NCBI GenBank assembly: GCA_016786585.1
Contig: JAEUUI010000014.1
Span: 62,001-126,000, forward strand
DNA from: Cyclobacteriaceae bacterium
GTDB taxonomy: Bacteria; Bacteroidota; Bacteroidia; Cytophagales; Cyclobacteriaceae
DNA length: 64,000 nucleotides
Direction: 5' to 3'
Each line of letters opens with the position of its first letter. Positions within the stretch are counted from its first letter, which is position 1. The notes under the pieces were generated by a model. The model was not told where the DNA came from. It worked only from the letters and a program-made list of their open reading frames with translations, and did no database searches. Below, piece by piece: positions 1-64,000 of the stretch. The translations under genes and the position numbers were made by a program.

Positions 1-1485
1 GACCGCTACCAGCTTAAAACAATTTATGGAAACTCACTTCGGCTTCAAAAGCTGATTGAAGAGCTTATTCAGTTCAGAAAGATTGAAAGCGGAAAAGAAA
101 AGCCGCAGGTTACGCAGGTGGAGTTAATCACATTCACGCAGGATATTGTCGAAACCTTTGTTCAGCACGCAGTAGATCACGATGTACATCTCGAATTTTT
201 GCCGGAACCTGAATCTATGCAGGCCTGGATCGATCCCAAAAAGCTTGAGAAAATCCTGATCAACCTGATTTCGAATGCGATCAAATACAATGTGAAGGGC
301 GGCCACGTTGAGATCATTCTACGCGAAAGCAATCAACATGCTGTGTTCATCATTAAAGACACTGGCGTAGGCATAGCCGACAGCGACCGGAGCAAAATTT
401 TTGAGAGCTTTTACCAGAACACCGCACAGCCTGCAGAACAACAGCCTTTTGCAATGAGTACGGGCATTGGCTTATCGCTTACAAAGAGTTTGGTTGAATT
501 ACATCTCGGTGAAATCCGCCTCGAAAGCACAGCGGGCAAAGGCTCAACGTTTACCGTTACGTTGCCGATCAGTCGTGAAGCGTATGCGATGTTCGCAGAC
601 GAAAAGAACTACACGCTGCCGGTTACAAACCTGGAAGAAAAAGTACAGCAGGAGTTCGGATACATCAACCGCGCTCCCGAATTGCCGACAACCGATGCGG
701 AAGTACTTCCCGAGCTTGACCGGTATTCACTTTTGATTGTGGATGATCACGATCAGATTCTTGTGCTGCTGCAAAGTATTTTATCCGATAAGTACAAAAT
801 TTTTACCGCGCGAAACGGAGAAGAGGCCCTGGCATTGCTTGACGAAGAAAAAATCGACCTCGTGATCAGCGATATTCTGATGCCGGGCATGGATGGCCTC
901 ACGTTATGCCGCAGAATAAAAGATAATATTCAAACCAGTCACGTGCCGGTAATCCTGTTAACCGCAAAAGCTGAAATCGAAGATCGGATCGAAGGACTGC
1001 AGATGGGCGCTGACTCCTACATTCCAAAACCTTTCCACCCGGATCACCTGTTCATCCGCATTGAAAAGCTGATCAAGAACCGGGAACAGATTAAAAAGCG
1101 CTTCGAGAATTTTGCAGAGGTTGAACTCGGACAGATGTCAACCGGTATCAGTGAAAAAGATGATGAGTTCTTCGTACGCATAACGCAATGTATTGAACGT
1201 CATCTGAGCGAATCTGAATTCAGTGCCGATACAATTGCCGATGAAGTCGGTATGAGCAAGGCATCGTTGTACAAAAAAGTAAAAGCAACGGTTGGTTTGA
1301 CGCCTCACGGACTGATCAAACAGTACCGCCTGCGAAAGGCAGCTGACTTGCTCAAAAACACCGATATGAGCGTTTCCGAAGTGATTTATGAAACAGGCTT
1401 CAACAGCCGTTCATACTTTTACAAATCGTTCAACGAGATGTTCCATTGCCATCCAAAGGATTTTGGAGGTGCCAAGGCTGGATAA
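1..1485 (+). CDS. Hybrid two-component sensor/response regulator with AraC-type output (3' part)
   Basis: The reading frame is open from the first base, so the 5' end lies outside the window; 494 codons are visible. Visible residues 10-33 look like the second helix of a HisKA dimerisation domain. A HATPase_c domain follows, with N box NLISNAIKYN (about 88-97), G1 box DTGVGI (about 120) and G2 box GIGLS (about 155). A receiver domain covers about 243-360 (acidic pair VDD, phospho-acceptor Asp near 291 in SDILMPGMDG, conserved Lys near 343 in PKPF). The last 100 residues form an AraC-type double helix-turn-helix. This is the cytoplasmic half of a Bacteroidota one-protein two-component system (HTCC class), whose missing N-terminus normally carries periplasmic sensor repeats. 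The signal it senses cannot be inferred. Confidence 0.93.
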   Translation, partial: DRYQLKTIYGNSLRLQKLIEELIQFRKIESGKEKPQVTQVELITFTQDIVETFVQHAVDHDVHLEFLPEPESMQAWIDPKKLEKILINLISNAIKYNVKGGHVEIILRESNQHAVFIIKDTGVGIADSDRSKIFESFYQNTAQPAEQQPFAMSTGIGLSLTKSLVELHLGEIRLESTAGKGSTFTVTLPISREAYAMFADEKNYTLPVTNLEEKVQQEFGYINRAPELPTTDAEVLPELDRYSLLIVDDHDQILVLLQSILSDKYKIFTARNGEEALALLDEEKIDLVISDILMPGMDGLTLCRRIKDNIQTSHVPVILLTAKAEIEDRIEGLQMGADSYIPKPFHPDHLFIRIEKLIKNREQIKKRFENFAEVELGQMSTGISEKDDEFFVRITQCIERHLSESEFSADTIADEVGMSKASLYKKVKATVGLTPHGLIKQYRLRKAADLLKNTDMSVSEVIYETGFNSRSYFYKSFNEMFHCHPKDFGGAKAG

Positions 1486-1503
1486 ACTCCGGGCAATTTT
1501 TAG

Positions 1504-1511
1504 TACTTTTG
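1504..1511 (+). promoter_or_regulatory. Candidate -7 element of the FKBP gene
   Basis: TACTTTTG is an exact match to the Bacteroidota -7 consensus TAnnTTTG, 53 bp before the FKBP start. No TTG is visible at the -33 distance. If used, the hairpin at 1519-1541 would lie in the FKBP leader rather than terminate the upstream gene. Confidence 0.45.
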
Positions 1512-1518
1512 ATCCTTC

Positions 1519-1541
1519 AAAGGCTGCAAAAGGCAGCCTTT
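1519..1541 (+). terminator. Hairpin between the hybrid regulator and FKBP gene
   Basis: A perfect 9-bp stem (AAAGGCTGC / GCAGCCTTT, loop 1528-1532) is followed by a T/A-rich tract. It could terminate the upstream gene. Its position just downstream of a -7 match also allows a leader hairpin of the FKBP mRNA. Confidence 0.55.
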
Positions 1542-1563
1542 ATTCTTTATTAAAAATCACAGC

Positions 1564-2043
1564 ATGAAAATCGGAAAAGAAAAAGTAGCCGCCATTCATT
1601 ATACGTTAACGGATAACAGCGGTAATGTGCTCGACAGCAGCAAAGGCCGCCAACCATTGTATTATATCCAGGGAATTGGCAACCTGATCCCGGGAATGGA
1701 GGAAGGTCTGGAAGGAAAATCAAAAGGCGATAAGTTCACGATCAAGGTTAGTCCTGAAAAAGGATATGGCGTTCGCGATGACAAACAGATTCAAAAGGTT
1801 CCGCGTTCAGCGTTCGGAACACAAGACGTAAAAAAAGGCATGCAATTTTCCGCAAGCGGTAATCACGGCTCCCAGGTTGTTACCGTAACAGAAGTTGGGT
1901 TGGATACCGTAACCATCGATGGCAATCACCCGCTGGCAGGCGTTGAATTAAACTTTGATGTGGAAGTAATGGAAGTTCGCAACGCAACAAGTGAAGAGCT
2001 TGCTCACGGCCACGTTCACGGTCCGGGCGGACATCATCATTAA
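1564..2043 (+). CDS. FKBP-type peptidyl-prolyl isomerase, SlyD-like
   Basis: This 159-residue protein catalyses cis/trans isomerisation of proline peptide bonds and probably acts as a cytoplasmic folding helper, since no signal peptide is seen. The N-terminal half holds the FKBP signature (VLDSSKGRQPLYY, then IPGMEEGLEG). Residues about 68-125 fit the insert-in-flap chaperone domain of SlyD, flanked by KGYGVRDD and the closing ELNFDVEVMEV strand. The C-terminus is histidine-rich (HGHVHGPGGHHH), as in SlyD proteins that bind nickel or other divalent metals. A metallochaperone role is an inference, as no hydrogenase or urease genes are near. It is monocistronic, with its own terminator at 2072-2100. 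Confidence 0.93.
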   Translation: MKIGKEKVAAIHYTLTDNSGNVLDSSKGRQPLYYIQGIGNLIPGMEEGLEGKSKGDKFTIKVSPEKGYGVRDDKQIQKVPRSAFGTQDVKKGMQFSASGNHGSQVVTVTEVGLDTVTIDGNHPLAGVELNFDVEVMEVRNATSEELAHGHVHGPGGHHH

Positions 2044-2071
2044 GCCCACAAAAGATTTTGGATAATTTTTG

Positions 2072-2100
2072 ATAGCGCTGACAACATCAGCGCTATTTTT
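2072..2100 (+). terminator. Rho-independent terminator of the FKBP gene
   Basis: A perfect 10-bp stem (ATAGCGCTGA / TCAGCGCTAT) with a 5-nt loop is followed by TTTT. Confidence 0.85.
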
Positions 2101-2117
2101 ATGATCAAATATCCTCC

Positions 2118-2870
2118 ATGAAAACTATCTCAACGTTTTTACTACTTAGCATTGTTACTTTTGTCAGTTGCAATGCCCCGAAAGAAAAAGTTCAGCATGA
2201 ACCTGCCTACAAAACAGAAAACCTGGTAATTAACCAAGTCGCTGAAAACTCATTTATTCATGTTTCATTTTTGCAGACCGATGATTTTGGTAACGTACCC
2301 TGCAACGGGTTGGTGGTGACGAACGGGGGTGAAGCCATCATTTTCGACACGCCCGCGAACGACAAGAGCTCGGAAGAACTAATCCGCTGGATAAAAGAAA
2401 CGTTGCATTGCAGCGTGAAAGCCATTATTCCTACGCACTTCCACAACGATTGCCTGGGTGGACTGAAAACATTCCATGCCGATAGCATCCCTTCCTACGC
2501 CAACATTAAAACTATCGAGCTTGCGACAGAAAAGAATTTCCTGGTTCCTCAAAACGGCTTCCGGGATTCGCTCCGGTTAGCGCTTGGCGACAGTTATGTT
2601 ACCGTCAGGTTTCCCGGGGAAGGTCACACAAAAGACAACGTGGTTGGATATTTCCCCAACGACAATATTCTGTTTGGCGGTTGCCTGATCAAAGAGATAG
2701 ATGCCAACAAAGGTTATTTGGGCGATGCGAATGTGTATGCGTGGTCAGCAACGGTTGAACGGGTAAAAGATGAATATCCGAACATAAAAATTGTTGTTCC
2801 AGGACACGGTGAATCCGGAGGCAAGGAATTATTGGATTACACGATCAAGCTTTTCAGTCAACCGAAATGA
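2118..2870 (+). CDS. Subclass B1 metallo-beta-lactamase
   Basis: The product is a zinc hydrolase that should open beta-lactam rings in the periplasm. The N-terminus has a short hydrophobic segment ending FVSC, so Cys18 may be a lipidation site. All six B1 zinc ligands are visible: H107-x-H109-x-D111 (THFHNDCLGG), H170 (GEGHTKDN), C189 (GGCLIK) and H230 (VPGHGE). K192 and the LGDANV segment match substrate-binding positions of IMP- and CcrA-type enzymes. The 250-residue length is normal for the subclass. There are no mobile elements around it, so it looks intrinsic to the chromosome. It overlaps the following GNAT gene by ATGA. The fold and subclass are clear; the substrate range is not predictable. 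Confidence 0.93.
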   Translation: MKTISTFLLLSIVTFVSCNAPKEKVQHEPAYKTENLVINQVAENSFIHVSFLQTDDFGNVPCNGLVVTNGGEAIIFDTPANDKSSEELIRWIKETLHCSVKAIIPTHFHNDCLGGLKTFHADSIPSYANIKTIELATEKNFLVPQNGFRDSLRLALGDSYVTVRFPGEGHTKDNVVGYFPNDNILFGGCLIKEIDANKGYLGDANVYAWSATVERVKDEYPNIKIVVPGHGESGGKELLDYTIKLFSQPK

Positions 2871-3325
2871 AAACGATCACGGTTCATAAAAATCAGTTCA
2901 CCATCTCAACGGATAAAGCAAGGCTGGATGTAAACGCCATTCATGAATTCCTGTCGACCAAAGCGTATTGGTGCCTGAATATTCCGAAAGCAATCGTTGA
3001 GAAGGCAATTGCAAACTCGTTATGTTTTGGTGTTTATGAGGGCGAAAAGCAGATCGGGTTCGCCCGGGTGATTTCCGATTTGTCAACCATTGCCTATCTC
3101 GGAGACGTTTATGTGCTGGAGGAATACCGCGGCCACGGCCTTTCAAAATGGCTGATGGAAACTATTATGATGCATCCGGAGTTACAGGGATTAAGAAGGT
3201 GGATCCTGCTGACAGGCGATGCGCATGGATTGTATCGCCAGTTTGGCTGGACTGACCTTGCTGATTCGTCCAAGTGGATGGAACTGCACAACAAAAACGT
3301 TTACAAATCCCATAAGCAAAGTTGA
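2867..3325 (+). CDS. GNAT family N-acetyltransferase
   Basis: This 152-residue single-domain GNAT protein has the acetyl-CoA binding motif A in the segment VYVLEEYRGHGLSKWL (residues about 84-99; R/Q-x-x-G-x-G/A type). Its start overlaps the stop of the metallo-beta-lactamase (ATGA), so the two are probably translationally coupled. The closest general match is the small-molecule acetyltransferases of Bacteroidota that end in a conserved YRQFGW segment (seen near residue 124). The acceptor substrate is unknown. A shared resistance role with its partner is only a suggestion from the coupling. Confidence 0.88.
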   Translation: MKTITVHKNQFTISTDKARLDVNAIHEFLSTKAYWCLNIPKAIVEKAIANSLCFGVYEGEKQIGFARVISDLSTIAYLGDVYVLEEYRGHGLSKWLMETIMMHPELQGLRRWILLTGDAHGLYRQFGWTDLADSSKWMELHNKNVYKSHKQS

Positions 3326-3336
3326 TATCTTCAAAA

Positions 3337-3450
3337 GTGACCGTGCAGCCGGTTACTTTGATCGCGCTTTACGAAGAAGCAGCTTTTCATAAGCCGGTGC
3401 GTTTTTTTCAGTCAGCCGTGTACATGGGCTGGCTCGCCAGAAAGAAATAG
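3337..3450 (+). CDS. Possible small protein of 37 residues (uncertain)
   Basis: A short open frame from GTG 3337 (or TTG 3322 in the same frame) to TAG 3448 would encode a basic peptide ending WLARKK, with a hydrophobic stretch TLIALYEEAA near the start. It fills most of the 225-bp gap between the GNAT gene and arsR. No known family is recognised and no ATG is available, so it may be a chance frame or a remnant. Confidence 0.2.
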   Translation: MTVQPVTLIALYEEAAFHKPVRFFQSAVYMGWLARKK

Positions 3451-3499
3451 GCCTTTTTTGCCTCAATCAGCCCACATCTTAAAAAAATGTCGGATTTAA

Positions 3500-3530
3500 T
3501 TGTGCAGTCACATAGCTGCATATATATTTG
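3500..3530 (+). promoter_or_regulatory. Promoter of the arsR cassette
   Basis: A TTG at 3500-3502 and TATATTTG at 3523-3530, separated by 20 bp, match the Bacteroidota TTG-N19-21-TAnnTTTG promoter. Transcription would start near 3536, about 15 nt before the arsR ATG. Confidence 0.72.
3503..3520. promoter_or_regulatory. Upstream operator half of the arsR promoter (imperfect palindrome)
   Basis: TGCAGTCA-CA-TAGCTGCA is an 18-bp imperfect copy of the perfect palindrome at 3529-3546 and has the same 2-bp centre spacing. It fills the spacer between the -33 and -7 elements. Occupancy would block RNA polymerase. Confidence 0.6.
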
Positions 3531-3546
3531 CAGTCAAATGACTGCA
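3529..3546. promoter_or_regulatory. Downstream operator of the arsR promoter (perfect palindrome)
   Basis: TGCAGTCA-AA-TGACTGCA is a perfect 8-bp-arm inverted repeat. It overlaps the end of the -7 element and the expected start of transcription, and ends 4 bp before the arsR ATG. The size and position fit an ArsR-type autorepressor site. Confidence 0.72.
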
Positions 3547-3550
3547 TAAA

Positions 3551-3874
3551 ATGGAATCCCGCAGAGACGTATTTCAGGCTATTGCCGACCCGACCCGCAG
3601 GGCAATTTTGATGTTATTGGCAGCCCAGGCGCTTACCCCGGGAGCGATCGCGGAAAATTTCGATTCGTCACGTCAGACGATCTCCAAACACATTCAGATT
3701 CTTATCGAATGTGAGCTGGTTAAACCAAAACAAAACGGGCGGGAGATTTTATATCACATCAACGCCAAACAAATGAGCGAAGTAGCCAACTTCATCGAAC
3801 CCTTCCGCAAGCTATGGGACGATCGCTTCAATAAGCTCGAAAGCATTATGAAGAACTATAAATCAAAAAAATAG
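3551..3874 (+). CDS. ArsR family winged-helix transcriptional repressor
   Basis: This 107-residue protein is mostly one winged helix: [16 protein letters not shown] is the typical ArsR opening helix, [13 protein letters not shown] the recognition helix, and GREILYHIN the wing. There is no cysteine metal-sensing motif, so it belongs to the non-metal ArsR regulators (SdpR/YczG-like) that commonly precede SRPBCC genes. It heads a co-directional cassette with the SRPBCC gene 1 bp downstream. The two palindromes in its promoter suggest autorepression. The inducing signal is unknown. Confidence 0.92.
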
Positions 3875-3875
3875 C

Positions 3876-4349
3876 ATGGAACAGAAAACAAAAATACATG
3901 CTGAAGATGGCCGTCAGGAGTTACGGATTACGCGCGAGTTCGACTTGCCGCTTGAGCTTTTGTTTCAGGCTTATTCCGATGCTGAAATCGTGGAGCAGTG
4001 GATGGGCACGAACGTGCTGAAACTCGAAAACAAAAATCACGGCTCCTACCGGTTTGAAACAACCGACCCGAAAGGAAACAAACACTATTTCAGCGGAACG
4101 TATCACACCTATGTACCGGATCGTAAAATCGTAAGGACGTTTGAAATCGAGAATTCTCCGTTCGAACCTCAGCTTGAATTTCTGGACTTTGAAAGCCTGA
4201 CACCGGAAACCAGCAAGCTTACCATCCAGATGATTTACCGTTCGGTTGAATTGCGTGATCAGATGCTGAAACTTCCGTTCTCACAGGGAATCAACATGGC
4301 TCACAACCAGCTCGAAAAGATTGTTAAAAACTTAACCAAAAAACCATGA
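3876..4349 (+). CDS. SRPBCC (AHSA1-like) domain protein
   Basis: The 157 residues form one START-like fold of the AHSA1 family: ITREFDLPLELLFQAYSDAE, then WMG, then the late helix with NMAHNQLEKI. Family members bind hydrophobic ligands in a cavity; most bacterial ones have no known reaction. Pairing with an upstream ArsR gene is a recurrent arrangement in bacteria, which suggests the protein is the regulated effector. Its stop overlaps the next start (ATGA at 4346-4349), so co-translation is likely. Confidence 0.9.
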   Translation: MEQKTKIHAEDGRQELRITREFDLPLELLFQAYSDAEIVEQWMGTNVLKLENKNHGSYRFETTDPKGNKHYFSGTYHTYVPDRKIVRTFEIENSPFEPQLEFLDFESLTPETSKLTIQMIYRSVELRDQMLKLPFSQGINMAHNQLEKIVKNLTKKP

Positions 4350-4735
4350 CAACCGAAAAACGCAACAAGATCATTTACTGGGTCGCTACGCTTTGGCTCG
4401 CACTGGGAATGACATCTACCGGAATTGTACAATTGCTGAAAATCGAGGAAGAAACTTCGATGATGGCCCGCCTCGGTTACCCGGTTTACTTCCTCACGAT
4501 CCTTGGAACCTGGAAAATTCTCGGTGTCATTGCAGTTCTTGTACCGAAGTTTCCGTTGGTGAAAGAATGGGCGTATGCCGGCTTTTTCTTCGCGATGAGC
4601 GGAGCTATTATTTCGCATCTTGCTGTGGCCGATCCCGTCAAGGAATTATTTGGTCCGTCACTGCTTATTGTACTAACGGTCACCTCATGGTATTTCCGGC
4701 CTGCGAACAGAACAGTGATGGCGTTAAATTCATAA
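4346..4735 (+). CDS. DoxX-like membrane protein
   Basis: This 129-residue integral membrane protein has four hydrophobic segments (about 11-27, 49-65, 74-92 and 99-114) typical of the DoxX-like family. Motifs include GYPVYFLTILGTWKILGVIA in the second segment and KEWAYAGFFFAMSGA in the third. Function is not established for this subfamily, though DoxX relatives are linked to redox stress. It is translationally coupled to the SRPBCC gene and followed after 1 bp by the YdeI-like gene. Confidence 0.88.
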   Translation: MTTEKRNKIIYWVATLWLALGMTSTGIVQLLKIEEETSMMARLGYPVYFLTILGTWKILGVIAVLVPKFPLVKEWAYAGFFFAMSGAIISHLAVADPVKELFGPSLLIVLTVTSWYFRPANRTVMALNS

Positions 4736-4736
4736 C

Positions 4737-5324
4737 ATGAAAAACACGAATCCGAAAGTCGATTGGTTCTTTAAAAAGGATACAGCCTGGCAGGAGGCTT
4801 ATCAAAAACTGCGGACCCTCGTATTGAGCTGTGGATTAACCGAAGAACTTAAGTGGGGACACCCCTGCTATACGCTTGACGGGCAAAACGTAGTTCTCAT
4901 TCATGGCTTCAAGGATTACTGTGCCCTATTGTTTCACAAAGGCGTGTTGTTGACCGATAAGAAAAAGCTGCTGATCCAGCAGACGGCAAATGTGCAATCA
5001 GCACGGCAGCTTCGCTTCAGGCATGTCGATGAGATTACCGACAACGAAGCCATCATTAAATCATACATCCGCGAAGCGATCAAAGTCGAGAAGGCAGGCC
5101 TGAAAGTCGAATTCAAAAAAACAGCTGAATTTGAGATGCCCCAGGAATTCAAGCTTGCACTGAAAACAAATCCGAAATTAAAAAAGGCATTTGAATCGCT
5201 CACACCGGGCCGGCAGCGTGGATACCTGCTCCATTTTTCTTCGGCAAAGCAGCAGGCTACGCGCGAAGCAAGAATCAGGAAATACACACCCAACATATTG
5301 AAAGGAAAAGGTCTTGAAGACTAA
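4737..5324 (+). CDS. YdeI/OmpD-associated family protein (DUF1801 plus OmdA domain)
   Basis: The first 115 residues match the DUF1801 (YdhG-like) fold: the LKWGHPCYTLDGQNVVLIHG segment and a GVLLTD strand. The C-terminal 60 residues are the basic OmdA-type helix pair, with the characteristic segment FESLTPGRQRGYLLHFSSAK followed by REARIRK. At 195 residues it is of usual length. It is a cytoplasmic protein of unproven function. Membership in the arsR cassette is supported by the 1-bp gap to the upstream gene. Confidence 0.9.
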   Translation: MKNTNPKVDWFFKKDTAWQEAYQKLRTLVLSCGLTEELKWGHPCYTLDGQNVVLIHGFKDYCALLFHKGVLLTDKKKLLIQQTANVQSARQLRFRHVDEITDNEAIIKSYIREAIKVEKAGLKVEFKKTAEFEMPQEFKLALKTNPKLKKAFESLTPGRQRGYLLHFSSAKQQATREARIRKYTPNILKGKGLED

Positions 5325-5334
5325 ACTTTGAACA

Positions 5335-5895
5335 ATGGCTAAAACAAAACAGAAATTATCTGCAGCAGAACGCGATGAAATGCTGGCGACTCTCAAAAAG
5401 CGTTTCGAAAAAAACATGCAGCGGCACAAGGGCATTCGCTGGGAACAGGTGGAGGCCAGGTTGGAAGCAAATCCCGACAAGCTCTGGTCGCTTTTACAGA
5501 TGGAAAAAACCGGTGGCGAACCAGACGTTGTAGCGGAGCAGAAGAAAGCGTTTATTTTCTTCGACTGCTCACCGGAAAGTCCCTCCGGCCGCAGAAGTCT
5601 TTGCTACGACCACGGGGCACTTGAAAAACGTAAAGAGCACAAACCCGCAAATAGCGCAGTGCAGATGGCGGAAGACATGGGTATCGAATTACTCTCGGAA
5701 GAGCAGTACCGTGAGCTTCAAACACGAGGTAAGTTTGATTCGAAAACTTCAAGCTGGGTGGCTACACCGCCCGCCATCCGCAAAGCAGGAGGAGCAATTT
5801 TCTGTGATTACCGGTACGGTCACGTGTTTGTTTACCATAACGGGGCCGAATCGTACTACGCTGCCCGCGGATTTCGCGGCTCATTGACCGTGTAA
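5335..5895 (+). CDS. DUF4256 domain-containing protein
   Basis: The 186-residue soluble protein matches the DUF4256 family over its whole length. Landmarks are a charged N-terminal helix, KAFIFFDCSPESPSGRRSLC near residues 70-90, and the C-terminal segment FCDYRYGHVFVYHNGAESYY. The family is of unknown function. It follows the YdeI-like gene by 10 bp in the same direction, so it is probably the last member of the arsR-led cassette. No terminator is visible after it. Confidence 0.88.
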   Translation: MAKTKQKLSAAERDEMLATLKKRFEKNMQRHKGIRWEQVEARLEANPDKLWSLLQMEKTGGEPDVVAEQKKAFIFFDCSPESPSGRRSLCYDHGALEKRKEHKPANSAVQMAEDMGIELLSEEQYRELQTRGKFDSKTSSWVATPPAIRKAGGAIFCDYRYGHVFVYHNGAESYYAARGFRGSLTV

Positions 5896-5937
5896 CTTTT
5901 TTGCAAAAAGGTACTTCACGGGTTTGCGCGGGGAATT

Positions 5938-5945
5938 TAACTTTG
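5938..5945 (+). promoter_or_regulatory. Candidate -7 element of the GNAT gene
   Basis: TAACTTTG is an exact TAnnTTTG match that ends 11 bp before the ATG at 5957, predicting a very short leader. No -33 TTG is visible at the right distance. Confidence 0.5.
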
Positions 5946-5956
5946 TTCAAAACCCC

Positions 5957-6406
5957 ATGACAAAACTCATTCGTACAACCTCGGATCATCCTGATTTCAT
6001 ATCGCTCGTCAGGCTGCTGGATGCTGATCTTGCGAAACGCGATGGCGATGAACATTCCTTTTATGCACAGTACAACAAGATCGCGATGCTGAAGTATGTG
6101 GTTGTTGCATATGAAAGCGCTAAGGCGATCGGCTGCGGGGCAATTAAAGAACAAGCGCCAGGAATGATGGAAGTGAAACGCATGTACGTACTTCCGGAGA
6201 ACCGGAAGCATGGCATTGCTACTTTGATTCTCACTGAACTGGAGCAATGGGCTGCCGAACTTGGATACGGAAGTTGCGTACTGGAAACCGGTAAGCGTCA
6301 ACCGGAAGCGATTGCCCTGTACACCCGCAACGGGTATAAAATTATACCGAATTACGGCCAATATGTAGGTATTGATAACAGTGTCTGTTTTCAGAAGGCA
6401 CTGTAA
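5957..6406 (+). CDS. GNAT family N-acetyltransferase
   Basis: The start is set at ATG 5957; an in-frame TTG at 5924 would lie upstream of the -7 match. The 149 residues form a single GNAT domain with motif A in VKRMYVLPENRKHGIATLIL (about 81-100) and a YEIxPNYG-like end (YKIIPNYGQY), as in small PanZ/YjgM-like acetyltransferases. The ETGKRQPEAIALYTRNGY segment is the usual motif B. The substrate is unknown. It converges on the M28 peptidase gene across a shared hairpin. Confidence 0.9.
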   Translation: MTKLIRTTSDHPDFISLVRLLDADLAKRDGDEHSFYAQYNKIAMLKYVVVAYESAKAIGCGAIKEQAPGMMEVKRMYVLPENRKHGIATLILTELEQWAAELGYGSCVLETGKRQPEAIALYTRNGYKIIPNYGQYVGIDNSVCFQKAL

Positions 6407-6411
6407 ACAAA

Positions 6412-6437
6412 AAAGTCCCACATTTCTGCAGGACTTT
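6412..6437 (-). terminator. Terminator between converging GNAT and M28 genes
   Basis: A 7-bp stem (AAAGTCC / GGACTTT) with a 12-nt loop has a T-run on the minus strand, so it mainly serves the M28 gene. Confidence 0.65.
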
Positions 6438-6459
6438 CCATTCACAACAATTAACCAAA

Positions 6460-8034
6460 TTAATCCATTCCGCCTTTGCGCGTGGGGCTTCTTTGCTCAG
6501 GCCATTTGCCCGGCTCGCCCGTACGCGGATTGAGCGGCAATACGCTTTTCTCACGAGAGGTTTTGTTAGGATCTTCGCAAGCTTGGTACACAAGGATCGC
6601 AGCAAGAATTGCGTTGTTGCGTACGTCATCAAAAACGATTTTGTCGTACGTATCCATGTTTGTGTGCCAGGTGTATGTTCCATAATCCCAGCTGAGTGAG
6701 CTCAACGAGAATCCGGGTGCACCGGCCGCCACAAATGAGGCGAAGTCAGAACCGCCACCGCCCGGACTGCCCGGGAAAGTTGTTTCAAGATCAACTTTGT
6801 ATTCACGCGGTACTTTCGACAGCCAGCGTGTGATGTATTCATACGAATTCAGGAAACCTTGTCCGCTGATGCTGGTTACGCGACCCGTTCCATTATCCTG
6901 ATTGAAAAGTGCCTGGAGATTCGCAACGATATCTTTGTGATCTTCTACAAAGGCACGCGATCCGTTCAGGCCTTGTTCTTCACTTCCCCAATGGCCCACC
7001 AAAATGGTGCGCTTCGGATTCGGATAAACCGCTTTCAGAATACGCATAGCCTCCATCATCACCAGCGTTCCGGTTCCGTTGTCGGTTGCTCCCGTTCCAC
7101 CATCCCATGAATCGAAATGGGCCGACAGCATTACATACTCGTTAGGGTTGGTAGAACTCTTGATTTCAGCGACTGTATTATACGTAGGCACAACACCTGT
7201 TTCTTTTGAATCAGCACGAACACTGATTTTAGTAGGCTTACCGGATTCTGTTAAACGATACAGCAAACCATAGTCTTCCAGCATCAAATCGATTGTAGGT
7301 ATTTTCTTGGTTTTCGCACCAAAGATTTTATTGGCACCAGCCCAGCGCGACCAGTAGCACATTACAATACCGGCAGCTCCCGCATTCTCCAATACAATTG
7401 GAAGAGTATTGTTGTTTTTACCTGTGTTCTTGATACGGGTGTTCCATGCATCGGTCATGGTCTGGCGGTCTTTCTTCATCTTCTCAACAGACTCTTTTGT
7501 ACCGTGCTTTTCCCAGTTCTCATCGTTCCGGCCGGTTGGCTGGTTCATGGAGATCATAACAAACTTTCCTTTTACACTGGGAAGCCACTTCTGGAATTCA
7601 ACTGAGTCGGCAACATTCGGAAGGATCACCACCTCACCTGAAACAGTTTTACCTTTTGTATTCGGGCTCCACGCAAGTTGTGTGCCCGCGAGTGATTTTA
7701 CCCATGGTGAAGTCATATCGATGTGTGTGATGCCGCGCTCCCACCCGCGCCATTCGCCCCATTTCTCATTACGTGCCGGAATATTCCAGCCGGTATATTT
7801 CGCAACGGCCCAATCATGCGCCTGCTGCATTTTAGGTGAGCCCACCAAACGTGGACCAACCCCGTCCATCAATTCATGCGCAAGCTTCTCAAGTTGCGAG
7901 TTGGTGGTTGCTTCTTTAATGATGGCATCAACAACCGGATCTTTTGGCGCCTGGGGGGGCGGACCGAATTGTTGTGCGAATGCCGAGCCGGAAACCAGCA
8001 TCAGCAGGAAAAATAACTTGGCAAAATTTCTCAT
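6460..8034 (-). CDS. Secreted M28 family metallopeptidase (carboxypeptidase Q-like)
   Basis: The protein starts with a signal peptide (hydrophobic to residue 18, then AFA-QQ). A PA-like insert lies about 130-280. The co-catalytic dizinc peptidase domain follows, with expected ligands and catalytic residues H306 (SAHFDSWDGG), D318 (ATDNGTG), E352-E353 (GSEEQGLNGS), D380 and H457 (YTWHTNMDTYD). At 524 residues it matches periplasmic or exported M28 exopeptidases of Bacteroidota. It likely degrades small peptides outside the inner membrane. A -7-like TACTTTAG sits at 8055-8062 on the minus strand, 20 bp before the ATG. Confidence 0.93.
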   Translation of the reverse strand: MRNFAKLFFLLMLVSGSAFAQQFGPPPQAPKDPVVDAIIKEATTNSQLEKLAHELMDGVGPRLVGSPKMQQAHDWAVAKYTGWNIPARNEKWGEWRGWERGITHIDMTSPWVKSLAGTQLAWSPNTKGKTVSGEVVILPNVADSVEFQKWLPSVKGKFVMISMNQPTGRNDENWEKHGTKESVEKMKKDRQTMTDAWNTRIKNTGKNNNTLPIVLENAGAAGIVMCYWSRWAGANKIFGAKTKKIPTIDLMLEDYGLLYRLTESGKPTKISVRADSKETGVVPTYNTVAEIKSSTNPNEYVMLSAHFDSWDGGTGATDNGTGTLVMMEAMRILKAVYPNPKRTILVGHWGSEEQGLNGSRAFVEDHKDIVANLQALFNQDNGTGRVTSISGQGFLNSYEYITRWLSKVPREYKVDLETTFPGSPGGGGSDFASFVAAGAPGFSLSSLSWDYGTYTWHTNMDTYDKIVFDDVRNNAILAAILVYQACEDPNKTSREKSVLPLNPRTGEPGKWPEQRSPTRKGGMD

Positions 8035-8128
8035 AGTAACAGGTTTTGGAATCGCTAAAGTAAGGATGAGCCTAAAAATTCAGGCCTCTTTTCCAGATGA
8101 GGCGGTATTGTTTTATGTGCGGTAAATG

Positions 8129-9247
8129 CTAAAGCTTACGCAGAATCTCCTCCGTATGCTCCCCAAAATGCGGTGGCGGAAGCAGCGTTACCGGTTCGCT
8201 TATATTTCCGGTTGCAACAAACGTTCGCACACCACGCAGGTCGTCGGCTGAAATGATTAATTCACCAGCCTCCTTCATTTCAAACACTTCACTCACGTTC
8301 TGAATAATGCCTGCAGGAATTTTAAATTTATTGATCTCGATGAACAGTTCAGCCGCGGCAAGCTTGCTTATCGCTTCCGATAAAACCGAATACATCTCCT
8401 CCCGGTTTTCAACCCTTCGGTGATTGGTCGAGAATTTGTTTTCAAAGCTTACCGGATCAATCTTCAACACGCGCAGTAAATCAAAAAACTGCCGGTCACT
8501 GCCTACGGCTAACAAGATTCGTTTACCGTCCTTGGTTTCAAACGTTTCGCCATACGGGGCAATATTTGGATGAAGCGATCCCTGGCGCGATGGAACTTTA
8601 TTTGCAACTAACAGATTTGTTGCCTGATTCGTCAAAGATGAAATTGCAGTTTGAATCAAGGAAACCTCTGCAAAAGCTCCTTCCCCTGTTCGTTGACGCC
8701 TGAGTAATGCAACCAGCAATGCTTCTTTTAACTGGTGACCGGCCAGCACGTCAATCAACGCCACGGGCATTTTGGTTGGCAGTCCCTTCTTCTCACCATT
8801 CAAATCCATAAAACCCGACTCTGCCTGGATCACCGCATCGTATCCTACCCGATCGTTGTCGGAACCGTAACCGGTTATCTGACCATAAATGATTGTGCGA
8901 TTGATTTTTTTAAGCTGATCGTATGACACTCCTAGTTTTTCTGCATCACCCGGTTTATAACTGGCAATAACGATATCCGATATTGAAGCTAGCTTCTGAA
9001 CGATTGTTTTTCCTTCCACCGATGTCAGGTCAACCGCGATGGATTTCTTTCCCCAGTTAACCGAACAAAAATACGCGGACCGGTCATCGGTCATCTCACC
9101 ATTACCTTTCCAGGTGCGCGTTACGTCACCGCCCGTTTTAAGATTCTCAACCTTGATAACTTCCGCGCCAAGCTCAGCAAAAAATTGACCTACACTGGGT
9201 CCGGCCAGTACGGAGGCAAGTTCCAATACTTTTAAATCGTTGAACAT
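8129..9247 (-). CDS. CaiB/BaiF family CoA transferase (class III)
   Basis: The start is taken as ATG 9247 (372 residues); only a TTG extends it further. The opening MFNDLKVLELASVLAGPSVG is the classical start of class III CoA transferases, followed by LGAEVIKVE. The catalytic aspartate expected in this family fits the DLNGEKKG segment. Family members move CoA between organic acids; the acids used here (succinate, oxalate, carnitine-like or other) cannot be told. A free-standing gene, divergent from the TlpA-like gene; no acyl-CoA dehydrogenase or ligase gene is adjacent. Confidence 0.9.
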   Translation of the reverse strand: MFNDLKVLELASVLAGPSVGQFFAELGAEVIKVENLKTGGDVTRTWKGNGEMTDDRSAYFCSVNWGKKSIAVDLTSVEGKTIVQKLASISDIVIASYKPGDAEKLGVSYDQLKKINRTIIYGQITGYGSDNDRVGYDAVIQAESGFMDLNGEKKGLPTKMPVALIDVLAGHQLKEALLVALLRRQRTGEGAFAEVSLIQTAISSLTNQATNLLVANKVPSRQGSLHPNIAPYGETFETKDGKRILLAVGSDRQFFDLLRVLKIDPVSFENKFSTNHRRVENREEMYSVLSEAISKLAAAELFIEINKFKIPAGIIQNVSEVFEMKEAGELIISADDLRGVRTFVATGNISEPVTLLPPPHFGEHTEEILRKL

Positions 9248-9366
9248 TTGTACACTCGTTTGCAATCGTTGGCAAAAATGCCACGAATAACTATTAACTA
9301 ATAACTGTTATAAAAAGAATCATTTGTCGCATTTTTGTGTTTTCCTACAATCAAAAAGCCCTTTTC

Positions 9367-10593
9367 ATGCGCATTTTAGCCTTTTTCGTTCTTGCCTTCG
9401 TGGTTTTTTCTTGCTCAAAGCCGGAGTTGAAAACCGGAACGTGGCGCGGAGTTCTTGAAATCCAGGGACAGGAACTGCCGTTTAATTTCCGCATCGCGGA
9501 AGATTTCTCGAAGGGCTATGATGCGTACCTGAAAAATGCCGGTGAAGAATTGCTGCTGGATGAGGTGACTGTATCGGGCGATTCCGTCAACATGGTGCTG
9601 CATGTTTTCGATGCGCAACTTCGCGCAGCAGTGGAAGGCAACACACTGAATGGATTCTTCACACTGAATTATAATCCGGGCTACAAAGTCCCGTTCCACG
9701 CGACCTTCGGAGATGAATATCGGTTTAAACCAACTGATACTACCGCTATTGCAACAAATTTTTCGGGAAAGTACCAGGTTGTTTTTGTGAATGAAACGGA
9801 TACAACACAGGCAATTGGTATTGTAAACCAGTCCGGAAATTATGCAACGGGTTCATTCCTCACACCGACTGGCGACTACCGGTATCTCGAAGGCGGGGTG
9901 TTTAACGATACACTTTTCCTCAGCACGTTCGATGGTAATCATGCGTATTTATTTAAGGCGGTGAAGAACGATTCAACACTTACGGGTGACTTCTGGGCCG
10001 GAAGGTCCTATCATCAGTCGTGGACGGGAATACGAAATGAAAACGCATCGTTACCCGATGCAGAATCGCTTACTTATTTAAAACCGGGTTACGAAACACT
10101 TGATTTTAAATTTCCGGATTTGAATGGAAAGCCGGTAACCTTGAAAGACGATCGGTTCAAAAACAAAGTAGTTGTGCTTCAGCTTTTCGGAACCTGGTGC
10201 CCGAACTGCATGGACGAAACCAAGTATCTGTCGCTTTGGTACGATAACAATAAAAATCGAGGAGTTGAAGTTCTGGGCTTAGCGTTTGAACGTAAACCCG
10301 ATTTCAATTATGCCCTTGACCGGGTCAACAAAATGAAAGCTAAGTGGGGCGTGAACTACGATTTTGTGATTGCAGGTGTTGATGACAAGCTCAAAGCTGC
10401 TGAAGCACTGCCTGCCTTGAATACTATCGTGGCATTCCCGACAACAATCTTCATCGGGAAAGATGGAAAAGTAAAACATATTCACACAGGGTTTGAAGGT
10501 CCGGGAACAGGCGTATACCACGAACGCTGGAAAGAACGTTTTAATGAAATTATAAATGAATTACTGACGGAAGATCAAGTAAGTAAAAAATAA
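9367..10593 (+). CDS. TlpA-like thioredoxin-fold lipoprotein
   Basis: ATG 9367 is preferred over the GTG at 9337 because it gives a clean lipoprotein signal (MRILAFFVLAFVVFSC, lipidated Cys16). Residues about 20-240 form a beta-rich domain of the DUF4369-like type seen before TlpA domains in Bacteroidota. Residues about 250-400 are an AhpC/TSA-TlpA thioredoxin fold with active-site C278-P-N-C281 (GTWCPNC) and a cis-Pro candidate in AFPTTIFI. It probably acts as a periplasm-facing thiol-disulfide reductase. It lies 63 bp upstream of mnmA on the same strand. Confidence 0.92.
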   Translation: MRILAFFVLAFVVFSCSKPELKTGTWRGVLEIQGQELPFNFRIAEDFSKGYDAYLKNAGEELLLDEVTVSGDSVNMVLHVFDAQLRAAVEGNTLNGFFTLNYNPGYKVPFHATFGDEYRFKPTDTTAIATNFSGKYQVVFVNETDTTQAIGIVNQSGNYATGSFLTPTGDYRYLEGGVFNDTLFLSTFDGNHAYLFKAVKNDSTLTGDFWAGRSYHQSWTGIRNENASLPDAESLTYLKPGYETLDFKFPDLNGKPVTLKDDRFKNKVVVLQLFGTWCPNCMDETKYLSLWYDNNKNRGVEVLGLAFERKPDFNYALDRVNKMKAKWGVNYDFVIAGVDDKLKAAEALPALNTIVAFPTTIFIGKDGKVKHIHTGFEGPGTGVYHERWKERFNEIINELLTEDQVSKK

Positions 10594-10622
10594 ATGTCAC
10601 GTTAAGATCGTGTTGAAACAGA

Positions 10623-10645
10623 CAGTCTTCGAAAAGCTCAGACTG
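10623..10645. repeat. Short REP-like palindrome between the TlpA-like gene and mnmA
   Basis: CAGTCT and AGACTG arms enclose TTCGAAAAGCTC-like sequence. The motif resembles the dispersed TTCGA-AAGCTCAG short palindromes that occur in many genomes; only one copy is seen in this window. Confidence 0.35.
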
Positions 10646-10656
10646 ACAAAAATGTA

Positions 10657-11829
10657 ATGAAAAAAAGAGTAGTAGTTGGCTTATCAGGCGGAGTGGACTC
10701 CAGCGTAACGGCATACTTGCTGAAAGAACAGGGGTATGATGTGATTGGTATGTTCATGAAAAACTGGCATGACGACTCGGTAACGATCAGTAACGAATGC
10801 CCCTGGCTTGACGACAGCAACGATGCTATGATTGTTGCGCAGCATCTGGGAATTCCTTTTCAGGCGATTGATCTGAGCGTTGAATACAAGCAACGCATTG
10901 TCGACTATATGTTCGCGGAATATCAAAGCGGCCGGACTCCAAACCCGGATGTACTTTGTAACCGTGAAATTAAGTTCGACATTTTCCTGAAAGCTGCGCT
11001 TAAACTCGGAGCAGATTACGTAGCAACCGGCCACTATGCGCGCAGGGAAGAAATTGACGTTAACGGCAAGAAAATTTATCGCCTGCTCGCAGGAAAAGAT
11101 CCCAATAAAGATCAGAGCTATTTTCTTTGTCAGCTTACGCAGGAACAGCTTTCGCGCGCCCTGTTTCCGATTGGTGAATTGTTAAAACCTGAGGTTCGTG
11201 AGATTGCAAAAAATGCAGGTCTTGCTACAGCCGGGAAAAAAGATTCGCAAGGCTTGTGCTTCATTGGAAAAGTTCACCTGCCTGATTTTCTGCAACAAAA
11301 GCTGTTGCCTAAGAAGGGAAAGGCGATTGAAATTGCAGCCGATGCGGCTGTTTTTAAAAATGGTAAGTCGAACGATGTTGAACATCTCACAGAACCGTTT
11401 ACACTAACACCCGAACTCGGCAAAGTGATTGGCGAGCATAACGGTGCACATTACTATACAATCGGTCAGCGCAAGGGCTTAAACATTGGCGGTAAGCCCA
11501 AGCCCATGTTTATCATCGGCACCGATACGGAGAAGAATGTAATCTACATGGGTATGGGTGAAGATCACCCGGGCTTGCATCGCAAAGGACTATTTATTCC
11601 TACGGCCGATGAGCATTGGGTGCGCACCGACCGGGCGTTGAAAAATGGCGAGCAAAAAGATTACATGGCCCGCATCCGGTATCGTCAAAAACTGGAACCG
11701 TGTACGCTCTATAAAAAAGAGAATGGCCTTTACATTATTTTCGAAACGCCCCAAAAGGCTATCACACCCGGTCAGTTCGCTGCATGGTATGAAGGTGAAG
11801 AGTTGATCGGCTCAGGTGTGATCAGCTAA
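10657..11829 (+). CDS. mnmA: tRNA-specific 2-thiouridylase MnmA
   Basis: MnmA thiolates the wobble uridine (U34) of glutamate, glutamine and lysine tRNAs using ATP and sulfur relayed from IscS. The N-terminal PP-loop is SGGVDSS (residues 10-16). The catalytic cysteine pair is C101 (VLCNREIKF) and C201 (GLCFIGK), exactly where the family has it. GHYAR and DQSYFL motifs lie between. The C-terminal third is the beta-barrel tRNA-binding region (YTIGQRKGL). At 390 residues it is full length. Its stop overlaps the stop of the converging AraC gene by 4 bp. Confidence 0.97.
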
Positions 11830-12791
11830 TTCTTCAGGGCCTTTCTTAATGCGCTTGCTTCGGAGTAACCAAGCAAACGCGCCACATCTGACACACGTAC
11901 TCCACGCTGACTCAGAAGTTTTTTAGCGAATGATTTTCGAAGACCGGAGGCAATGTCACGGTAATTTGAGCCTTCTTCATTCAGCTTGCGCTGAAACGTA
12001 CGCACACTCATATTCAGTTGCCCGGCTACAACCGCTGCCGGAACGATCTGGCCTTTAAATTCATCGGCAAGAATTCGTTTGACAGCATCAGAAAGTGAAG
12101 CGGTCCGTTTGAGTGCCGAGATCTTTTCACGAATAAGTTTGTCAAACAAAGCGAACATTGATCTATCGTAGCTTTTAACAGGAAGTTTAAGCTCCTCGGT
12201 TTTGAACCGCAACGAATTTTCTTTTCTGTTAAATGATACACTTCCAAAAATTCGTTCATAGTCGCGCATGGTTTTCGGTCTTGCATAGGCGAACCCAGCC
12301 TGAACCGGAGAAACTTTCTTTCCTGACAACAGACTGAAAACATTTACCGTGCCTGCCATTGCTTGCTCAACCGCTTGTCGGGCCGAGCCGGGCGATACCG
12401 TGGTCCACGCTTTTACCGGTTGATACATCAAAACTGTTTCCTTATCTCCAACCGCAATTGAATACCGAAACATATCGGTGGCTAATTCAGCATGGCGGCA
12501 AACCTGTTGGTAAGCAGTTAATAAATCAGGGCTACTTTGCATCAGGTGCCCGATCAATCCTAGAATGGCTGGTGTTGCCGTTTCTCCCAAATGCAGGCCG
12601 AGCTGTGGATCGCCCGTTTGTGTCACGGCAAGTTCCCAGATACGATACGCAGATTCGAACGGCACCGACCTTCCGGAGTCGTTCAGCTCTTCAATCGACA
12701 AACCCAACGATGCACATAAATTATTCAGATTAGCGCCACGTTGCGCGGATCCAAACACAATGTCGCGGATAATGGGCATGTGAGCGAACAT
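11826..12791 (-). CDS. AraC family regulator with Arabinose_bd-type sensor domain
   Basis: The start is placed at ATG 12791 (321 residues; ATG 12779 is also possible), because a longer frame would run through the divergent DUF4345 gene. Residues about 20-200 match the Arabinose_bd-like (OruR/ArgR-type) N-terminal domain: [21 protein letters not shown]. The last 100 residues form two AraC helix-turn-helix motifs, [12 protein letters not shown] and [17 protein letters not shown]. In other bacteria such regulators control fatty-acid or amino-acid degradation. It is divergent from the DUF4345 gene, 78 bp away, and may regulate it. Confidence 0.88.
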
Positions 12792-12869
12792 GGCGCAAAA
12801 TATCTCTTTTTTGGCAGAAAGTACCCCTGACGGGAGCGCACCGGGCCACGTTATCCCTTGTAAAAACTT

Positions 12870-13277
12870 ATGACAGTCAAAAGAATATCTCAAGTCTTCC
12901 TCGGTTTGCTGGCGCTTGCGTTTTGCAAGACCGGCATTGAAGCATTGTTCAATCCACAAGCTGTGTTGGCGAATGTGGGGATTGATCTTACCAATGCAGC
13001 AGCCCTTAGTTCCATGCGGGCCGTTTATGGCGGCATGCATCTCGTATTCGGGTTATTTTGTGCTTGGGGAATTTTTAAAAATCAATCCGCTGCGTTATTA
13101 CTGGTGATTTTGTATACATCAGGTTTTGTGGCTGGCCGTGTAATGAGCTGGGCGGCAGACGGAACACCAAACGGGTTCGTAGTAACGTGGTTGGCTACGG
13201 AAACCTTCTCGCTGGTTGTTTGTACTACGCTCTTCTTGTTATTGCATAATCAGGAGCAGCGCGCTACGATTCTTTAA
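12870..13277 (+). CDS. DUF4345 family membrane protein
   Basis: This 135-residue protein has four predicted membrane segments (about 7-25, 50-68, 74-93 and 103-122) and the family landmarks FNPQAVLANVGI, SSMRAVYGGMHL and GFVAGRVMSWAADG. The family has no known biochemical function. It is transcribed away from the AraC regulator across a 78-bp gap, and its stop overlaps the 3' end of the DUF502 gene by 14 bp on the opposite strand. Confidence 0.88.
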   Translation: MTVKRISQVFLGLLALAFCKTGIEALFNPQAVLANVGIDLTNAAALSSMRAVYGGMHLVFGLFCAWGIFKNQSAALLLVILYTSGFVAGRVMSWAADGTPNGFVVTWLATETFSLVVCTTLFLLLHNQEQRATIL

Positions 13278-13836
13278 ATCCGGAAACACCGCCCGACACG
13301 ATAAACTTCATAGCCACCGGACCTGACACGTTCAGTGGCTTGATGTTTTCTTTTGGTACAACAAAATGATCACCGGCAAAGGCATATGATTGCGGAAAGT
13401 ACACCACCACCATGTCGTTCAAACCCAGGGTTGATAAATCGTTTTGAGTAATGAAGCCAATCCGATGAAGTTGATTCTCTTTGTTGATACGAACCAACAC
13501 CGGCTTGTCGAATTTCTTCTTATCTCCCACAAACGCATCCAGTAAATCTTTAACAGATGAATAGATCAGTTTTACAAACGGGATATGACTCACCACACCT
13601 TCGAACCACGTAACCAGCGTTTGAAAAAGGAAGTTTGAAGTAAAGTATCCGAAAAGCGTGATGGCAACAATTACGATCGCAAAACCCAGCCCCGGATACG
13701 GAAGCGGAATGAGCCCGTCAAGCCAGCTGAATGAGATAAAGATTACATAAATCGTTGCAACCAGCGGGACGATGAATAATGTGCCGCTAAAAAAGTAGCG
13801 GACAACTTTTCTGAAACTGGTTTCTATCCGTGCCAT
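13264..13836 (-). CDS. DUF502 family membrane protein
   Basis: The 190-residue protein has two N-terminal membrane segments (about 13-36 and 48-70), then FEGVVSHIPFVKLIYSSVKDLLDAF, the DUF502 signature, and a soluble beta-rich C-terminal domain with VVYFPQSYAFAGDHFVVP. The family is widespread and functionally uncharacterised. Its start overlaps the stop of cmk by one base (TAATG), so it is translationally coupled to cmk. Confidence 0.92.
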   Translation of the reverse strand: MARIETSFRKVVRYFFSGTLFIVPLVATIYVIFISFSWLDGLIPLPYPGLGFAIVIVAITLFGYFTSNFLFQTLVTWFEGVVSHIPFVKLIYSSVKDLLDAFVGDKKKFDKPVLVRINKENQLHRIGFITQNDLSTLGLNDMVVVYFPQSYAFAGDHFVVPKENIKPLNVSGPVAMKFIVSGGVSGFKES

Positions 13837-14528
13837 TAAGAAGGTCGCAATGCTTTACTCAACGCCTGCCGCACTACTTCATCCACTTGTTCTTCGACCG
13901 TGATATGCGTAGTATCAATCACGATTGCATCAGGAGCTTGTCGCAACGGACTCTCCTTTCGGGTGGTATCGATCTTGTCGCGCTGAGCAATGTTTTCAAT
14001 TACTTCGTCAAGATCTACCAGACGGTCGTTCTCAAGAAGTTCCTTTTGTCTGCGGATGGCCCTGACAACCATATCGGCTGTCATGAAAAACTTAAGGTCT
14101 GCGTTTGGAAACACCACCGTACCGATGTCACGGCCATCCATAACGATGGCTTTCTCCTTCCCCATTCTGCGTTGTTGTTCGACCATCGCTACGCGTACAT
14201 CTTTCACGGCACTCACCGGGCTAACTTTTTCGGAGATACGCATTTTACGAATCTCCTTTTCAACGTTCAGGTTATTCAGATAGGTCTCTGATATGCCCTT
14301 TGAGTTCACCTTGAACGAGATATGAATCTGCGAAAGCGCCTTGATGATATCCTTCGGATTGGACAGTGAAATGTGGTTGTCCAGGAAATACAACGTAACC
14401 GCCCGGTACATGGCACCTGAATCGATGTAACGGTATCCCAAAATACGGGCGACTTCCTTGGCCGTAGTACTTTTACCACAAGCTGAGTAGCCATCAATTG
14501 CAATCACCATTTTCCGGAACGTACTCAT
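13836..14528 (-). CDS. cmk: (d)CMP kinase
   Basis: This enzyme phosphorylates CMP and dCMP to the diphosphates with ATP, in the cytoplasm. ATG 14528 is chosen (230 residues); only a TTG lies upstream. The P-loop is GYSACGKST (about residues 12-20), followed by YIDSGAMYRA, which is diagnostic of cytidylate kinase. Later come VMDGRDIGTVVFP and the lid segment with RDKIDTTRKESPL. It sits between a tiny lipoprotein gene and the DUF502 gene, with one-base stop/start overlaps on both sides, forming a tight operon. Confidence 0.96.
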   Translation of the reverse strand: MSTFRKMVIAIDGYSACGKSTTAKEVARILGYRYIDSGAMYRAVTLYFLDNHISLSNPKDIIKALSQIHISFKVNSKGISETYLNNLNVEKEIRKMRISEKVSPVSAVKDVRVAMVEQQRRMGKEKAIVMDGRDIGTVVFPNADLKFFMTADMVVRAIRRQKELLENDRLVDLDEVIENIAQRDKIDTTRKESPLRQAPDAIVIDTTHITVEEQVDEVVRQALSKALRPS

Positions 14529-14650
14529 TAGCAATCTTTTGTTGGACAAGGGATTGGCTTACCGGGTTTAAGCCTTTTATGAGGCTTGTTTTGCGATGCG
14601 CAGCCAAAAAACACTGCCAGGGTTAATACAAAAACAATGGTTTTTCTCAC
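14528..14650 (-). CDS. Small lipoprotein of 40 residues, coupled to cmk
   Basis: A GTG at 14650 opens a 40-residue frame: basic start (MRKT), hydrophobic core, lipobox VFFGC (Cys17), then a basic, proline-rich tail with KPGKPIPCPTKDC at the end. The stop TAA shares its last base with the cmk ATG. The lipobox, sensible length and coupling argue it is a real envelope peptide. The two C-terminal cysteines (CPTKDC) could form a disulfide or bind metal. No ATG start is available, and the function is unknown. A -7-like TAACTTTC lies a little upstream on the minus strand. Confidence 0.6.
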   Translation of the reverse strand: MRKTIVFVLTLAVFFGCASQNKPHKRLKPGKPIPCPTKDC

Positions 14651-14827
14651 AGCAGAGCAATTTTTCGAACTGAAAGTTATAACGCTGACAGGGAATTGAA
14701 AACTGTTTCTGCAGAATAACTTTTTAATGCAAATTCCAACGGTTGAAACGACCGAAACGCTTGTTTCCTGACTATTCTCATAACCCGACCCGCAGATTTT
14801 CGTTATCTTGTACCATATCCCATTTTT

Positions 14828-15100
14828 ATGGAAAACACCGAACAAGGCAAAGCTGAAAAGGCATTTAAAAATTTTGGCAAACGGCTCGATGACTTTATGG
14901 TTGAAGTAAACGAGGCGAGCGATCACTTGCAAAAGGAATTCAAGTCACGTTTTGAAGAGCTGAAAGAATCTGCCGAGGAACTCAAAAAACAGGCAAAAGA
15001 CAAAGAGCGGTGGAAAGAAGTAGAAGTAAGTCTTAAAAAAGCAGGCGAGCAGCTCAACAACGCCTTCAAGGCAGCCTTCAAGAAAAAGGAAGGTCAGTAA
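14828..15100 (+). CDS. Small charged helical protein
   Basis: This 90-residue protein without signal peptide is rich in Lys, Glu and Ala and is almost certainly all-helical, with heptad-like spacing of Leu, Phe and Ala from about residue 12 to 85 (FEELKESAEELKKQAKD). It is not assigned to a family. It resembles small cytoplasmic amphipathic-helix proteins rather than an enzyme. It converges on the MATE gene across a strong hairpin. A -7-like TATCTTG lies about 18 bp upstream of the ATG. Confidence 0.75.
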   Translation: MENTEQGKAEKAFKNFGKRLDDFMVEVNEASDHLQKEFKSRFEELKESAEELKKQAKDKERWKEVEVSLKKAGEQLNNAFKAAFKKKEGQ

Positions 15101-15112
15101 GTTGAATAAAAT

Positions 15113-15154
15113 AGTCCTTAATCATCAGCAAACAACTACTGATGACTAAGGACT
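15113..15154 (-). terminator. Terminator between the helical protein and MATE genes
   Basis: The 16-nt arms (15113-15128 and 15139-15154) differ at one position, which becomes a G-U pair on the minus strand. A T-rich tail follows on that strand, so it terminates the MATE gene and probably the converging gene too. Confidence 0.75.
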
Positions 15155-15162
15155 TGTTAAGA

Positions 15163-16557
15163 TTAAATTTTAACGTTCTTCCATTTTCCTCTCCGGAAAA
15201 TGACAATGGCTGCAATCGCCATGGCCGATTCAGCTGAAACAATCGCGATATACGCTCCGGTGGTTTTAAAATCCAATTCAATTGCCATCAGGTACGCAAA
15301 TGGAATTTGAAACAACCAGAACCCGAACACGTTCAGTATGGTTGGTGTAAGCGTATCGCCCGCTCCATTGAACGACTGTATGATCACCATGCCATACGCG
15401 TAAAACACATAGCCAAGACTTACAATCTGCAAGCATTGCATTCCGCTTTGCAGCACCGCTGGATCATCGGTGTAAATTCCGACAATCGGACCGGCAAGTG
15501 TATAAAATACAATTGTGACGATCCCCAGAAAGATCATGTTCAGAAACGCAGAACGATACACCGATTTCTCAGCCCGCTCTGGCAATCCTGCACCGAGGTT
15601 TTGACCGACCAGTGTGGCGGCTGCATTGGCCATTCCCCACGCAGGCATAATGGCAAACACAATCACGCGGATACCGATCGTATAACCCGCAAGTGCAGCG
15701 CTACCGAACGTTGAGATAATACGTACCAGGAATATCCAGCTTGCTGAGGCAATAATAAACTGACCGGTTCCTCCGGCAGAAACTTTGATCAAACGCCAGA
15801 TAATGTCCCAGCGAACTGCCAGGTTGCTGACATTTAACCGGATAAGACCCTTGCCTTTCGTGAGGTGATAAACTTGGTAAATAACACCAGTACCACGACC
15901 AATCATTGTAGCCACGGCAGCACCTTGTACACCCATTTTTAACCCCAGGATGAATACAGGAGCGAGCGCAATGTTCAAACTGTTTGAAATAATGAGTGAA
16001 CGCATGGCAATGGCTGCATTTCCTGCTCCACGGAAGATTCCATTAATGATGAAGAGCATCACAATCGTAATATTCCCACAGAGCATCAGGCGTGTATAGC
16101 CGGAATTATTAGCAATCAGCGAATCACTGGCTCCCATCAAATGAAGAATGTCGGTCGCGAAGAAAATTCCAACGACACTAATCATCAGGGAGAGACCAAT
16201 ACCAATATAAATTGCCTGCGCAGCCGCAACCTGTGCAGCAGGCACATCTTTTTCGCCCACCCTTCGGGCAACCATAGCGGTTGCGCCCATGCTGATGCCC
16301 ATTGCAAGTGAGTAGATAATTGTAAGTACCGATTCGGTCAACCCAATGGTTGCAATGGCATCGTTGTCACCAAGCCGGCTAACGAAAAATATGTCAACAA
16401 CCGCGAACAGCGATTCCATCAACATTTCCAACACCATGGGAACGCTGAGCAGAAAGATTGCACGGTCGATGCTGCCCTCGGTGAAGTTCTCTTCTCCACC
16501 CCGGATAGCCTGTTTAAGTAAACGGAAAAACGAAGTCAGTTTTGTAGAAAATGACAT
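15163..16557 (-). CDS. MATE family multidrug/solute exporter
   Basis: The 464-residue integral membrane protein has twelve predicted helices in two related halves. MATE landmarks include SIDRAIFLLSVPMVLEMLME at the start, VDIFFVSRLGDNDAIATIGL, and the repeat-type ATLVGQNLGAGLPERAEKS in the second half. Such proteins export cationic or amphiphilic compounds in exchange for Na+ or H+. The substrate is unknown. The gene has its own likely promoter (16712-16719) and a roughly 150-nt leader with a highly structured element (16595-16676), which suggests control by an RNA structure. Confidence 0.95.
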   Translation of the reverse strand: MSFSTKLTSFFRLLKQAIRGGEENFTEGSIDRAIFLLSVPMVLEMLMESLFAVVDIFFVSRLGDNDAIATIGLTESVLTIIYSLAMGISMGATAMVARRVGEKDVPAAQVAAAQAIYIGIGLSLMISVVGIFFATDILHLMGASDSLIANNSGYTRLMLCGNITIVMLFIINGIFRGAGNAAIAMRSLIISNSLNIALAPVFILGLKMGVQGAAVATMIGRGTGVIYQVYHLTKGKGLIRLNVSNLAVRWDIIWRLIKVSAGGTGQFIIASASWIFLVRIISTFGSAALAGYTIGIRVIVFAIMPAWGMANAAATLVGQNLGAGLPERAEKSVYRSAFLNMIFLGIVTIVFYTLAGPIVGIYTDDPAVLQSGMQCLQIVSLGYVFYAYGMVIIQSFNGAGDTLTPTILNVFGFWLFQIPFAYLMAIELDFKTTGAYIAIVSAESAMAIAAIVIFRRGKWKNVKI

Positions 16558-16594
16558 ACAAACCAGTTAATAAGTTATAAATGATTGAAAATAT

Positions 16595-16676
16595 CCCGCA
16601 TGCTGCGGGAGTTGGAAAGTAAAATTGGCGGAGCGCCAAGTCGTCCAGTCCGTAGACAGGACTCAGAATACCAACT
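16595..16676 (-). promoter_or_regulatory. Candidate structured RNA leader of the MATE gene
   Basis: Read on the minus strand: an outer 6-bp helix (AGTTGG 16676-16671 with CCAACT 16615-16610) encloses two hairpins, AGTCC/GGACT (16663-16647) and TTGGCG/CGCCAA (16639-16625). Directly after it comes a hairpin CCCGCA-gca-TGCGGG (16609-16595), followed by ATATTTT. This is a three-way junction plus one helix, 38 nt before the MATE ATG. It may be a riboswitch-like leader. Alternatives are a dispersed palindromic repeat, or use of the TTGGCG hairpin with its TTTT tail as terminator of the upstream operon. Confidence 0.5.
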
Positions 16677-16711
16677 TCATGGTTCGTTGTCGATTAATGA
16701 ATTTGCTTACG

Positions 16712-16719
16712 CAAAGATG
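16712..16719 (-). promoter_or_regulatory. Candidate -7 element of the MATE gene
   Basis: On the minus strand CATCTTTG matches TAnnTTTG at 7 of 8 positions. It lies between the upstream gene's stop (16759) and the structured element, so the element would be transcribed as part of the MATE leader. No -33 TTG is seen. Confidence 0.35.
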
Positions 16720-16758
16720 CAGAAAAGGGTTACAGGTTTATGTGTATCCTGCTAAAAA

Positions 16759-17346
16759 TTATTTCAACCTTTCCTTTTCATTCAATTCACGCACGATTTC
16801 AAGAATCGGGCGATCGTTGATCATTAGCTCCTTGATAATGCCCTGACCGTTTTGAATGCTGACAATGGCATACGCGACCTGTGTGGAGTCACGTTGAGCC
16901 TCCCAATAAACGCGTTCTGTTTCAGATGCTTTTGATTCTTCCACGTAGAACCGATTAAAAGAAAAATCCAGCGTAACCGACTGTTTTCCATCGTAAATAG
17001 ATGCGTAACTAACCCGGGTTTTCAAGATGTTGAAATTCTGATCCGATGGATTATCGGCATACAAATTATTAACCTGTGCAAAGCCTGCTGAATCGACTGA
17101 CAGCAATGCATAGACCTGTTCGCCATTCGCAAATTTATAAGAGGTATCAGTTTGAAATTGAGCCGCATTGAACCGCAGCGTTACATACTTTCCCCGGAAC
17201 GGATCCGATGGATCAACAGGCTCTGTGCGGAATTTATACTCTGTGCCGGATGTCAGTACCGACTCGCTATCAATAATCATTTTAATCGGAACGGCCCACT
17301 GAGCCAATACCATCAATGCAAAAGCAGGGAGAATTAATTTCCTCAT
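16759..17346 (-). CDS. GDYXXLXY domain-containing protein
   Basis: The 195-residue protein has an N-terminal signal or anchor segment (about 4-22) and the family core EPVDPSDPFRGKYVTLRF, where FRGKYVTL is the local form of the GDYXXLXY motif. The rest is beta-rich and presumably periplasmic. The family almost always sits next to a DUF2157 membrane protein, as here, where the start overlaps the DUF2157 stop by ATGA. The pair probably forms one envelope unit of unknown role. Confidence 0.92.
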   Translation of the reverse strand: MRKLILPAFALMVLAQWAVPIKMIIDSESVLTSGTEYKFRTEPVDPSDPFRGKYVTLRFNAAQFQTDTSYKFANGEQVYALLSVDSAGFAQVNNLYADNPSDQNFNILKTRVSYASIYDGKQSVTLDFSFNRFYVEESKASETERVYWEAQRDSTQVAYAIVSIQNGQGIIKELMINDRPILEIVRELNEKERLK

Positions 17347-18632
17347 GGTTGCTGTTCCTTTCTCTTTTTAATCATCCGATAGTTCATCGCAAAGAAGCCA
17401 AGCCCTACCATCACAAATAACAACCCTCTAACGACAAACGATAAGTCTGTATCAAAAAACCGACAAATGATCAGTAGTGTAAGAATCATCAGGCCATAAT
17501 TCATTCTCCCCAGGTGATCTGCCTGTGCTCCCTCGCGGATTGTGTAAATCGCCAGAATTAAAATAAAAATATTAACCAGCACCTGCGCAGAATATGGATT
17601 ATAGACTCCCATCACAAACAAAACAATAAAAGCAGGAATTACGTAACTTTTTGAAAGCAGGCTCCGGATGTTCACATGTCTGAGTAATACTGCATAAAGT
17701 ATTGCACTAATTACTAGCAATCCGATGCAAAGAAATAATTCAGGTGACCCGATCCATTCCGTAAGAGTTTTACGTCCCAATTCTTCCCAATACCAGTCAA
17801 AGCTGAGCATGAGTAACAGAACAATACTCCCAAAGCTTCCGGTTATTAAATATGCATTGGTGAACAACCCCCGGTTATTAAACAGCGGCAGTTGACCCAA
17901 CAAAACGAATGCACCAAACAAAAACATGTAAGCCGGTAACATCAACTCCTCAGCATCGCGCGCAAAGGTACCGAGAGTTATCACGAGCGATGCTGCCACA
18001 AACCAATGGTGCAAAACAGTCGCATTGGATCGAACAGCCTTTTTACAAAGTTGCCAGTAAAACGGAGCGGACGCGAGCGCAAGCATCCAGTATTTAATTA
18101 CAATGCCTTGGTCAAAATGAAAGTACCCGTCTTCACACGCATACCATGTTATGCCTATCCAGAACAAAAGCGATACAGCCGAAGACTGCATGACATACAT
18201 GATCGGCAGCGTAAGCAACATCCAGACAAACAGAAAGTTGCCAAAATCACCTTCAATGTGATAAACCTGGCTAACAATCGAAATCGCTGTGGCGATGGCG
18301 AATACCACGAACACGGAAGCCCCCTCCCGCCAGGCTCTGGCCGAAGAATTTTTCCATAACAGATATCCACAGATTACCTGACCGAGAAGCAAGGGTAATA
18401 ATGCAACTCCAAGCTTTACCGGCTTCGGGAGGTTCTCCCAATTATGCGCGATAATCAGCACGAGGCCCATACCCACCAGGAGTGAACCCAACACACCGAA
18501 GATAATCACGAGCCGATTGTTGCCCGGTTGAGGCTTTTGGCGATAGTAATCACGAATTCGATTGGCTTCGTCTTCTGTAATCACGTGCTGCTGTAGCAAC
18601 TCGTCAAGGTCCTGAAGAATAGAATCGCGCAT
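17343..18632 (-). CDS. DUF2157 domain-containing multispanning membrane protein
   Basis: The first 35 residues are a cytoplasmic helical hairpin (LDELLQQHVITEDEANRIRDYY), the DUF2157 hallmark. About a dozen hydrophobic helices follow up to residue 420, with a basic C-terminus (KKRKEQQ). Function is unknown. It is the first gene of a two-gene operon with the GDYXXLXY protein. A -7-like TACTTTAG lies at 18654-18661 on the minus strand, 22 bp before the ATG, the same octamer as upstream of the M28 gene at 6460-8034. Confidence 0.9.
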   Translation of the reverse strand: MRDSILQDLDELLQQHVITEDEANRIRDYYRQKPQPGNNRLVIIFGVLGSLLVGMGLVLIIAHNWENLPKPVKLGVALLPLLLGQVICGYLLWKNSSARAWREGASVFVVFAIATAISIVSQVYHIEGDFGNFLFVWMLLTLPIMYVMQSSAVSLLFWIGITWYACEDGYFHFDQGIVIKYWMLALASAPFYWQLCKKAVRSNATVLHHWFVAASLVITLGTFARDAEELMLPAYMFLFGAFVLLGQLPLFNNRGLFTNAYLITGSFGSIVLLLMLSFDWYWEELGRKTLTEWIGSPELFLCIGLLVISAILYAVLLRHVNIRSLLSKSYVIPAFIVLFVMGVYNPYSAQVLVNIFILILAIYTIREGAQADHLGRMNYGLMILTLLIICRFFDTDLSFVVRGLLFVMVGLGFFAMNYRMIKKRKEQQP

Positions 18633-18751
18633 GCGTAAAGCGGGAATGACATTCTAAAGTACTGAAAAATAAAACAAAAATGCCGTGACTTAATTCCGTA
18701 CGGTGTATTCCTGAATTTGAGTTATCTTAAGCCCGAACCTCAAAGCGGTGT

Positions 18752-19318
18752 ATGTCGGAACAGGAAATCCGTGAAGAATATATAATCTTAGAGAAATCGC
18801 GGACCAATCCCGATGCGTTTGGCTTGCTTTACAAGAAGTATTTCGACCGGATTTTTGGGTTTATCTACCGGCAAACTGACGATGAAGATGTAGCAGCCGA
18901 TTTATGCTCACAAACATTTCTGAATGCGCTGAAAAGTGCTGACAAATTCACGTTTCGCGGAGTGCCTGTTTCAGCCTGGTTTTATAAAATTGCATCGAAC
19001 GAAGTAAACCGCTATTACCGGAGCCGCAAGAGTTCAAAAACATTCAGCCTCGAAGAAAATGTAATTCGTAACCTCTATGAACAGGCTAATGACGGTTGGG
19101 ACGAAGAAATGATTGAGCAATTGCTCGGCTATCTGGTGGAATTGCCGGCCGAGATGCTGGAAGTGCTTAACCTGCGATTTTTTGAAGACAAAGACTTTAA
19201 AGAGATCGCCTTCATTCTTGACATTACGGAAAGCGGGGCAAAAATGAGAACGTATCGCGCACTCGACAGCCTGCGCAAAAATTTTAAATTGAAGATCAAA
19301 TACGATGGGAAAGGTTGA
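18752..19318 (+). CDS. ECF-type RNA polymerase sigma factor
   Basis: The 188 residues comprise sigma region 2 (about 18-88: LLYKKYFDRIFGFIYRQT, then EDVAADLCSQTFLNAL, which binds core polymerase and the -10 region) and region 4 (about 125-180: LPAEMLEVLNLRFFEDKDFK, then a helix-turn-helix around ITESGAKMRTYRALDSLRK). Regions 1.1 and 3 are missing, as in extracytoplasmic-function sigma factors. Its 3' end overlaps the next gene by 14 bp, which suggests that the membrane protein encoded there controls it or is co-produced with it. Confidence 0.93.
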   Translation: MSEQEIREEYIILEKSRTNPDAFGLLYKKYFDRIFGFIYRQTDDEDVAADLCSQTFLNALKSADKFTFRGVPVSAWFYKIASNEVNRYYRSRKSSKTFSLEENVIRNLYEQANDGWDEEMIEQLLGYLVELPAEMLEVLNLRFFEDKDFKEIAFILDITESGAKMRTYRALDSLRKNFKLKIKYDGKG

Positions 19319-19964
19319 AATTAAAATACGGAAGAAAATCCTGACCCCGGATAACCTCACACAATACCGCAACTACCCGGCATTGCTCAAAAAGTATGAA
19401 CGCCATAAGCGTTTCAAACGGGCCGTTCGTATATTCCTATACTCCCTCGCGTTGACAGCGTTCGTTCTTTCCCTGATTTTTGTATCGGTTTGGAAGATCA
19501 TGCTGGATCAGGGCCACAAAGCAGCTGGTATTCAACAAGGGCAATTAACATATCTGAAAACGAACGGGCCAGTAACAGATACCATCTCACTTCAATTATT
19601 ATCCAATCAGGCAACGGATAGTATGTACCAGGTAGTTTACAAGGGAACTTATGGCCGGCCTGACGATGTATTTAAATTCCCTAAGGACGCATATTCAAAT
19701 GGAAAAACGAGCTATCGCTATGTAGGTGAGAAAAAAGTGGTGATTGGAGACCATGAGTATATCGTCAAAAAATATATATACGATGTTCCGCACCCGGCAA
19801 ACAGAGCATACTATTTCTATTGTCCCGAATTTGCCATACTGATTTTTGCTTCTTCGTGGCATGAAAACTACTATTTGCAAGACATCGGCAACACCGATAC
19901 TAACAAAACCCTGCATTTACTTATCGAGGCTATTAAGGCCGATCCGGAATTTAATTACTGGTAA
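19305..19964 (+). CDS. Single-span membrane protein, possible sigma-factor partner
   Basis: The 219-residue protein has a basic cytoplasmic N-terminus of about 45 residues (KYERHKRFKRAVR), one membrane helix (about 45-66: IFLYSLALTAFVLSLIFVSV), and a beta-rich outer domain. Overlap with the sigma gene and this topology resemble anti-sigma factors. However, I do not recognise the zinc anti-sigma motif (HxxxCxxC) or a standard anti-sigma domain. No known family is assigned. The C-terminal domain has a conserved-looking YKGTYGRPDD segment. Confidence 0.75.
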   Translation: MGKVEIKIRKKILTPDNLTQYRNYPALLKKYERHKRFKRAVRIFLYSLALTAFVLSLIFVSVWKIMLDQGHKAAGIQQGQLTYLKTNGPVTDTISLQLLSNQATDSMYQVVYKGTYGRPDDVFKFPKDAYSNGKTSYRYVGEKKVVIGDHEYIVKKYIYDVPHPANRAYYFYCPEFAILIFASSWHENYYLQDIGNTDTNKTLHLLIEAIKADPEFNYW

Positions 19965-20071
19965 TTCCCGAGTTTTTGAGGTTTTTGGAAGATTATCCCT
20001 GCGCCTTGTGACTTTATAGGCTAATCAGGATTCTGGGTAGAAATGTTTACCAAACCAAAAATCTGAAGGCT

Positions 20072-20866
20072 ATGGAAAATCAGGAGAAAAACATCCGAAG
20101 CTGGGACGATCTCATCTTCGAAAATCGAAACAAGTCGTATGGCGCTTACGCAATGCGGCAGAATTATTCGAACGAATTGATCAAGGGCGCGCTTACAGGC
20201 ATCGGGATACTAGTTTCGCTGCTTATCCTGGCGGGAGTTGTGAATAAAAAAACTTCCCTGCTGCCAACAACCACAGATGATATAGACCTGACAATTTACA
20301 CATTGCCTCCGCCAACGGTAATTCCGGTGACACCTCCACCAGCTCATCCGCAACCGATTCGTGCCGCTGCCGCTAACCTTATCCCAATCGCCACCACGGA
20401 TCCTGATCCGGTTGAACCTGATCCACAGCCGACAACAACCGCGACAGGCACTGAAGGAACGACAGACGGTGTTGATGCGCCTGATTATGGAACTACAGGC
20501 ACGATCAATACCGGCACTGATCTTGGTACCGTAGCCGTTAAAAATAACGAGCCATTTATTAGTGTTGAAGTCATGCCTGCTTACAAAGGCGGTATGGAAG
20601 GTATGATCAAAACGTTAAAGAAGAATATGCGCTATCCTGCGAGCGCCCGCAGAATGGGTAAGGAAGGTACCGTGTACGTGGAGTTTGTGGTAAGCGATGA
20701 AGGTGAAATAAAAGATATTAAGATTATTCGCGGCTTCGATTTGGATTGCGATAAAGAAGCCGTTCGCATCGTTGAAAAATTAACCGAATGGTCTCCCGGC
20801 ATTCAAAACAAAATTGCCGTGAACGTGAAAATGGTTTTACCCGTGAAATTTCAACTGGAAAAGTAA
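20072..20866 (+). CDS. TonB family energy transducer
   Basis: This 264-residue inner-membrane protein links the proton-motive force to TonB-dependent outer-membrane receptors. The N-terminus has the Bacteroidota signature NRNKSYGAYAMRQNY (about 16-30), then one membrane helix (about 37-58). A proline-rich linker covers about 75-125. The C-terminal TonB domain spans about 170-263 with RYPASARRMGKEGTVYVEF and the final PVKFQLEK strand. It is monocistronic, with a strong terminator right after it. No ExbB/ExbD genes are in the window. Confidence 0.95.
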   Translation: MENQEKNIRSWDDLIFENRNKSYGAYAMRQNYSNELIKGALTGIGILVSLLILAGVVNKKTSLLPTTTDDIDLTIYTLPPPTVIPVTPPPAHPQPIRAAAANLIPIATTDPDPVEPDPQPTTTATGTEGTTDGVDAPDYGTTGTINTGTDLGTVAVKNNEPFISVEVMPAYKGGMEGMIKTLKKNMRYPASARRMGKEGTVYVEFVVSDEGEIKDIKIIRGFDLDCDKEAVRIVEKLTEWSPGIQNKIAVNVKMVLPVKFQLEK

Positions 20867-20892
20867 AGTAGTTTTATGGTTTAGTTTTGGAG

Positions 20893-20916
20893 AAGGAGCC
20901 TTGCGGCTCCTTTTTT
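20893..20916 (+). terminator. Rho-independent terminator of the TonB gene
   Basis: An 8-bp stem (AAGGAGCC / GGCTCCTT) with a TTGC tetraloop is followed by a T-run. Confidence 0.9.
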
Positions 20917-20959
20917 CATTACGGATTAAACCAGGAGAGATTTTTGCAGTCTAACGCCC

Positions 20960-22330
20960 ATGCCCACGTCTGCAAATCAAAAACACTTCTATAGTCGCGC
21001 TGCTTTTGGATTACCGGTTTCACTCCAGACGCAAACTCCTGCGGAGAGTTTGAAACGCCAGGTTGAGTTGAAGCCTGTAAACGTGATTGATCCGGATAAC
21101 CCTAAAGAAACTGCCGGAACCGATACCGAGATGATCCGCCAGAAAGCGAAGAAAAACCGGAGTGAATTAATCACACTGAATACAGCATGGTTTAACCAAT
21201 TAACCGATCCGCAAGCTGTAATACGAGAAAAGATGACATTCTTTTGGCACGATCACTTAGCCTGCAGATCACGTAACGCTTTCCTCGCACAGCAACAAAT
21301 AAACACGCTTCGTCAACACGCACTGGGCAAATTTGGGGATCTGCTGATGGCTGTTTCGAAAGACCCTGCCATGCTCCAGTTCCTTAACAATCAGCAGAAT
21401 AAAAAAGGAAGTCCAAACGAGAACTTCGCGCGCGAAGTGATGGAGTTGTTTACGCTGGGGCGTGGAAACTACTCGGAGGACGATATTAAAAATGCTGCCC
21501 GCGCATTCACCGGTTGGGCTTTCAATCCGCTCAACGGACAGTTTCTCGTGCGACCACGGCTGCATGACGAAGGTCAGAAAACATTCCGCGGCAAAAGCGG
21601 AAACTTTTCAGGTGAAGATATCATTGCCATGATTCTCGAAGACCGGAAGACTGCCGACTTCATCACAAAGAAAATTATCACCTTTTTTGCCGGAGAGGTT
21701 GATTCAACCATCGTTGATACGCTCAGTCAGGAATTTTATAAGTCGGATTACGACATCACTAAGTTGCTGAAGAACATGTATACGAGTGAGTGGTTTTACG
21801 AAAAGAAATACGTTGGCAATCGGATTAAGTCGCCCGTTGAGTTGATCGCTGGAATTCAAACACACACGCAAGGTGCGTTCAATAATCCGTTGAACGTTAC
21901 GTATTTGCAAAAGGCGCTTGGTCAGGTTTTACTTCAGCCACCCAACGTAAGCGGATGGCCGAATGGAAAGGAATGGATCGACAGCTCCAGCCTTACCTTC
22001 CGGATGTCCCTTCCCGGTCAGTTGCTCAATAACATTGAATCACCTTTTGATGCAAAGGATGACGGTGATGTAAACAACGATGCCAACAAAGCGAATAAAG
22101 CCAGCAAATTATCGTATTCGGCAGACCTCGCTACGCTGGCGAAGCAGTTTACGAAAGCCTCATCGGCTGAAACACTTAATGCAATTGAAGATCACGTGTT
22201 GGCCCGTCCCGCTACAGCGGAAAATAAAAAACTTGTGACATCATGGGTTAGCGGCTCGAAAGATGAGCAGGAGTTTATCAAGAAGGCGTTCATTGGATTT
22301 ATGTCACTTCCCGAATATCAACTCAGTTAA
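20960..22330 (+). CDS. DUF1800 domain-containing protein
   Basis: The 456-residue protein matches DUF1800 along its length: HFYSRAAFGLP at the start, MTFFWHDHLACRS (about 93-105), the core NENFAREVMELFTLGRGNYS, and AARAFTGWAF. Later come GNRIKSPVELIAGI and QPPNVSGWPNGKEW. No signal peptide is visible at the chosen start. The family is always paired with DUF1501 proteins, as here (1-bp gap). The pair is of unknown biochemical function, and it is common in bacteria that handle complex surface or extracellular substrates. Confidence 0.94.
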   Translation: MPTSANQKHFYSRAAFGLPVSLQTQTPAESLKRQVELKPVNVIDPDNPKETAGTDTEMIRQKAKKNRSELITLNTAWFNQLTDPQAVIREKMTFFWHDHLACRSRNAFLAQQQINTLRQHALGKFGDLLMAVSKDPAMLQFLNNQQNKKGSPNENFAREVMELFTLGRGNYSEDDIKNAARAFTGWAFNPLNGQFLVRPRLHDEGQKTFRGKSGNFSGEDIIAMILEDRKTADFITKKIITFFAGEVDSTIVDTLSQEFYKSDYDITKLLKNMYTSEWFYEKKYVGNRIKSPVELIAGIQTHTQGAFNNPLNVTYLQKALGQVLLQPPNVSGWPNGKEWIDSSSLTFRMSLPGQLLNNIESPFDAKDDGDVNNDANKANKASKLSYSADLATLAKQFTKASSAETLNAIEDHVLARPATAENKKLVTSWVSGSKDEQEFIKKAFIGFMSLPEYQLS

Positions 22331-22331
22331 C

Positions 22332-23531
22332 ATGAGCACCAGAAGACAATTTCTCAAGAAATCAGCATTGGCAACTGCGGGAACCATGCTTTTACCGGGA
22401 TTCTTAAAATCACTGGAGGCAAATCCGTTTGCACTTCCGGAAGGACAAAAAATTTTAGTGGTCATCCAGCTTTCGGGCGGTAATGATGGTCTTAACACGA
22501 TTGTTCCATACACCAACGATCTGTATTATAAGCTACGCCCGCAACTCGCACTGACTAAGGCAAGTGTACTCCAGGCAAGCGATTCATTAGGGTTTCATCC
22601 GGCATTGGCAAAACTAAACGAGTTGTATGATAAAGGGTATTTGGCAGTAATCAACAATGTTGGGTATCCGAATCCCGACCGTTCACACTTTCGTTCGATG
22701 GATATCTGGCACACAGCCAGTGACTCAGATCAATACATGAACACGGGCTGGATAGGCCGGTATCTTGATTCAAGTTGTAAGAATTGCAACATCGCCCATC
22801 AGGCTGTCGAGATTGATGATATGCTGAGCCTCGCCCTGAAAGGTGAAAACATTAAAGGTATGGCTGTGAAGAATCCAAAAAAGCTATACACGATTCTTCA
22901 TAACAATTACTTCCAAAAAATCAGTAAGAACAATTCCGAAACAGGCGAGCCAGCGCTTAACTATTTATATAAAACGTTAGCAGAGGCCAGCTCCTCCGCT
23001 GACTACATCTATGATAAATCAAAAATCTACACATCCGGTGCCGTGTATCCGAACAGCGAATTTGCCGGGCAGCTTAAAACTGTTGCCGAACTGATTAATT
23101 CGGGTATCGAAACAAAAGTGTATTACGTGTCCCTTTCCGGGTTTGATACACACGTACGACAACAACCTCAGCACGAGCGTTTGCTGAGCACGTACGCAGA
23201 AGGTGTTAATGCTTTTGTAAATGATCTTGAAAAAAATAATCGCTTTCAGGATGTGCTCGTGATGACTTTCTCTGAGTTCGGCAGGCGGGTTTCACAAAAC
23301 GCCAGTGGCGGAACCGATCACGGCACTGCCAATAATCTGTTTGTCATCGGTAAAAATCTAAAACAAAAAGGATTTATTAACGGAACTCCTGATCTGTCGA
23401 AACTGGATCAGGGCGACCTTATTCATGAAATCGACTTCAGAAGTGTGTACGCTACACTTCTTACCCGTTGGTTGAACACTAACAGCGCGTCAATTCTAAA
23501 CGGGAATTTTAAAATGCTTGAGTTTATTTAG
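22332..23531 (+). CDS. DUF1501 domain-containing protein with Tat-type signal
   Basis: ATG 22332 gives a 399-residue protein that starts with a twin-arginine export signal (MSTRRQFLKKSALATAGTML). The mature part matches DUF1501, an alkaline-phosphatase-like fold: LVVIQLSGGNDGLNTIVPY near residue 42, GFHPALAKL, DRSHFRSMDIWHTA, and later FSEFGRRVSQNASGGTDHGT, where the last Asp-His pair is likely part of a metal site. It begins 1 bp after the DUF1800 stop. It converges on the receiver gene with a 2-bp gap and no visible terminator. Confidence 0.94.
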   Translation: MSTRRQFLKKSALATAGTMLLPGFLKSLEANPFALPEGQKILVVIQLSGGNDGLNTIVPYTNDLYYKLRPQLALTKASVLQASDSLGFHPALAKLNELYDKGYLAVINNVGYPNPDRSHFRSMDIWHTASDSDQYMNTGWIGRYLDSSCKNCNIAHQAVEIDDMLSLALKGENIKGMAVKNPKKLYTILHNNYFQKISKNNSETGEPALNYLYKTLAEASSSADYIYDKSKIYTSGAVYPNSEFAGQLKTVAELINSGIETKVYYVSLSGFDTHVRQQPQHERLLSTYAEGVNAFVNDLEKNNRFQDVLVMTFSEFGRRVSQNASGGTDHGTANNLFVIGKNLKQKGFINGTPDLSKLDQGDLIHEIDFRSVYATLLTRWLNTNSASILNGNFKMLEFI

Positions 23532-23533
23532 CG

Positions 23534-23917
23534 CTACAGTCCAAGTTCAATCCGGATTTTACTCTCTTCGAGCGGCTTGGTCATGTATTCCAGTACACCA
23601 TACTGCTTCATGCGCTCCATGTCACGCGGGTCATGCGAAGAAGTAAGGGCAATTATCTTCACATGGTCCTTCGGGTAGGTCCTTTTTGTGTATTCCTCGA
23701 GAAACCCGAAACCATCCATAATCGGCATAAACACATCCAGAAAAATTAGATCCGGTAGCGGTTTACCTTCAGCGTGAAGTTTGTCCAGGAGTTCGATTGC
23801 TTCTTTCCCGGTTTGCGCGCTGTAAAAATTTTCAGGCGGCAGGCCAACTGTACGCAGCAGGATTTTGCCAATCATTTGAAAGGTACTTTCGTCTTCGATC
23901 AGTAAAACAGTTTTCAT
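23534..23917 (-). CDS. Stand-alone receiver domain protein
   Basis: The 127 residues are a single response-regulator receiver with no output domain. The acidic pocket is E8-D9, the phospho-acceptor Asp sits in FLDVFMP (about 55), the signalling Thr in ALTSS, and the conserved Lys in MTKPL near the C-terminus. An insertion with EGKPLP between helix 2 and strand 3 is typical of CheY-like or Rcp1-like proteins of Bacteroidota. Partner kinase unknown. Confidence 0.93.
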   Translation of the reverse strand: MKTVLLIEDESTFQMIGKILLRTVGLPPENFYSAQTGKEAIELLDKLHAEGKPLPDLIFLDVFMPIMDGFGFLEEYTKRTYPKDHVKIIALTSSHDPRDMERMKQYGVLEYMTKPLEESKIRIELGL

Positions 23918-23983
23918 AGAAAACCCGGGGGAGTCCGGTAGTCAAATAATACGGTGTGCCGGTAAAAGGTAACTAAACAAAAA

Positions 23984-24004
23984 AAGGGAGTCGTTAACTC
24001 CCTT
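23984..24004 (-). terminator. Terminator of the rplM-rpsI-rpsB-tsf operon
   Basis: An 8-bp stem (AAGGGAGT / ACTCCCTT) with a 5-nt loop is followed on the minus strand by seven Ts. Confidence 0.88.
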
Positions 24005-24027
24005 CTTATCAAACTATTACAAATTAA

Positions 24028-24861
24028 TTATCCGATCGATACACGCTTGAATTCAGCGACAGTCAATCCTTTTGACACGCTGTCCAGGTATTGCGCTACC
24101 GACTTCGAGTTATCTTTCACGAAAGCCTGTGGTAACAATGTGCTTTCCTTGAAGAACTTGTTCAGTTTACCCTGCGCGATTTTCTCAACCATGTTTTCAG
24201 GTTTGCCTTCTGCGAGGATTTGAGCCTTCGCGATCTCCATTTCTTTTTCGATCACGCTCTTGTCAACCTGGCTCTCATCAACTGCCACCGGATTCATCGC
24301 AGCGATCTGCATGCCTACATCTTTACCGGCTTCGGTTACATCTTTACCGTTAACACCTTTCAATGAAACGAGTACACCAAGCTTCGAACCTGCGTGGATA
24401 TACGGAACGATCGCTTCTCCCTTCATGTGAATGTATTCGCTCACTTCGATTTTCTCACCGATCTTACCTACGAGTTCAACAATTTTGTCGTTGATGGTCA
24501 GGTCACCGATCTTCTCGTTCAATAATGCTTCTTTGGTAGCAGGCTTTTTGTTGAACGCTGTCTCCACGATTTGCTTTCCGAGCGTCTGGAATTCTTCATT
24601 CTTACCTACGAAATCGGTTTCGCAGTTCAAGGCGATCAACACTGCTTCTTTGTTATCGGATGAAGTCTTTACAAAAACAGAACCTTCCTTGGCATCGCGG
24701 TCAGAGCGGGATGCAGAAACTTTCTGACCTTTCTTTCTTAATATCTCAATGGCTTTTTCGAAATCACCTTCTGCTTCGGTAAGGGCCTTCTTACAGTCCA
24801 TCATACCGGCACCGGTCATCTGCCTTAATTTGTTTACGTCTGCTGCTGAAATAGTTGACAT
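24028..24861 (-). CDS. tsf: Translation elongation factor Ts
   Basis: EF-Ts recycles EF-Tu by exchanging GDP for GTP. The N-terminal UBA-like domain shows VNKLRQMTGAGMMDCKKALT, with the TDFV-type core NCETDFVGKNEEF at about 79-91. The C-terminal dimerisation domain ends with QAFVKDNSKSVAQYL. At 277 residues it has the usual length. It is the last gene of the ribosomal operon, 98 bp after rpsB; that gap contains a repeat element (24889-24941). Confidence 0.97.
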   Translation of the reverse strand: MSTISAADVNKLRQMTGAGMMDCKKALTEAEGDFEKAIEILRKKGQKVSASRSDRDAKEGSVFVKTSSDNKEAVLIALNCETDFVGKNEEFQTLGKQIVETAFNKKPATKEALLNEKIGDLTINDKIVELVGKIGEKIEVSEYIHMKGEAIVPYIHAGSKLGVLVSLKGVNGKDVTEAGKDVGMQIAAMNPVAVDESQVDKSVIEKEMEIAKAQILAEGKPENMVEKIAQGKLNKFFKESTLLPQAFVKDNSKSVAQYLDSVSKGLTVAEFKRVSIG

Positions 24862-24888
24862 GATTCTTATGTTTTTAAAATGAAAAAA

Positions 24889-24941
24889 GGCATTAGGAGC
24901 TGGGCATTAGGTGGTTGCCTTTTGCCCGATTCCTAATGCCC
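24889..24941. repeat. GCATTAGG intergenic repeat between rpsB and tsf
   Basis: Two direct GGCATTAGG copies (24889-24897 and 24903-24911) and a perfect 10-bp inverted repeat, GGGCATTAGG (24902-24911) with CCTAATGCCC (24932-24941). A related motif occurs at 26732-26756. It lies inside the ribosomal operon and could form a hairpin in the mRNA. Confidence 0.6.
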
Positions 24942-24959
24942 TGTATATTGGCAAGCTGA

Positions 24960-25721
24960 CTAGGCTACAGCCTCGTCTACTTTTCTTTTCTCTTCTTCGT
25001 CACGCTTCTGTGAAGCCTCTTCCTTGTCCTTCTTACGCTCGTTCAACGCCTCTTCAATCACTTCGCCAATGTGCTTGGTGATCAATGAGATTGACTTGAA
25101 CGCATCATCGTTAGCCGGGATCGGGAAATCAACTACAGAAGGATCTGAGTTTGTATCCACCATCGCGAATACCGGGATGTTCAGCTTCTGTGCTTCCGCA
25201 ACCGCGATGTGCTCGCGCTTCACGTCAATCACAAACAATGCCGCAGGAAGACGATTCAGGTCAACGATACCGCCAAGCTGTTTTTCAAGCTTTGCTTTCT
25301 CACGACCAAGCATCAATCTTTCTTTCTTCGCCAGGTTGTTATACGCTTCGTCTTTCATGAGTTTCTCGATCTGAGAAAGCTTCTTCAACGACTTGCGGAT
25401 TGTAGCGAAGTTGGTAAGCATACCACCCAGCCAGCGTTCAGTTACATATGGCATGTTCAGGCGCTTTGCCTCTTCTGCCACGATGTCTTTAGCCTGCTTT
25501 TTAGTAGCTACGAACATGATCTTGCGGCCTGAGCGAACGATGTTTTTCAGCGCGAAGCCAGCCTCCTCAACGCATGTTAACGTTTTGTTGAGGTCGATCA
25601 GGTGAATGCCGTTATTTTCCATGAAGATGTACTCGGCCATCTTCGGGTTCCATTTGCGGGTAAGGTGACCAAAGTGTACACCTGCGTCCAGCAAATCCTG
25701 GTATGTAAGTTTTTTAGACAT
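24960..25721 (-). CDS. rpsB: 30S ribosomal protein S2
   Basis: The 253-residue protein matches S2 throughout: LLDAGVHFGHLTRKWNPKM at the start, FVATKKQAKDIV, RWLGGMLTNFATIRKSL, and the late VDTNSDPSVVDFPIPANDDA motif. The C-terminus is an acidic/basic tail (KDKEEASQKRDEEEKRKVD) longer than in E. coli, as is common in Bacteroidota. It follows rpsI by 18 bp in the operon. Confidence 0.98.
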   Translation of the reverse strand: MSKKLTYQDLLDAGVHFGHLTRKWNPKMAEYIFMENNGIHLIDLNKTLTCVEEAGFALKNIVRSGRKIMFVATKKQAKDIVAEEAKRLNMPYVTERWLGGMLTNFATIRKSLKKLSQIEKLMKDEAYNNLAKKERLMLGREKAKLEKQLGGIVDLNRLPAALFVIDVKREHIAVAEAQKLNIPVFAMVDTNSDPSVVDFPIPANDDAFKSISLITKHIGEVIEEALNERKKDKEEASQKRDEEEKRKVDEAVA

Positions 25722-25739
25722 GTTTTTCGATGTTTTAGA

Positions 25740-26126
25740 TTAACGTTTGCTGAACTGGAATCTTCTTCTAGCCTTTCTTCTACCGGGCTTCTTACGTTCC
25801 ACCATGCGTGAGTCGCGGGTTACAAAACCTTCTTTTCTCAGCGTTGGTTTGTTCTCGGCATTAGAAAGCACAAGTGCGCGGGCAATACCCAGGCGAATTG
25901 CTTCTGCCTGACCTTTTACACCGCCTCCTTCTACGTTAATGCTCACATCGTACTGATTCTCGGCTTTAAGCGCCACCAGTGGCTGCTTAACCATTGTTTG
26001 GTGAATCTCCGAAAGGAAATATTCCTTGAGATCACGGGCGTTCACAGTGATGTCACCTTTCCCCGGAGTTACGTAAACTCTGGCTACTGAAGTCTTCCTT
26101 CTACCCGTTGCGTTGAAATTATCCAT
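25740..26126 (-). CDS. rpsI: 30S ribosomal protein S9
   Basis: The 128-residue protein shows the S9 pattern: NATGRRKTSVARVYVTPGKG at the start, VEGGGVKGQAEAIRLGIARAL in the middle, and the basic tail RKKPGRRKARRRFQFSKR that reaches the P-site tRNA (terminal KR preserved). It lies 3 bp downstream of rplM. Confidence 0.98.
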   Translation of the reverse strand: MDNFNATGRRKTSVARVYVTPGKGDITVNARDLKEYFLSEIHQTMVKQPLVALKAENQYDVSINVEGGGVKGQAEAIRLGIARALVLSNAENKPTLRKEGFVTRDSRMVERKKPGRRKARRRFQFSKR

Positions 26127-26129
26127 TAA

Positions 26130-26579
26130 TTATAGTTTAAACTTAAGTTCTTTAGGTTGTTGTGCTGTGTGAGGGTGCTCAGTACCTACATACACGTGCA
26201 GGCTTCTGTACAGCTCGTTACCCAATTTGTTCTTTGGAAGCATGCCGCGAACAGCCCATTCCACCAAACGTACCGGATGTTTTTCACGGAGCATTTTTGG
26301 AGTGTGCTCACGCTGACCGCCCGGATAACCTGAGTGCGTAAACAACACGCGGTCAGTCCACTTTTTACCTGTCATCTTTACCTTCTCGGCATTGATAACG
26401 ATCACATGGTCGCCACAGTCAACATTTGGCGTGTAGCTTGTCTTATGCTTACCGCGAATAATTTTCGCGATCTGGCTCGCTACGCGGCCTAAAACCTGGT
26501 CTTTTGCATCAACCAGAATCCAATTTTTCTCAACCGTAGCCTTGTTGGCGTGTGCGGTTCTATAGCTTAAATGATCCAT
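26130..26579 (-). CDS. rplM: 50S ribosomal protein L13
   Basis: The 149-residue protein carries L13 landmarks: WILVDAKDQVLGRVASQIAK, GKHKTSYTPNVDCGDHVIVIN, and RMLREKH-like KMLREKHPVRLVEWAVRGML. It is the first gene of the operon rplM-rpsI-rpsB-tsf. A good promoter lies 50-80 bp upstream (26629-26659). The leader contains a GGTGA-TTT-TCACC hairpin at 26596-26608 close to the start, where L13-type autoregulation could act. Confidence 0.98.
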   Translation of the reverse strand: MDHLSYRTAHANKATVEKNWILVDAKDQVLGRVASQIAKIIRGKHKTSYTPNVDCGDHVIVINAEKVKMTGKKWTDRVLFTHSGYPGGQREHTPKMLREKHPVRLVEWAVRGMLPKNKLGNELYRSLHVYVGTEHPHTAQQPKELKFKL

Positions 26580-26595
26580 TTTTACTGTTAAAATC

Positions 26596-26608
26596 GGTGA
26601 TTTTCACC
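26596..26608 (-). promoter_or_regulatory. Small hairpin in the rplM leader
   Basis: A perfect 5-bp stem (GGTGA / TCACC) with a 3-nt loop lies 17 nt before the rplM ATG. A second weaker pairing (CCCTTTT with GAAGGGG-like sequence, about 26608-26624) lies just upstream. A ribosomal-protein leader function is possible but unproven. Confidence 0.35.
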
Positions 26609-26628
26609 CCTTCTTTTGAAAAGGGACA

Positions 26629-26659
26629 CAAAGGTAAAATTATCGGGTCTCAAATCCAA
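26629..26659 (-). promoter_or_regulatory. Promoter of the rplM operon
   Basis: On the minus strand, TTG (26659-26657), a 20-bp spacer, then TACCTTTG (26636-26629), an exact TAnnTTTG. Predicted start near 26622, giving a leader of about 40 nt. Confidence 0.72.
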
Positions 26660-26701
26660 GGGCAGTTTCCCATTTTCAGGATTGAATCTGGAGGAAAACA
26701 G

Positions 26702-26756
26702 GCTGGAAACAGGCATTGATAGTTAGGCATCTGGACCCCCGATCCCTAATGCTTAA
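26702..26756. repeat. GCATTAGG-related repeat upstream of the rplM operon
   Basis: Contains CGATCCCTAATGC (26730-26742), nearly identical to CGATTCCTAATGC in the element at 24889-24941, and nearby GGCAT and TTAGGCAT motifs. It appears to be a degenerate member of the same family. No gene is seen in this 209-bp gap. Confidence 0.45.
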
Positions 26757-26788
26757 TGTCCGGGAAATGCCAATGCCAGAAAAATGGT

Positions 26789-27484
26789 TCAGGAATTAAG
26801 CTCCAGTTGTCTTACCAGGGCCTGAAAATCCTTGGGGTACGGGGCCTCAATCAGGATGTTTTCATGCTTAAGATTGCTGAATTCCAGCGATTTTGCATGC
26901 AGCGCCATGCGCTTCATAAAGGGCTCCTCCTCGGTATGTTTTTTCAGGTTGAATCCGCGCTTCACGCTCGACAGGTAAAAAGGCTTCCCCCCGTAGAGTT
27001 CATCGCCTGTGATGCTCGCATTTAACAAGGACAGGTGAATTCGGATTTGGTGCATCCGGCCGGTAATCGGACGGCACTCTACCAAGGTGTGATTGCGGTA
27101 CGACTGAATTGACGTGAACCAGGTCTGAGCCGGCTTTCCCGCCTTGCTGATTTTAGAGATGCCATCGTCCTGCTTCAGAATAGGCGCATCGACCAGTTCT
27201 TCCTTAAAATTATGAATGCCATCCACCACCGCATGGTACACTTTCTGAACCTTGCGGGCTTCGAACTGCATCGCCAGCTTACGATAAGCCTCGGGATTTT
27301 TGGCAAACACGATTACCCCGGAGGTGTCTTTATCGAGGCGATGACAAGCCTGCGCATCTTCCTGATATTTTTTAGCGAGGTCCAGCAGGTTGGTTTCGTC
27401 AGCGCGGTCCTGAAGCGTGGCGATAAATGGCGGCTTGTTAAGCGCGAAATAATCTTCGTCTTCCCAAAGAATAATGCCCTCCAT
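26789..27484 (-). CDS. RluA family pseudouridine synthase
   Basis: ATG 27484 is preferred (231 residues) over the TTG at 27505. The enzyme isomerises specific uridines in rRNA or tRNA to pseudouridine. The catalytic motif HRLDKDTSG places the nucleophilic Asp at about residue 51. Other family motifs are GRMHQIRIHL and ITGDELYGG. No S4 RNA-binding domain is present, so it belongs to the short RluA/RluC/RluD-type group (TruC- or RluA-like). The target site cannot be assigned. Confidence 0.93.
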   Translation of the reverse strand: MEGIILWEDEDYFALNKPPFIATLQDRADETNLLDLAKKYQEDAQACHRLDKDTSGVIVFAKNPEAYRKLAMQFEARKVQKVYHAVVDGIHNFKEELVDAPILKQDDGISKISKAGKPAQTWFTSIQSYRNHTLVECRPITGRMHQIRIHLSLLNASITGDELYGGKPFYLSSVKRGFNLKKHTEEEPFMKRMALHAKSLEFSNLKHENILIEAPYPKDFQALVRQLELNS

Positions 27485-27586
27485 TTTTATGTGTGCTGAT
27501 TTCAAAGCCTATAACGCTTGAGTCGTAAAGGTAAGCATTTGATTTTTCTTGAATTGATCATAACCCCGAAAAGCGGTATGGTAGCT

Positions 27587-29902
27587 TTACCGTATCACGT
27601 GCACCCAGCCTTTAAGCATTACTCCATTCCGACACTTTTCATCAATGGCATGGTAATAATAGACTCCGGATTGCAAGTTTGAAGCATCCCAGTTATTTTG
27701 ATACGCGTTATCCTGATACACTACTTTACCCCACCGGTCAAAAACAGATAATGCAACTGTGCCATTATTATTCAGTATAACAAATTGGTCATTCTTTCCA
27801 TCTGAATTGGGTGTTATCACATTAGGAATAAATAAGTTATCGAATTCAACAACCAATACTGACTCACTTGCAGAACATCCATCGGAAAATACATGGAGTG
27901 TGTACCTTCCGTGTTCAGAGATATTGATCGAAGCAGATGTTGCTCCTGTTGACCACTCAAGATTCCATCCATTGTAAACAAGCGTAGGTGATAGTGTCAG
28001 CTCCTGCCCGAAACAGTGATAGATGGTATCCGGTAGCATATTTGTTTCAGTTGGTAGTATGGTAACAGTCTGAATAATATCAGTAGTACACACTGCTTCA
28101 TTTATAATCTCAACGCGGTATGTTCCGCTTTCAGTAGCCGTACATGTGCTCGATTTTTCCGTAGGAAGGATATGTCCGTTTAAGTACCACTTATAGGCAA
28201 AATCTTCATCTTCCGCTGCGCGTAGAATGACAGGTTCACCGTCACAGTTTTTTAAACCAGGGTCTGCTGCCAATGCATCTGGCGCATACGATACAACCCG
28301 AAGAGTAATTGCATTTGATACTTCTTCGCATACCGACCCTTCATTTACAATAAAGTAATACGTGCCCGATTGATCCACTGACCTGCCAACTGGAGCTGTA
28401 ATTCCGGTATTAGCGCCCTCATACAGCCAGGTTATCAAAGAGGTTCCTGCTCCTGCGGGTGTTAGCATAGCCTCGTCATCCTCACAAAACAAAGTTTTGT
28501 CAGTAGATAGTAGTGGTTCACGGTCTGGGCAAACATTAGGTGTGTGATCGTCTAATATCCCGATAAAAATATCAGCATCACCGTTACCACTGTTGTTGAT
28601 AAGTGAGATACCATCTGCATTAAGCGTTGGAGCTGAATACAATCCAATCACCGCAATGGCTCCTGTTTCAGAAATATCGATACCACTTGAAACCCCTTGT
28701 GTCAGAACAGGCTTGATCCACTGTGTATAGCCCGCATCATTTAGCTTGGCTACAAACATACTGCCTGGTGCAGAGGCAAATTGTTCATCCATCTGTAAGG
28801 ATTCAAATACATTTCCTACGATGAATATATTATTTTCAAATCGTCTCACATACAGACTGGGACGATAAAACTCCAACGGAATCTGTTTCAGCAGCGTCAA
28901 TTTATGCTGCATATCATAGCGCGCAATAAACGTCCCCATTGACTCTGCTGTGAGTTTACCGGCTTGACCAAAATCAATTGTATAATCAAATGCTCCAGCC
29001 ACAAGTACTCCGGTTTGATCTACATCAAATGAGCTGATGTATCCCGGCCAGGATTGCACATGCATAAGTGAGCCCGTGGGATTTATACTGAGCAGATACG
29101 AACCTCCTGAAATAGGAAAATTCGGATTCGTTAATTCTATGTTGTTATAGGCAATAGGATTATTTCCGGTTGGAAGCATAAGGTACAACGTATTGTCAGT
29201 ACCTATGCGGATGCCAGATGGATAATCATCAATTACATGCGATCCGATTGTACGGGCCCAAGCCAGCACACCTGACTTTGTATACTTAGCAACGAATGCA
29301 TCGTAGTCAGGCCAATAGTGGGGATACGGATCCTGAAGCACCACTCCGTTTTCCAATGGATACGTTCCGGTAAAGCTACCCGTAAAGTATACATTATCAT
29401 CTTGATCAACTGCGATTCCGCTGCAATTATCCCATGAACTATTCGTGGTTGAACCCATCAGTTTTGCCCACTGAAGATTACCTGAAGCTGAATATTTTAC
29501 AAGAAAATTCTTTGTCTGATGAGCACCTGCAAGTGTCGTTCCATCAAAGGTAATGGAGTGACTAAACGATCCTCCTGCATAAACACTTCCCTCACTGTCG
29601 ATGGCAATACCTTGCCCCATCCCGTTGTATGAACCTGCACCAAATTTTGCCCAAATTACATTGCCTGCAGGGCTAAACTTCACCAAGTACATGCCCCAGT
29701 CAGGCGCAGTGTATGCGCCAAAGGATGCACCACTATAAACATGACCCGTAACATACGCATTACCTGCTTTGTCAAAAACAATTGCATTAGGCGAGTCGTC
29801 TACCCATGTCCCGGCTCCATGCGCCCATTGAAATGTCTGACCAGACACGGTCGAAGTAACGTCTATCAACATTATAACCAAGGCAAACGACTTTATATTC
29901 AT
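27587..29902 (-). CDS. Type IX secretion cargo with beta-propeller-like repeats and gliding-motility C-terminal domain
   Basis: This 771-residue protein has a signal peptide (ending TVSGQ). Residues about 25-460 hold repeated SBBP-type units, each with an AWA or QWA strand, an IAVD or IAID core, and NVYFTGSF/SVYAGGSF strands. Two or three Ig-like domains cover about 465-680, with paired cysteines. The C-terminal 85 residues match the CHU_C/gliding-motility-associated domain: NVITPNSDGKNDQFVI, FDRWGKVVYQ and SGVYYYHA. That domain is a type IX secretion sorting signal. It is probably a cell-surface or secreted adhesin-like protein. A -7 element (29918-29925) lies about 15 bp upstream. Confidence 0.93.
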   Translation of the reverse strand: MNIKSFALVIMLIDVTSTVSGQTFQWAHGAGTWVDDSPNAIVFDKAGNAYVTGHVYSGASFGAYTAPDWGMYLVKFSPAGNVIWAKFGAGSYNGMGQGIAIDSEGSVYAGGSFSHSITFDGTTLAGAHQTKNFLVKYSASGNLQWAKLMGSTTNSSWDNCSGIAVDQDDNVYFTGSFTGTYPLENGVVLQDPYPHYWPDYDAFVAKYTKSGVLAWARTIGSHVIDDYPSGIRIGTDNTLYLMLPTGNNPIAYNNIELTNPNFPISGGSYLLSINPTGSLMHVQSWPGYISSFDVDQTGVLVAGAFDYTIDFGQAGKLTAESMGTFIARYDMQHKLTLLKQIPLEFYRPSLYVRRFENNIFIVGNVFESLQMDEQFASAPGSMFVAKLNDAGYTQWIKPVLTQGVSSGIDISETGAIAVIGLYSAPTLNADGISLINNSGNGDADIFIGILDDHTPNVCPDREPLLSTDKTLFCEDDEAMLTPAGAGTSLITWLYEGANTGITAPVGRSVDQSGTYYFIVNEGSVCEEVSNAITLRVVSYAPDALAADPGLKNCDGEPVILRAAEDEDFAYKWYLNGHILPTEKSSTCTATESGTYRVEIINEAVCTTDIIQTVTILPTETNMLPDTIYHCFGQELTLSPTLVYNGWNLEWSTGATSASINISEHGRYTLHVFSDGCSASESVLVVEFDNLFIPNVITPNSDGKNDQFVILNNNGTVALSVFDRWGKVVYQDNAYQNNWDASNLQSGVYYYHAIDEKCRNGVMLKGWVHVIR

Positions 29903-29917
29903 GGATCACTCAATTCA

Positions 29918-29925
29918 CAAATATA
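29918..29925 (-). promoter_or_regulatory. Candidate -7 element of the type IX cargo gene
   Basis: TATATTTG on the minus strand is an exact TAnnTTTG, 16 bp before the ATG. The nearest TTTG upstream is 24 bp away, a little too far for a standard -33. Confidence 0.5.
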
Positions 29926-29972
29926 CACGATATGAAAAATGTTTAGGGACAAAAAAGGTCTATATTCTAGGT

Positions 29973-31022
29973 TCACCGTTCAATTTGGATCCTTGACAGC
30001 AAACCAGCTATCGCATGTACATCAGGGGATTGATAAACTTCCTGAACCGGTTTTAGAAAAAAGGAAGAATAAAACGTGGAATCCGGATTGGTTCGGTCAG
30101 GTTTCCACACTGGCATACATACCAGCAAATGATATGCATCATCGCGACAATCATAAACAACAATAATTCCTGCGGGCTCATCGGTTAAGGGTCCGATCAA
30201 AAGAAACAATGGGAAATCAAGCAAGCCGGAGTTACGCATGTCGGGGATTAGGCCGGCATCAAAGAATTCATATTTTAACAAATGACTTTCAACACCGTTT
30301 TGCTGAAGCATGCTCTGCATGTGCTCCAGTTTAACGCAAATGGCATCAACTGGCACATCTGATTCCGTAAAGCGATCCATGTCACGCCACTCACGCGTTG
30401 CAAGCTGGAGAAATTGCAACGCGTTCCGGCCGATGTTGAGTTTATAGTCGAAGTATGGATTGCCGGGCACAAAGTATCCGGGGTAAAAGAATTCAAGACC
30501 GAGCTCTTTGCAATAGTGAACCTTTGAATAAATAACAAATTTACCAGGACTGAATTTTTTATACGCAGGATCATAAAACGATACAATGCCTTCGGCACTG
30601 TTTCCGCCCAAATCAAAAAAACCACACGCGAAGAGTTTACCATTATCGCGAACAGTGACTTCGTACGTATTGTATACGGATATTGTTTCTTTACCGAATA
30701 ACAGATGCTGTAACGACTCGCTTACTGAAAAACTCAGCGATTCGCGGTAACGCGTAAACAAGGTTTCTTTTTCTTCATCAATCACTGCCGGTTGCACCGA
30801 CACCGAAAACTTCGCATAGCGTTTCAGTAAATCTGAATAACTCCGATCGCCAGAATATTCGCGAAGCTTGATCCGCAGCCAGATTGTGCTCAGGATTTTA
30901 TCCTTCACATGCGCAAAGTTGGTAGTGAAGATTGTTTGTCCCATCCGGAACCATCCCCGCTGAAGGTAAGCGTCCAACTCCTGACCGGAGAGTTGCTGCG
31001 GTGTGTAGACTTCGACAAACAT
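29973..31022 (-). CDS. Arginyl-tRNA-protein transferase-like (ATE1/Bpt-related) protein
   Basis: The 349-residue soluble protein resembles the N-end-rule aminoacyl transferases. TPQQLSGQELDAYLQRGWFRM at the N-terminus, WLRIKL, and a C-terminal GNAT-like half with GYFVPGNPYFDYKLNIG near 197-213 parallel the Bpt/ATE1 pattern. Those enzymes attach Leu or Arg from tRNA to protein N-termini and mark them for ClpAP. The N-terminal Cys pairs of ATE1 are not seen, so activity on proteins is uncertain. It is named in Bacteroidota only by similarity. It is monocistronic and divergent from the CarboxypepD_reg gene. Confidence 0.65.
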   Translation of the reverse strand: MFVEVYTPQQLSGQELDAYLQRGWFRMGQTIFTTNFAHVKDKILSTIWLRIKLREYSGDRSYSDLLKRYAKFSVSVQPAVIDEEKETLFTRYRESLSFSVSESLQHLLFGKETISVYNTYEVTVRDNGKLFACGFFDLGGNSAEGIVSFYDPAYKKFSPGKFVIYSKVHYCKELGLEFFYPGYFVPGNPYFDYKLNIGRNALQFLQLATREWRDMDRFTESDVPVDAICVKLEHMQSMLQQNGVESHLLKYEFFDAGLIPDMRNSGLLDFPLFLLIGPLTDEPAGIIVVYDCRDDAYHLLVCMPVWKPDRTNPDSTFYSSFFLKPVQEVYQSPDVHAIAGLLSRIQIER

Positions 31023-31112
31023 GCTGCAAGATACTTTGTGAAACCAAGTTTTTATTGGTGAGGCGTATGGAAACTTTTCATCTGATGCATCTATCAGGAA
31101 AACAACCGCTTC

Positions 31113-31853
31113 ATGAAACCAAGCTTTACGCTTTCGGTTCCGAACCCCTGTTCGGAAGACTGGAATTCCTTTGCCCCTACTCCTTCAGGTGGATTTTGCG
31201 ATCGCTGTCAGAAAAACGTGATTGATTTCACAAAAGCCACCGATAACGAAATTATTGCGTTCATCAGTAAGAAGCCGGCACACGCCTGTGGCCGATTCAA
31301 GCGTACGCAACTGAAAACATACACACTACCTTCATCTGAAAAGGTGACACCAGGCTTTATGCTTTTTAAAGCAGGAGTTGTCGGTCTGTTTCTATTGTTG
31401 ATCAGCAAGCCGATAAGCGCTCAGGTGTCGATGCCTAAACCTTCCATTGAAACGCATCAAACTACTGAAGGAATCAACACCATGAGCCATCCCGGCAAAA
31501 TCGTGGTGCGCGGAAAAGTTACCAGTCAAGAAGACAGCAGTGCACTGCCCGGAGTGAGCGTTGTGCAGAAAGGAATAGCTAATGGAGTTCAAACCGATCA
31601 GGACGGTTTATTCGAATTAACACTCGAACCAAGTGACGAAACAATCCTGACATTTTCTTTCATTGGTCTTGTTACCGAAGAAGTCAGACTTAAGCAACCG
31701 GTTCTATCACCTATTGATGTTAAAATGGCTGCAGACGTTACCGGCTTAGTTGGTGAACTTGTCATCGTTGGCGAGGGTCACACAAATTCCACTTACAGCG
31801 AAAAAGATCATCGGCTTAAAAGATTCTGGAAAAAGATAACCGGTTGGCTATAA
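31113..31853 (+). CDS. Cys-rich N-terminal domain, signal-like segment and CarboxypepD_reg domain protein
   Basis: This 246-residue protein has three parts. Residues 1-75 hold a Cys-containing domain (PCSEDWNSF, GGFCDRCQKNVIDFT, then ACGRFKRTQL) of a type seen at the N-terminus of many Bacteroidota proteins. Residues about 79-103 form a hydrophobic segment ending ISAQ, like an internal signal peptide. Residues about 125-215 are a CarboxypepD_reg-like beta-sandwich (VVRGKVTSQEDSSALPGVSV, TDQDGLFEL). The end (GELVIVGEG) looks like the start of a TonB plug that stops early. Function unknown; the downstream gene is a paralogue. Confidence 0.8.
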   Translation: MKPSFTLSVPNPCSEDWNSFAPTPSGGFCDRCQKNVIDFTKATDNEIIAFISKKPAHACGRFKRTQLKTYTLPSSEKVTPGFMLFKAGVVGLFLLLISKPISAQVSMPKPSIETHQTTEGINTMSHPGKIVVRGKVTSQEDSSALPGVSVVQKGIANGVQTDQDGLFELTLEPSDETILTFSFIGLVTEEVRLKQPVLSPIDVKMAADVTGLVGELVIVGEGHTNSTYSEKDHRLKRFWKKITGWL

Positions 31854-31905
31854 ATCTCCTGTGGATTTTGATGCTGTCATGCATCTCATAAGAAAATAAA
31901 ATCCT

Positions 31906-32385
31906 ATGAAGACGAACCTGAACCTGTACATGCTGAAAGCTTACAACGCTTCAGCACGTATCACGCACGACAAACTCATTATCACGATAAGCTTCATCAG
32001 CTTACTATTTATTCTGATCACCACAGCCGCATCCGCACAAACAAAAACAATTACCGGTATTGTTCGCGATGATCAAAACCAGGCACTGCCCGCTGCAAGC
32101 GTTTTGGTTAAAGACACCGATCAGGGTGTTCTGACGGATGAAAACGGGCGCTTCAGCATTTCGATGGATGTGAGCAAGAATAACACCCTTGTGTTCAGTT
32201 TTATGGGAATGAAACGATCGGAAGTCGCACTTGAAGGGAAAACAGAACTCAGTGTTACGTTGTATGCCGATCCTACGTTCTTCACAGAACTTGTTGTTAC
32301 CGGAGAGGGAACATCCAATCAATTGTACACCGAAAAGAAATCCAATCGAAAGGGTTTATTCAAAAAGCGTAAAGATGTATTCTAA
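31906..32385 (+). CDS. Exported CarboxypepD_reg-like domain protein
   Basis: The 159-residue protein starts with a long export signal (residues about 1-44, ending ASAQT). A single carboxypeptidase-regulatory-like domain follows: TGIVRDDQNQALPAASVLV, VLTDENGRFSI, VFSFMGMKRSEV. Its end ELVVTGEGTSNQLYTEKK is close to the end of the preceding gene's product, so the two are paralogues by duplication; this one lacks the Cys-rich part. It looks like the N-terminal extension of a SusC/TonB receptor without its barrel. It is followed after 6 bp by the transglutaminase gene, probably in one operon. Confidence 0.85.
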   Translation: MKTNLNLYMLKAYNASARITHDKLIITISFISLLFILITTAASAQTKTITGIVRDDQNQALPAASVLVKDTDQGVLTDENGRFSISMDVSKNNTLVFSFMGMKRSEVALEGKTELSVTLYADPTFFTELVVTGEGTSNQLYTEKKSNRKGLFKKRKDVF

Positions 32386-32391
32386 GCGCGA

Positions 32392-33426
32392 ATGAAAGCC
32401 TGCTTGTTAGTTTACTTTGTTGTTTTGGTATCCGCCAGTTTGTACGCGCAACTGGCGGATTTCCGTCATGTTAATTTTTATCGGGCAGACAGTGTTGCCG
32501 ATGCTTGTTTTGGTGCATCGGTAACCGACTTGCCTGCATTGTCTGACAAACTAACGCAGTCGCTGACGGGTGACGAAGAAAAATTCAGAGCCATTTATAA
32601 GTGGGTTTGTAACAACATTGAATTTGACTACGAGTTATTCAGGATCAATCGCGAGAAGCGGGATAAGTTCGATGCTGAGGACAAATTGCAGGCCTGGAAC
32701 AAGAAATTCACATCTGTCGTTTTCAGACACCTGATTGAGGATAAGAAGACGGTGTGCACCGGTTACGCATGGCTCGTACAACAACTCGCGCAACATGCCG
32801 GGATTACCTGCATGATTGTTGACGGATACGGACGCAATGCTACCGTAAACATTCGCAAATCCGGCAAAGCCAATCACTCCTGGAATGCAGTGCTGTTAAA
32901 CAAAAAATGGTATTTGTGCGACCCAACATGGGCAAGCGGAGCGTATGATGCAGACCGTGAGATGTTCATTAAAAAGTATGATGACTCGTACTTCCTGTCA
33001 GATCCAAATGTATTCATCCGGAATCATTATCCGATCAATACGCGCTGGACTTTACTGGAAAATGAACACAAACATTCCGAAGCAACCGCGTCAGGCGAGG
33101 TTCCAACCTTACATGAATTTTTAAACGGTCCGTTGATTTACGCCAGTGCATACCGGAATAACGTCACACAATTATATCCCGAAACATTTGATATTGAAGT
33201 TTCACGCAACGAGCGTGTAAACTTTCGTTTCACAAGCGATCAGGTGATGAATGAGATTGCGCTTTCTATATCCTATCAGGGAAAAACGGAATCTGTTGAT
33301 GCAAAATTCGTCAAGAATGACAGTCTGTACGAGTTCAATCACTCTTTCCCGGAAAAGGGCAGGCACATTGTGCATGTAAAGCTGAACAACAGTTACGCAT
33401 TTACCTACACCGTTACGGTGAAGTAA
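32392..33426 (+). CDS. Exported transglutaminase-like protein
   Basis: The 344-residue protein has a signal peptide (ending LYAQ). A transglutaminase-like cysteine-protease fold lies at about 50-190, with the catalytic Cys in TVCTGYAWLVQQL (about 122), His in NHSWNAV (about 163) and Asp in CDPTWASG (about 178). The C-terminal 100 residues are beta-rich. Periplasmic members of this superfamily act as proteases, amide-bond hydrolases or cross-linkers. Its substrate is unknown. It is the last gene of a cluster with the two CarboxypepD_reg-like genes. Confidence 0.92.
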   Translation: MKACLLVYFVVLVSASLYAQLADFRHVNFYRADSVADACFGASVTDLPALSDKLTQSLTGDEEKFRAIYKWVCNNIEFDYELFRINREKRDKFDAEDKLQAWNKKFTSVVFRHLIEDKKTVCTGYAWLVQQLAQHAGITCMIVDGYGRNATVNIRKSGKANHSWNAVLLNKKWYLCDPTWASGAYDADREMFIKKYDDSYFLSDPNVFIRNHYPINTRWTLLENEHKHSEATASGEVPTLHEFLNGPLIYASAYRNNVTQLYPETFDIEVSRNERVNFRFTSDQVMNEIALSISYQGKTESVDAKFVKNDSLYEFNHSFPEKGRHIVHVKLNNSYAFTYTVTVK

Positions 33427-33446
33427 CAGAATTGGTACCTTTAACA

Positions 33447-33743
33447 ATGTTTATCATTGACCTTCACTACATCGCTCCGCTGGAACAGATTGACGCTCAC
33501 ATGACCGAGCACATGAAGTTCCTGAACATCTGTTACAAAGAGAATGTTTTCCTAACGTCCGGGCGAAAGGTTCCGCGAACCGGTGGAATTATCATCGCGC
33601 AGGCAGAATCAAAAGAGGCGCTTGAACAAATCATGGCTGAAGATCCATTCTGCAAAAACGGCCTTGCTGAAATTACCATTACCGAATTTCAGAACTCACA
33701 AATGCATCCAGCCTTCCGGGCAATGATGAAGGAACTTAGCTAA
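33447..33743 (+). CDS. YciI family protein
   Basis: ATG 33447 (98 residues) is chosen over TTG 33432. The protein is a ferredoxin-like alpha+beta fold of the YciI/YCII family: FIIDLHYIAPLEQIDAHMTEH at the start, the conserved FLTSGRKVPRTGGIIIA segment, then DPFCKNGLAEITITEF. The conserved His-Asp pair of the family is represented by H26 and D54-like residues, but catalysis is unproven. A -7-like TACCTTTA lies just upstream, inside the transglutaminase gene's 3' flank. Its stop overlaps the converging membrane gene by 8 bp. Confidence 0.9.
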   Translation: MFIIDLHYIAPLEQIDAHMTEHMKFLNICYKENVFLTSGRKVPRTGGIIIAQAESKEALEQIMAEDPFCKNGLAEITITEFQNSQMHPAFRAMMKELS

Positions 33744-34128
33744 GCCAGCCTTTTTCGGCTGCGTACCGCGAGTACCAAACTAGGAATCCACCGATGAGAA
33801 TAATCATGATTGGCATTATCGCGCCACCCGGTCCGGTCGTTTCGTACGATTTACTGATGACCAGCACATGTGTCATTTGCACAAGAATGCCGGCAAGTGA
33901 AACGGCAAACACAGGTTTCGCAAATCTCTTGCGAAGCAATAAGAGGATACAGCCAAGCGTACTACCCCATACAGCAACTGCAAACGCAGCAGTCACCCAT
34001 TTCGGCATTTCATTGGAAGCACCCGTAACGATGTTGATATAGGCCATCACGCCCATCAGGTTCCAAAGAAGCGCGAGAATACTTACAATCCAGAAAGATA
34101 CCGGAGGTTTAGTTGTTGCAGTTGTCAT
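33736..34128 (-). CDS. Small four-span membrane protein
   Basis: The 130-residue protein has four hydrophobic segments (about 12-32, 44-64, 71-91 and 102-120) with a cytoplasmic-type start (MTTATTKPP). Similar small proteins are common in Bacteroidota and carry no reliable functional annotation. The FWIVSILALLWNLMGVMAY opening is typical of them. It is convergent with yciI, with overlapping stops, and stands alone in its direction. Confidence 0.8.
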   Translation of the reverse strand: MTTATTKPPVSFWIVSILALLWNLMGVMAYINIVTGASNEMPKWVTAAFAVAVWGSTLGCILLLLRKRFAKPVFAVSLAGILVQMTHVLVISKSYETTGPGGAIMPIMIILIGGFLVWYSRYAAEKGWLS

Positions 34129-34164
34129 GGTTTTTAGGGTTTTGGTACTTCAACCTAAAAAAAA

Positions 34165-34190
34165 TCGGACAGAATTTCAATCCTGTCCGA
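34165..34190 (-). terminator. Terminator of the acidic repeat protein gene
   Basis: A perfect 8-bp stem (TCGGACAG / CTGTCCGA) with a 10-nt loop is followed on the minus strand by eight Ts. Confidence 0.88.
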
Positions 34191-34215
34191 CATAGTCCTA
34201 ACAATAGGCCTCCAC

Positions 34216-34809
34216 TTAATCAACCTTCTTCAAACCCTTAGCCCGTTCATTGTCAGATTTTTCCTTCGACTTATCGGCTTTATCTGCCTTAATCTTATCT
34301 GTTTTTTCCGCCTTCTCTTTTTCTTCTTTGATTTTATCGGCTTTTACTTTGTCTTTCGCATGAACATTAACCTGTTCTTCATTGTCATTCCCATCATTTT
34401 CGTCTTCATCGCCCTCGTCATTCCAATCATCATCATCCAGATCCATGTCAGGTTCATCCAGTTCAACTTCGATCGGTTCGATATTGATATCCAAAGCAGG
34501 GATATTAATCACTAGCGGTTCGAGGTCGACATTCAGGTTACCCAGATTAATTTCAATCGGCTCAATGTTTATTTCCAGGGCTTCCAGGGAGTGCTCTACT
34601 GATCGCAGCGCGCTTTCAACAGCCGATTCAATATCAGCTTCCAGTTTTGCCTGATCAATGTGAACGTCAATCTTAGGCGAACGGCCGCCACCGATTTTTT
34701 TTAGACCGGCTTTAGACTCCTCGGTTTTCGATTCGGTTTGCTGTGCAAAAACCGCAACCGGGAGGCAAATCAGCATAAAAAGAGAAGGAAGGAATTTTCT
34801 TTGGTGCAT
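34216..34809 (-). CDS. Exported acidic/basic low-complexity protein with 14-residue repeats
   Basis: The 197-residue protein has a signal peptide ending AVFAQQ (about residue 23). Residues about 78-119 consist of three tandem 14-residue units with the pattern xxLx[IV][ND][IL]EP[IL]x[IV]x[IL]. A stretch rich in Asp, Glu and Asn follows (about 120-145), then a Lys/Glu/Asp-rich helix-prone tail. It is not assigned to a family. The repeat predicts regular beta-structure with an acidic, possibly calcium-binding, middle. Its own terminator lies at 34165-34190. Confidence 0.78.
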   Translation of the reverse strand: MHQRKFLPSLFMLICLPVAVFAQQTESKTEESKAGLKKIGGGRSPKIDVHIDQAKLEADIESAVESALRSVEHSLEALEINIEPIEINLGNLNVDLEPLVINIPALDINIEPIEVELDEPDMDLDDDDWNDEGDEDENDGNDNEEQVNVHAKDKVKADKIKEEKEKAEKTDKIKADKADKSKEKSDNERAKGLKKVD

Positions 34810-34910
34810 AACGAAAGGATTTGGTTAGCGGTAATACTCTCCAAATCCTGAAAGGTTACGCAGGTTTCACGAAAACGTAATCGACCTAAAATGCCTGGAA
34901 AACAGCGTTT

Positions 34911-36332
34911 TCAATAATTGTTTTCCCAGCGCTCGCTTCCCCAGCTTATTCCTTGGTTGTCTTTCGGAGCATGCGACTTTTTAGGTGCATGACTCTTCGT
35001 GTTATGCTGGGCAGGTTTCTTTTGCTGACCCTGATTATGTTGAACCGGTTTCTTTTGCTGGCCCTGACTATGCTGAGCGTTGGGTTGCTGTGCAGTTCCC
35101 TGCGGCTTTTTCTTTTTGAACCGGTTCTGTTTGGGCTTGCGTTGTTCAGACGGAACGCGCGGATTCTTCATCTCCGGACGATCGTTGCTTACTGTTAATG
35201 CGAATGGATGATCGGTAACAGCCGGAATGTTTTTCCCAATCAATTGCTGAATATCCTGCAGGTACTCCTTTTCTTCCTCGCCATCGCAGAACGAAATTGA
35301 AACACCGCTTGCACCTGCACGGCCCGTACGACCAATCCGGTGCACGTAAGTTTCCGGAACGTTTGGTAATTCGAAGTTAATCACGTGCGACAGTTCATCG
35401 ATATCGATCCCGCGTGCTGCGATGTCGGTTGCCACCATCACGCGCGTTTGACCCGATTTAAAGTTACCAAGGGCTCGCTGCCGCTGGTTCTGTGATTTGT
35501 TTCCATGAATAGCCTCGGCACGAACACCTGTCTTTGCTAAATCTTTTACAACGCGATCAGCGCCATGTTTTGTCCGTGTAAACACAAGCACACTGCGAAT
35601 TGCCTTATCATCCAGTAAATGACGCAGTAACTTTCGCTTGTCGTTCTTGGAAACGAAATAAACGAACTGCTGAATAGTTGCAGCGGTAGATGAAACCGGA
35701 GCAACTTCAACGCGTTTTGGATTAGTCAGAATGCTGTTGGCGAGACTGGTGATTTCATTCGGCATGGTTGCCGAGAAGAAAATGGTTTGCCGTTTAGCCG
35801 GAACTTTCGCGATGATCTTTTTTACATCGTGAATAAAACCCATGTCGAGCATGCGGTCAGCTTCATCAAGCACGAGCATCTTTAATTGTTCCAGCTTAAC
35901 AAACCGCTGATTCATTAAGTCGAGCAACCGGCCCGGTGTTGCAATCAAAATATCCACTCCGGCACGGAGCGCTTGCGTTTGACTGTGCTGCGCAACGCCA
36001 CCGAAAATAACCGTATGGGTAAGTTTTAAATTTCTTCCGTATGCTTTGAAGCTGTCGCCAATCTGAATGGCCAGCTCACGTGTGGGTGTGAGAATAAGCG
36101 CTTTAATTCCCTGCGGACCTTTTACGTACAACTCATCCTGATGAAGAAGCTGTAGAATCGGAATCGCAAAAGCGGCTGTTTTACCTGTACCCGTTTGCGC
36201 AGTACCGAGCAAGTCGTGTCGTTGCAATAAGAATGGAATAGCTTGTTCCTGTATAGGTGTTGGTTTGGTATATCCTTCAGCTTTCAGGGCACGGCTGATG
36301 GGTTCAATAAGATTCAGTTTTTCGAATGACAT
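34911..36332 (-). CDS. DEAD-box RNA helicase (RhlE-like)
   Basis: The 473-residue protein has all DEAD-box motifs: Q motif ([10 protein letters not shown]), AQTGTGKT (45-52), PTRELA, DEAD (156-159), SAT (187-189), and HRIGRTGR (331-338). After residue 385 it has a basic low-complexity tail with repeats of QGQQKKP and QHN, a likely RNA-binding extension as in RhlE/DeaD proteins. The role is ATP-dependent RNA remodelling in ribosome assembly or RNA decay. A -7 element 130 bp upstream predicts an unusually long leader. Confidence 0.95.
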
Positions 36333-36463
36333 GTTAAAAAATGCGTTGTACTAAAATTATCTACGCCTGCTATAAAAAGGTTGATACTCGTTTTCTCGTG
36401 GACAGTCTGCTGTGGCGTAGGAACCAGAAGCCCGTTTCAGCGGGAATTTCGAAGAGTGGCTTG

Positions 36464-36471
36464 CAAAGATA
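36464..36471 (-). promoter_or_regulatory. Candidate -7 element of the DEAD-box helicase gene
   Basis: TATCTTTG on the minus strand is an exact TAnnTTTG. The start would be near 36459, leaving a leader of about 125 nt that includes a CCCG/CGGG hairpin at about 36431-36444. The rest of the 243-bp gap holds no convincing gene. Confidence 0.5.
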
Positions 36472-36575
36472 CATCAATTCACGCAGAAATGTTCCGCCTG
36501 ATGCATTTGCCGGTTTCATATATAGAGCCGAAAATTTTATCTTGAACCACCAAACCAACTAAACCTTAAATCTTT

Positions 36576-37157
36576 ATGACCTACGACATTAAGTACGCTG
36601 AGTCGCAGTCGCGGGGCGAGCTGTTGCTGCGCACCTTCTTCGGACTCATTTACATGTACATCCCGCATGCTTTCATTCTTTTTTTCCTTGGATTGTGGGG
36701 TGCGATCCTGGGATTCATTTCTTTCTGGATCATCCTGTTCACAGGCCGGTATCCGCAAAGCTTTTTCGAATACCAGGTGAAGCTGATCCGCTGGCAAGCA
36801 AGGTTAAGTGCCCGCCAGTTAAACCTGATCGATGGCTACCCGGCTTTCGGTCTGGATTCAGTAGACGAAAAAGTTATCGTTGACATTCCTTACCCGGAAA
36901 AATTAAGCCGCGGCATGTTGCTGGTAAAAGCTTTCTTCGGATGGCTTTACGTTGCAATACCACATGGCTTTGTATTATTCTTCCTGGCGCTGGGTGCATA
37001 TGTTGTGTTGTTCCTCGGATGGTGGATCATCCTGTTCACAGGCAAGCTTCCGGTTGGATTTCACAACTACCTGGTAGGTGTGCTGCGCTGGGGCCAGCGC
37101 GTAAACCTGTACATGGCCAACATGACGGACGAGTATCCTCCGTTTTCATTAAGTTAA
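36576..37157 (+). CDS. Tandem DUF4389 membrane protein
   Basis: The 193-residue protein contains two copies of the DUF4389 unit (about 1-93 and 95-191). Each has a RG-LL-FFG-Y-IPH opening, a long hydrophobic helix, the motif WIILFTG, and a RW helix. Two membrane helices per unit are likely. The function is unknown. It starts a co-directional group with the DUF4870-like gene and the M48 peptidase, suggesting a small envelope operon. A -7-like TATCTTG lies about 35 bp upstream. Confidence 0.87.
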   Translation: MTYDIKYAESQSRGELLLRTFFGLIYMYIPHAFILFFLGLWGAILGFISFWIILFTGRYPQSFFEYQVKLIRWQARLSARQLNLIDGYPAFGLDSVDEKVIVDIPYPEKLSRGMLLVKAFFGWLYVAIPHGFVLFFLALGAYVVLFLGWWIILFTGKLPVGFHNYLVGVLRWGQRVNLYMANMTDEYPPFSLS

Positions 37158-37177
37158 AAATCATTCGTAAAGAAACT

Positions 37178-37669
37178 ATGGAGTTTTATCCCCTGCAGCA
37201 ACCCGATGAGATTGCTGAGCGCGAAAAAGAAGACGCTATGGGAGCTTATTTAATGATGTTTGCAGCGGTTGCTATTGGGTTGCCGCTGCCCATCATTAAC
37301 CTGATCGCGTCCATTATCTATTATTTTATCAATCGTAAAAAAAGCCGGTTCATACACTTTCACTGCGTACAGGCATTGCTCACGCAAATCCCGACCACGG
37401 TCATCAACTGGGTAGCGGTGATCTGGGGCGTGACAATTCTTGTTTCCGATCAATATGAAGCTACCGAAATGTTCTGGGCATACGTTGTGTTTGCCGGAGT
37501 ATGCACGCTGCTTTATTTTATCGTGAGTATTGTTGCTGCATACAAAGCACGGCAGGGTAAGATGTATTACTTTCTGGTATTTGGACCATGGGCCTACCAG
37601 ATTGCATATCGTGTCCGGCCAACGGACAATATGCAAACCAGCGAGCCGATGAATAAACCTCCGTTCTAG
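37178..37669 (+). CDS. DUF4870-like small membrane protein
   Basis: ATG 37178 (163 residues) follows the DUF4389 stop by 20 bp. A short charged N-terminus (EREKED) is followed by three or four hydrophobic helices (about 28-52, 70-90 and 100-125). The HFHCVQALL segment between them matches the Tic20/DUF4870-type pattern. The C-terminus is polar (NMQTSEPMNKPPF). The M48 peptidase gene starts 3 bp after its stop. Confidence 0.82.
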   Translation: MEFYPLQQPDEIAEREKEDAMGAYLMMFAAVAIGLPLPIINLIASIIYYFINRKKSRFIHFHCVQALLTQIPTTVINWVAVIWGVTILVSDQYEATEMFWAYVVFAGVCTLLYFIVSIVAAYKARQGKMYYFLVFGPWAYQIAYRVRPTDNMQTSEPMNKPPF

Positions 37670-37672
37670 TAT

Positions 37673-38479
37673 ATGCAGAGTAAAACCTTACGGGATATTC
37701 TTGTATTGCTCACCATTGGTGCCGCATTGTTTGCGGGTGGATATTTTCTGGTACGCGAAATCAGCAAAAGTGACTACGACCTGAGCTATGAAGTTTCGAT
37801 GGAGCAGGAAGAAGAACTTGGCAATCTTTTTAAAGATTTGATCTGGGATAAATATCCAACGGTTAAGGAGAACTATGCTGATACTGCGCTGCAGCAAATT
37901 GCCAAAAGACTGGTAAACGCGCTCGACAGTACGCAATACCGGTATCAGTTCACAATCATTAAGAGCAAAGAAATCAATGCGTTTACCATTCCGGGCGGGA
38001 ACATTTATGTATTCTCCGGTTTACTCGAATTGGCAGAAACACCCGAAGAAGTTGCAGCGGTACTGGCACACGAAATCGGGCATGCCGAAAAACGTCACGT
38101 AGTTACACGCCTGATCAACGAAATGTCGCTGTCGGCAGTGATTGCTGTGCTTTCCGGTGGTGATCCAAGTGTGCTTACGCAGATGCTGCAGAGTGTGATC
38201 AGCAATCGGTTCAGTCGTGAAAACGAAGACGAGGCCGACAAATTCGCCTTGCAACTGCTGGAAGATGCTCACATATCACCAAAAAGCATGGCGAAGTTTT
38301 TCCAAAAGCTCAACGACAAGAATCTCGATTACAACGAAGATCTTGAATTCATGATGACACATCCGCATAGCAACAAGCGGATTGATCGTGCCCGCAAATA
38401 CAAAACCCGAAATAATTTCAGTGCTGAACCCTTTTCAATTGATTGGGAAAAAGTACAGAAGTCGCTGAACGCAGAATAA
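37673..38479 (+). CDS. M48 family metallopeptidase, membrane-anchored
   Basis: The 268-residue protein has one N-terminal membrane segment (about 8-27), then a zinc peptidase domain with HEIGH (H133, E134, H137) and the third ligand probably E185 in SRENEDEADKFAL. The fold matches periplasmic BepA/LoiP- or HtpX-like M48 enzymes that clear misfolded envelope proteins. The IPGGNIYVFSGLLELA segment before the motif is characteristic. Likely the last gene of the three-gene cluster; a bidirectional terminator follows. Confidence 0.95.
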   Translation: MQSKTLRDILVLLTIGAALFAGGYFLVREISKSDYDLSYEVSMEQEEELGNLFKDLIWDKYPTVKENYADTALQQIAKRLVNALDSTQYRYQFTIIKSKEINAFTIPGGNIYVFSGLLELAETPEEVAAVLAHEIGHAEKRHVVTRLINEMSLSAVIAVLSGGDPSVLTQMLQSVISNRFSRENEDEADKFALQLLEDAHISPKSMAKFFQKLNDKNLDYNEDLEFMMTHPHSNKRIDRARKYKTRNNFSAEPFSIDWEKVQKSLNAE

Positions 38480-38491
38480 CCTTCCAAAAAT

Positions 38492-38527
38492 AAAGAAGCC
38501 ATCCCGATTCCTCCGGATGGCTTCTTT
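38492..38527. terminator. Bidirectional terminator between the M48 and yceI genes
   Basis: A perfect 13-bp stem (AAAGAAGCCATCC and its complement) with a 10-nt loop is A-rich before and T-rich after, so it works on both strands. Confidence 0.9.
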
Positions 38528-38543
38528 TTCTTGCGATCAGATC

Positions 38544-39086
38544 TTATTTAACTTTTGCCAGCTCGGTGTTGATGTGAATTTTTACATCCTCACTTACCAC
38601 CATGCCGCCTGATTCGGTCAGTGCGTTCCAGGTTAAGCCGAATTCTTTACGGTTAATTTTTCCATTGATTTCGAAGCCCGCCTTTGTGTTGCCCCACGGG
38701 TCAACCATTGTTCCGCCAAACTCAACTTCAAATGTAATTGGCTTGGTTGTTCCGCGGATGGTAAGGTTTCCAGTCAGCGTGTAATCACTTCCTGATTTTT
38801 TTACCAGTGTTCCGTTAAAGTCGATTGTTGGATATTGCTCAGCAGCAAAAAAGTCGGGTGACTTCAGGTGACCATCGCGATCAGCCTGGTTGGTATCAAT
38901 GCTGTTAACATCAAGACTGAAGTTTACGGATGCGCCATCAAAATCATCTCCGTTTGTTTCAACGCCTCCGCTGAATTTTTTGAAAAATCCGGTTACGGTA
39001 GAAATTACCAGGTGCTTCACTTTGAATTGCACTTCGGTATGGGTAGGGTCAATAGCCCATTTTGTTTGAACAGTTGCGGTTGCCAT
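38544..39086 (-). CDS. YceI family lipid-binding protein
   Basis: The 180-residue protein is a lipocalin-like beta-barrel of the YceI family: WAIDPTHTEVQFKVKHLVIS, then FDGASVNFSLDVNSIDTNQADRDGHLKS and the C-terminal EFGLTWNALTESGG. Unlike periplasmic YceI of E. coli it has no signal peptide, which is common in Bacteroidota. Family members bind polyisoprenoids. Its promoter has an exact -7 (39115-39122) and two exact 16-bp repeats at the activator positions, and a Crp/Fnr gene lies immediately upstream on the same strand. Confidence 0.94.
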   Translation of the reverse strand: MATATVQTKWAIDPTHTEVQFKVKHLVISTVTGFFKKFSGGVETNGDDFDGASVNFSLDVNSIDTNQADRDGHLKSPDFFAAEQYPTIDFNGTLVKKSGSDYTLTGNLTIRGTTKPITFEVEFGGTMVDPWGNTKAGFEINGKINRKEFGLTWNALTESGGMVVSEDVKIHINTELAKVK

Positions 39087-39114
39087 AATTTTTTTTGTTT
39101 GATTAAGTACACTG

Positions 39115-39122
39115 CAAAAGTA
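39115..39122 (-). promoter_or_regulatory. -7 element of yceI
   Basis: TACTTTTG on the minus strand is an exact TAnnTTTG, about 28 bp before the ATG. The expected -33 position has no TTTG but abuts the repeat at 39144-39159, as in activator-dependent promoters. Confidence 0.6.
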
Positions 39123-39143
39123 AAGCCGGGCCGGGCCAGGGCG

Positions 39144-39191
39144 CTTGAACCAGGTTAAGGAAAACGCATGACGGACTTGAACCAGGTTAAG
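39144..39191. promoter_or_regulatory. Two exact 16-bp direct repeats upstream of yceI (candidate activator sites)
   Basis: CTTGAACCAGGTTAAG occurs at 39144-39159 and 39176-39191, spaced 32 bp centre to centre (three DNA turns). The core TTGAA-CCAG-GTTAA is a quasi-palindrome of Fnr-like layout. Relative to the predicted yceI start they lie near -42 and -74. The upstream gene encodes a Crp/Fnr regulator, the likely ligand. Confidence 0.7.
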
Positions 39192-39193
39192 AT

Positions 39194-39775
39194 TTAGTGG
39201 CCGGAGCGCTTTCTCCTGATTTTACTGAGGAATTCGGGCGTAATTCCCAGGTACGAAGCAATGTATTTCAGCGGTACGTACTGTTCGAGCGAGGGATATC
39301 GCTTGCTGAAATTCTCGTAGCGCTGATCAGCTGTGACCGATAGATTCTGGATTAACCGGTGTTGATGAGAAACAATTGAGTTCTGGAAAAGGATTCTGAA
39401 ATACCTTTCCAGCTTGGGGAATTTCTGCAGCAATGCTTCCATATCTGTTTTGGGCAGATAAAAAACTTCGCTGTCGGAAAGGGCGCGTGTCGAGTAAATG
39501 GAAGGCTCCTCTTTTGTGAAGCTGTGCAAATCTCCAGTCCACCAGCCGGCCATTGCGAACTGGATTACGTGATCCGTACCCTCGGCATCCGTGTAATACG
39601 TCATCAGGCAACCCAAATTTACAAAGATGAAGTTCGAGGTAACCTTACCGACAGTTTCAACAAACTCACCTTGCTTGAGCCGCGCGGGGATTAACACGGA
39701 CCGGATTGAAAGTTTTTCCTTTTCATCAAGCGTAATGTGCCGTTCAAACTGCGCGAAGATTCCGGAGGTATCCAT
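39194..39775 (-). CDS. Crp/Fnr family transcriptional regulator
   Basis: The 193-residue protein has an N-terminal cyclic-nucleotide-type beta-barrel (about 25-115; the ASxE-type phosphate-binding signature is not obvious, so cAMP binding is doubtful). A C-terminal winged helix with VPLKYIASYLGITPEFLSKIRRK (about 166-188) follows. There are no Cys residues for an Fe-S cluster. This is the Bacteroidota group of short Crp-like regulators of redox or solvent response. It lies just upstream of yceI, in the same direction, and the repeats at 39144-39191 are its likely binding sites. Confidence 0.9.
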   Translation of the reverse strand: MDTSGIFAQFERHITLDEKEKLSIRSVLIPARLKQGEFVETVGKVTSNFIFVNLGCLMTYYTDAEGTDHVIQFAMAGWWTGDLHSFTKEEPSIYSTRALSDSEVFYLPKTDMEALLQKFPKLERYFRILFQNSIVSHQHRLIQNLSVTADQRYENFSKRYPSLEQYVPLKYIASYLGITPEFLSKIRRKRSGH

Positions 39776-39891
39776 ACTGTAAAAATACGATTTCGGAGGT
39801 TAGATTTCAGAATAACAGATATCCTCAGTTACGCGAACGGTGTTCAGCATCTGATTTTTCTGCGGATATTGCGTGCACCTAACCTACTCCT

Positions 39892-41550
39892 ATGAAATAT
39901 TTACTTTCATTATTACTTGTAGCATCGCTGCTGGTAGCGTGCGACAACAAACCTCACTATGACCCGCAAGCCGGGCTTGACAGTTTTACCGAAGCCGGAT
40001 TTGAAAAGCACCTAAAACAAATTTCTTCGGATGAGTTTATGGGCCGGATGCCGTTCACCGAAGGTGAAACAAAAACACTTGCTTACCTGGAGGATGAAGT
40101 AAAGAAACTAGGGCTCGAACCCGGAAACGGTACGAGCTACCGGCAGGAAGTTCCAATGGCCAGCATTACTACCGAAACCGATTCAGTGATGACGATCAAA
40201 TCGTCAAAAAAATCCTTCACCTTATCAGGACTCAAAGACTACGTTATCTGGACCCTGCAGGCGAATCAGGAAAAAGTTGAATTGAAAGATGAAGATATTG
40301 TTTTTGCTGGCTATGGAGTTGTTGCCCCGGAATACAACTGGAATGACTACGAAGGTATTGATGTAAAAAATAAAGTAGTTCTGGTATTAGTTAACGATCC
40401 TGGTTTTGGAATTGGTGACTCCACGTTTTTCAAAGGTAACACGATGACATATTACGGTCGCTGGACATACAAGTTTGAAGAGGCTGCACGACAAGGCGCG
40501 AAGGCATGCATTATCGTTCATGACGATGTTCCGGCCGGCTACGGATTTTGGGTCGTGCAGAACAGCTGGAACACTTCAAAGCTTTACCTGGACGCACGCG
40601 GCAAGGATCAATACGTGTGTCCTGCTGTCGGGTGGATATCACAGCCTTCAGCAAAAAAACTTTTCGAAGCAGCAAACATCGATTATGCCGATGCGCTTTC
40701 ACGCGCGCACAAGCGCGGATTTCATGGTGAACCCATGAATTTGAAACTGTCACTTTCCATGACAGCAAAAGTGAAGTACGACAAGTCGTACAACATTGTC
40801 GCGAAGATCATCGGCACCACGCAACCTGATGAGTACCTGATTTACTCAACGCATTGGGATCATCTTGGAATTGGCAAGCCAGACGAAACCGGTGATACCA
40901 TCTATAATGGAACGCTTGACAATGCGAGTGGTGCTGCCGGTCAGCTCGAGATCGCCAAGGCTTTCCAGTCGCTGAAAAATAAGCCTGCACGGACGGTTGT
41001 ATTCCTTTGGGTAACTGCCGAAGAACAAGGCTTGCTGGGTTCGGCATACTATGCGCAAAACCCGGTTTATCCGAAAGAGAAAACGGTTGCCAACATCAAC
41101 ATCGATGGTGTGAATCCATACGGAAAGAACAAAGACATTGTGTTAGTAGGCATGGGTCAATCGGACCTCGAGGATTACCTGAATGAAGAGGCCAGGCGCG
41201 TGGGACGATATGTAGCACCTGAACCGAATCCCGTTGCCGGGTACTATTTCCGTTCCGATCATTTCAGCTTTGCTAAAATCGGAATACCGGCTTTGTACAC
41301 GAACGATGGCGTTGATAATATCGAGAAAGGCGCTGAGTACGGCAAGCAGGTACAGAACGAATTCGTATCGAAGTACTATCACAAACCATCTGATGAATAC
41401 GACAACGCACGATGGAAACTTGATGGTTCACTGGAAGATTTAAAACTGCTGTTCAACGTAGGTAAAAAAATTTCAATGGAAAGCACATGGCCGCAATGGA
41501 AGTCTGCCTCCGAATTTAAAGCCATACGCGACAGCTATATGCCGAAATAA
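39892..41550 (+). CDS. M28 family peptidase lipoprotein with PA domain
   Basis: The protein starts with a lipoprotein signal (LLVAC, Cys17). A PA-type insert covers about 110-240. The dizinc aminopeptidase domain has the expected ligands H321 (YSTHWDHLG), D343 (TLDNASGAAG), E377-E378 (TAEEQGLLGS), D405 (NIDGVNPYG) and a His in YYHKPSDEYD near the end. At 552 residues it matches Bacteroidota outer-membrane M28 lipoproteins that trim peptides. It is unrelated in sequence detail to the M28 protein at 6460-8034 beyond the fold. Terminator at 41586-41611. Confidence 0.95.
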   Translation: MKYLLSLLLVASLLVACDNKPHYDPQAGLDSFTEAGFEKHLKQISSDEFMGRMPFTEGETKTLAYLEDEVKKLGLEPGNGTSYRQEVPMASITTETDSVMTIKSSKKSFTLSGLKDYVIWTLQANQEKVELKDEDIVFAGYGVVAPEYNWNDYEGIDVKNKVVLVLVNDPGFGIGDSTFFKGNTMTYYGRWTYKFEEAARQGAKACIIVHDDVPAGYGFWVVQNSWNTSKLYLDARGKDQYVCPAVGWISQPSAKKLFEAANIDYADALSRAHKRGFHGEPMNLKLSLSMTAKVKYDKSYNIVAKIIGTTQPDEYLIYSTHWDHLGIGKPDETGDTIYNGTLDNASGAAGQLEIAKAFQSLKNKPARTVVFLWVTAEEQGLLGSAYYAQNPVYPKEKTVANINIDGVNPYGKNKDIVLVGMGQSDLEDYLNEEARRVGRYVAPEPNPVAGYYFRSDHFSFAKIGIPALYTNDGVDNIEKGAEYGKQVQNEFVSKYYHKPSDEYDNARWKLDGSLEDLKLLFNVGKKISMESTWPQWKSASEFKAIRDSYMPK

Positions 41551-41585
41551 TATCGAATCAATCCAAAATCTTACATAAACACACC

Positions 41586-41611
41586 AAATGCCCTTTAACG
41601 AGGGCATTTTT
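41586..41611 (+). terminator. Rho-independent terminator of the M28 lipoprotein gene
   Basis: A perfect 9-bp stem (AAATGCCCT / AGGGCATTT) with a 6-nt loop is followed by Ts. Confidence 0.88.
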
Positions 41612-41733
41612 CATTTGACTGTTGCCAATGCCACTGACAGACGATTTCGCATCGTTTACACATTTTTATCGCATTAGGGCTGCCAACAATCTCTATCTTT
41701 AGAAATCATACAACACACTTGAACGGTATAATT

Positions 41734-42129
41734 ATGGAGGGGGTAATGTGTTTCCTGATTGACGATGATGCAGATGACCGCGAAGCGTTCGAACTGGCAT
41801 TAAACGAGATTGATCCAAAGATTGAGTATTTAACTGCACCCTCCGGAGAGGAAGGCTTGCGTATGCTTGATCAAAGCGAAATTGTTCCAACGTATATTTT
41901 CCTGGATTTGAACATGCCAAAAATGGATGGTTGGCAATGCCTGCGTGAAATCAAAAAACGCGACCGGCTGAAGCATGTTCCTGTAATTATCCTTTCGACC
42001 GCTGAATGGCTTCAAGACCGTCTCGAACTCCAGAAACTGGAGATAGCACGTTACATCACCAAGCCCAACACACAGGCGGAGCTAACAAAAGCCATCTCAA
42101 AAGTGCTGGTGAAAGAGATTGTGCTGTAG
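41734..42129 (+). CDS. Stand-alone receiver domain protein
   Basis: ATG 41734 (131 residues) is preferred; a TTG lies at 41719. Single receiver domain with acidic cluster FLIDDDADD (about 8-16), phospho-acceptor Asp in FLDLNMPKMDG (about 60), Ser/Thr in ILSTAE, and Lys in YITKPN. It belongs to the Rcp1-like group of single-domain response regulators common in Bacteroidota. Output is by protein contact. A -7-like TATCTTTA at 41694-41701 precedes it. Confidence 0.92.
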   Translation: MEGVMCFLIDDDADDREAFELALNEIDPKIEYLTAPSGEEGLRMLDQSEIVPTYIFLDLNMPKMDGWQCLREIKKRDRLKHVPVIILSTAEWLQDRLELQKLEIARYITKPNTQAELTKAISKVLVKEIVL

Positions 42130-42214
42130 TGGTAGCACATAAGTAAACCATCTGTCAACAACTTTTTGCGAGACCTAACTCCCGTTAGCTTCTTCCTTGC
42201 CTTCTCCTTACTTT

Positions 42215-42234
42215 TACAGTCTAATTTGACTGTA
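42215..42234. promoter_or_regulatory. Palindrome overlapping the icmF start
   Basis: TACAGTC-taattt-GACTGTA is a perfect 7-bp-arm inverted repeat whose last base is the A of the icmF ATG. A -7-like TACTTTTA (42209-42216) overlaps its left edge. It is a plausible repressor site; the regulator is not in the window. Confidence 0.5.
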
Positions 42235-45200
42235 TGAGCACCGAAACGGCAAGCGCAGAGAAAAAAGACAAAACCCAGAAACTCGCAGGGCATCAGGCTC
42301 CCCCGCCCTATAAGCCGAAAAACAAGATTCGTATTGTTACCGCAGCCAGCTTATTCGATGGGCACGATGCTGCGATCAACATCATGCGCAGGATCATTCA
42401 GGCTACCGGGGTTGAAGTAATCCATCTCGGGCACGACCGCAGCGTGGAAGAAGTAGTGAATACAGCGATACAGGAAGATGCGCAAGCCATTGCCATGACC
42501 AGTTACCAGGGCGGGCACAACGAATACTTTAAGTACATGTACGATTTGCTCCAGGAAAAAGGAGCCGGTCATATCAAAATATTTGGCGGTGGCGGAGGTG
42601 TTATCCTTCCGGAAGAAATTAAGGAGCTGATGGAATATGGTATTACCAAAATCTATTCTCCTGACGATGGCCGCGCGTTAGGATTGCAGGGCATGATCAA
42701 CGACCTGGTTGAGAAAAGTGATTACCCAACGGGAAAAACGATCGATGCCAGCGAACTCACAACAGCCAATTATTTAAAGATTGCGCAGCTGATCTCGGCT
42801 GCCGAAAATTTCTCGGACGAACACAAGAATGTTTTAACCGACATCAGCAAAAAAGCAGAACAATCAAAAACTCCTGTGCTGGGTATTACCGGAACGGGTG
42901 GTGCCGGTAAATCTTCGATGGTTGATGAATTTGTAAGACGATTTCTCATCGACTTCAAAGACAAAAAACTTGGAATCATTTCAGTCGATCCGTCCAAACG
43001 CAAAACGGGTGGAGCATTGTTGGGTGACCGTATCCGGATGAATGCGATCAACAACTCACGCGTGTTTATGCGATCGCTTGCCACCCGCCAAAGTAATCTG
43101 GCGTTGTCGGCCTATGTGAAAGATGCCATTCAAATCCTGAAAGCAGCCGGGTTCGATCTGATTGTGTTGGAAACTTCCGGTATCGGACAAAGTGATACGG
43201 AGATCCTTGACCACAGCGATGTATCGTTGTATGTAATGACGCCCGAATACGGTGCAGCTACACAGCTCGAAAAGATTGACATGCTCGACTTCGCGGATGT
43301 AATAGCCTTAAACAAATTTGACAAGCGTGGCGGACTGGATGCCCTCCGCGATGTGAAAAAGCAGTATCAACGCAATCACCAATTGTGGGACAAAAAGCCC
43401 GAAGACATGCCGGTGTTCGGCACAATTGCTTCGCAGTTTAATGATCCCGGAACGAACCGGCTTTATAAACACCTTATTGATAAGATCGTTGACAAAACCA
43501 GTGCAAACCTGAAATCAACATTCGAGATTACGCACGAGATGTCGGAGAAGGTTTTTGTGATTCCTCCGCACCGTACACGGTACCTTAGCGAAATTTCAGA
43601 AAACAACCGCGCGTACGATAACTGGACAAACGAGCAAAGCGAAACCGCACAAACGCTTTATGCGGTTCAGAAAACAATCGACTCCGTTAGCGACAGCAGC
43701 ATTCAGAAAGCACTGCAAGCTGAATTTGATAAAATAAAGCTGAACCTCGACCCAAAAAATCTGAAGCTGATTGAAAGCTGGTCAGAAAAAGTAAAACAGT
43801 ACAAAGACACTGTCTTCAAATTCAAGGTGCGTGATAAAGAGATTGGGATTCAAACTCATTCAGAGTCGCTATCACATTTACAGATTCCAAAAATTTCACT
43901 ACCGCGGTATGAAGCATGGGGCGATCTGTTAAAATGGAACCTGCAGGAAAATGTTCCGGGTGAGTTTCCTTACACGGCCGGGATTTATCCGTTCAAACGT
44001 GAAGGCGAAGACCCTACCCGGATGTTTGCCGGAGAAGGCGGACCTGAAAGAACGAACAGAAGATTTCATTATGTGAGCATGGCCATGCCGGCCAAGCGCT
44101 TATCAACAGCGTTTGATTCGGTTACCCTTTACGGAAATGATCCGGATTATCGCCCCGACATTTATGGTAAGATTGGAAACTCAGGTGTAAGTATTTGCTG
44201 CCTGGATGACGCCAAAAAACTGTATAGCGGTTTTAATCTGGCCGATCCAAAAACATCGGTTTCGATGACCATCAATGGGCCCGCGCCAATGTTGCTGGGT
44301 TATTTCATGAATGCCGCCATCGATCAGCAATGCGAGTTATACATCAAAAATAACGGTCTCGAAAAAGAAGTCGAAAAGAAGATTGCTGACCTGTACAAAG
44401 GCAAAGAACGCCCTGCATACCAGGGTGCATTGCCAAAAGGAAATGATGGTCTCGGGTTGATGCTCCTCGGAATAACCGGTGATCAGGTTCTTCCGAAAGA
44501 TGTTTACGAGAAAATTAAGACCGATACACTTTCGCAGGTTCGCGGAACGGTGCAGGCCGATATCTTAAAAGAAGACCAGGCGCAAAACACGTGCATCTTC
44601 TCAACGGAATTTGCGCTGCGGTTGATGGGTGATGTGCAGCAGTATTTCATTGATAAAAAGGTTCGTAATTTTTACTCGGTTTCTATTTCCGGGTATCACA
44701 TTGCGGAAGCCGGTGCAAACCCGATCACACAGCTTGCCTTTACGTTGGCCAATGGTTTCACGTATGTGGAGTACTATTTGAGCCGCGGCATGGACATCAA
44801 CGAGTTTGCGCCAAACTTGTCGTTCTTTTTCTCAAACGGTATCGATCCGGAATATGCCGTAATCGGACGGGTGGCCCGAAGAATCTGGGCTAAGGCAATG
44901 AAGAATAAGTACAATGCCAACAGCCGGAGCCAGATGCTGAAGTATCATATTCAAACATCCGGGCGTTCACTGCATGCGCAGGAAATTGATTTCAATGATA
45001 TCCGGACCACCTTGCAGGCGCTGTATGCGATTTACGATAACTGCAACTCACTCCACACGAATGCCTACGATGAAGCGATCACTACTCCTACCGAAGAAAG
45101 CGTTCGCAGGGCCATGGCCATTCAGCTAATCATTAACAAAGAGCTCGGGTTAGCGAAAAATGAAAACCCGTTGCAGGGATCATTTATTATCGAAGAACTC

Positions 45201-45641
45201 ACGGATCTCGTTGAAGAGGCAGTGCTGCTGGAGTTTGATCGCATTACGGAGCGCGGTGGTGTTTTGGGCGCGATGGAAACCATGTACCAGCGTGGAAAAA
45301 TTCAGGAGGAAAGCTTGTATTACGAAACGCTCAAGCATACCGGGGAATATCCGATCATTGGCGTAAATACATTCCTGAGTTCGAAGGGTTCACCTACCAT
45401 CATTCCGCAGGAAGTAATTCGCGCCACTACGGAAGAAAAAGAATACCAGATCGCCATGCTGAAAAATCTTCACCAGTATCAGCAGGCAAAAGCAAAAGCA
45501 CACCTGGACAGCGTACAGGAAGCCGCCATTCAGAACAAAAATATTTTTGAAGAGCTGATGGAGGCGTGTAAGGTTTGTTCATTGGGCGAAATTACCAGGG
45601 CACTGTTTGAGGTCGGCGGACAGTACCGCAGAAATATGTAA
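42234..45641 (+). CDS. icmF: Fused isobutyryl-CoA mutase with GTPase chaperone (IcmF)
   Basis: The 1135-residue protein combines three parts in the IcmF order: an N-terminal coenzyme-B12 binding domain with DGHDAA (H44 is the lower cobalt ligand), a MeaB-like G3E GTPase (P-loop GTGGAGKS at 220-227; later NKFDKRGG), and a C-terminal mutase TIM barrel from about 560 with the IcmF-type [18 protein letters not shown]. It interconverts isobutyryl-CoA and n-butyryl-CoA, with possible activity on isovaleryl-/pivalyl-CoA; the GTPase loads and protects the cofactor. No other acyl-CoA genes adjoin it. Length and motifs are complete. Confidence 0.95.
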
Positions 45642-45662
45642 CAGACTACTGGTTATAAAAAC

Positions 45663-45691
45663 AAAAAACCCGAATTGCTTCGGGTTTTTTT
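45663..45691. terminator. Bidirectional terminator after icmF
   Basis: A 12-bp stem (AAAAAACCCGAA and its complement) with a TTGC loop ends in a T-run on both strands, serving icmF and the converging gene at 45711-46283. Confidence 0.9.
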
Positions 45692-45710
45692 ATTGTCGAA
45701 ACAATAACGA

Positions 45711-46283
45711 TTAAAGAGCCTTGTACTTCAGGATGCCTTTGCTGTCGGAAACCTGAACGGTTACAGCACCTTTTACTTTTTCGAGGTTAAATGACTTGGC
45801 AGCCTGACCGTTTACTTTTTGCGTTTGTGAATACAACACATTGTTGTCGATATCCAGTACGCTGTAGGTTACTTCTGTTGCAGCATTACTGAATAATGTT
45901 ACAATCGCTTTACGGCTGTCGCGTACTTTGATGATGTTGGCCTGAACTTCAACAGCAGGTTTTGCATACGTTACGCGTTCTTCTGTTCTGCCGTTTCTAT
46001 CTTCCAATACAATGGTATACTCACCAAAGGGCAGATTTTCGAGGTTATACGGACGAACAAAGCTTGATCTATTTTTAATTTCTTCTGAGAACACTGCCTT
46101 CGCAGCAGCATCGTAGATCGTTACTTTAACACGATCAGCATTTTCAGAACGATAGAAGATCTTAACAACTTCTCCTTTCATGGTTACCGAAGTATTGGTA
46201 GCCTTAGGAGCATTCACTTCACCTGCGAGCGCAACTCTGCTAATGATCATTAGCACACCGAACATCACGACTAATTTTTTCAT
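45711..46283 (-). CDS. Exported protein with two sorting-domain-like beta repeats
   Basis: The 190-residue protein has a signal peptide (ending ALAGE). Two related beta-sandwich halves follow (about 30-108 and 112-190), each with a KVTIYDA- or TYSVLDID-like strand and an LENLPFGEYTIVLED-type strand, a layout close to the Por_secre_tail sorting domain family. No enzyme motif is seen. It may be a small surface or periplasmic protein. It is transcribed divergently from the M16 gene across a 330-bp gap. Confidence 0.7.
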   Translation of the reverse strand: MKKLVVMFGVLMIISRVALAGEVNAPKATNTSVTMKGEVVKIFYRSENADRVKVTIYDAAAKAVFSEEIKNRSSFVRPYNLENLPFGEYTIVLEDRNGRTEERVTYAKPAVEVQANIIKVRDSRKAIVTLFSNAATEVTYSVLDIDNNVLYSQTQKVNGQAAKSFNLEKVKGAVTVQVSDSKGILKYKAL

Positions 46284-46613
46284 GGTAGTTTTTGATTTAC
46301 ATTTCTAAAGACGACACATGACGCAATAAAGTTGTCTCGTTTTCACAAAAGTGCTGTTAAATATTGTTAACCCCATGGTAACATTGTATTGCAAACAAAG
46401 GTTGGCTTTAACGGGGCTTCACAAAAAAGGATTAACCTTTTTTAACAAAATGCAGAATAAAAATATTTTGCTGTCGCTGTAACTTTTTATCCTCACCACT
46501 TTGTACATCCGTGAACAGTATTTGTTCCGAAACCGGATACTAAAACAACGGCATTTCGAAATTGCATTTACAGCCGCTAAGCCTTACTTTGATAGACTAA
46601 ATCATTTCCACGT
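46284..46613. other. 330-bp AT-rich divergent intergenic region
   Basis: Carries both promoters of the gene at 45711-46283 (-) and of the M16 gene (+). I see no gene. Visible: an 8-bp-arm inverted repeat at 46423-46443 (AAAAAAGG and its complement around ATTAA), -7-like TAACTTTT at 46480-46487, and TTACTTTG at 46585-46592 about 20 bp before the M16 ATG. No exact TTG-N20-TAnnTTTG promoter was found on either strand. Confidence 0.6.
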
Positions 46614-49400
46614 ATGAGCAAGAAAATACTGCTGGGAGTTTTTATCCTTTTGTCTGTTTTTGCATTCGGACAAAAGAATAAGCCCAAAAAAGGGCCGGAA
46701 GGTCCAAAAATGGAGGACAAGCCGATTGTGCCTCCGCCAACAAAAGTTACCTCTGTTGAGGGGATTACAGAATATCGTTTACAGAACGGTTTGAGGGTAC
46801 TGCTGTTTCCGGATCCATCGAAGCAAACTATTACTGTAAATATCACCTACATGGTGGGATCCAAGCATGAAAACTATGGTGAAACCGGTATGGCTCACTT
46901 ACTGGAACACCTGGTTTTTAAAGGCACACCCAAGCATCCAAACATTCCGCAAGAATTGACTGAGCATGGAGCGCGACCTAACGGAACAACCTGGGTAGAC
47001 AGAACAAACTACTTCGAAACATTTAATGCGACAGACGAAAACCTGGTATGGGCGCTTGATCTTGAAGCAGATCGAATGGTGAATTCTTATATCGCCAAAA
47101 AAGATCTGGATAGCGAGATGACTGTTGTTCGAAACGAATTTGAATCCGGGGAGAACGATCCGTTTGGTGTGCTGATGGAGCGCGTGATGTCAACTGCATA
47201 CCTGTGGCATAATTATGGGAAGTCAACCATCGGATCGAAAGCCGATTTGGAAAATGTTCCGATTGATAAATTACAGGCATTCTATCACCGGTATTATCAG
47301 CCCGACAATGCTGTGCTCACAGTGGTTGGAAAAATCGATGAGGAAAAAACGCTTAAGCTTATCAATGAAAAATTCGGTATGGTGCCTCGCCCAATGCGCG
47401 ATCTTCAGCCGACATATACTTTAGATCCTGTTCAGGATGGCGAACGTTTTGTGTCGCTCAAGCGCGTAGGTGATGTACAAGTTGCCATGGTTGCCTATCA
47501 CATCCCGGCCGGCTCTCATCCCGACTTTGCCCCAGTAAATGTGTTGTCAAACATTTTATCTACGCAGCCATCCGGCCGGTTATACAAGACGCTGGTTGAA
47601 ACCAAGAAATCAAGCTCGTCCGGTGCATTCTGCTTCCAGTGGAAAGAACCAAGTTTGCTGCTGGCATTCACCGAAGTTCTGAAAGAAAAATCGCTGGATG
47701 ACGCCAAAAACACCATGCTTCAAACCATTGATGATGTTGTTAAAAATCCACCGACAAAAGAAGAAGTCGATCGCGCCAAGAACGAACTTATCAAAGGCAT
47801 TGAATTGATGTTCAATTCATCTGAGCGAATTGGTTTGAGTTTAAGTGAATCCATTGGTGCGGGCGACTGGAGATTGCTCTTTTTGTCGCGCGACCGGATT
47901 AAGGAAGTTACCGTGGATGACGTAAAGCGCGTGGCTGCTCAATACCTCAAAGCTGATAACCGCACAGTAGGTGTTTTCATTCCTACCGAAAAACCAGACC
48001 GTGCCGAAATTCCGGGTGTACCGGATGTGGAATCGATGGTAAAAGATTACAAAGGCAACGCGGCCATGGCGCAGGGTGAAGCGTTTGACCCGTCACCTGC
48101 TAACATAGAAAGTCGCACCACGCGGTTTGACATGCCCAATGGCATGAAAGGCGCGATGCTCTCGAAGAAAACACGGGGCGAATCAGTTGAAGTGCGGATC
48201 ACCTTCCGCTTCGGTGATTTGAAATCGTTGTCCAATAAAGGAACAATCGGCCAGTACACAGGGTCAATGCTCAATAAGGGAACCTCGAAGCACACACGTC
48301 AGCAGATAAAAGACGAGTTCGACCGGCTGAAGGCAAACGTTTCCATTGGCGGGAGCGCTACGCAGGCATTCATTAACATCAGCACCACCCGTCCGAATCT
48401 ACCGGAAGTATTGAAACTGGCAGCAGAGATTGTTAAGGAACCGGTCTTCCCTGCAGATGAGCTTGAAAAAATGAAGAATGAAAACCTGGCGGGCATTGAA
48501 GCAAACCGAAGCGAGCCGGCATTCATTGCATCAATGCGTTTGCAGAAGCACACCAATAAATACCCAAAAGAAGATCCGCGGTATGCCGAAAGTATTGATG
48601 AAACAATCGCGTCAATTAAGGGCGTGAACCTGGAAGACCTGAAAAAATTCCACAAGGATTTTTATGGTGCATCAAACGCTACCGTATCTGCTGTTGGAGA
48701 TTTTGATCCGGCTGAATTACAGAAGCAGTTAAACGAGTTGTTCGGCAACTGGAAAAGTCCATCGCCTTATTCGCGTTTGGTAGCCCAATTGTTTACCGTT
48801 CCTGCGATCAACGAATCGCTTGAAGCTCCGGACAAGGCTAATGCAATTTTCCTCGCGACTTATAACTTCGAAATGCGTGACGATAATCCTGACTACCCCG
48901 CGTTGGTGTTAGGTAACTACATGCTTGGAGGTGGATTTTTGAATTCACGGTTGGCTGTTCGCATCCGTCAGAAAGATGGTTTGAGTTATGGGGTGGGTTC
49001 CTCCTTCTCGGCCGGCTCGCTGGATAACATCGGCACATTCTTCGCCAACGCGATTTATGCACCGGAGAATGCTGAGAAACTTGAAATCGCTTTTAAAGAA
49101 GAAATCCAGAAAGTAATTACCGAAGGCTTTACTGCGGAAGAAGTGGCAGCGGCAAAATCAGGTTGGTTACAAGGCCGCACGGTAACACGAGCACAGGATG
49201 CCAGTTTGGCGGGAACACTTAATAATTACCTGTTCATTAAGCGCGATCTCAAATGGGATGATGCATACGAGAAAAAAATTCAGGCATTAACTCCTGAACA
49301 GATCAATGCCGCGATGAAAAAATACCTGAAGCCTGAGATGATCAACATCGTGAAGGCCGGAGATTTCGCAAAAGCAAAGGCAGCAGCTCCGAAGAATTAA
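46614..49400 (+). CDS. M16 family zinc metallopeptidase (two-domain)
   Basis: The 928-residue protein has a signal peptide (ending AFGQ) and two M16 (insulinase/PqqL-type) domains. The first has the inverted zinc motif H95-L-L-E98-H99 (MAHLLEHLVFKGT) and a distal Glu near 175 (TVVRNEFESG). The second (from about 500) lacks the motif and ends with a normal inactive-domain fold. Full-length M16 enzymes of this kind act in the periplasm on unfolded peptides. It has its own terminator at 49422-49451. Confidence 0.95.
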   Translation: MSKKILLGVFILLSVFAFGQKNKPKKGPEGPKMEDKPIVPPPTKVTSVEGITEYRLQNGLRVLLFPDPSKQTITVNITYMVGSKHENYGETGMAHLLEHLVFKGTPKHPNIPQELTEHGARPNGTTWVDRTNYFETFNATDENLVWALDLEADRMVNSYIAKKDLDSEMTVVRNEFESGENDPFGVLMERVMSTAYLWHNYGKSTIGSKADLENVPIDKLQAFYHRYYQPDNAVLTVVGKIDEEKTLKLINEKFGMVPRPMRDLQPTYTLDPVQDGERFVSLKRVGDVQVAMVAYHIPAGSHPDFAPVNVLSNILSTQPSGRLYKTLVETKKSSSSGAFCFQWKEPSLLLAFTEVLKEKSLDDAKNTMLQTIDDVVKNPPTKEEVDRAKNELIKGIELMFNSSERIGLSLSESIGAGDWRLLFLSRDRIKEVTVDDVKRVAAQYLKADNRTVGVFIPTEKPDRAEIPGVPDVESMVKDYKGNAAMAQGEAFDPSPANIESRTTRFDMPNGMKGAMLSKKTRGESVEVRITFRFGDLKSLSNKGTIGQYTGSMLNKGTSKHTRQQIKDEFDRLKANVSIGGSATQAFINISTTRPNLPEVLKLAAEIVKEPVFPADELEKMKNENLAGIEANRSEPAFIASMRLQKHTNKYPKEDPRYAESIDETIASIKGVNLEDLKKFHKDFYGASNATVSAVGDFDPAELQKQLNELFGNWKSPSPYSRLVAQLFTVPAINESLEAPDKANAIFLATYNFEMRDDNPDYPALVLGNYMLGGGFLNSRLAVRIRQKDGLSYGVGSSFSAGSLDNIGTFFANAIYAPENAEKLEIAFKEEIQKVITEGFTAEEVAAAKSGWLQGRTVTRAQDASLAGTLNNYLFIKRDLKWDDAYEKKIQALTPEQINAAMKKYLKPEMINIVKAGDFAKAKAAAPKN

Positions 49401-49421
49401 ACATTAGAATTTTAGTAAAAG

Positions 49422-49451
49422 AAAACCCTGGCAATTCGTCAGGGTTTTTTT
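49422..49451. terminator. Terminator between the M16 and LON-domain genes
   Basis: A 9-bp stem (AAAACCCTG / CAGGGTTTT) with a 9-nt loop and T-run downstream on the plus strand; the minus strand also ends T-rich. Confidence 0.88.
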
Positions 49452-49452
49452 A

Positions 49453-50034
49453 TTAGTTCAGATGGAATACATCCTTGCTTCGCTCTTCCTGAGCAAACAG
49501 ATGCAACTGGTACCGGATGCGCTGGATCAGAAAAGATTCGCATGCTTTACCTTCGGTGAGCAAAAATTCGTACCGGTCGTTCACATCGAGATTCAGTTCG
49601 ATCGCAACCGCATAAACGTTAAAGGAGGCTTCCGACTTCACGATGTTCCTTTTCATCAGGTACTCCCGAAACAAACTTTCAAGTTTTCCGCTAATGGCTT
49701 CATGCTGATTAGCCTTCCAGTAGTTAACATCACCGGCTGAATATTGCTTTGAACGATAGCTTCGATACATCTTGTCCATGGTGAACAGATCGTAACATTT
49801 AACAATAATGTCCGATTCACCCGTATCATATTTCTTAATGATTCGCTCAAGCTTCATGAGCGATCCGATTCGCTCAATGTTGATGGCGTGATTGAAGTAA
49901 ATTCCAAATTTGATGTCATCGGCTTCCGCGTCCGCGAGAAGTTCCTGGTAACGGGGTTCAAAAATATGCAGTGGCACCAATTCGCCCGGAAGGGGCAGAA
50001 TCGTAAGCGGAAACATCGGAATCGTGGTGCCCAT
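49453..50034 (-). CDS. LON peptidase substrate-binding domain protein
   Basis: The 193-residue protein consists only of the N-terminal LON domain fold: MFPLTILPLPGELVPLHIFEPRY is the family signature, followed by KFGIYFN and LMKLERIIKKYDTGESDI. There is no AAA or protease part. Stand-alone LON domains occur in many bacteria and probably bind unfolded proteins; function is unproven. It is the last gene of a four-gene minus-strand group (OM protein, hutI, apt, LON), 8 bp after apt. Confidence 0.92.
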   Translation of the reverse strand: MGTTIPMFPLTILPLPGELVPLHIFEPRYQELLADAEADDIKFGIYFNHAINIERIGSLMKLERIIKKYDTGESDIIVKCYDLFTMDKMYRSYRSKQYSAGDVNYWKANQHEAISGKLESLFREYLMKRNIVKSEASFNVYAVAIELNLDVNDRYEFLLTEGKACESFLIQRIRYQLHLFAQEERSKDVFHLN

Positions 50035-50042
50035 ATTGAAAC

Positions 50043-50576
50043 TTAATATTTTAAAATGTACTTCGGCTGAACCTTAAACTCGTCTGCAAGCTTTTTCTCA
50101 CCCGGAAGAAATGACAGGTTAATCAAGAAAGAAAACCCGGCAACCTTTCCACCTAATTGTTGCACCAGCCAGCCTGCAGCGCTTGCCGTACCTCCTGTTG
50201 CGAGCAGGTCGTCATGCACTAACACGTTCCATCCTTTTTTGATTCCATCTTCATGTACCTCAACCGAAGCAGTTCCATATTCCAACGCATATTCCTGCGA
50301 AATTGTTTTGTACGGGAGTTTGCCCGATTTACGCATGGGCACAAATGCACATTGAAGTTCCTGCGCCAGAATCGAACCAAAAATAAATCCCCGCGCCTCT
50401 ACGGCAGCAATGGCATCAATTTTCTCACCTTTGTATTGTTCAGCAATCGCCTGGATGACATCCTTGACCAAATGCGGATCGGCCAGCATGGGCGTAATGT
50501 CTTTAAACAGAATTCCCGGTTTTGGAAAATCGGGCACGTCACGAATAGCACTTTTAATTCTGGATTCTAAACTCAT
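50043..50576 (-). CDS. apt: Adenine phosphoribosyltransferase
   Basis: Apt salvages adenine with PRPP to give AMP. The 177-residue protein has the family opening IRDVPDFPKPGILFKDITPM, the AVEARGFIFG core (about 59-68) and the PRPP-binding loop VLVHDDLLATGGTASAA (about 118-134). It is a short, typical bacterial Apt. It lies in a co-directional group with hutI and the LON protein. Confidence 0.97.
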   Translation of the reverse strand: MSLESRIKSAIRDVPDFPKPGILFKDITPMLADPHLVKDVIQAIAEQYKGEKIDAIAAVEARGFIFGSILAQELQCAFVPMRKSGKLPYKTISQEYALEYGTASVEVHEDGIKKGWNVLVHDDLLATGGTASAAGWLVQQLGGKVAGFSFLINLSFLPGEKKLADEFKVQPKYILKY

Positions 50577-50645
50577 GGAAGGGTGATAATGGTTTCAAAT
50601 TAAGAAGGAAATTGAGATATAAAAACCCGGAACTGATCAGCGTGT

Positions 50646-51887
50646 TCAGGAAATCACGTTGCCCGAAAGAATTGTAGTTTCAATACAATTACTTCCAAAA
50701 GCATATGGAAGAAACGCAACCGATGACATCGGTTTGGTAATAAAAACGTTCGCAACCTTACCCTTCGAAATACTGCCGTGTGTATTCTCGAGTTCAAGTG
50801 CCACGGCGGTATTAATTGTCGCTGCATTGATAGCCTCCTCGGGAGTCATTTTCATTTTGATACATGCAAGCGATAACATCAATTGCATATTGCCGGAGGG
50901 TGCACTACCCGGATTGTAATCCGAGGCAATGGCGAGAGCAAGCCCGGCTTCAATAATTTTTCGTGCGGGCGGAAACGGTAACCCTAAAAAGAATGCAGCG
51001 CCCGGAAGTGCCGTGGGCATTACCGAAGAATTTTTTAAGTATTCAATCTCCTCATCCCCGATATTTTCAAGATGATCCACACTTAATGCTCCGGTGTTTA
51101 CCCCGGCCTGAACTCCGCCAGACCGATGAAGCTGGTTGGCATGAATCCGCGGTTTCATTCCAAACCGCTTGCCTTCGCCCACCATGCGCTCCGTTTCGGC
51201 CTGCGAGAAGAAGCCTTGCTCGCAAAATACATCGATGTAATCGGCAAGTTTTTCTTCCGCTATCGCGGGAATCATTTCTTTTATAACCAGATCAATGTAT
51301 TCCTCTTTGGTTTTGTCTCTCGGAACTGCATGTGCTCCGAGGAACGTTGTTTTAACGGTAAGCGGACTTTCTTTTCCAATCCTTTTGGCAACGCGTAGCA
51401 TTTTGAGCTCGTCTTTAACTGTCAGTCCGTAGCCGCTTTTAATTTCGACCGCGCCTGTTCCTGTGCTGATGATTTCGTTGATCCGAACCATTGCATGTGC
51501 GAATAGTTCATCTTCCGAGACAGTCTGAAGTTTTTTAGCCGAGTTAAGAATGCCTCCACCCTTCGCTGCAATTTCTTCATAGGTCGCACCTTTTATCTTC
51601 ATCACGAATTCTTCTTCCCGACTGGCCGCGAAAATCAAATGCGTATGCGAATCGACAAACGATGGGAAAACAAACCGGCCGGATGCATCAATTTCGGTTT
51701 TGGCAGTTGCAGACTGCGGCAACGTATCCATGGTACCGTATGCCTCAATTAACCCATTGCTGATCGCCAGGTAAGAATTCTCCAATACCGGCAGGGTCGC
51801 CATGGAGGCACCGGTTATCGCACCGGTTGTGTGATCACACGTCTGAACTAAACCTTTGATGTTGCGTATGAGAATATCCCAGGCCAC
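50646..51887 (-). CDS. hutI: Imidazolonepropionase
   Basis: HutI hydrolyses 4-imidazolone-5-propanoate to N-formiminoglutamate in histidine degradation. The 413-residue amidohydrolase has the metal motif DSHTHLIF (about 78-85), the GGGILNSAKK segment, the late HANQLHRSGG (metal His) and SDYNPGSAPSGNMQLM near the C-terminus. No hutU, hutH or hutG is adjacent, so the pathway must be completed elsewhere. It follows an OM barrel gene by 6 bp, so the two are probably co-transcribed. Confidence 0.96.
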   Translation of the reverse strand: MAWDILIRNIKGLVQTCDHTTGAITGASMATLPVLENSYLAISNGLIEAYGTMDTLPQSATAKTEIDASGRFVFPSFVDSHTHLIFAASREEEFVMKIKGATYEEIAAKGGGILNSAKKLQTVSEDELFAHAMVRINEIISTGTGAVEIKSGYGLTVKDELKMLRVAKRIGKESPLTVKTTFLGAHAVPRDKTKEEYIDLVIKEMIPAIAEEKLADYIDVFCEQGFFSQAETERMVGEGKRFGMKPRIHANQLHRSGGVQAGVNTGALSVDHLENIGDEEIEYLKNSSVMPTALPGAAFFLGLPFPPARKIIEAGLALAIASDYNPGSAPSGNMQLMLSLACIKMKMTPEEAINAATINTAVALELENTHGSISKGKVANVFITKPMSSVAFLPYAFGSNCIETTILSGNVIS

Positions 51888-51893
51888 AGGATA

Positions 51894-52940
51894 TTATTGT
51901 TTCGCTTTCTCGAACGATTCTACTTTGTAATCGAGGTTAGTACCGAAAACCGGGAAGCTGATCTTCACCAGGGCATAAAACATCCGGCCATCAATACCCG
52001 GGCGGTAGCCGACTTCGGCACCGTACGCCCAGCTGAGTGTGCGGTTGAATTTGCCTTCAACGCCCGCGCGAAAGCCAATTTTTTTAACACTGATCGGACT
52101 GATATCATATGGGGTGCCGAGGTAAACAATATCATCGACCTTCACGCGCGGTGCGATCAAAACATCGAGATAGGTAGTGAGAATGAGATCATCTACTCCA
52201 CCTTCGAATTTATCGAAACTAAAAGCTGCATTGCGAATCCAGCTGAATGAGCCACCAACGTAAAGTCCTCCACTGGATACGTTAGAAAAAATTGTCACGT
52301 CATCATCACCATTTGCCACTCCGGCATTCTGCAGGTTTGCTCCAGTCTCATCTTCAAAATCTGCAGCCGTGAGATCCTGTTTCTTCATGATGTTGTTAAC
52401 ATCAATGGTACTTTGCCAAACTGTTGCACCCAAACGCGCGCCAATTATCTGCCTGACTTTACACGGAACTTCTGCGTTTAACGGAACACGTGCTGCCCAC
52501 TTATTGCCCTTATAACTTTTTTTGTAGAGCACGATCTTAGTCTTCGAGCTCTTCTCCATGTCTTTAATAAAATAGGTTCCTCCAATCTCAAAATAGGTAA
52601 AGGGCTTCTGACGATTATCGGTTTCGCTTGTGCGCTTGCCCTGATCACGATTCATATCGAAAAACTGGCTGCCATAGGTCGAACGGAAACTCGCATTCAG
52701 GTCCACCTTATCTTTCACATTGTATTGAGCCTGCAAACCAAAACCCGCATTTACATTTGTGGCAAATACCTCACCGTACAAAGGCTGCAAGTGAACAAAC
52801 AGTTTATTGATGTTGTGAGGCTCGTCATAGAGCTCTTCGAATGTAACAGCGGTTTTGTCGGAACGCTCACCCTGGGCCATCGCCAAGGCCGGCAAAGCAA
52901 TGATCAGAAATAAACCGAGGGACCTGTAAAATGACGTCAT
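51894..52940 (-). CDS. Outer-membrane beta-barrel protein
   Basis: ATG 52940 (348 residues) is chosen because it gives a clean signal peptide (ending AMAQG); upstream frame residues look non-coding. The mature protein is rich in alternating polar/aromatic strands with Gly and Asp turns (GLYVGGSFSWIR, ALVKISFPVF) and an aromatic-ended strand near the C-terminus, typical of an outer-membrane barrel. No specific family is identified. It heads the group with hutI, so transport of a histidine-pathway compound is a speculative link. Confidence 0.75.
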   Translation of the reverse strand: MTSFYRSLGLFLIIALPALAMAQGERSDKTAVTFEELYDEPHNINKLFVHLQPLYGEVFATNVNAGFGLQAQYNVKDKVDLNASFRSTYGSQFFDMNRDQGKRTSETDNRQKPFTYFEIGGTYFIKDMEKSSKTKIVLYKKSYKGNKWAARVPLNAEVPCKVRQIIGARLGATVWQSTIDVNNIMKKQDLTAADFEDETGANLQNAGVANGDDDVTIFSNVSSGGLYVGGSFSWIRNAAFSFDKFEGGVDDLILTTYLDVLIAPRVKVDDIVYLGTPYDISPISVKKIGFRAGVEGKFNRTLSWAYGAEVGYRPGIDGRMFYALVKISFPVFGTNLDYKVESFEKAKQ

Positions 52941-53073
52941 AAAACGCGATAACGTGTAAAAATAATAAATATATGCCGATAAACAGACGGATGGTAAGCC
53001 GCACAAAGCCCTCCATGTAATAGATTCTGATGTTTTGCACAAAACGGATAAATAAGACTCGTAAAAATAAATT

Positions 53074-53089
53074 TTTAGATTAGTCTAAA
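53074..53089. promoter_or_regulatory. Palindrome upstream of the MetA-like gene
   Basis: TTTAGA-ttag-TCTAAA, a perfect 6-bp-arm inverted repeat, lies 20 bp before the ATG and next to a -7-like TAAACTTTG. Half-sites TTTAG/CTAAA resemble DtxR/MntR-type metal-dependent repressor boxes. Confidence 0.5.
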
Positions 53090-53108
53090 CTTTGTACTTT
53101 TACGCGTT

Positions 53109-53930
53109 ATGAATTTTGTCCGTACACAGCTTCTGTCGTTTTTTTGTGTCGCGGGCCTAACCGTAAGCGCCCAGGAAAACGATCCCGAAAAAAAGCGGTC
53201 TTACAATCTCTTCAACCCGGTTTCGAAGAACGAAATGCGAACGTTTAGCATAGACCGGCCGGATGTCACCGAATCGCCCGTCACGGTAGACGCAGGACAT
53301 TTCCAGTTTGAAGGCGACCTTTTCAAATTCATCAAGCCGCGGCAAGGAAACAGCGAACGCGCGTTCAATGTACTTAACGGGCTATACAAAATTGGTCTTT
53401 CAAACTCGTGGGACCTGCATGTTGGTGTTGAACTTTACAATGTCTATCAGGACAGTGAAGGCAACACAATTGACAAAGGATACGGTAACACAACATTCCG
53501 GTTGAAATACAACTTTTGGGGCAATGACGGAACCACGCGAACCGCATTGGGTGTAATCCCATACGTTGTGCTGCCAACTTCACCCGTTGATGAGGACGTT
53601 GCATTCGGTGCCGGATTTCCGTTCTCGTACGAGATCAACGATTCATACAGCGCAGGAGCACAGTTTCAATTTGATTTTGTACCCGATGGCAAAGGAAATT
53701 ATGACTTGAGTTATCTGCAAACCGTGGTGTTAGGCGGAACACTGGCGGGTAATCTTGACTTCTATGTTGAGGGAATGGGAATCTTTGCCAAAGATGCCAC
53801 AATCTTTACCGCTAATGGCGGATTGATCTACAACATCAATCAAAACATTAAGATTGATCTAGCTACAAATCTCGGATTGGTCGATGAGGCTCCGACTCGG
53901 GCCTATCTCGGCTTTTCGTTCAGGCTTTAA
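53109..53930 (+). CDS. MetA-pathway-like outer-membrane transporter
   Basis: The 273-residue protein has a signal peptide (ending VSAQE), a short N-terminal region, and about 12 amphipathic strands with the family segment IDRPDVTESPVTVDAGHFQF near residue 48 and C-terminal aromatic FSFRL. The match is to the MetA-pathway/'transporter' (PF13557-type) barrels. The substrate is unknown. A metal-repressor-like palindrome at 53074-53089 suggests metal control. Confidence 0.85.
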   Translation: MNFVRTQLLSFFCVAGLTVSAQENDPEKKRSYNLFNPVSKNEMRTFSIDRPDVTESPVTVDAGHFQFEGDLFKFIKPRQGNSERAFNVLNGLYKIGLSNSWDLHVGVELYNVYQDSEGNTIDKGYGNTTFRLKYNFWGNDGTTRTALGVIPYVVLPTSPVDEDVAFGAGFPFSYEINDSYSAGAQFQFDFVPDGKGNYDLSYLQTVVLGGTLAGNLDFYVEGMGIFAKDATIFTANGGLIYNINQNIKIDLATNLGLVDEAPTRAYLGFSFRL

Positions 53931-55681
53931 TAGCTCCGCTGAATTTCCGTCAGCTTACCGTTCCGGAATTCGATAAACGGAACATACGTATTTGAACGTC
54001 CTTCCGTAAAATCATAACCGCCTGCCAGGTAACCCGGCACCTGCTTCGATTTTCGTAATGCATCCTGAAAATAAACCCCGTGCTTTTTCAGGGCATTACC
54101 GGCAAACAGCATGAAGTCATACCCAACCTTTGCATAGTTGCTGTATGCCGATGCACTGGAGTTGCGACCATGTTCTTTTACAAACTTCCGTTGGAATGAA
54201 CGGTAAGCCGGATTATTGTCGGCAGAGAAATTAGGAGCGTATAATTTAATACCCAATGATTCGTACTTCGAATAATCAACAGCCGATTGATCAAGCCAGT
54301 TTTCAGAACCAACAATCGTAACAGAATCCTTTCGTGTTTCGACACAACTGATCACTTTGCTGTAGATCAGCGGATCATCAGACGCCACGAAGACGGAACC
54401 CAAGCTGTCCTTCCGCAAGGTAAACTGTACAGGATACTTGTACTCATCGAATTCAGTTGGCGTGGCGAGGATTTCAATGATCTTTCTGGATGTTTCCTTG
54501 GTTACACGTTCGGCACGCAAAATCCGAAGGCCTGATTCCTTCGCTTTCGCAACAAAGTTTGCCGCTAAAGTTGAATCACGTTTCGAATCGCCATAGAACA
54601 CCATACACTTCTTATTGCGTTTGGTGTTTGCCAAAAACTTAGCAGACTCACTGCCAATGGTTTCATTTGAAGGCTGAAAAAGAAAGCCGTATTGATTCTG
54701 ACGAATCAGTTCATAGTTGTTGGAGATCGGGTTAAACAAATTGATTTGATTGATCATCGAAAACTCCTGTATCATCGTGTTTTCTTCAGAGTAAAGCGGA
54801 CCAACTATCAAATCGCTGCTTTTCATTTCATTCATCAGCAGCATGCTTTTGATCTTCTCTGGTCTCCGCTCCGTATCGTAAGCACGAACATTGATTTTTA
54901 TACCTTGTTTGGCCAGCGTATCGACTGCCATCATCATGCCTTCATACAAGTCCAGCACAAACTGATTTGGTTTACGGCTTGTGGTTGCGTCAATCCGGGT
55001 TACCACAAATGGGAACATCACCGATACGGTATACGAATCTTTATGAATCGTCTCCGGTGTTTCAATAATGTAATCCGTTTTCTTCAGGTCAAATTTGCTG
55101 ATGAGTGATTCCAGCAACTTTTGATCTTCCGGCTGCAGCTGATTTTTGGAAAGCTCGCGCGCAAGCTTCTCTCCGATCACCTCATCTTTAGGATATTCTT
55201 CCAGCATCATCTTTAGCGTTTCAACATCTGTTACCGGAACAAGCGCCTGCTTTTTTAGATATGAAACTTCTTTTTGAGCTTTCTCACTTTTTACCTCACG
55301 CAAAAGCTTCATCCCCTGGAAATAGTCTTTGTTGTCGAAGTGAATTTTTGCCAGCCAGATGTTTACTTCATCCATCTTATCCCATGACGGATATAATGTC
55401 TTGATCTGTCCGAACATATCTTTTGCCACGGCCTTGAAATTCTGCTGGTAGGCACTTAATGCATAATAAAACGATGCATACTCGCGATACGGATTATTCT
55501 GGTCGTACGGAATCAGTTTTTTAAAATTCTCCATCGCCAGGGCGTACTTGCCATCGGTATATAATTTTTTGGCAATGGTGAACTGTTGTTTGTAATCGGT
55601 TTGTGCGAAAGTTTGCGTGGCGCTAAACCCAACACAACCTGCCAGAACTATTGCAATAAAATATCGAATCGCTTTATGCAT
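53927..55681 (-). CDS. LppC-like TPR and periplasmic-binding fold protein
   Basis: ATG 55681 (584 residues; ATG 55702 is also possible but lies inside guaA) gives a signal peptide (ending TFAQT). Residues about 30-190 are TPR-type helices (AKKLYTDGKYALAMENFKKL). Residues about 210-570 have the type I periplasmic-binding-protein fold (PFVVTRIDATTSRKPNQFVL, VGPLYSEENTMIQEF, FYGDSKRDSTLA). The layout equals LpoA/LppC, the activators of peptidoglycan synthases, and ABC solute-binding proteins; no transporter genes are near, so the former is more likely. It starts 11 bp after guaA. Confidence 0.82.
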   Translation of the reverse strand: MHKAIRYFIAIVLAGCVGFSATQTFAQTDYKQQFTIAKKLYTDGKYALAMENFKKLIPYDQNNPYREYASFYYALSAYQQNFKAVAKDMFGQIKTLYPSWDKMDEVNIWLAKIHFDNKDYFQGMKLLREVKSEKAQKEVSYLKKQALVPVTDVETLKMMLEEYPKDEVIGEKLARELSKNQLQPEDQKLLESLISKFDLKKTDYIIETPETIHKDSYTVSVMFPFVVTRIDATTSRKPNQFVLDLYEGMMMAVDTLAKQGIKINVRAYDTERRPEKIKSMLLMNEMKSSDLIVGPLYSEENTMIQEFSMINQINLFNPISNNYELIRQNQYGFLFQPSNETIGSESAKFLANTKRNKKCMVFYGDSKRDSTLAANFVAKAKESGLRILRAERVTKETSRKIIEILATPTEFDEYKYPVQFTLRKDSLGSVFVASDDPLIYSKVISCVETRKDSVTIVGSENWLDQSAVDYSKYESLGIKLYAPNFSADNNPAYRSFQRKFVKEHGRNSSASAYSNYAKVGYDFMLFAGNALKKHGVYFQDALRKSKQVPGYLAGGYDFTEGRSNTYVPFIEFRNGKLTEIQRSY

Positions 55682-55692
55682 TCCAGTTTTCG

Positions 55693-57222
55693 TTATTCCC
55701 ATTCAATGGTTGCCGGTGGTTTGGAGCTGATATCGTATACCACACGGTTTACACCTTTCACCTTGTTGATGATATCGCTCGACACTTCCGCCATAAATTC
55801 ATATGGCAAATGTGCCCAGTCTGCCGTCATCCCATCTGTACTCGTTACCGCACGCAACGCAACAACATTTTCGTAGGTGCGTTCATCGCCCATCACACCT
55901 ACCGATTGCACCGGGAGAAGCATCGCTCCTGCCTGCCACACTTTGTCGTACAAGTTATGCTGCCGCAAGCCCTGGATGAAGATAGAATCGACTTCCTGCA
56001 ATATGCGCACTTTTTCGGCTGTTATATCGCTTAATATGCGGATTCCCAAGCCCGGTCCCGGGAACGGATGACGGCCCAGAATGTTCGGATCGATGCCCAG
56101 CGTTTTGCCCACAATCCGGACCTCGTCTTTAAATAATGTATTCAAAGGCTCTACTACCTTCAGTTTCATTTTCGCGGGAAGGCCGCCTACATTGTGATGC
56201 GACTTGATGGTAACCGATGGTCCTTTAACCGAAACCGATTCGATAATGTCCGGGTAAATCGTTCCCTGGCCAAGCCACTTTACATCGCTGATTTTGTGCG
56301 ACTCTTCATCGAACACATCGATAAAAGATTTTCCGATCGCTTTACGCTTTGCTTCAGGATCTGTTAATCCTTTTAGGGCTGAATAAAACAAATCTTTCGA
56401 ATCAACTCCTTTAATATTCAGGCCCATGCCTTCGTATGACTTCAATACATTTTGAAATTCATCTTTACGAAGCAACCCGTTATCGACAAAAATGCAATGC
56501 AGGTTTTTACCAATTGCTTTATGAATCAACACAGCGGCAACCGTTGAATCAACACCCCCCGATAACGCCATCACAACTTTATCATTCCCTAATTTTGCTT
56601 TCAGATCAGCTACCGTTGACTCAACAAACTGATCGGGCGTCCAGTCCTGCGAGCAGCCGCAAATATGAACCACAAAGTTTCTCAACAGATTCTTTCCTTC
56701 GGTAGTGTGCGTTACTTCCGGGTGAAACTGGATACCATACACCGGCAAGCCTTTCATCTGGAATGCAGCCACTTTCACAGAAGGTGTGCTGGCGATGATT
56801 TCAGCATTTGCAGGAACCTTATCAATGGTGTCGCTGTGCGACATCCACACCTGTGAATCGAGCGAAATTTCTTTCAGCAATTCGCTGTGATGATCAACCG
56901 TGGTGAGCTTTGCCCTGCCATATTCACGGATTTTTGATGCCACTACATTACCACCGCTTTTCTGCGCCAGCAATTGTGCTCCGTAACAAACGGCCAGCAC
57001 CGGAATTTTTCCATCAAAGAGTTTTGCGTCTACATCCGGTGAACCTGAGTCGCGCACGGAACACGGACTGCCAGAAAGAATTACACCTTTAATATCCGGT
57101 GTGAGCTCAGGCACTTTGTTGAATGGATGAATTTCACAATACACATTTAATTCACGAACCCTGCGGGCGATCAGCTGGGTGTACTGCGAACCGAAATCGA
57201 GAATGAGAATTTGCTGGGACAT
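55693..57222 (-). CDS. guaA: GMP synthase (glutamine-hydrolysing)
   Basis: GuaA aminates XMP to GMP using glutamine and ATP. The N-terminal GATase1 domain has nucleophile C79 (VCYGAQLL) and the catalytic H166 and E168 (QFHPEVTH). The ATP-PPase P-loop is SGGVDST (220-226). The C-terminal dimerisation domain ends [15 protein letters not shown], the invariant XMP-binding end. At 509 residues it is complete. A -7-like TATCTTTA (57227-57234) and a palindrome TCCGG-gtaa-CCGGA (57259-57272) lie upstream. Confidence 0.98.
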
Positions 57223-57282
57223 GGTGTAAAGATAATATGTTGTTCGGCCTTCAAAAATCCGGGTAACCGGAAAAACAAAAAC

Positions 57283-57300
57283 GCGCCCCGAAGGGCGCGC
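57283..57300 (-). terminator. Terminator of typA
   Basis: A 7-bp GC-rich stem (CGCGCCC / GGGCGCG) with a tetraloop is followed on the minus strand by TTTTTGTTTTT. Confidence 0.9.
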
Positions 57301-57332
57301 TCGTGCGTTATATCAAAATTTCCGTAACGTGT

Positions 57333-59138
57333 TTAGTTCTTGCCAAAACGCTTACGATCGTTTTCGTTCAAATAAATCTTCCGCAGGCGAATCGATTTAG
57401 GTGTAACCTCTACGTATTCATCCGCCTGGATGTATTCCAGCGCCTCTTCCAATGTATGCTTTTGCGGAGGAGCGATTTTCATCTTTTCATCCGAACCTGA
57501 CGCACGCATGTTGGTGAGTTTCTTCGTTTTGGTAACGTTGATTACCAAATCTCCATTGCGGTTGTTTTCGCCAATTACCTGTCCTTCATAAACCGCTTCA
57601 CCCGGATCGATAAAGAACTTGCCGCGATCCTGCAAATTGTGCAAGCTGTACGCAATCGCTTCACCTTGTTCCATTACAATCAGGGAACCGTTGATACGGC
57701 CCGGAATTTCTCCCTTGTATGGCTGATATTCCTTAAACCGGTGCGTTACAATCGCTTCGCCCGCTGTTACGTTCAGTAAATAGTTACGCAAGCCCATGAT
57801 ACCCCGTGACGGGATCAAAAACTTCAGAATCATACGATCTGCTTTAGGCTCCATGTTCAGCATTTCGCCTTTGCGTTGCGATACCGTTTCAATTGCTTTA
57901 CCGGCAACATTTTCCGGTAAGTCGATTGTGAGTTCTTCAACCGGTTCACATTTCACGCCATCGATTTCCTTGAAGATTACCTGTGGCTGACCAATCTGCA
58001 ATTCGTAACCTTCACGTCTCATCGTTTCAATCAACACCGACAAGTGAAGTACCCCGCGACCAAACACCATGAAGCTGTCGGCAGAGCCCGTTTCACCCAA
58101 GCGCAATGCAAGGTTCTTCTCAAGCTCTTTTTCCAGTCGTTCTTTAATGTGGCGTGATGTTACAAACTTTCCTTCTTTTGCATAGAACGGTGAGTTGTTG
58201 ATAGTAAACAACATGCTCATCGTAGGCTCATCAATTGAGATTGCCTTCAGTGCATCTGGCTTTTCCGGATCGGCAACGGTATCACCGATTTCAAATCCTT
58301 CTAATCCAACCAGCGCACAAATCTCACCTGCTTTTACTTCTTCTACTTTCTTTTTATCGAAGCCTTCAAACACATACACTTCTTTAATACGTGTCTTCGA
58401 AATTTTACCATCGCGTTTTATCAACACAACTTGCTGACCCGGCTTCACGACACCGCGTTGTACGCGACCAATCGCGACACGGCCAATGTATGACGAGTAC
58501 TCAAGTGAAGTAATCATCATCTGGGTAAGACCCTGATCAATTTTTGGTTCAGGAATGTATTGAAGAATACCCTCAAGCAGTGGGGTAATGTCGGTCGTTT
58601 CTTTTTTCCAGTCGGTGCTCATCCAGCCGTTCTTGGCGGATCCGTAGAACGTAGGGAATTCCAGCTGATCTTCGGTCGCGTCAAGTGCGAACATCAGATC
58701 AAACACCTGCTCGTGAACTTCGTCAGGTGTACAGTTTTTCTTGTCAACTTTATTGATAACTACAATCGGCTTCAAGCCAAGTTGCAGGGCCTTTTGCAAA
58801 ACGAAACGTGTTTGTGGCATCGGGCCTTCGAACGCATCTACCAAAAGCAGACAGCCATCGGCCATGTTCAGTACACGTTCAACCTCACCCCCAAAATCGC
58901 TGTGGCCCGGGGTATCGATTACGTTAATTTTATAGTCCTTGTAACGCACAGAAACGTTTTTCGCAAGAATGGTAATTCCGCGCTCACGTTCCAGGTCGTT
59001 GCTGTCCATGATTAGCTCGCCAGGGTTCTCGTGGTCTTTAAATAAGTGACCGGCATGTAATAGTTTGTCAACCAGGGTTGTTTTTCCGTGGTCAACGTGG
59101 GCGATAATGGCAATATTCCTGATCTTCGATGCATCCAT
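57333..59138 (-). CDS. typA: Ribosome-associated GTPase TypA/BipA
   Basis: The 601-residue protein is a translational GTPase. G1 is AHVDHGKTT (about 14-22), G3 DTPGHSDF, and G4 NKVDKKN. Domains II, III (EF-G-like) and V follow, with the BipA-specific C-terminus rich in Lys ([20 protein letters not shown]). It helps assemble 50S subunits at low temperature and under stress. Its promoter contains an exact -7 (59185-59192) abutting a 17-bp palindrome (59191-59207). Confidence 0.97.
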
Positions 59139-59184
59139 AACCTCAAAATCCGCGTTTATTCGTTGTTTCTCGTATTTGAAGGCG

Positions 59185-59192
59185 CAAAGATA
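59185..59192 (-). promoter_or_regulatory. -7 element of typA
   Basis: TATCTTTG on the minus strand is an exact TAnnTTTG match, 46 bp before the ATG. No TTG at -33. Confidence 0.6.
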
Positions 59193-59207
59193 CGGTTAAT
59201 AACCGTA
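59191..59207. promoter_or_regulatory. Palindrome in the typA promoter
   Basis: TACGGTTA-a-TAACCGTA is a perfect 8-bp-arm inverted repeat that occupies the space just upstream of the -7 element. It is a plausible regulator site. Confidence 0.5.
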
Positions 59208-59406
59208 AAAAGCAGATCGGAAAAATTTAAAAATGACGTTCATAATAGTGGCTTAACAGACATAAAATTCATTCGGCAAACGCTTCCCTGACGTAAATCA
59301 CCACAAAATAATAATGGCGTTTTGTCGAACCCTGATGGAAGCGATTCGTTAATGAGTTAATTTTATTCCAGCATTTCGGGAAACCCCGGAGAACCAATTT
59401 TTATCT

Positions 59407-60201
59407 ATGAAAAAAATACACGCTGCAGTTATCGTCACATTGATTTGTGGCACTGCCATCAGCACGCATGCGCAGATGCTGAACAGGCTGAAACAAAAAG
59501 TGTCGGAAAAGACCGAGCAGAAAGCAAACGAAATCCTGAACGGAAAAAAGAAGCCGGGAGATTCCAATTCAGGTAATACCGGTAACGGTGGAACAAACTC
59601 CACTAACGGCTCTCCTTCCAATAATACTGGTGGTGGATTGATTTCTACTCCTCCGGATGTAAACCAGAACTTAACCGATGCAGAAGCTTCTTATAAAAAC
59701 GGAAGCTTTGGTGAATCGCGGTATGCTATTCAGCAAGCCATGCTCGGTGTTGAACTGGAAATCGGAAACCGGGTATTAAAATCATTGCCCGCAAGCATCA
59801 GCGGATTGAATACAGTGGCTGAATCCGACCAGGTGACCAGCACCGGCTGGGGTTGGGCCGGGCTAACAATTCAACGTGTGTATCGTAACGATGCCGATAA
59901 GCAACTTACCGTAACGATTGCCAACAATGCTATGTGGATGTCCGCTGTGAACAGCTATCTCGCGGCAGGGGGCTATGCACAACAAAGCAACGGACAACAA
60001 AACTGGAAGCAAATAAAGGTAAAAGGCAACCGTGCAATTATTGAATACAATGAAGGTTCCGGCTATAAAATAAGCGTGCCCCTTGGGCAATCGTCTTTGT
60101 TGGTATACGAAGGAATTAATTTCGCCTCCGAGCCGGAGATCACAAAGGCTGCTGAAGCGGTAAACATTGACGCGATTAAAAAAGAATTGGGAGAACAATA
60201 A
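59407..60201 (+). CDS. Exported protein, first of a paralogous pair
   Basis: The 264-residue protein has a signal peptide (ending THAQM), a short helical part, a Gly/Asn/Ser-rich linker (about 55-80), and a C-terminal domain of about 180 residues. The C-terminal domain aligns with the next gene's product: the YAIQQAMLGVELEIGNRVL segment and the later IKVKGNRAIIEYN segment have counterparts there. No family is recognised. Confidence 0.8.
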   Translation: MKKIHAAVIVTLICGTAISTHAQMLNRLKQKVSEKTEQKANEILNGKKKPGDSNSGNTGNGGTNSTNGSPSNNTGGGLISTPPDVNQNLTDAEASYKNGSFGESRYAIQQAMLGVELEIGNRVLKSLPASISGLNTVAESDQVTSTGWGWAGLTIQRVYRNDADKQLTVTIANNAMWMSAVNSYLAAGGYAQQSNGQQNWKQIKVKGNRAIIEYNEGSGYKISVPLGQSSLLVYEGINFASEPEITKAAEAVNIDAIKKELGEQ

Positions 60202-60213
60202 TCATTACGAAAC

Positions 60214-60801
60214 ATGAAAAGAATTTATTTAATACTTGTTATCCTGAGCCTGACCGGTGCTGCTTACGCACAGGAATTTGCCAAAAACGTTTCATCAGCA
60301 CGCAGTGCATATGCAGCCGGCAATCTGCAGGATGCACGTTTTGCCATGGAACAGATGCTTCGTGACCTCGATATTGAAATCGGTAAAGAAATTTTAAAAC
60401 TTCTTCCGGCAAAGATTGGAACCAGAAATGCTAATGCAGCGTCCGACAATGTAACGGGTACGGGTGGACTCACCGGACTTTTTGTCGAACGTCAGTACGG
60501 CACTGATCCGAACAACGCATCTATCGAGATCATCAACAACTCACCCCTGATTACATCGCTGGGCGTTATTCTTGCAGCACCCATGATGCACGATCAGAAT
60601 CAGAAGGTAATTAAAGTACAGGGATACAAAGCGTTGTTAACAAAAAATCAGAATTCCGAAACCGGTAAGACCGGCTACGAACTTCAGATTCCGATGAACA
60701 ACACGCTCATCACACTCAAAATAACAGAGACAACCGAAACTGAAATCACGGCTGCTGCGAACACAATTCCACTGGCCAAAATTGCTGAGAAAGCAGGTTG
60801 A
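60214..60801 (+). CDS. Exported protein, second of a paralogous pair
   Basis: The 195-residue protein starts with a signal peptide (ending AYAQE) and is the counterpart of the previous product's C-terminal domain: AYAAGNLQDARFAMEQML, LDIEIGKEILKLLPAKIG, then IKVQGYKALLTKNQ and a final beta-alpha unit. The first third is helical, the rest beta-rich. Function unknown. It follows its paralogue by 12 bp. A strong terminator comes after it. Confidence 0.82.
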   Translation: MKRIYLILVILSLTGAAYAQEFAKNVSSARSAYAAGNLQDARFAMEQMLRDLDIEIGKEILKLLPAKIGTRNANAASDNVTGTGGLTGLFVERQYGTDPNNASIEIINNSPLITSLGVILAAPMMHDQNQKVIKVQGYKALLTKNQNSETGKTGYELQIPMNNTLITLKITETTETEITAAANTIPLAKIAEKAG

Positions 60802-60824
60802 TAGTTCAATACAGACTAAAAAAC

Positions 60825-60850
60825 AAAAGGAAGTCATTCGACTTCCTTTT
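60825..60850. terminator. Bidirectional terminator after the paralogue pair
   Basis: An 11-bp stem (AAAAGGAAGTC and its complement) with an ATTC loop and A/T-rich flanks on both sides. Confidence 0.9.
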
Positions 60851-60871
60851 TTATTGCAACGGAAAGTTCAA

Positions 60872-61426
60872 TCAATTCGGCTGATGAACACCTTCTGCAA
60901 TTTCTTCAATCATTTTACGATTGAAAGCTTCAAGATCCTTCGGACTACGACTTGTTACCAGTCCGTTGTCGACCACAACTTCCTTATCGTCCCAACGTGC
61001 GCCTGCGTTGATCAGATCGGTTTTAACCGAATGAAATGATGTCATATTACGACCATCAAGCATACCGGTTTCAATCAATAACTGTGGACCGTGACAGATC
61101 GCTGCCACAGGCTTACCTTCCTGCAGAAACTCCCGTGCAAACTCCACACAATCCGCATCGCGTCTCATAAGATCAGGATTGATTACTCCGCCCGGAATTA
61201 CAAGTGCATCGTATTCTTCCGGATCTGCGTCAGCCACCAGCACATCAACCGGTAATTCAATCGACCAGTTGCCATCCTTCCATCCCTTTACTTTTTCTTC
61301 CTGAGGCGACACAATGTGTACCGTTGCCCCGGCCTTACGCAGCGCCTCCAGCGGACTGGTAAGTTCCGACTCTTCAAATCCATTCTCGGTTAATATTGCA
61401 ACACGTTTTCCGGCAAGACTTTTCAT
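60872..61426 (-). CDS. DJ-1/PfpI family protein (type 1 glutamine amidotransferase-like)
   Basis: ATG 61426 (184 residues) is preferred over the TTG at 61456. The PfpI/YhbO fold is shown by AILTENGFEESELTSPLEAL, ALVIPGGVINPDLMR and the nucleophile elbow AAICHGPQLL, where the Cys (about residue 107) and the following His are the active pair. Family members are general-stress proteins with proposed glyoxalase, deglycase or chaperone activity. The promoter carries an 11-bp-arm inverted repeat (61431-61465). Confidence 0.94.
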   Translation of the reverse strand: MKSLAGKRVAILTENGFEESELTSPLEALRKAGATVHIVSPQEEKVKGWKDGNWSIELPVDVLVADADPEEYDALVIPGGVINPDLMRRDADCVEFAREFLQEGKPVAAICHGPQLLIETGMLDGRNMTSFHSVKTDLINAGARWDDKEVVVDNGLVTSRSPKDLEAFNRKMIEEIAEGVHQPN

Positions 61427-61430
61427 AGCT

Positions 61431-61465
61431 GTTTGATTTTTTCTCAATGATTTCAAAAATCAAAC
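61431..61465. promoter_or_regulatory. Inverted repeat upstream of the DJ-1/PfpI gene
   Basis: GTTTGATTTTT (61431-61441) and its perfect complement AAAAATCAAAC (61455-61465) flank a 13-bp loop. It ends 4 bp before the ATG, so it could be a regulator site or a leader hairpin that hides the start codon. Confidence 0.5.
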
Positions 61466-61541
61466 CCGGGCAAACCAGCGGAATTCTTGCTCCAAACGCA
61501 GGATTTCAATTACGCGGTGTGGAATTTTAAGGACAGGTGCT

Positions 61542-62432
61542 TTAAAGTGTGAAACGTAAAAACGTCCCCATCGGCAGATCACGGTTGTTTTTCGATTTCA
61601 AAAAGAACTCACCGTATTGCGGATCGCGCAACTGAAAATGTGATTTGGCTACATTGAGTCCCACCAAAGGCGACAAGCCCACCGCATACATACTTAAAAT
61701 AAAGAACGCATTCTTTTGCTCAAGCAGCTCACTGCTCATCGCGATTAGCTCATTGAGTTGCTCCTGCAGTGTCCATTTCTCGCCTTCCGGGCCGCGGCCA
61801 TACGGAGGCGGATCCATGATGATTCCGTTGTATTTGTTGCCGCGCTTTACTTCACGCCTCACAAACTTGAATGCATCTTCATACACCCAACGAATATCTG
61901 CCAGATTATTCAACCGCATGTTCTCGTTGGCCCAGTTGATTCCCGGACGGGATGCATCAACATGCGTAACATCTGCCCCGGCTGATTTTGCTACGACTGA
62001 AGCAGCGCCTGTATACGCGAACAGGTTAAGTACACGCGGCTTATTAGCGTTCCAGCCTTTGATCGTGTCGTAAATAAAATTCCAGTTCTCACCCTGTTCC
62101 GGAAATACACCTACGTGCCCGAAGCTTGTAAGGGCAAGACGGAGCGTGAGATTAAGATCGTTATACTGATAGTGAACGTTCCAGCTTTCAGGCATCCCCT
62201 TTCGGTTCCAGCCGCCCTTAACATCATCGCTGAAGCGAAACTTATCTTTCTGTTCGCGGTTGAATGTGGCGGTAGCGAGAGAATCCCACTCTTTTTCAGA
62301 AAGCACTTTACTCCAGATTGCCTGAGGTTCCGGTCGGTTCAGCACAAACTTGCCAAAACGTTCCAGCTTTTGCCCGTCACCGGAGTCGATGAGCTCGTAA
62401 TCTTTCCAGGAAGCGGGGTGGAGTAATTCCAT
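61542..62432 (-). CDS. Class I SAM-dependent RNA methyltransferase (RlmI-like)
   Basis: The 296-residue protein has the SAM-binding motif VLNLFAYTGAASVVAKSAGA (about 133-152) and the catalytic MDPPPYGRGP (about 205-214), as in RlmI/RlmK-type rRNA methyltransferases. The N-terminal part lacks a PUA domain, so it is shorter than RlmI. It likely methylates a base in rRNA; the exact site is unknown. Confidence 0.9.
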   Translation of the reverse strand: MELLHPASWKDYELIDSGDGQKLERFGKFVLNRPEPQAIWSKVLSEKEWDSLATATFNREQKDKFRFSDDVKGGWNRKGMPESWNVHYQYNDLNLTLRLALTSFGHVGVFPEQGENWNFIYDTIKGWNANKPRVLNLFAYTGAASVVAKSAGADVTHVDASRPGINWANENMRLNNLADIRWVYEDAFKFVRREVKRGNKYNGIIMDPPPYGRGPEGEKWTLQEQLNELIAMSSELLEQKNAFFILSMYAVGLSPLVGLNVAKSHFQLRDPQYGEFFLKSKNNRDLPMGTFLRFTL

Positions 62433-62510
62433 AATTGAACGATACGCAAATTTGACAATTAAAATAGTCTAAAAAAATTCTCACATTCGCACATTATCGA
62501 ATTGTCGTTC

Positions 62511-63302
62511 ATGCACTTCAAAATCACGAGCACCCAGAACCCAAAAGTGAAGAGCCTGCTGGCGCTGGAAAAACCACGCGAGCGGAGAAAGCAGCAATTG
62601 TTCGTGATCGAAGGAAAAAAAGAAATCGGGCTCGCGCTGGAAGCGGGTTATAAGATCGGTAACATATTTTTTTGTGATGAGATTATCGGTGCGGAAGAAG
62701 TAGGTAAACTTTTCCGTGATGATAAGTTGCTGATCCCGGTATCGAAAGATGTTTTCGACAAGCTTGCTGTCCGCGAAAACTCGGGAGGCATGATCGCGGT
62801 AGCCGAACAAAAACTTCACACCCTTGACCGGATTACGCTGAGCAATAATCCGCTCGTACTGGTGTTGGAATCCGTAGAAAAACCCGGCAACCTGGGTGCT
62901 ATTCTGCGCACCGCAGACGCATCAGGTGTTGATGCCGTAATAATTTGCGATCCGCAAACTGATTTCTACAATCCAAATGTGATCCGATCAAGCATTGGCT
63001 GTATTTTCACCAAACAGGTTGCAGCTGCAACTTCCGAAGAAACTATAAACTGGTTAAAGAAAAACAACATTCAGATTTACTGTACCTACCTGAAGGCATC
63101 GAAACTCTATCACCTTACCGACTACACGCAACCGGCTGCCATTGTCATGGGAACGGAGTCCACGGGCCTGTCTGACACATGGGTGAAAAATTCAGATGCG
63201 AACATCATCATCCCCATGCAGGGAAAGATCGACTCGATGAATGTTTCCACCGCTGCAGCCGTAGTGGTTTTTGAAGCCAAACGGCAGCGCGGATTTAATT
63301 AG
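62511..63302 (+). CDS. TrmH/SpoU family RNA 2'-O-methyltransferase
   Basis: ATG 62511 (263 residues) is chosen over TTG 62502. The protein has the SpoU substrate-binding N-terminal domain (KVKSLLALEKPRERRKQQLF) and the knotted SPOUT domain. Motif 1 is ESVEKPGNLGAILRTADASG (about 123-142), motif 2 VMGTESTGLSD and motif 3 IPMQGKIDSMNVSTAAAVV. It methylates a ribose 2'-OH in rRNA or tRNA. It converges on the FtsX-type permease gene. Confidence 0.95.
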   Translation: MHFKITSTQNPKVKSLLALEKPRERRKQQLFVIEGKKEIGLALEAGYKIGNIFFCDEIIGAEEVGKLFRDDKLLIPVSKDVFDKLAVRENSGGMIAVAEQKLHTLDRITLSNNPLVLVLESVEKPGNLGAILRTADASGVDAVIICDPQTDFYNPNVIRSSIGCIFTKQVAAATSEETINWLKKNNIQIYCTYLKASKLYHLTDYTQPAAIVMGTESTGLSDTWVKNSDANIIIPMQGKIDSMNVSTAAAVVVFEAKRQRGFN

Positions 63303-63308
63303 CAACGT

Positions 63309-64000
63309 TTATTCGTCCCGCAGCGATTTAACGGGATTGGTGTGCGCGGCACGCATCACGTGATAGCCTACGGTTAACAACGTAATGACAAACGCCAGCA
63401 AAGCCGAAATCAGAAACGTTAACCACTCACCTTTCAACTCAATACGGTAAGCAAAATTCTGCAACCAGCTATCGGTAAAATACCATGCGAACGGAAACGC
63501 GATCACCATACCAACACCTACCAGAATAAAAAACTCCTTTGAAACAAGCGCTACCAGATTCGACACACTTGCGCCAATTACTTTGCGAACGCCAATTTCC
63601 TTAGTGCGTTGCTCGGTGGTAAATGCCGCCAAGCCAATCAAGCCAAGGCATGCAATCAAAATTGTGAGCGAGGAGAATACGGTAAAGATCAGGCTCCGTT
63701 TTTCATCCGCTTTGTATTGTGAGTTGAAATCCTGATCAAGAAACTCATATTGGAACGTATTGTTCGGGAAAAGTTCTCTCCAAACATTTTCAACAGAAGC
63801 CAGCGATTTCTTAACGTCACCTTCTTCCGTGCGAACGAGCACAAAGTAATTTTCGTCATTCAGAATAACCATGATCGGTTCGATAGCATCGTATAACGAA
63901 TTCTGATGATAATCCTTTAACACCCCCACCACACGTTTTTCGATATCTTCACCATTGGGTCCGCCACCCTGAAAAACAAACTTCTTTCCTATCGGATCGT
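63309..64000 (-). CDS. FtsX-type ABC transporter permease (3' part)
   Basis: The reading frame runs on past the right edge of the window (GKKFVFQGG, then VVGVLKDYHQNSLYD), so the N-terminal part lies outside; an in-frame ATG at 63932 is probably internal. The visible part has a periplasmic MacB_PCD-like segment, three membrane helices (about LTILIACLGLIGLAAF, FFILVGVGMVIAFPFAW, LLAFVITLLTVGY) and the FtsX motif EIGVRKVIGAS. Bacteroidota MacB-like permeases export peptides or lipids or respond to stress. Its ATPase partner is not in the window. Confidence 0.92.
   Translation of the reverse strand, partial: DPIGKKFVFQGGGPNGEDIEKRVVGVLKDYHQNSLYDAIEPIMVILNDENYFVLVRTEEGDVKKSLASVENVWRELFPNNTFQYEFLDQDFNSQYKADEKRSLIFTVFSSLTILIACLGLIGLAAFTTEQRTKEIGVRKVIGASVSNLVALVSKEFFILVGVGMVIAFPFAWYFTDSWLQNFAYRIELKGEWLTFLISALLAFVITLLTVGYHVMRAAHTNPVKSLRDE

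What the first reader, a model, noticed from the sequence alone, without database searches (positions are those of the whole stretch)
16595..16719. Possible structured RNA leader (three-way junction) upstream of a MATE exporter gene
Four mutually compatible helices lie in 82 nt: an outer 6-bp stem, two internal hairpins (5 and 6 bp) and a directly adjacent 6-bp hairpin followed by a U-rich run, ending 38 nt before the MATE ATG. A -7-like element lies upstream at 16712-16719 and would include the element in the leader. MATE exporters are known riboswitch targets, but I do not match this to a named class. It could be a new metabolite- or drug-sensing leader. Alternatively it is a dispersed palindromic repeat, or the TTGGCG hairpin with its TTTT tail terminates the upstream operon.
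Basis: partly seen in the sequence, partly recalled or inferred. Interest (0 to 1): 0.75.

Follow-up and report, generated by a model that had tools for sequence, protein, structure and literature searches.

The report
Leader-peptide switch before a MATE exporter
The RNA ahead of this drug-exporter gene contains a tiny five-codon gene whose start pairs with the start of the exporter gene, so a ribosome stuck on the tiny gene would probably switch the exporter on; a similar arrangement is found in many related bacteria.

Summary
The centre of the element was missed: a five-codon upstream ORF, M-K-L-V-F-stop (16680-16663), inside the proposed outer stem. Of 60 held-out MATE leaders of the family, 31 have a five-codon M...F-stop ORF, against 0.5 in shuffles; 84 of 92 leaders were assigned some uORF. 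A hairpin follows the stop and covaries in nine selected relatives. The uORF start region pairs with the MATE start region: 0 of 20,000 partner swaps do as well, while flanking regions show little or nothing. In the window this helix (16691-16680 with 16565-16553) takes in two bases of the MATE AUG. Most likely it is a leader-peptide attenuator: a ribosome arrested on the uORF, probably by a ribosome-targeting drug, frees the MATE start. The peptide resembles the macrolide-arrest peptide MsrDL (MYLIFM); arrest and inducer are untested. A metabolite riboswitch, a dispersed repeat or only the upstream operon's terminator are unlikely. No Rfam family matches. A new variant of a known kind.

The parts
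16712..16719 (-). -7-like promoter element CATCTTTG
   Evidence: Read directly; CATCTTTGCGTAAGC is identical in the three close leaders, and similar ATCTTT..CGTAAGC stretches lie at the same place in several relatives (listing). That Bacteroidota promoters look like TAnnTTTG is recalled.
16663..16680 (-). uORF (leader peptide) M-K-L-V-F-stop
   Evidence: Read directly. 31 of 60 held-out family leaders have M...F-stop, shuffle mean 0.51, maximum 3 in 200 shuffles; 84 of 92 leaders assigned a uORF.
16680..16691 (-). 5' strand of the long-range closing helix (GACA ACGAACCA), ending at the A of the uORF ATG
   Evidence: Folds; family-wide swapped-partner tests.
16553..16565 (-). 3' strand of the closing helix (TGGTTTGT-A-TGTC), taking in T and G of the MATE ATG
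   Evidence: pair probability 0.33-1.0 depending on segment ends; mean paired probability of the AUG 0.57-0.66.
16643..16662 (-). H1, hairpin immediately after the uORF stop (UACG loop)
   Evidence: P 0.81-0.85. In nine relatives chosen for a registrable 6-bp/5-nt version: 54 of 54 cells paired, 4 of 6 pairs with changes on both sides.
16625..16639 (-). H2, TTGGCG-CTC-CGCCAA with TTTT tail, terminator-like
   Evidence: P 0.98-0.99. One close relative (L002) loses its inner pair.
16594..16610 (-). H3, TCCCGCA-GCA-TGCGGGA, terminator-like
   Evidence: P 1.0; at least CCCGC/GCGGG kept in the two close relatives while the loop varies.
16610..16615 (-).
   Evidence: P 0.13-0.40 once the MATE start is included in the fold.
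16566..16572 (-). TATTAAC, alternative partner of uORF bases 16675-16669 (GTTGGTA)
   Evidence: MFE structure; P 0.11-0.32.
15163..16557 (-). MATE family efflux transporter, the regulated gene
   Evidence: TIGR00797 253.8 bits (cut-off 147.4); PF01554.

Best explanation
The region is a leader-peptide (ribosome-mediated) attenuator of the MATE gene. Shown by sequence: a 5-codon uORF conserved as a peptide across many relatives, a hairpin directly after its stop, and a long-range helix between the uORF start region and the MATE start region. Inferred: without an inducer, ribosomes pass the uORF quickly, the closing helix re-forms and hides the MATE AUG, and initiation is blocked, in a phylum that lacks Shine-Dalgarno pairing and depends on an unstructured start region. 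When a ribosome is arrested on the uORF, most likely at its stop codon with Phe in the P site and a tunnel- or PTC-binding antibiotic bound, it covers the 5' strand of the helix and the foot of H1, and the MATE start is freed. H2 and H3 may add transcription attenuation in this species. The inducer class (macrolide-like) is a guess from the resemblance to MsrDL.
For: Held-out leaders: 31 of 60 have a five-codon M...F-stop ORF at -70 to -200, shuffles mean 0.51, maximum 3; leaving out 3 leaders that cluster with the discovery set and counting only assigned uORFs, 28 of 57. Peptide-level constraint: Leu at position 3 in 26 of the 31 held-out hits (peptide list), and among 48 five-codon clusters Leu3 is written CTG 15, TTG 7, CTT 6, CTC 5 (position 5 is biased because F was in the assignment rule). 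Pairing of the uORF region with the MATE start: 68 clusters, own -13.3 against swapped -10.8 kcal/mol, 0 of 20,000 permutations as good, 54 of 68 better than expected. It repeats with only automatically assigned uORFs (35 clusters, 0 of 20,000). Controls: region upstream of the uORF z -1.5 (1,316 of 20,000) with 67 clusters and -2.0 (535) with the 35; region after the stop z +1.4 (44 clusters) and +1.6 (28). In ten selected leaders 15 cells change on both sides, shuffles 6.2, 0 of 500. Blocking the uORF as a ribosome would raises computed accessibility of the MATE start from 0.51 to 0.58 on average (27 of 68 leaders gain over 0.1, 4 lose over 0.1; same-size control blocks gain 0.007; Wilcoxon p 0.004 on 53 leaders). 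The leader stays with MATE while upstream genes change. Literature: MsrDL MYLIFM arrests at its stop with erythromycin; Ala at L3 or I4 abolishes induction, F5 clashes with release factors (PMC10314930: outline, passages, section 8). E. coli toiL pairs with the topAI ribosome-binding site in the same way (PMC12121999: outline with abstract, section 12). Structure at the start region reduces expression fivefold in Prevotella (PMC3155529: abstract).
Against: No expression, ribosome-profiling or induction data. The pairing is not evident in every leader: 14 of 68 clusters are no better than expected, and in the first test of 38 leaders many of the more distant ones did no better than swapped partners. 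The upstream control is itself slightly negative (z -1.5 and -2.0), so relatedness or composition adds something. The hand-chosen covariation sets are not exceptional on every measure: pairs with a change on both sides are matched by 46 and 21 of 500 shuffles, further pair types by 60 and 58. The accessibility gain is modest; in the window the -20..+6 mean rises from 0.40 to 0.52, or AUG-unpaired from 0.43 to 0.56 and the -15..+6 mean from 0.41 to 0.45 with other segment ends. The closing helix falls to P 0.33 with one choice of ends. In one clade (e.g. L200, L213) part of the pairing lies some 35 nt or more upstream of the MATE ATG, where structure need not block initiation (a -9 kcal/mol hairpin at -21 did not inhibit in Prevotella; PMC3155529 section 12). 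Register differs from MsrDL: Phe5 directly precedes the stop here, Met6 there. The window uORF ends in TGA, not TAA. 8 of 92 leaders have no assigned uORF.
Confidence: 0.7

Rival explanations
1. Same uORF sensor, but the switch is mainly transcription attenuation: H2 and/or H3 act as intrinsic terminators, and a ribosome arrested on the uORF changes the fold so that RNA polymerase reads through (as for msrD).
For: H2 and H3 both score as terminator-like in the window (2 found, shuffles 0.7). 19 of 68 leaders have a terminator-like hairpin between uORF stop and MATE ATG against 3.9 in shuffles (maximum 8); L035 shows one clearly by eye.
Against: 49 of 68 leaders have none by that scan. In the window, blocking the uORF does not lower H2 or H3 probability (both 1.0), and I found no strong antiterminator pairing by eye. 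The uORF-MATE-start pairing is broader.
Confidence: 0.2
2. The uORF serves constitutive coupling: its translation keeps the MATE start open or feeds re-initiation, with no drug or metabolite sensing.
For: The pairing and the uORF alone would give this; no inducer is known here.
Against: Coupling does not need a conserved peptide, yet Leu3 and a mostly hydrophobic residue 4 (V, L, I, M, F or A in 39 of 48; Thr in 7) recur with varied codons. The uORF ATG lies a median 117.5 nt before the MATE ATG (quartiles 109 and 129.5), in any frame (24, 23, 21 of 68), unlike close termination-reinitiation pairs.
Confidence: 0.1
3. One reading: a metabolite- or drug-binding riboswitch aptamer formed by the three-way junction.
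For: Structured leader before a MATE gene; low folding energy.
Against: No Rfam match in the window or in 20 relatives' loci; the best sub-threshold hit on this strand over the element is isrK, 14.5 bits against a gathering score of 50. Junction and loops differ among relatives, while a uORF recurs. The outer stem is one alternative among several.
Confidence: 0.04
4. H2/H3 are the terminator of the upstream GDYXXLXY/DUF2157 operon, or dispersed palindromes, unrelated to MATE.
For: Terminator-like, on the same strand about 120 nt after the upstream gene's stop.
Against: Single copy as a whole and one or two places per palindrome. The upstream genes were found only in the two closest of the 80 loci, but uORF leaders stay with MATE.
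Confidence: 0.03

Closest known systems
MsrDL (MYLIFM) leader of the ABC-F gene msrD, streptococci (PMC10314930)
   Same: Hydrophobic mini-peptide of the form M-x-L-[I/V]-F close to a stop codon; UAA prevalent (51 of 68 clusters here); a hairpin within reach of the arrested ribosome.
   Different: Here it stands before a MATE exporter in Bacteroidota; Phe5 is the last residue (no Met6); the main conserved pairing joins the uORF and the main start rather than forming a terminator; arrest and drug untested.
toiL uORF of E. coli topAI (PMC12121999)
   Same: Repressive helix between the uORF and the start region of the main gene, opened by a ribosome stalled in the uORF.
   Different: Toxin-antitoxin operon of E. 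coli with Rho-dependent termination; the peptides were not compared here.
cplR, vmlR and vmlR2 uORFs (MR[I/M], MIN, MK[L/Q]; PMC10201436, passages seen)
   Same: Very short uORFs before resistance genes; short ORFs such as MIL, MIF, MVI, MRI stand before more distant MATE homologues (20 of 37 leaders have a 3-5-codon ORF against 8.3 in shuffles).
   Different: Gram-positive ABC-F genes; for cplR a terminator hairpin that also hides the Shine-Dalgarno element.
tetQ translational attenuator of Bacteroides (cited in PMC5418344, passages seen; the original paper is not held)
   Same: Bacteroidota gene for resistance to a ribosome-targeting drug, controlled at translation by its leader.
   Different: Ribosome-protection gene, tetracycline; its leader sequence was not compared here.

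Membership tests
Leader-peptide (ribosome-mediated) attenuator of a resistance-type gene | Short uORF in the leader, conserved across orthologues | tested here: met
   31 of 60 held-out leaders M...F-stop, shuffles 0.51; 84 of 92 assigned. Translation itself not shown.
Leader-peptide (ribosome-mediated) attenuator of a resistance-type gene | RNA structure linking uORF occupancy to expression of the main gene | tested here: met
   Swapped-partner tests and controls; compensatory pairs in a selected subset. Structural link only; its effect on expression is not shown.
Leader-peptide (ribosome-mediated) attenuator of a resistance-type gene | Inducer-dependent ribosome arrest on the uORF and induction of the main gene | not testable with these tools
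   Needs toeprinting and reporter assays.
MsrDL family | Peptide M-x-L-I-F-M with essential L3 and I4, arrest at UAA with Met6 in the P site | tested here: not met
   Here mostly M-x-L-[V/L/T/I/M]-F then stop, no Met6; window stop is UGA.
MsrDL family | Downstream gene is an ABC-F | tested here: not met
   MATE transporter.
Intrinsic-terminator transcription attenuator | Terminator hairpin with U-tract between leader and gene | tested here: inconclusive
   Two in the window; 19 of 68 relatives against 3.9 expected.
Known riboswitch or Rfam leader families | Match to the covariance model at gathering score | tested here: not met
   0 matches in the window and in 20 loci of relatives.

The most novel reading that the evidence does not exclude
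A family-wide antibiotic sensor in Bacteroidota: a five-codon MsrDL-like arrest peptide (M-x-L-V-F-stop) senses an exit-tunnel or PTC-binding antibiotic at termination and, without any Shine-Dalgarno sequence, opens a direct uORF-to-start-codon helix to switch on a MATE exporter. This would be a second origin of the M-x-L-[I/V]-F arrest motif and a leader-peptide control of a MATE pump.
Probability: 0.42. Interest if true: 0.78.

Novelty: new variant of a known kind. Interest (0 to 1): 0.62.

Why it matters
It would make the drug response of a widespread chromosomal MATE exporter directly testable: the peptide predicts a class of inducers, and the inducer would suggest what the pump exports. 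It also gives a clean case of translational attenuation in a phylum that starts translation without Shine-Dalgarno pairing. In one search, 247 of 390 genomes of the family carry a homologue of this MATE at E<=1e-135.

Tried and rejected
Dispersed repeat: rejected. Known RNA family: none. Widespread MKLVF uORF in front of other genes: the degenerate pattern has 38 matches in 31 of 118 genomes, fewer than the 57 I count for the reversed-pattern control. Of the 30 matches that came with a locus, 23 overlap a longer ORF, 7 do not; the window's own precedes MATE, and 4 others (one of them overlapping) have an ORF start 71-260 nt downstream that I did not pursue. An antiterminator pairing from the freed 3' arm of H1 was looked for by eye and not found. 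The first upstream listing read minus-strand loci the wrong way round and these were redone; one search failed on a file name.

Rows dropped or limited. Of 176 leaders, 26 with an identical last 150 nt were merged. In the swap test 8 of 92 leaders had no uORF assigned (L158, L162, L168, L181, L214, L215, L221, L222). uORFs other than M...F were picked by eye, so the automatic subset was tested apart. Clusters come from a simple 8-mer rule. The leaders outside the family set and L039, L042, L045-L050 were not in the swap test; L039 has MILTF-stop at -259. MATE starts may be wrong for some leaders; L148/L073 has no ATG start and was given a doubtful one. Two of the 31 held-out hits (MPMIF) may be the shorter MIF. 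The 37 distant leaders were picked by hand (non-Bacteroidota titles mostly left out; L106 and L118 are titled Cyclobacteriaceae). Alignments A2 and A3 are hand-chosen rows that could be put in register, so their covariation illustrates the pairing; the unselected evidence is the swap test. Literature: nine searches; none of the titles or abstract starts listed reports a uORF controlling a MATE gene in Bacteroidota. The lists were capped (e.g. 15 of 49, 12 of 281) and the library is open-licence only.

Full report
Observation. The stretch folds better than its shuffles (z -2.91, 1 of 200). The element is not repeated: one match at E<=0.001 in the held genome, one place for the TCCCGCA palindrome and two for the TTGGCG palindrome. 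No Rfam family matches the window at its gathering score.

What was missed. In the two closest relatives (L002 and L003, the same contigs as L065 and L064; MATE 96% identical) the stretch from the -7 element through the uORF is identical.

Conservation of the uORF. MATE homologues were collected from named genomes (the 80 best of 448 loci) and from the family (247 of 390 genomes at E<=1e-135; 21 new loci returned, and 60 further stretches fetched). The rule 'five codons, M...F, stop' was set on the first set and applied to 60 held-out leaders: 31 have it, against a mean of 0.51 and a maximum of 3 in 200 dinucleotide shuffles; 26 of the 50 clusters in that set are hit. Three of the 60 cluster with discovery leaders; without them, and counting only the uORFs assigned, 28 of 57 have it. 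The peptides are MKLVF 9, MKLTF 4, MKLMF 3, MILVF 3, MFLIF 2, MILLF 2, MPMIF 2, and one each of MFLVF, MIFVF, MKLRF, MKSLF, MILMF, MKFVF; Leu is third in 26 of 31. Many of the remaining 29 have variants (MKLFI, MILVY, MKVIL, MKSFIxFxxA and so on). Of 92 leaders considered for pairing, 84 were assigned a uORF and 8 were not. Among 48 five-codon clusters Leu3 (33 of 48) is written with four codons, which speaks for selection on the peptide. The Phe5 count is biased by the rule. UAA is the stop in 51 of 68 clusters. In 37 more distant MATE leaders picked by hand the signal is weaker: 20 have a 3-5-codon ORF against 8.3 in shuffles (maximum 17), among them MIL, MIF, MVI and MRI.

Structure after the uORF. 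A hairpin (H1) follows the stop directly. In nine relatives with a 6-bp stem and 5-nt loop, all 54 cells pair, four of six pairs have changes on both sides (46 of 500 shuffles reach four), and the covariation score is 0.73 against 0.25 in shuffles (0 of 500). These rows were chosen because they could be put in register. The region from the uORF stop to 15 nt before MATE is more stable than shuffles on average (mean z -1.8; 48 of 68 below -1). In the window H2 and H3 follow; both look like terminators.

Pairing of the uORF with the MATE start. The full-leader fold closes with GACA-ACGAACCA (16691-16680) on TGGTTTGT-A-TGTC (16565-16553), which takes in two bases of the MATE AUG. Its probability is 0.85-1.0 in six of seven choices of ends and 0.33 in the seventh. 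Across 68 leader clusters, the duplex energy of a leader's uORF region with its own MATE start region averages -13.3 kcal/mol against -10.8 for swapped partners; 0 of 20,000 permutations reach it, and 54 of 68 are better than expected from row and column means. With automatically assigned uORFs only (35 clusters) it is again 0 of 20,000 (z -5.4). Control regions do not behave this way: -70..-31 gives z -1.5 (67 clusters, 1,316 of 20,000; in the 35-cluster subset -2.0, 535 of 20,000), and the stretch after the stop gives z +1.4 (44 clusters) and +1.6 (28 clusters). Relatedness can add to such a signal; the clustering and these controls argue that it is not the whole of it. An earlier test on 38 leaders, including three near-identical ones and distant ones, also gave 0 of 20,000, but many distant leaders did no better than swapped partners. 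Clear double changes include L165 GAAGCTGAC/GTCAGTTTC against L166 GAAACTGAT/ATCAGTTTC, L187 GAAGTTG/CAACTTC against L197 GAAGTC/GACTTC, and L035 CCTATGAAG/CTTCATAGG against L038 CCTATGAT/ATCATAGG. In ten selected rows 15 cells change on both sides against 6.2 in shuffles (0 of 500; pairs with such a change 6, reached by 21 of 500).

Does a ribosome on the uORF free the MATE start? Forcing the uORF region to be unpaired raises mean accessibility of -20..+6 from 0.51 to 0.58 (27 of 68 leaders gain over 0.1, 4 lose over 0.1); equal blocks elsewhere gain 0.007 (53 leaders; Wilcoxon p 0.004). The effect is modest in the window: 0.40 to 0.52, or AUG unpaired 0.43 to 0.56 with the segment ends that favour the helix least.

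Ownership. In tblastn against the 80 loci, the upstream genes of the window were found only in L064 and L065, while the genes beyond MATE (a small ORF and cytidylate kinase) were found in 24 loci. The leader therefore stays with MATE. The MKLVF pattern itself is not enriched genome-wide: 38 matches against 57 for the reversed pattern in 118 genomes, and of the 30 places with a locus 23 overlap longer ORFs and only the window's own precedes MATE.

Mechanism. Shown: conserved uORF, conserved hairpin, conserved pairing of the uORF with the start region. Inferred: translation of the uORF, arrest by an inducer, release of the MATE start. The closest peptide is MsrDL, MYLIFM, which arrests at its stop with erythromycin or azithromycin; Ala at L3 or I4 abolishes induction and F5 clashes with release factors (PMC10314930: outline, passages and section 8). 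Here L3 and a mostly hydrophobic residue 4 recur, but Phe5 is last. The closest architecture is toiL/topAI (PMC12121999: outline and section 12). In Prevotella, start structure of -5.2 kcal/mol cut expression fivefold (PMC3155529 abstract), while a -9 kcal/mol hairpin at -21 did not (section 12). This fits a role for the helix at the AUG and argues against H2 and H3 blocking translation by themselves. Transcription attenuation may add to it: 19 of 68 leaders have a terminator-like hairpin, against 3.9 expected.

Verdict. In nine searches of an open-licence library none of the listed titles or abstract starts reports such control for a MATE gene in Bacteroidota; the lists were capped. Which drug, if any, it senses is unknown.

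Noticed in passing
window 13836-15100: The neighbourhood beyond MATE (a 90-aa ORF on the plus strand at 14828-15100 without a Pfam match, then cytidylate kinase at 13836-14549, named by recall) was found in 24 of the 80 loci, so the small ORF may be a real conserved gene.
   Followed up: partly
L160 and L161, upstream of MATE: The uORF runs on through the H1 hairpin as a 16-codon ORF (MNSLAFSMTDMVRPLL, MNTLAFSMTDMVRPLL), as if the early stop had been lost; the H1 bases of L160 still pair (GACGGA/TCCGTC).
   Followed up: no
L169, L182, L083, L172: A sub-clade has longer uORFs (12-23 codons) beginning MKLV(I/N)L(A/T)G, with GC-rich hairpin sequence inside the coding part.
   Followed up: no
L104, L110, L121, L122: Four MATE leaders (two titled Chitinophagaceae, two Bacteroidetes) share a different mini-ORF, MNS-stop or MNN-stop, followed by a conserved GCAG(A/G)GCTTAG stretch; possibly a sister leader type.
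   Followed up: no
L038 and L039: These MATE leaders hold about 100 nt or more of extra sequence with palindromes; the uORF MILTF sits at -232 in L038/L079 and -259 in L039. In L038 its pairing with the MATE start is still among the strongest.
   Followed up: partly
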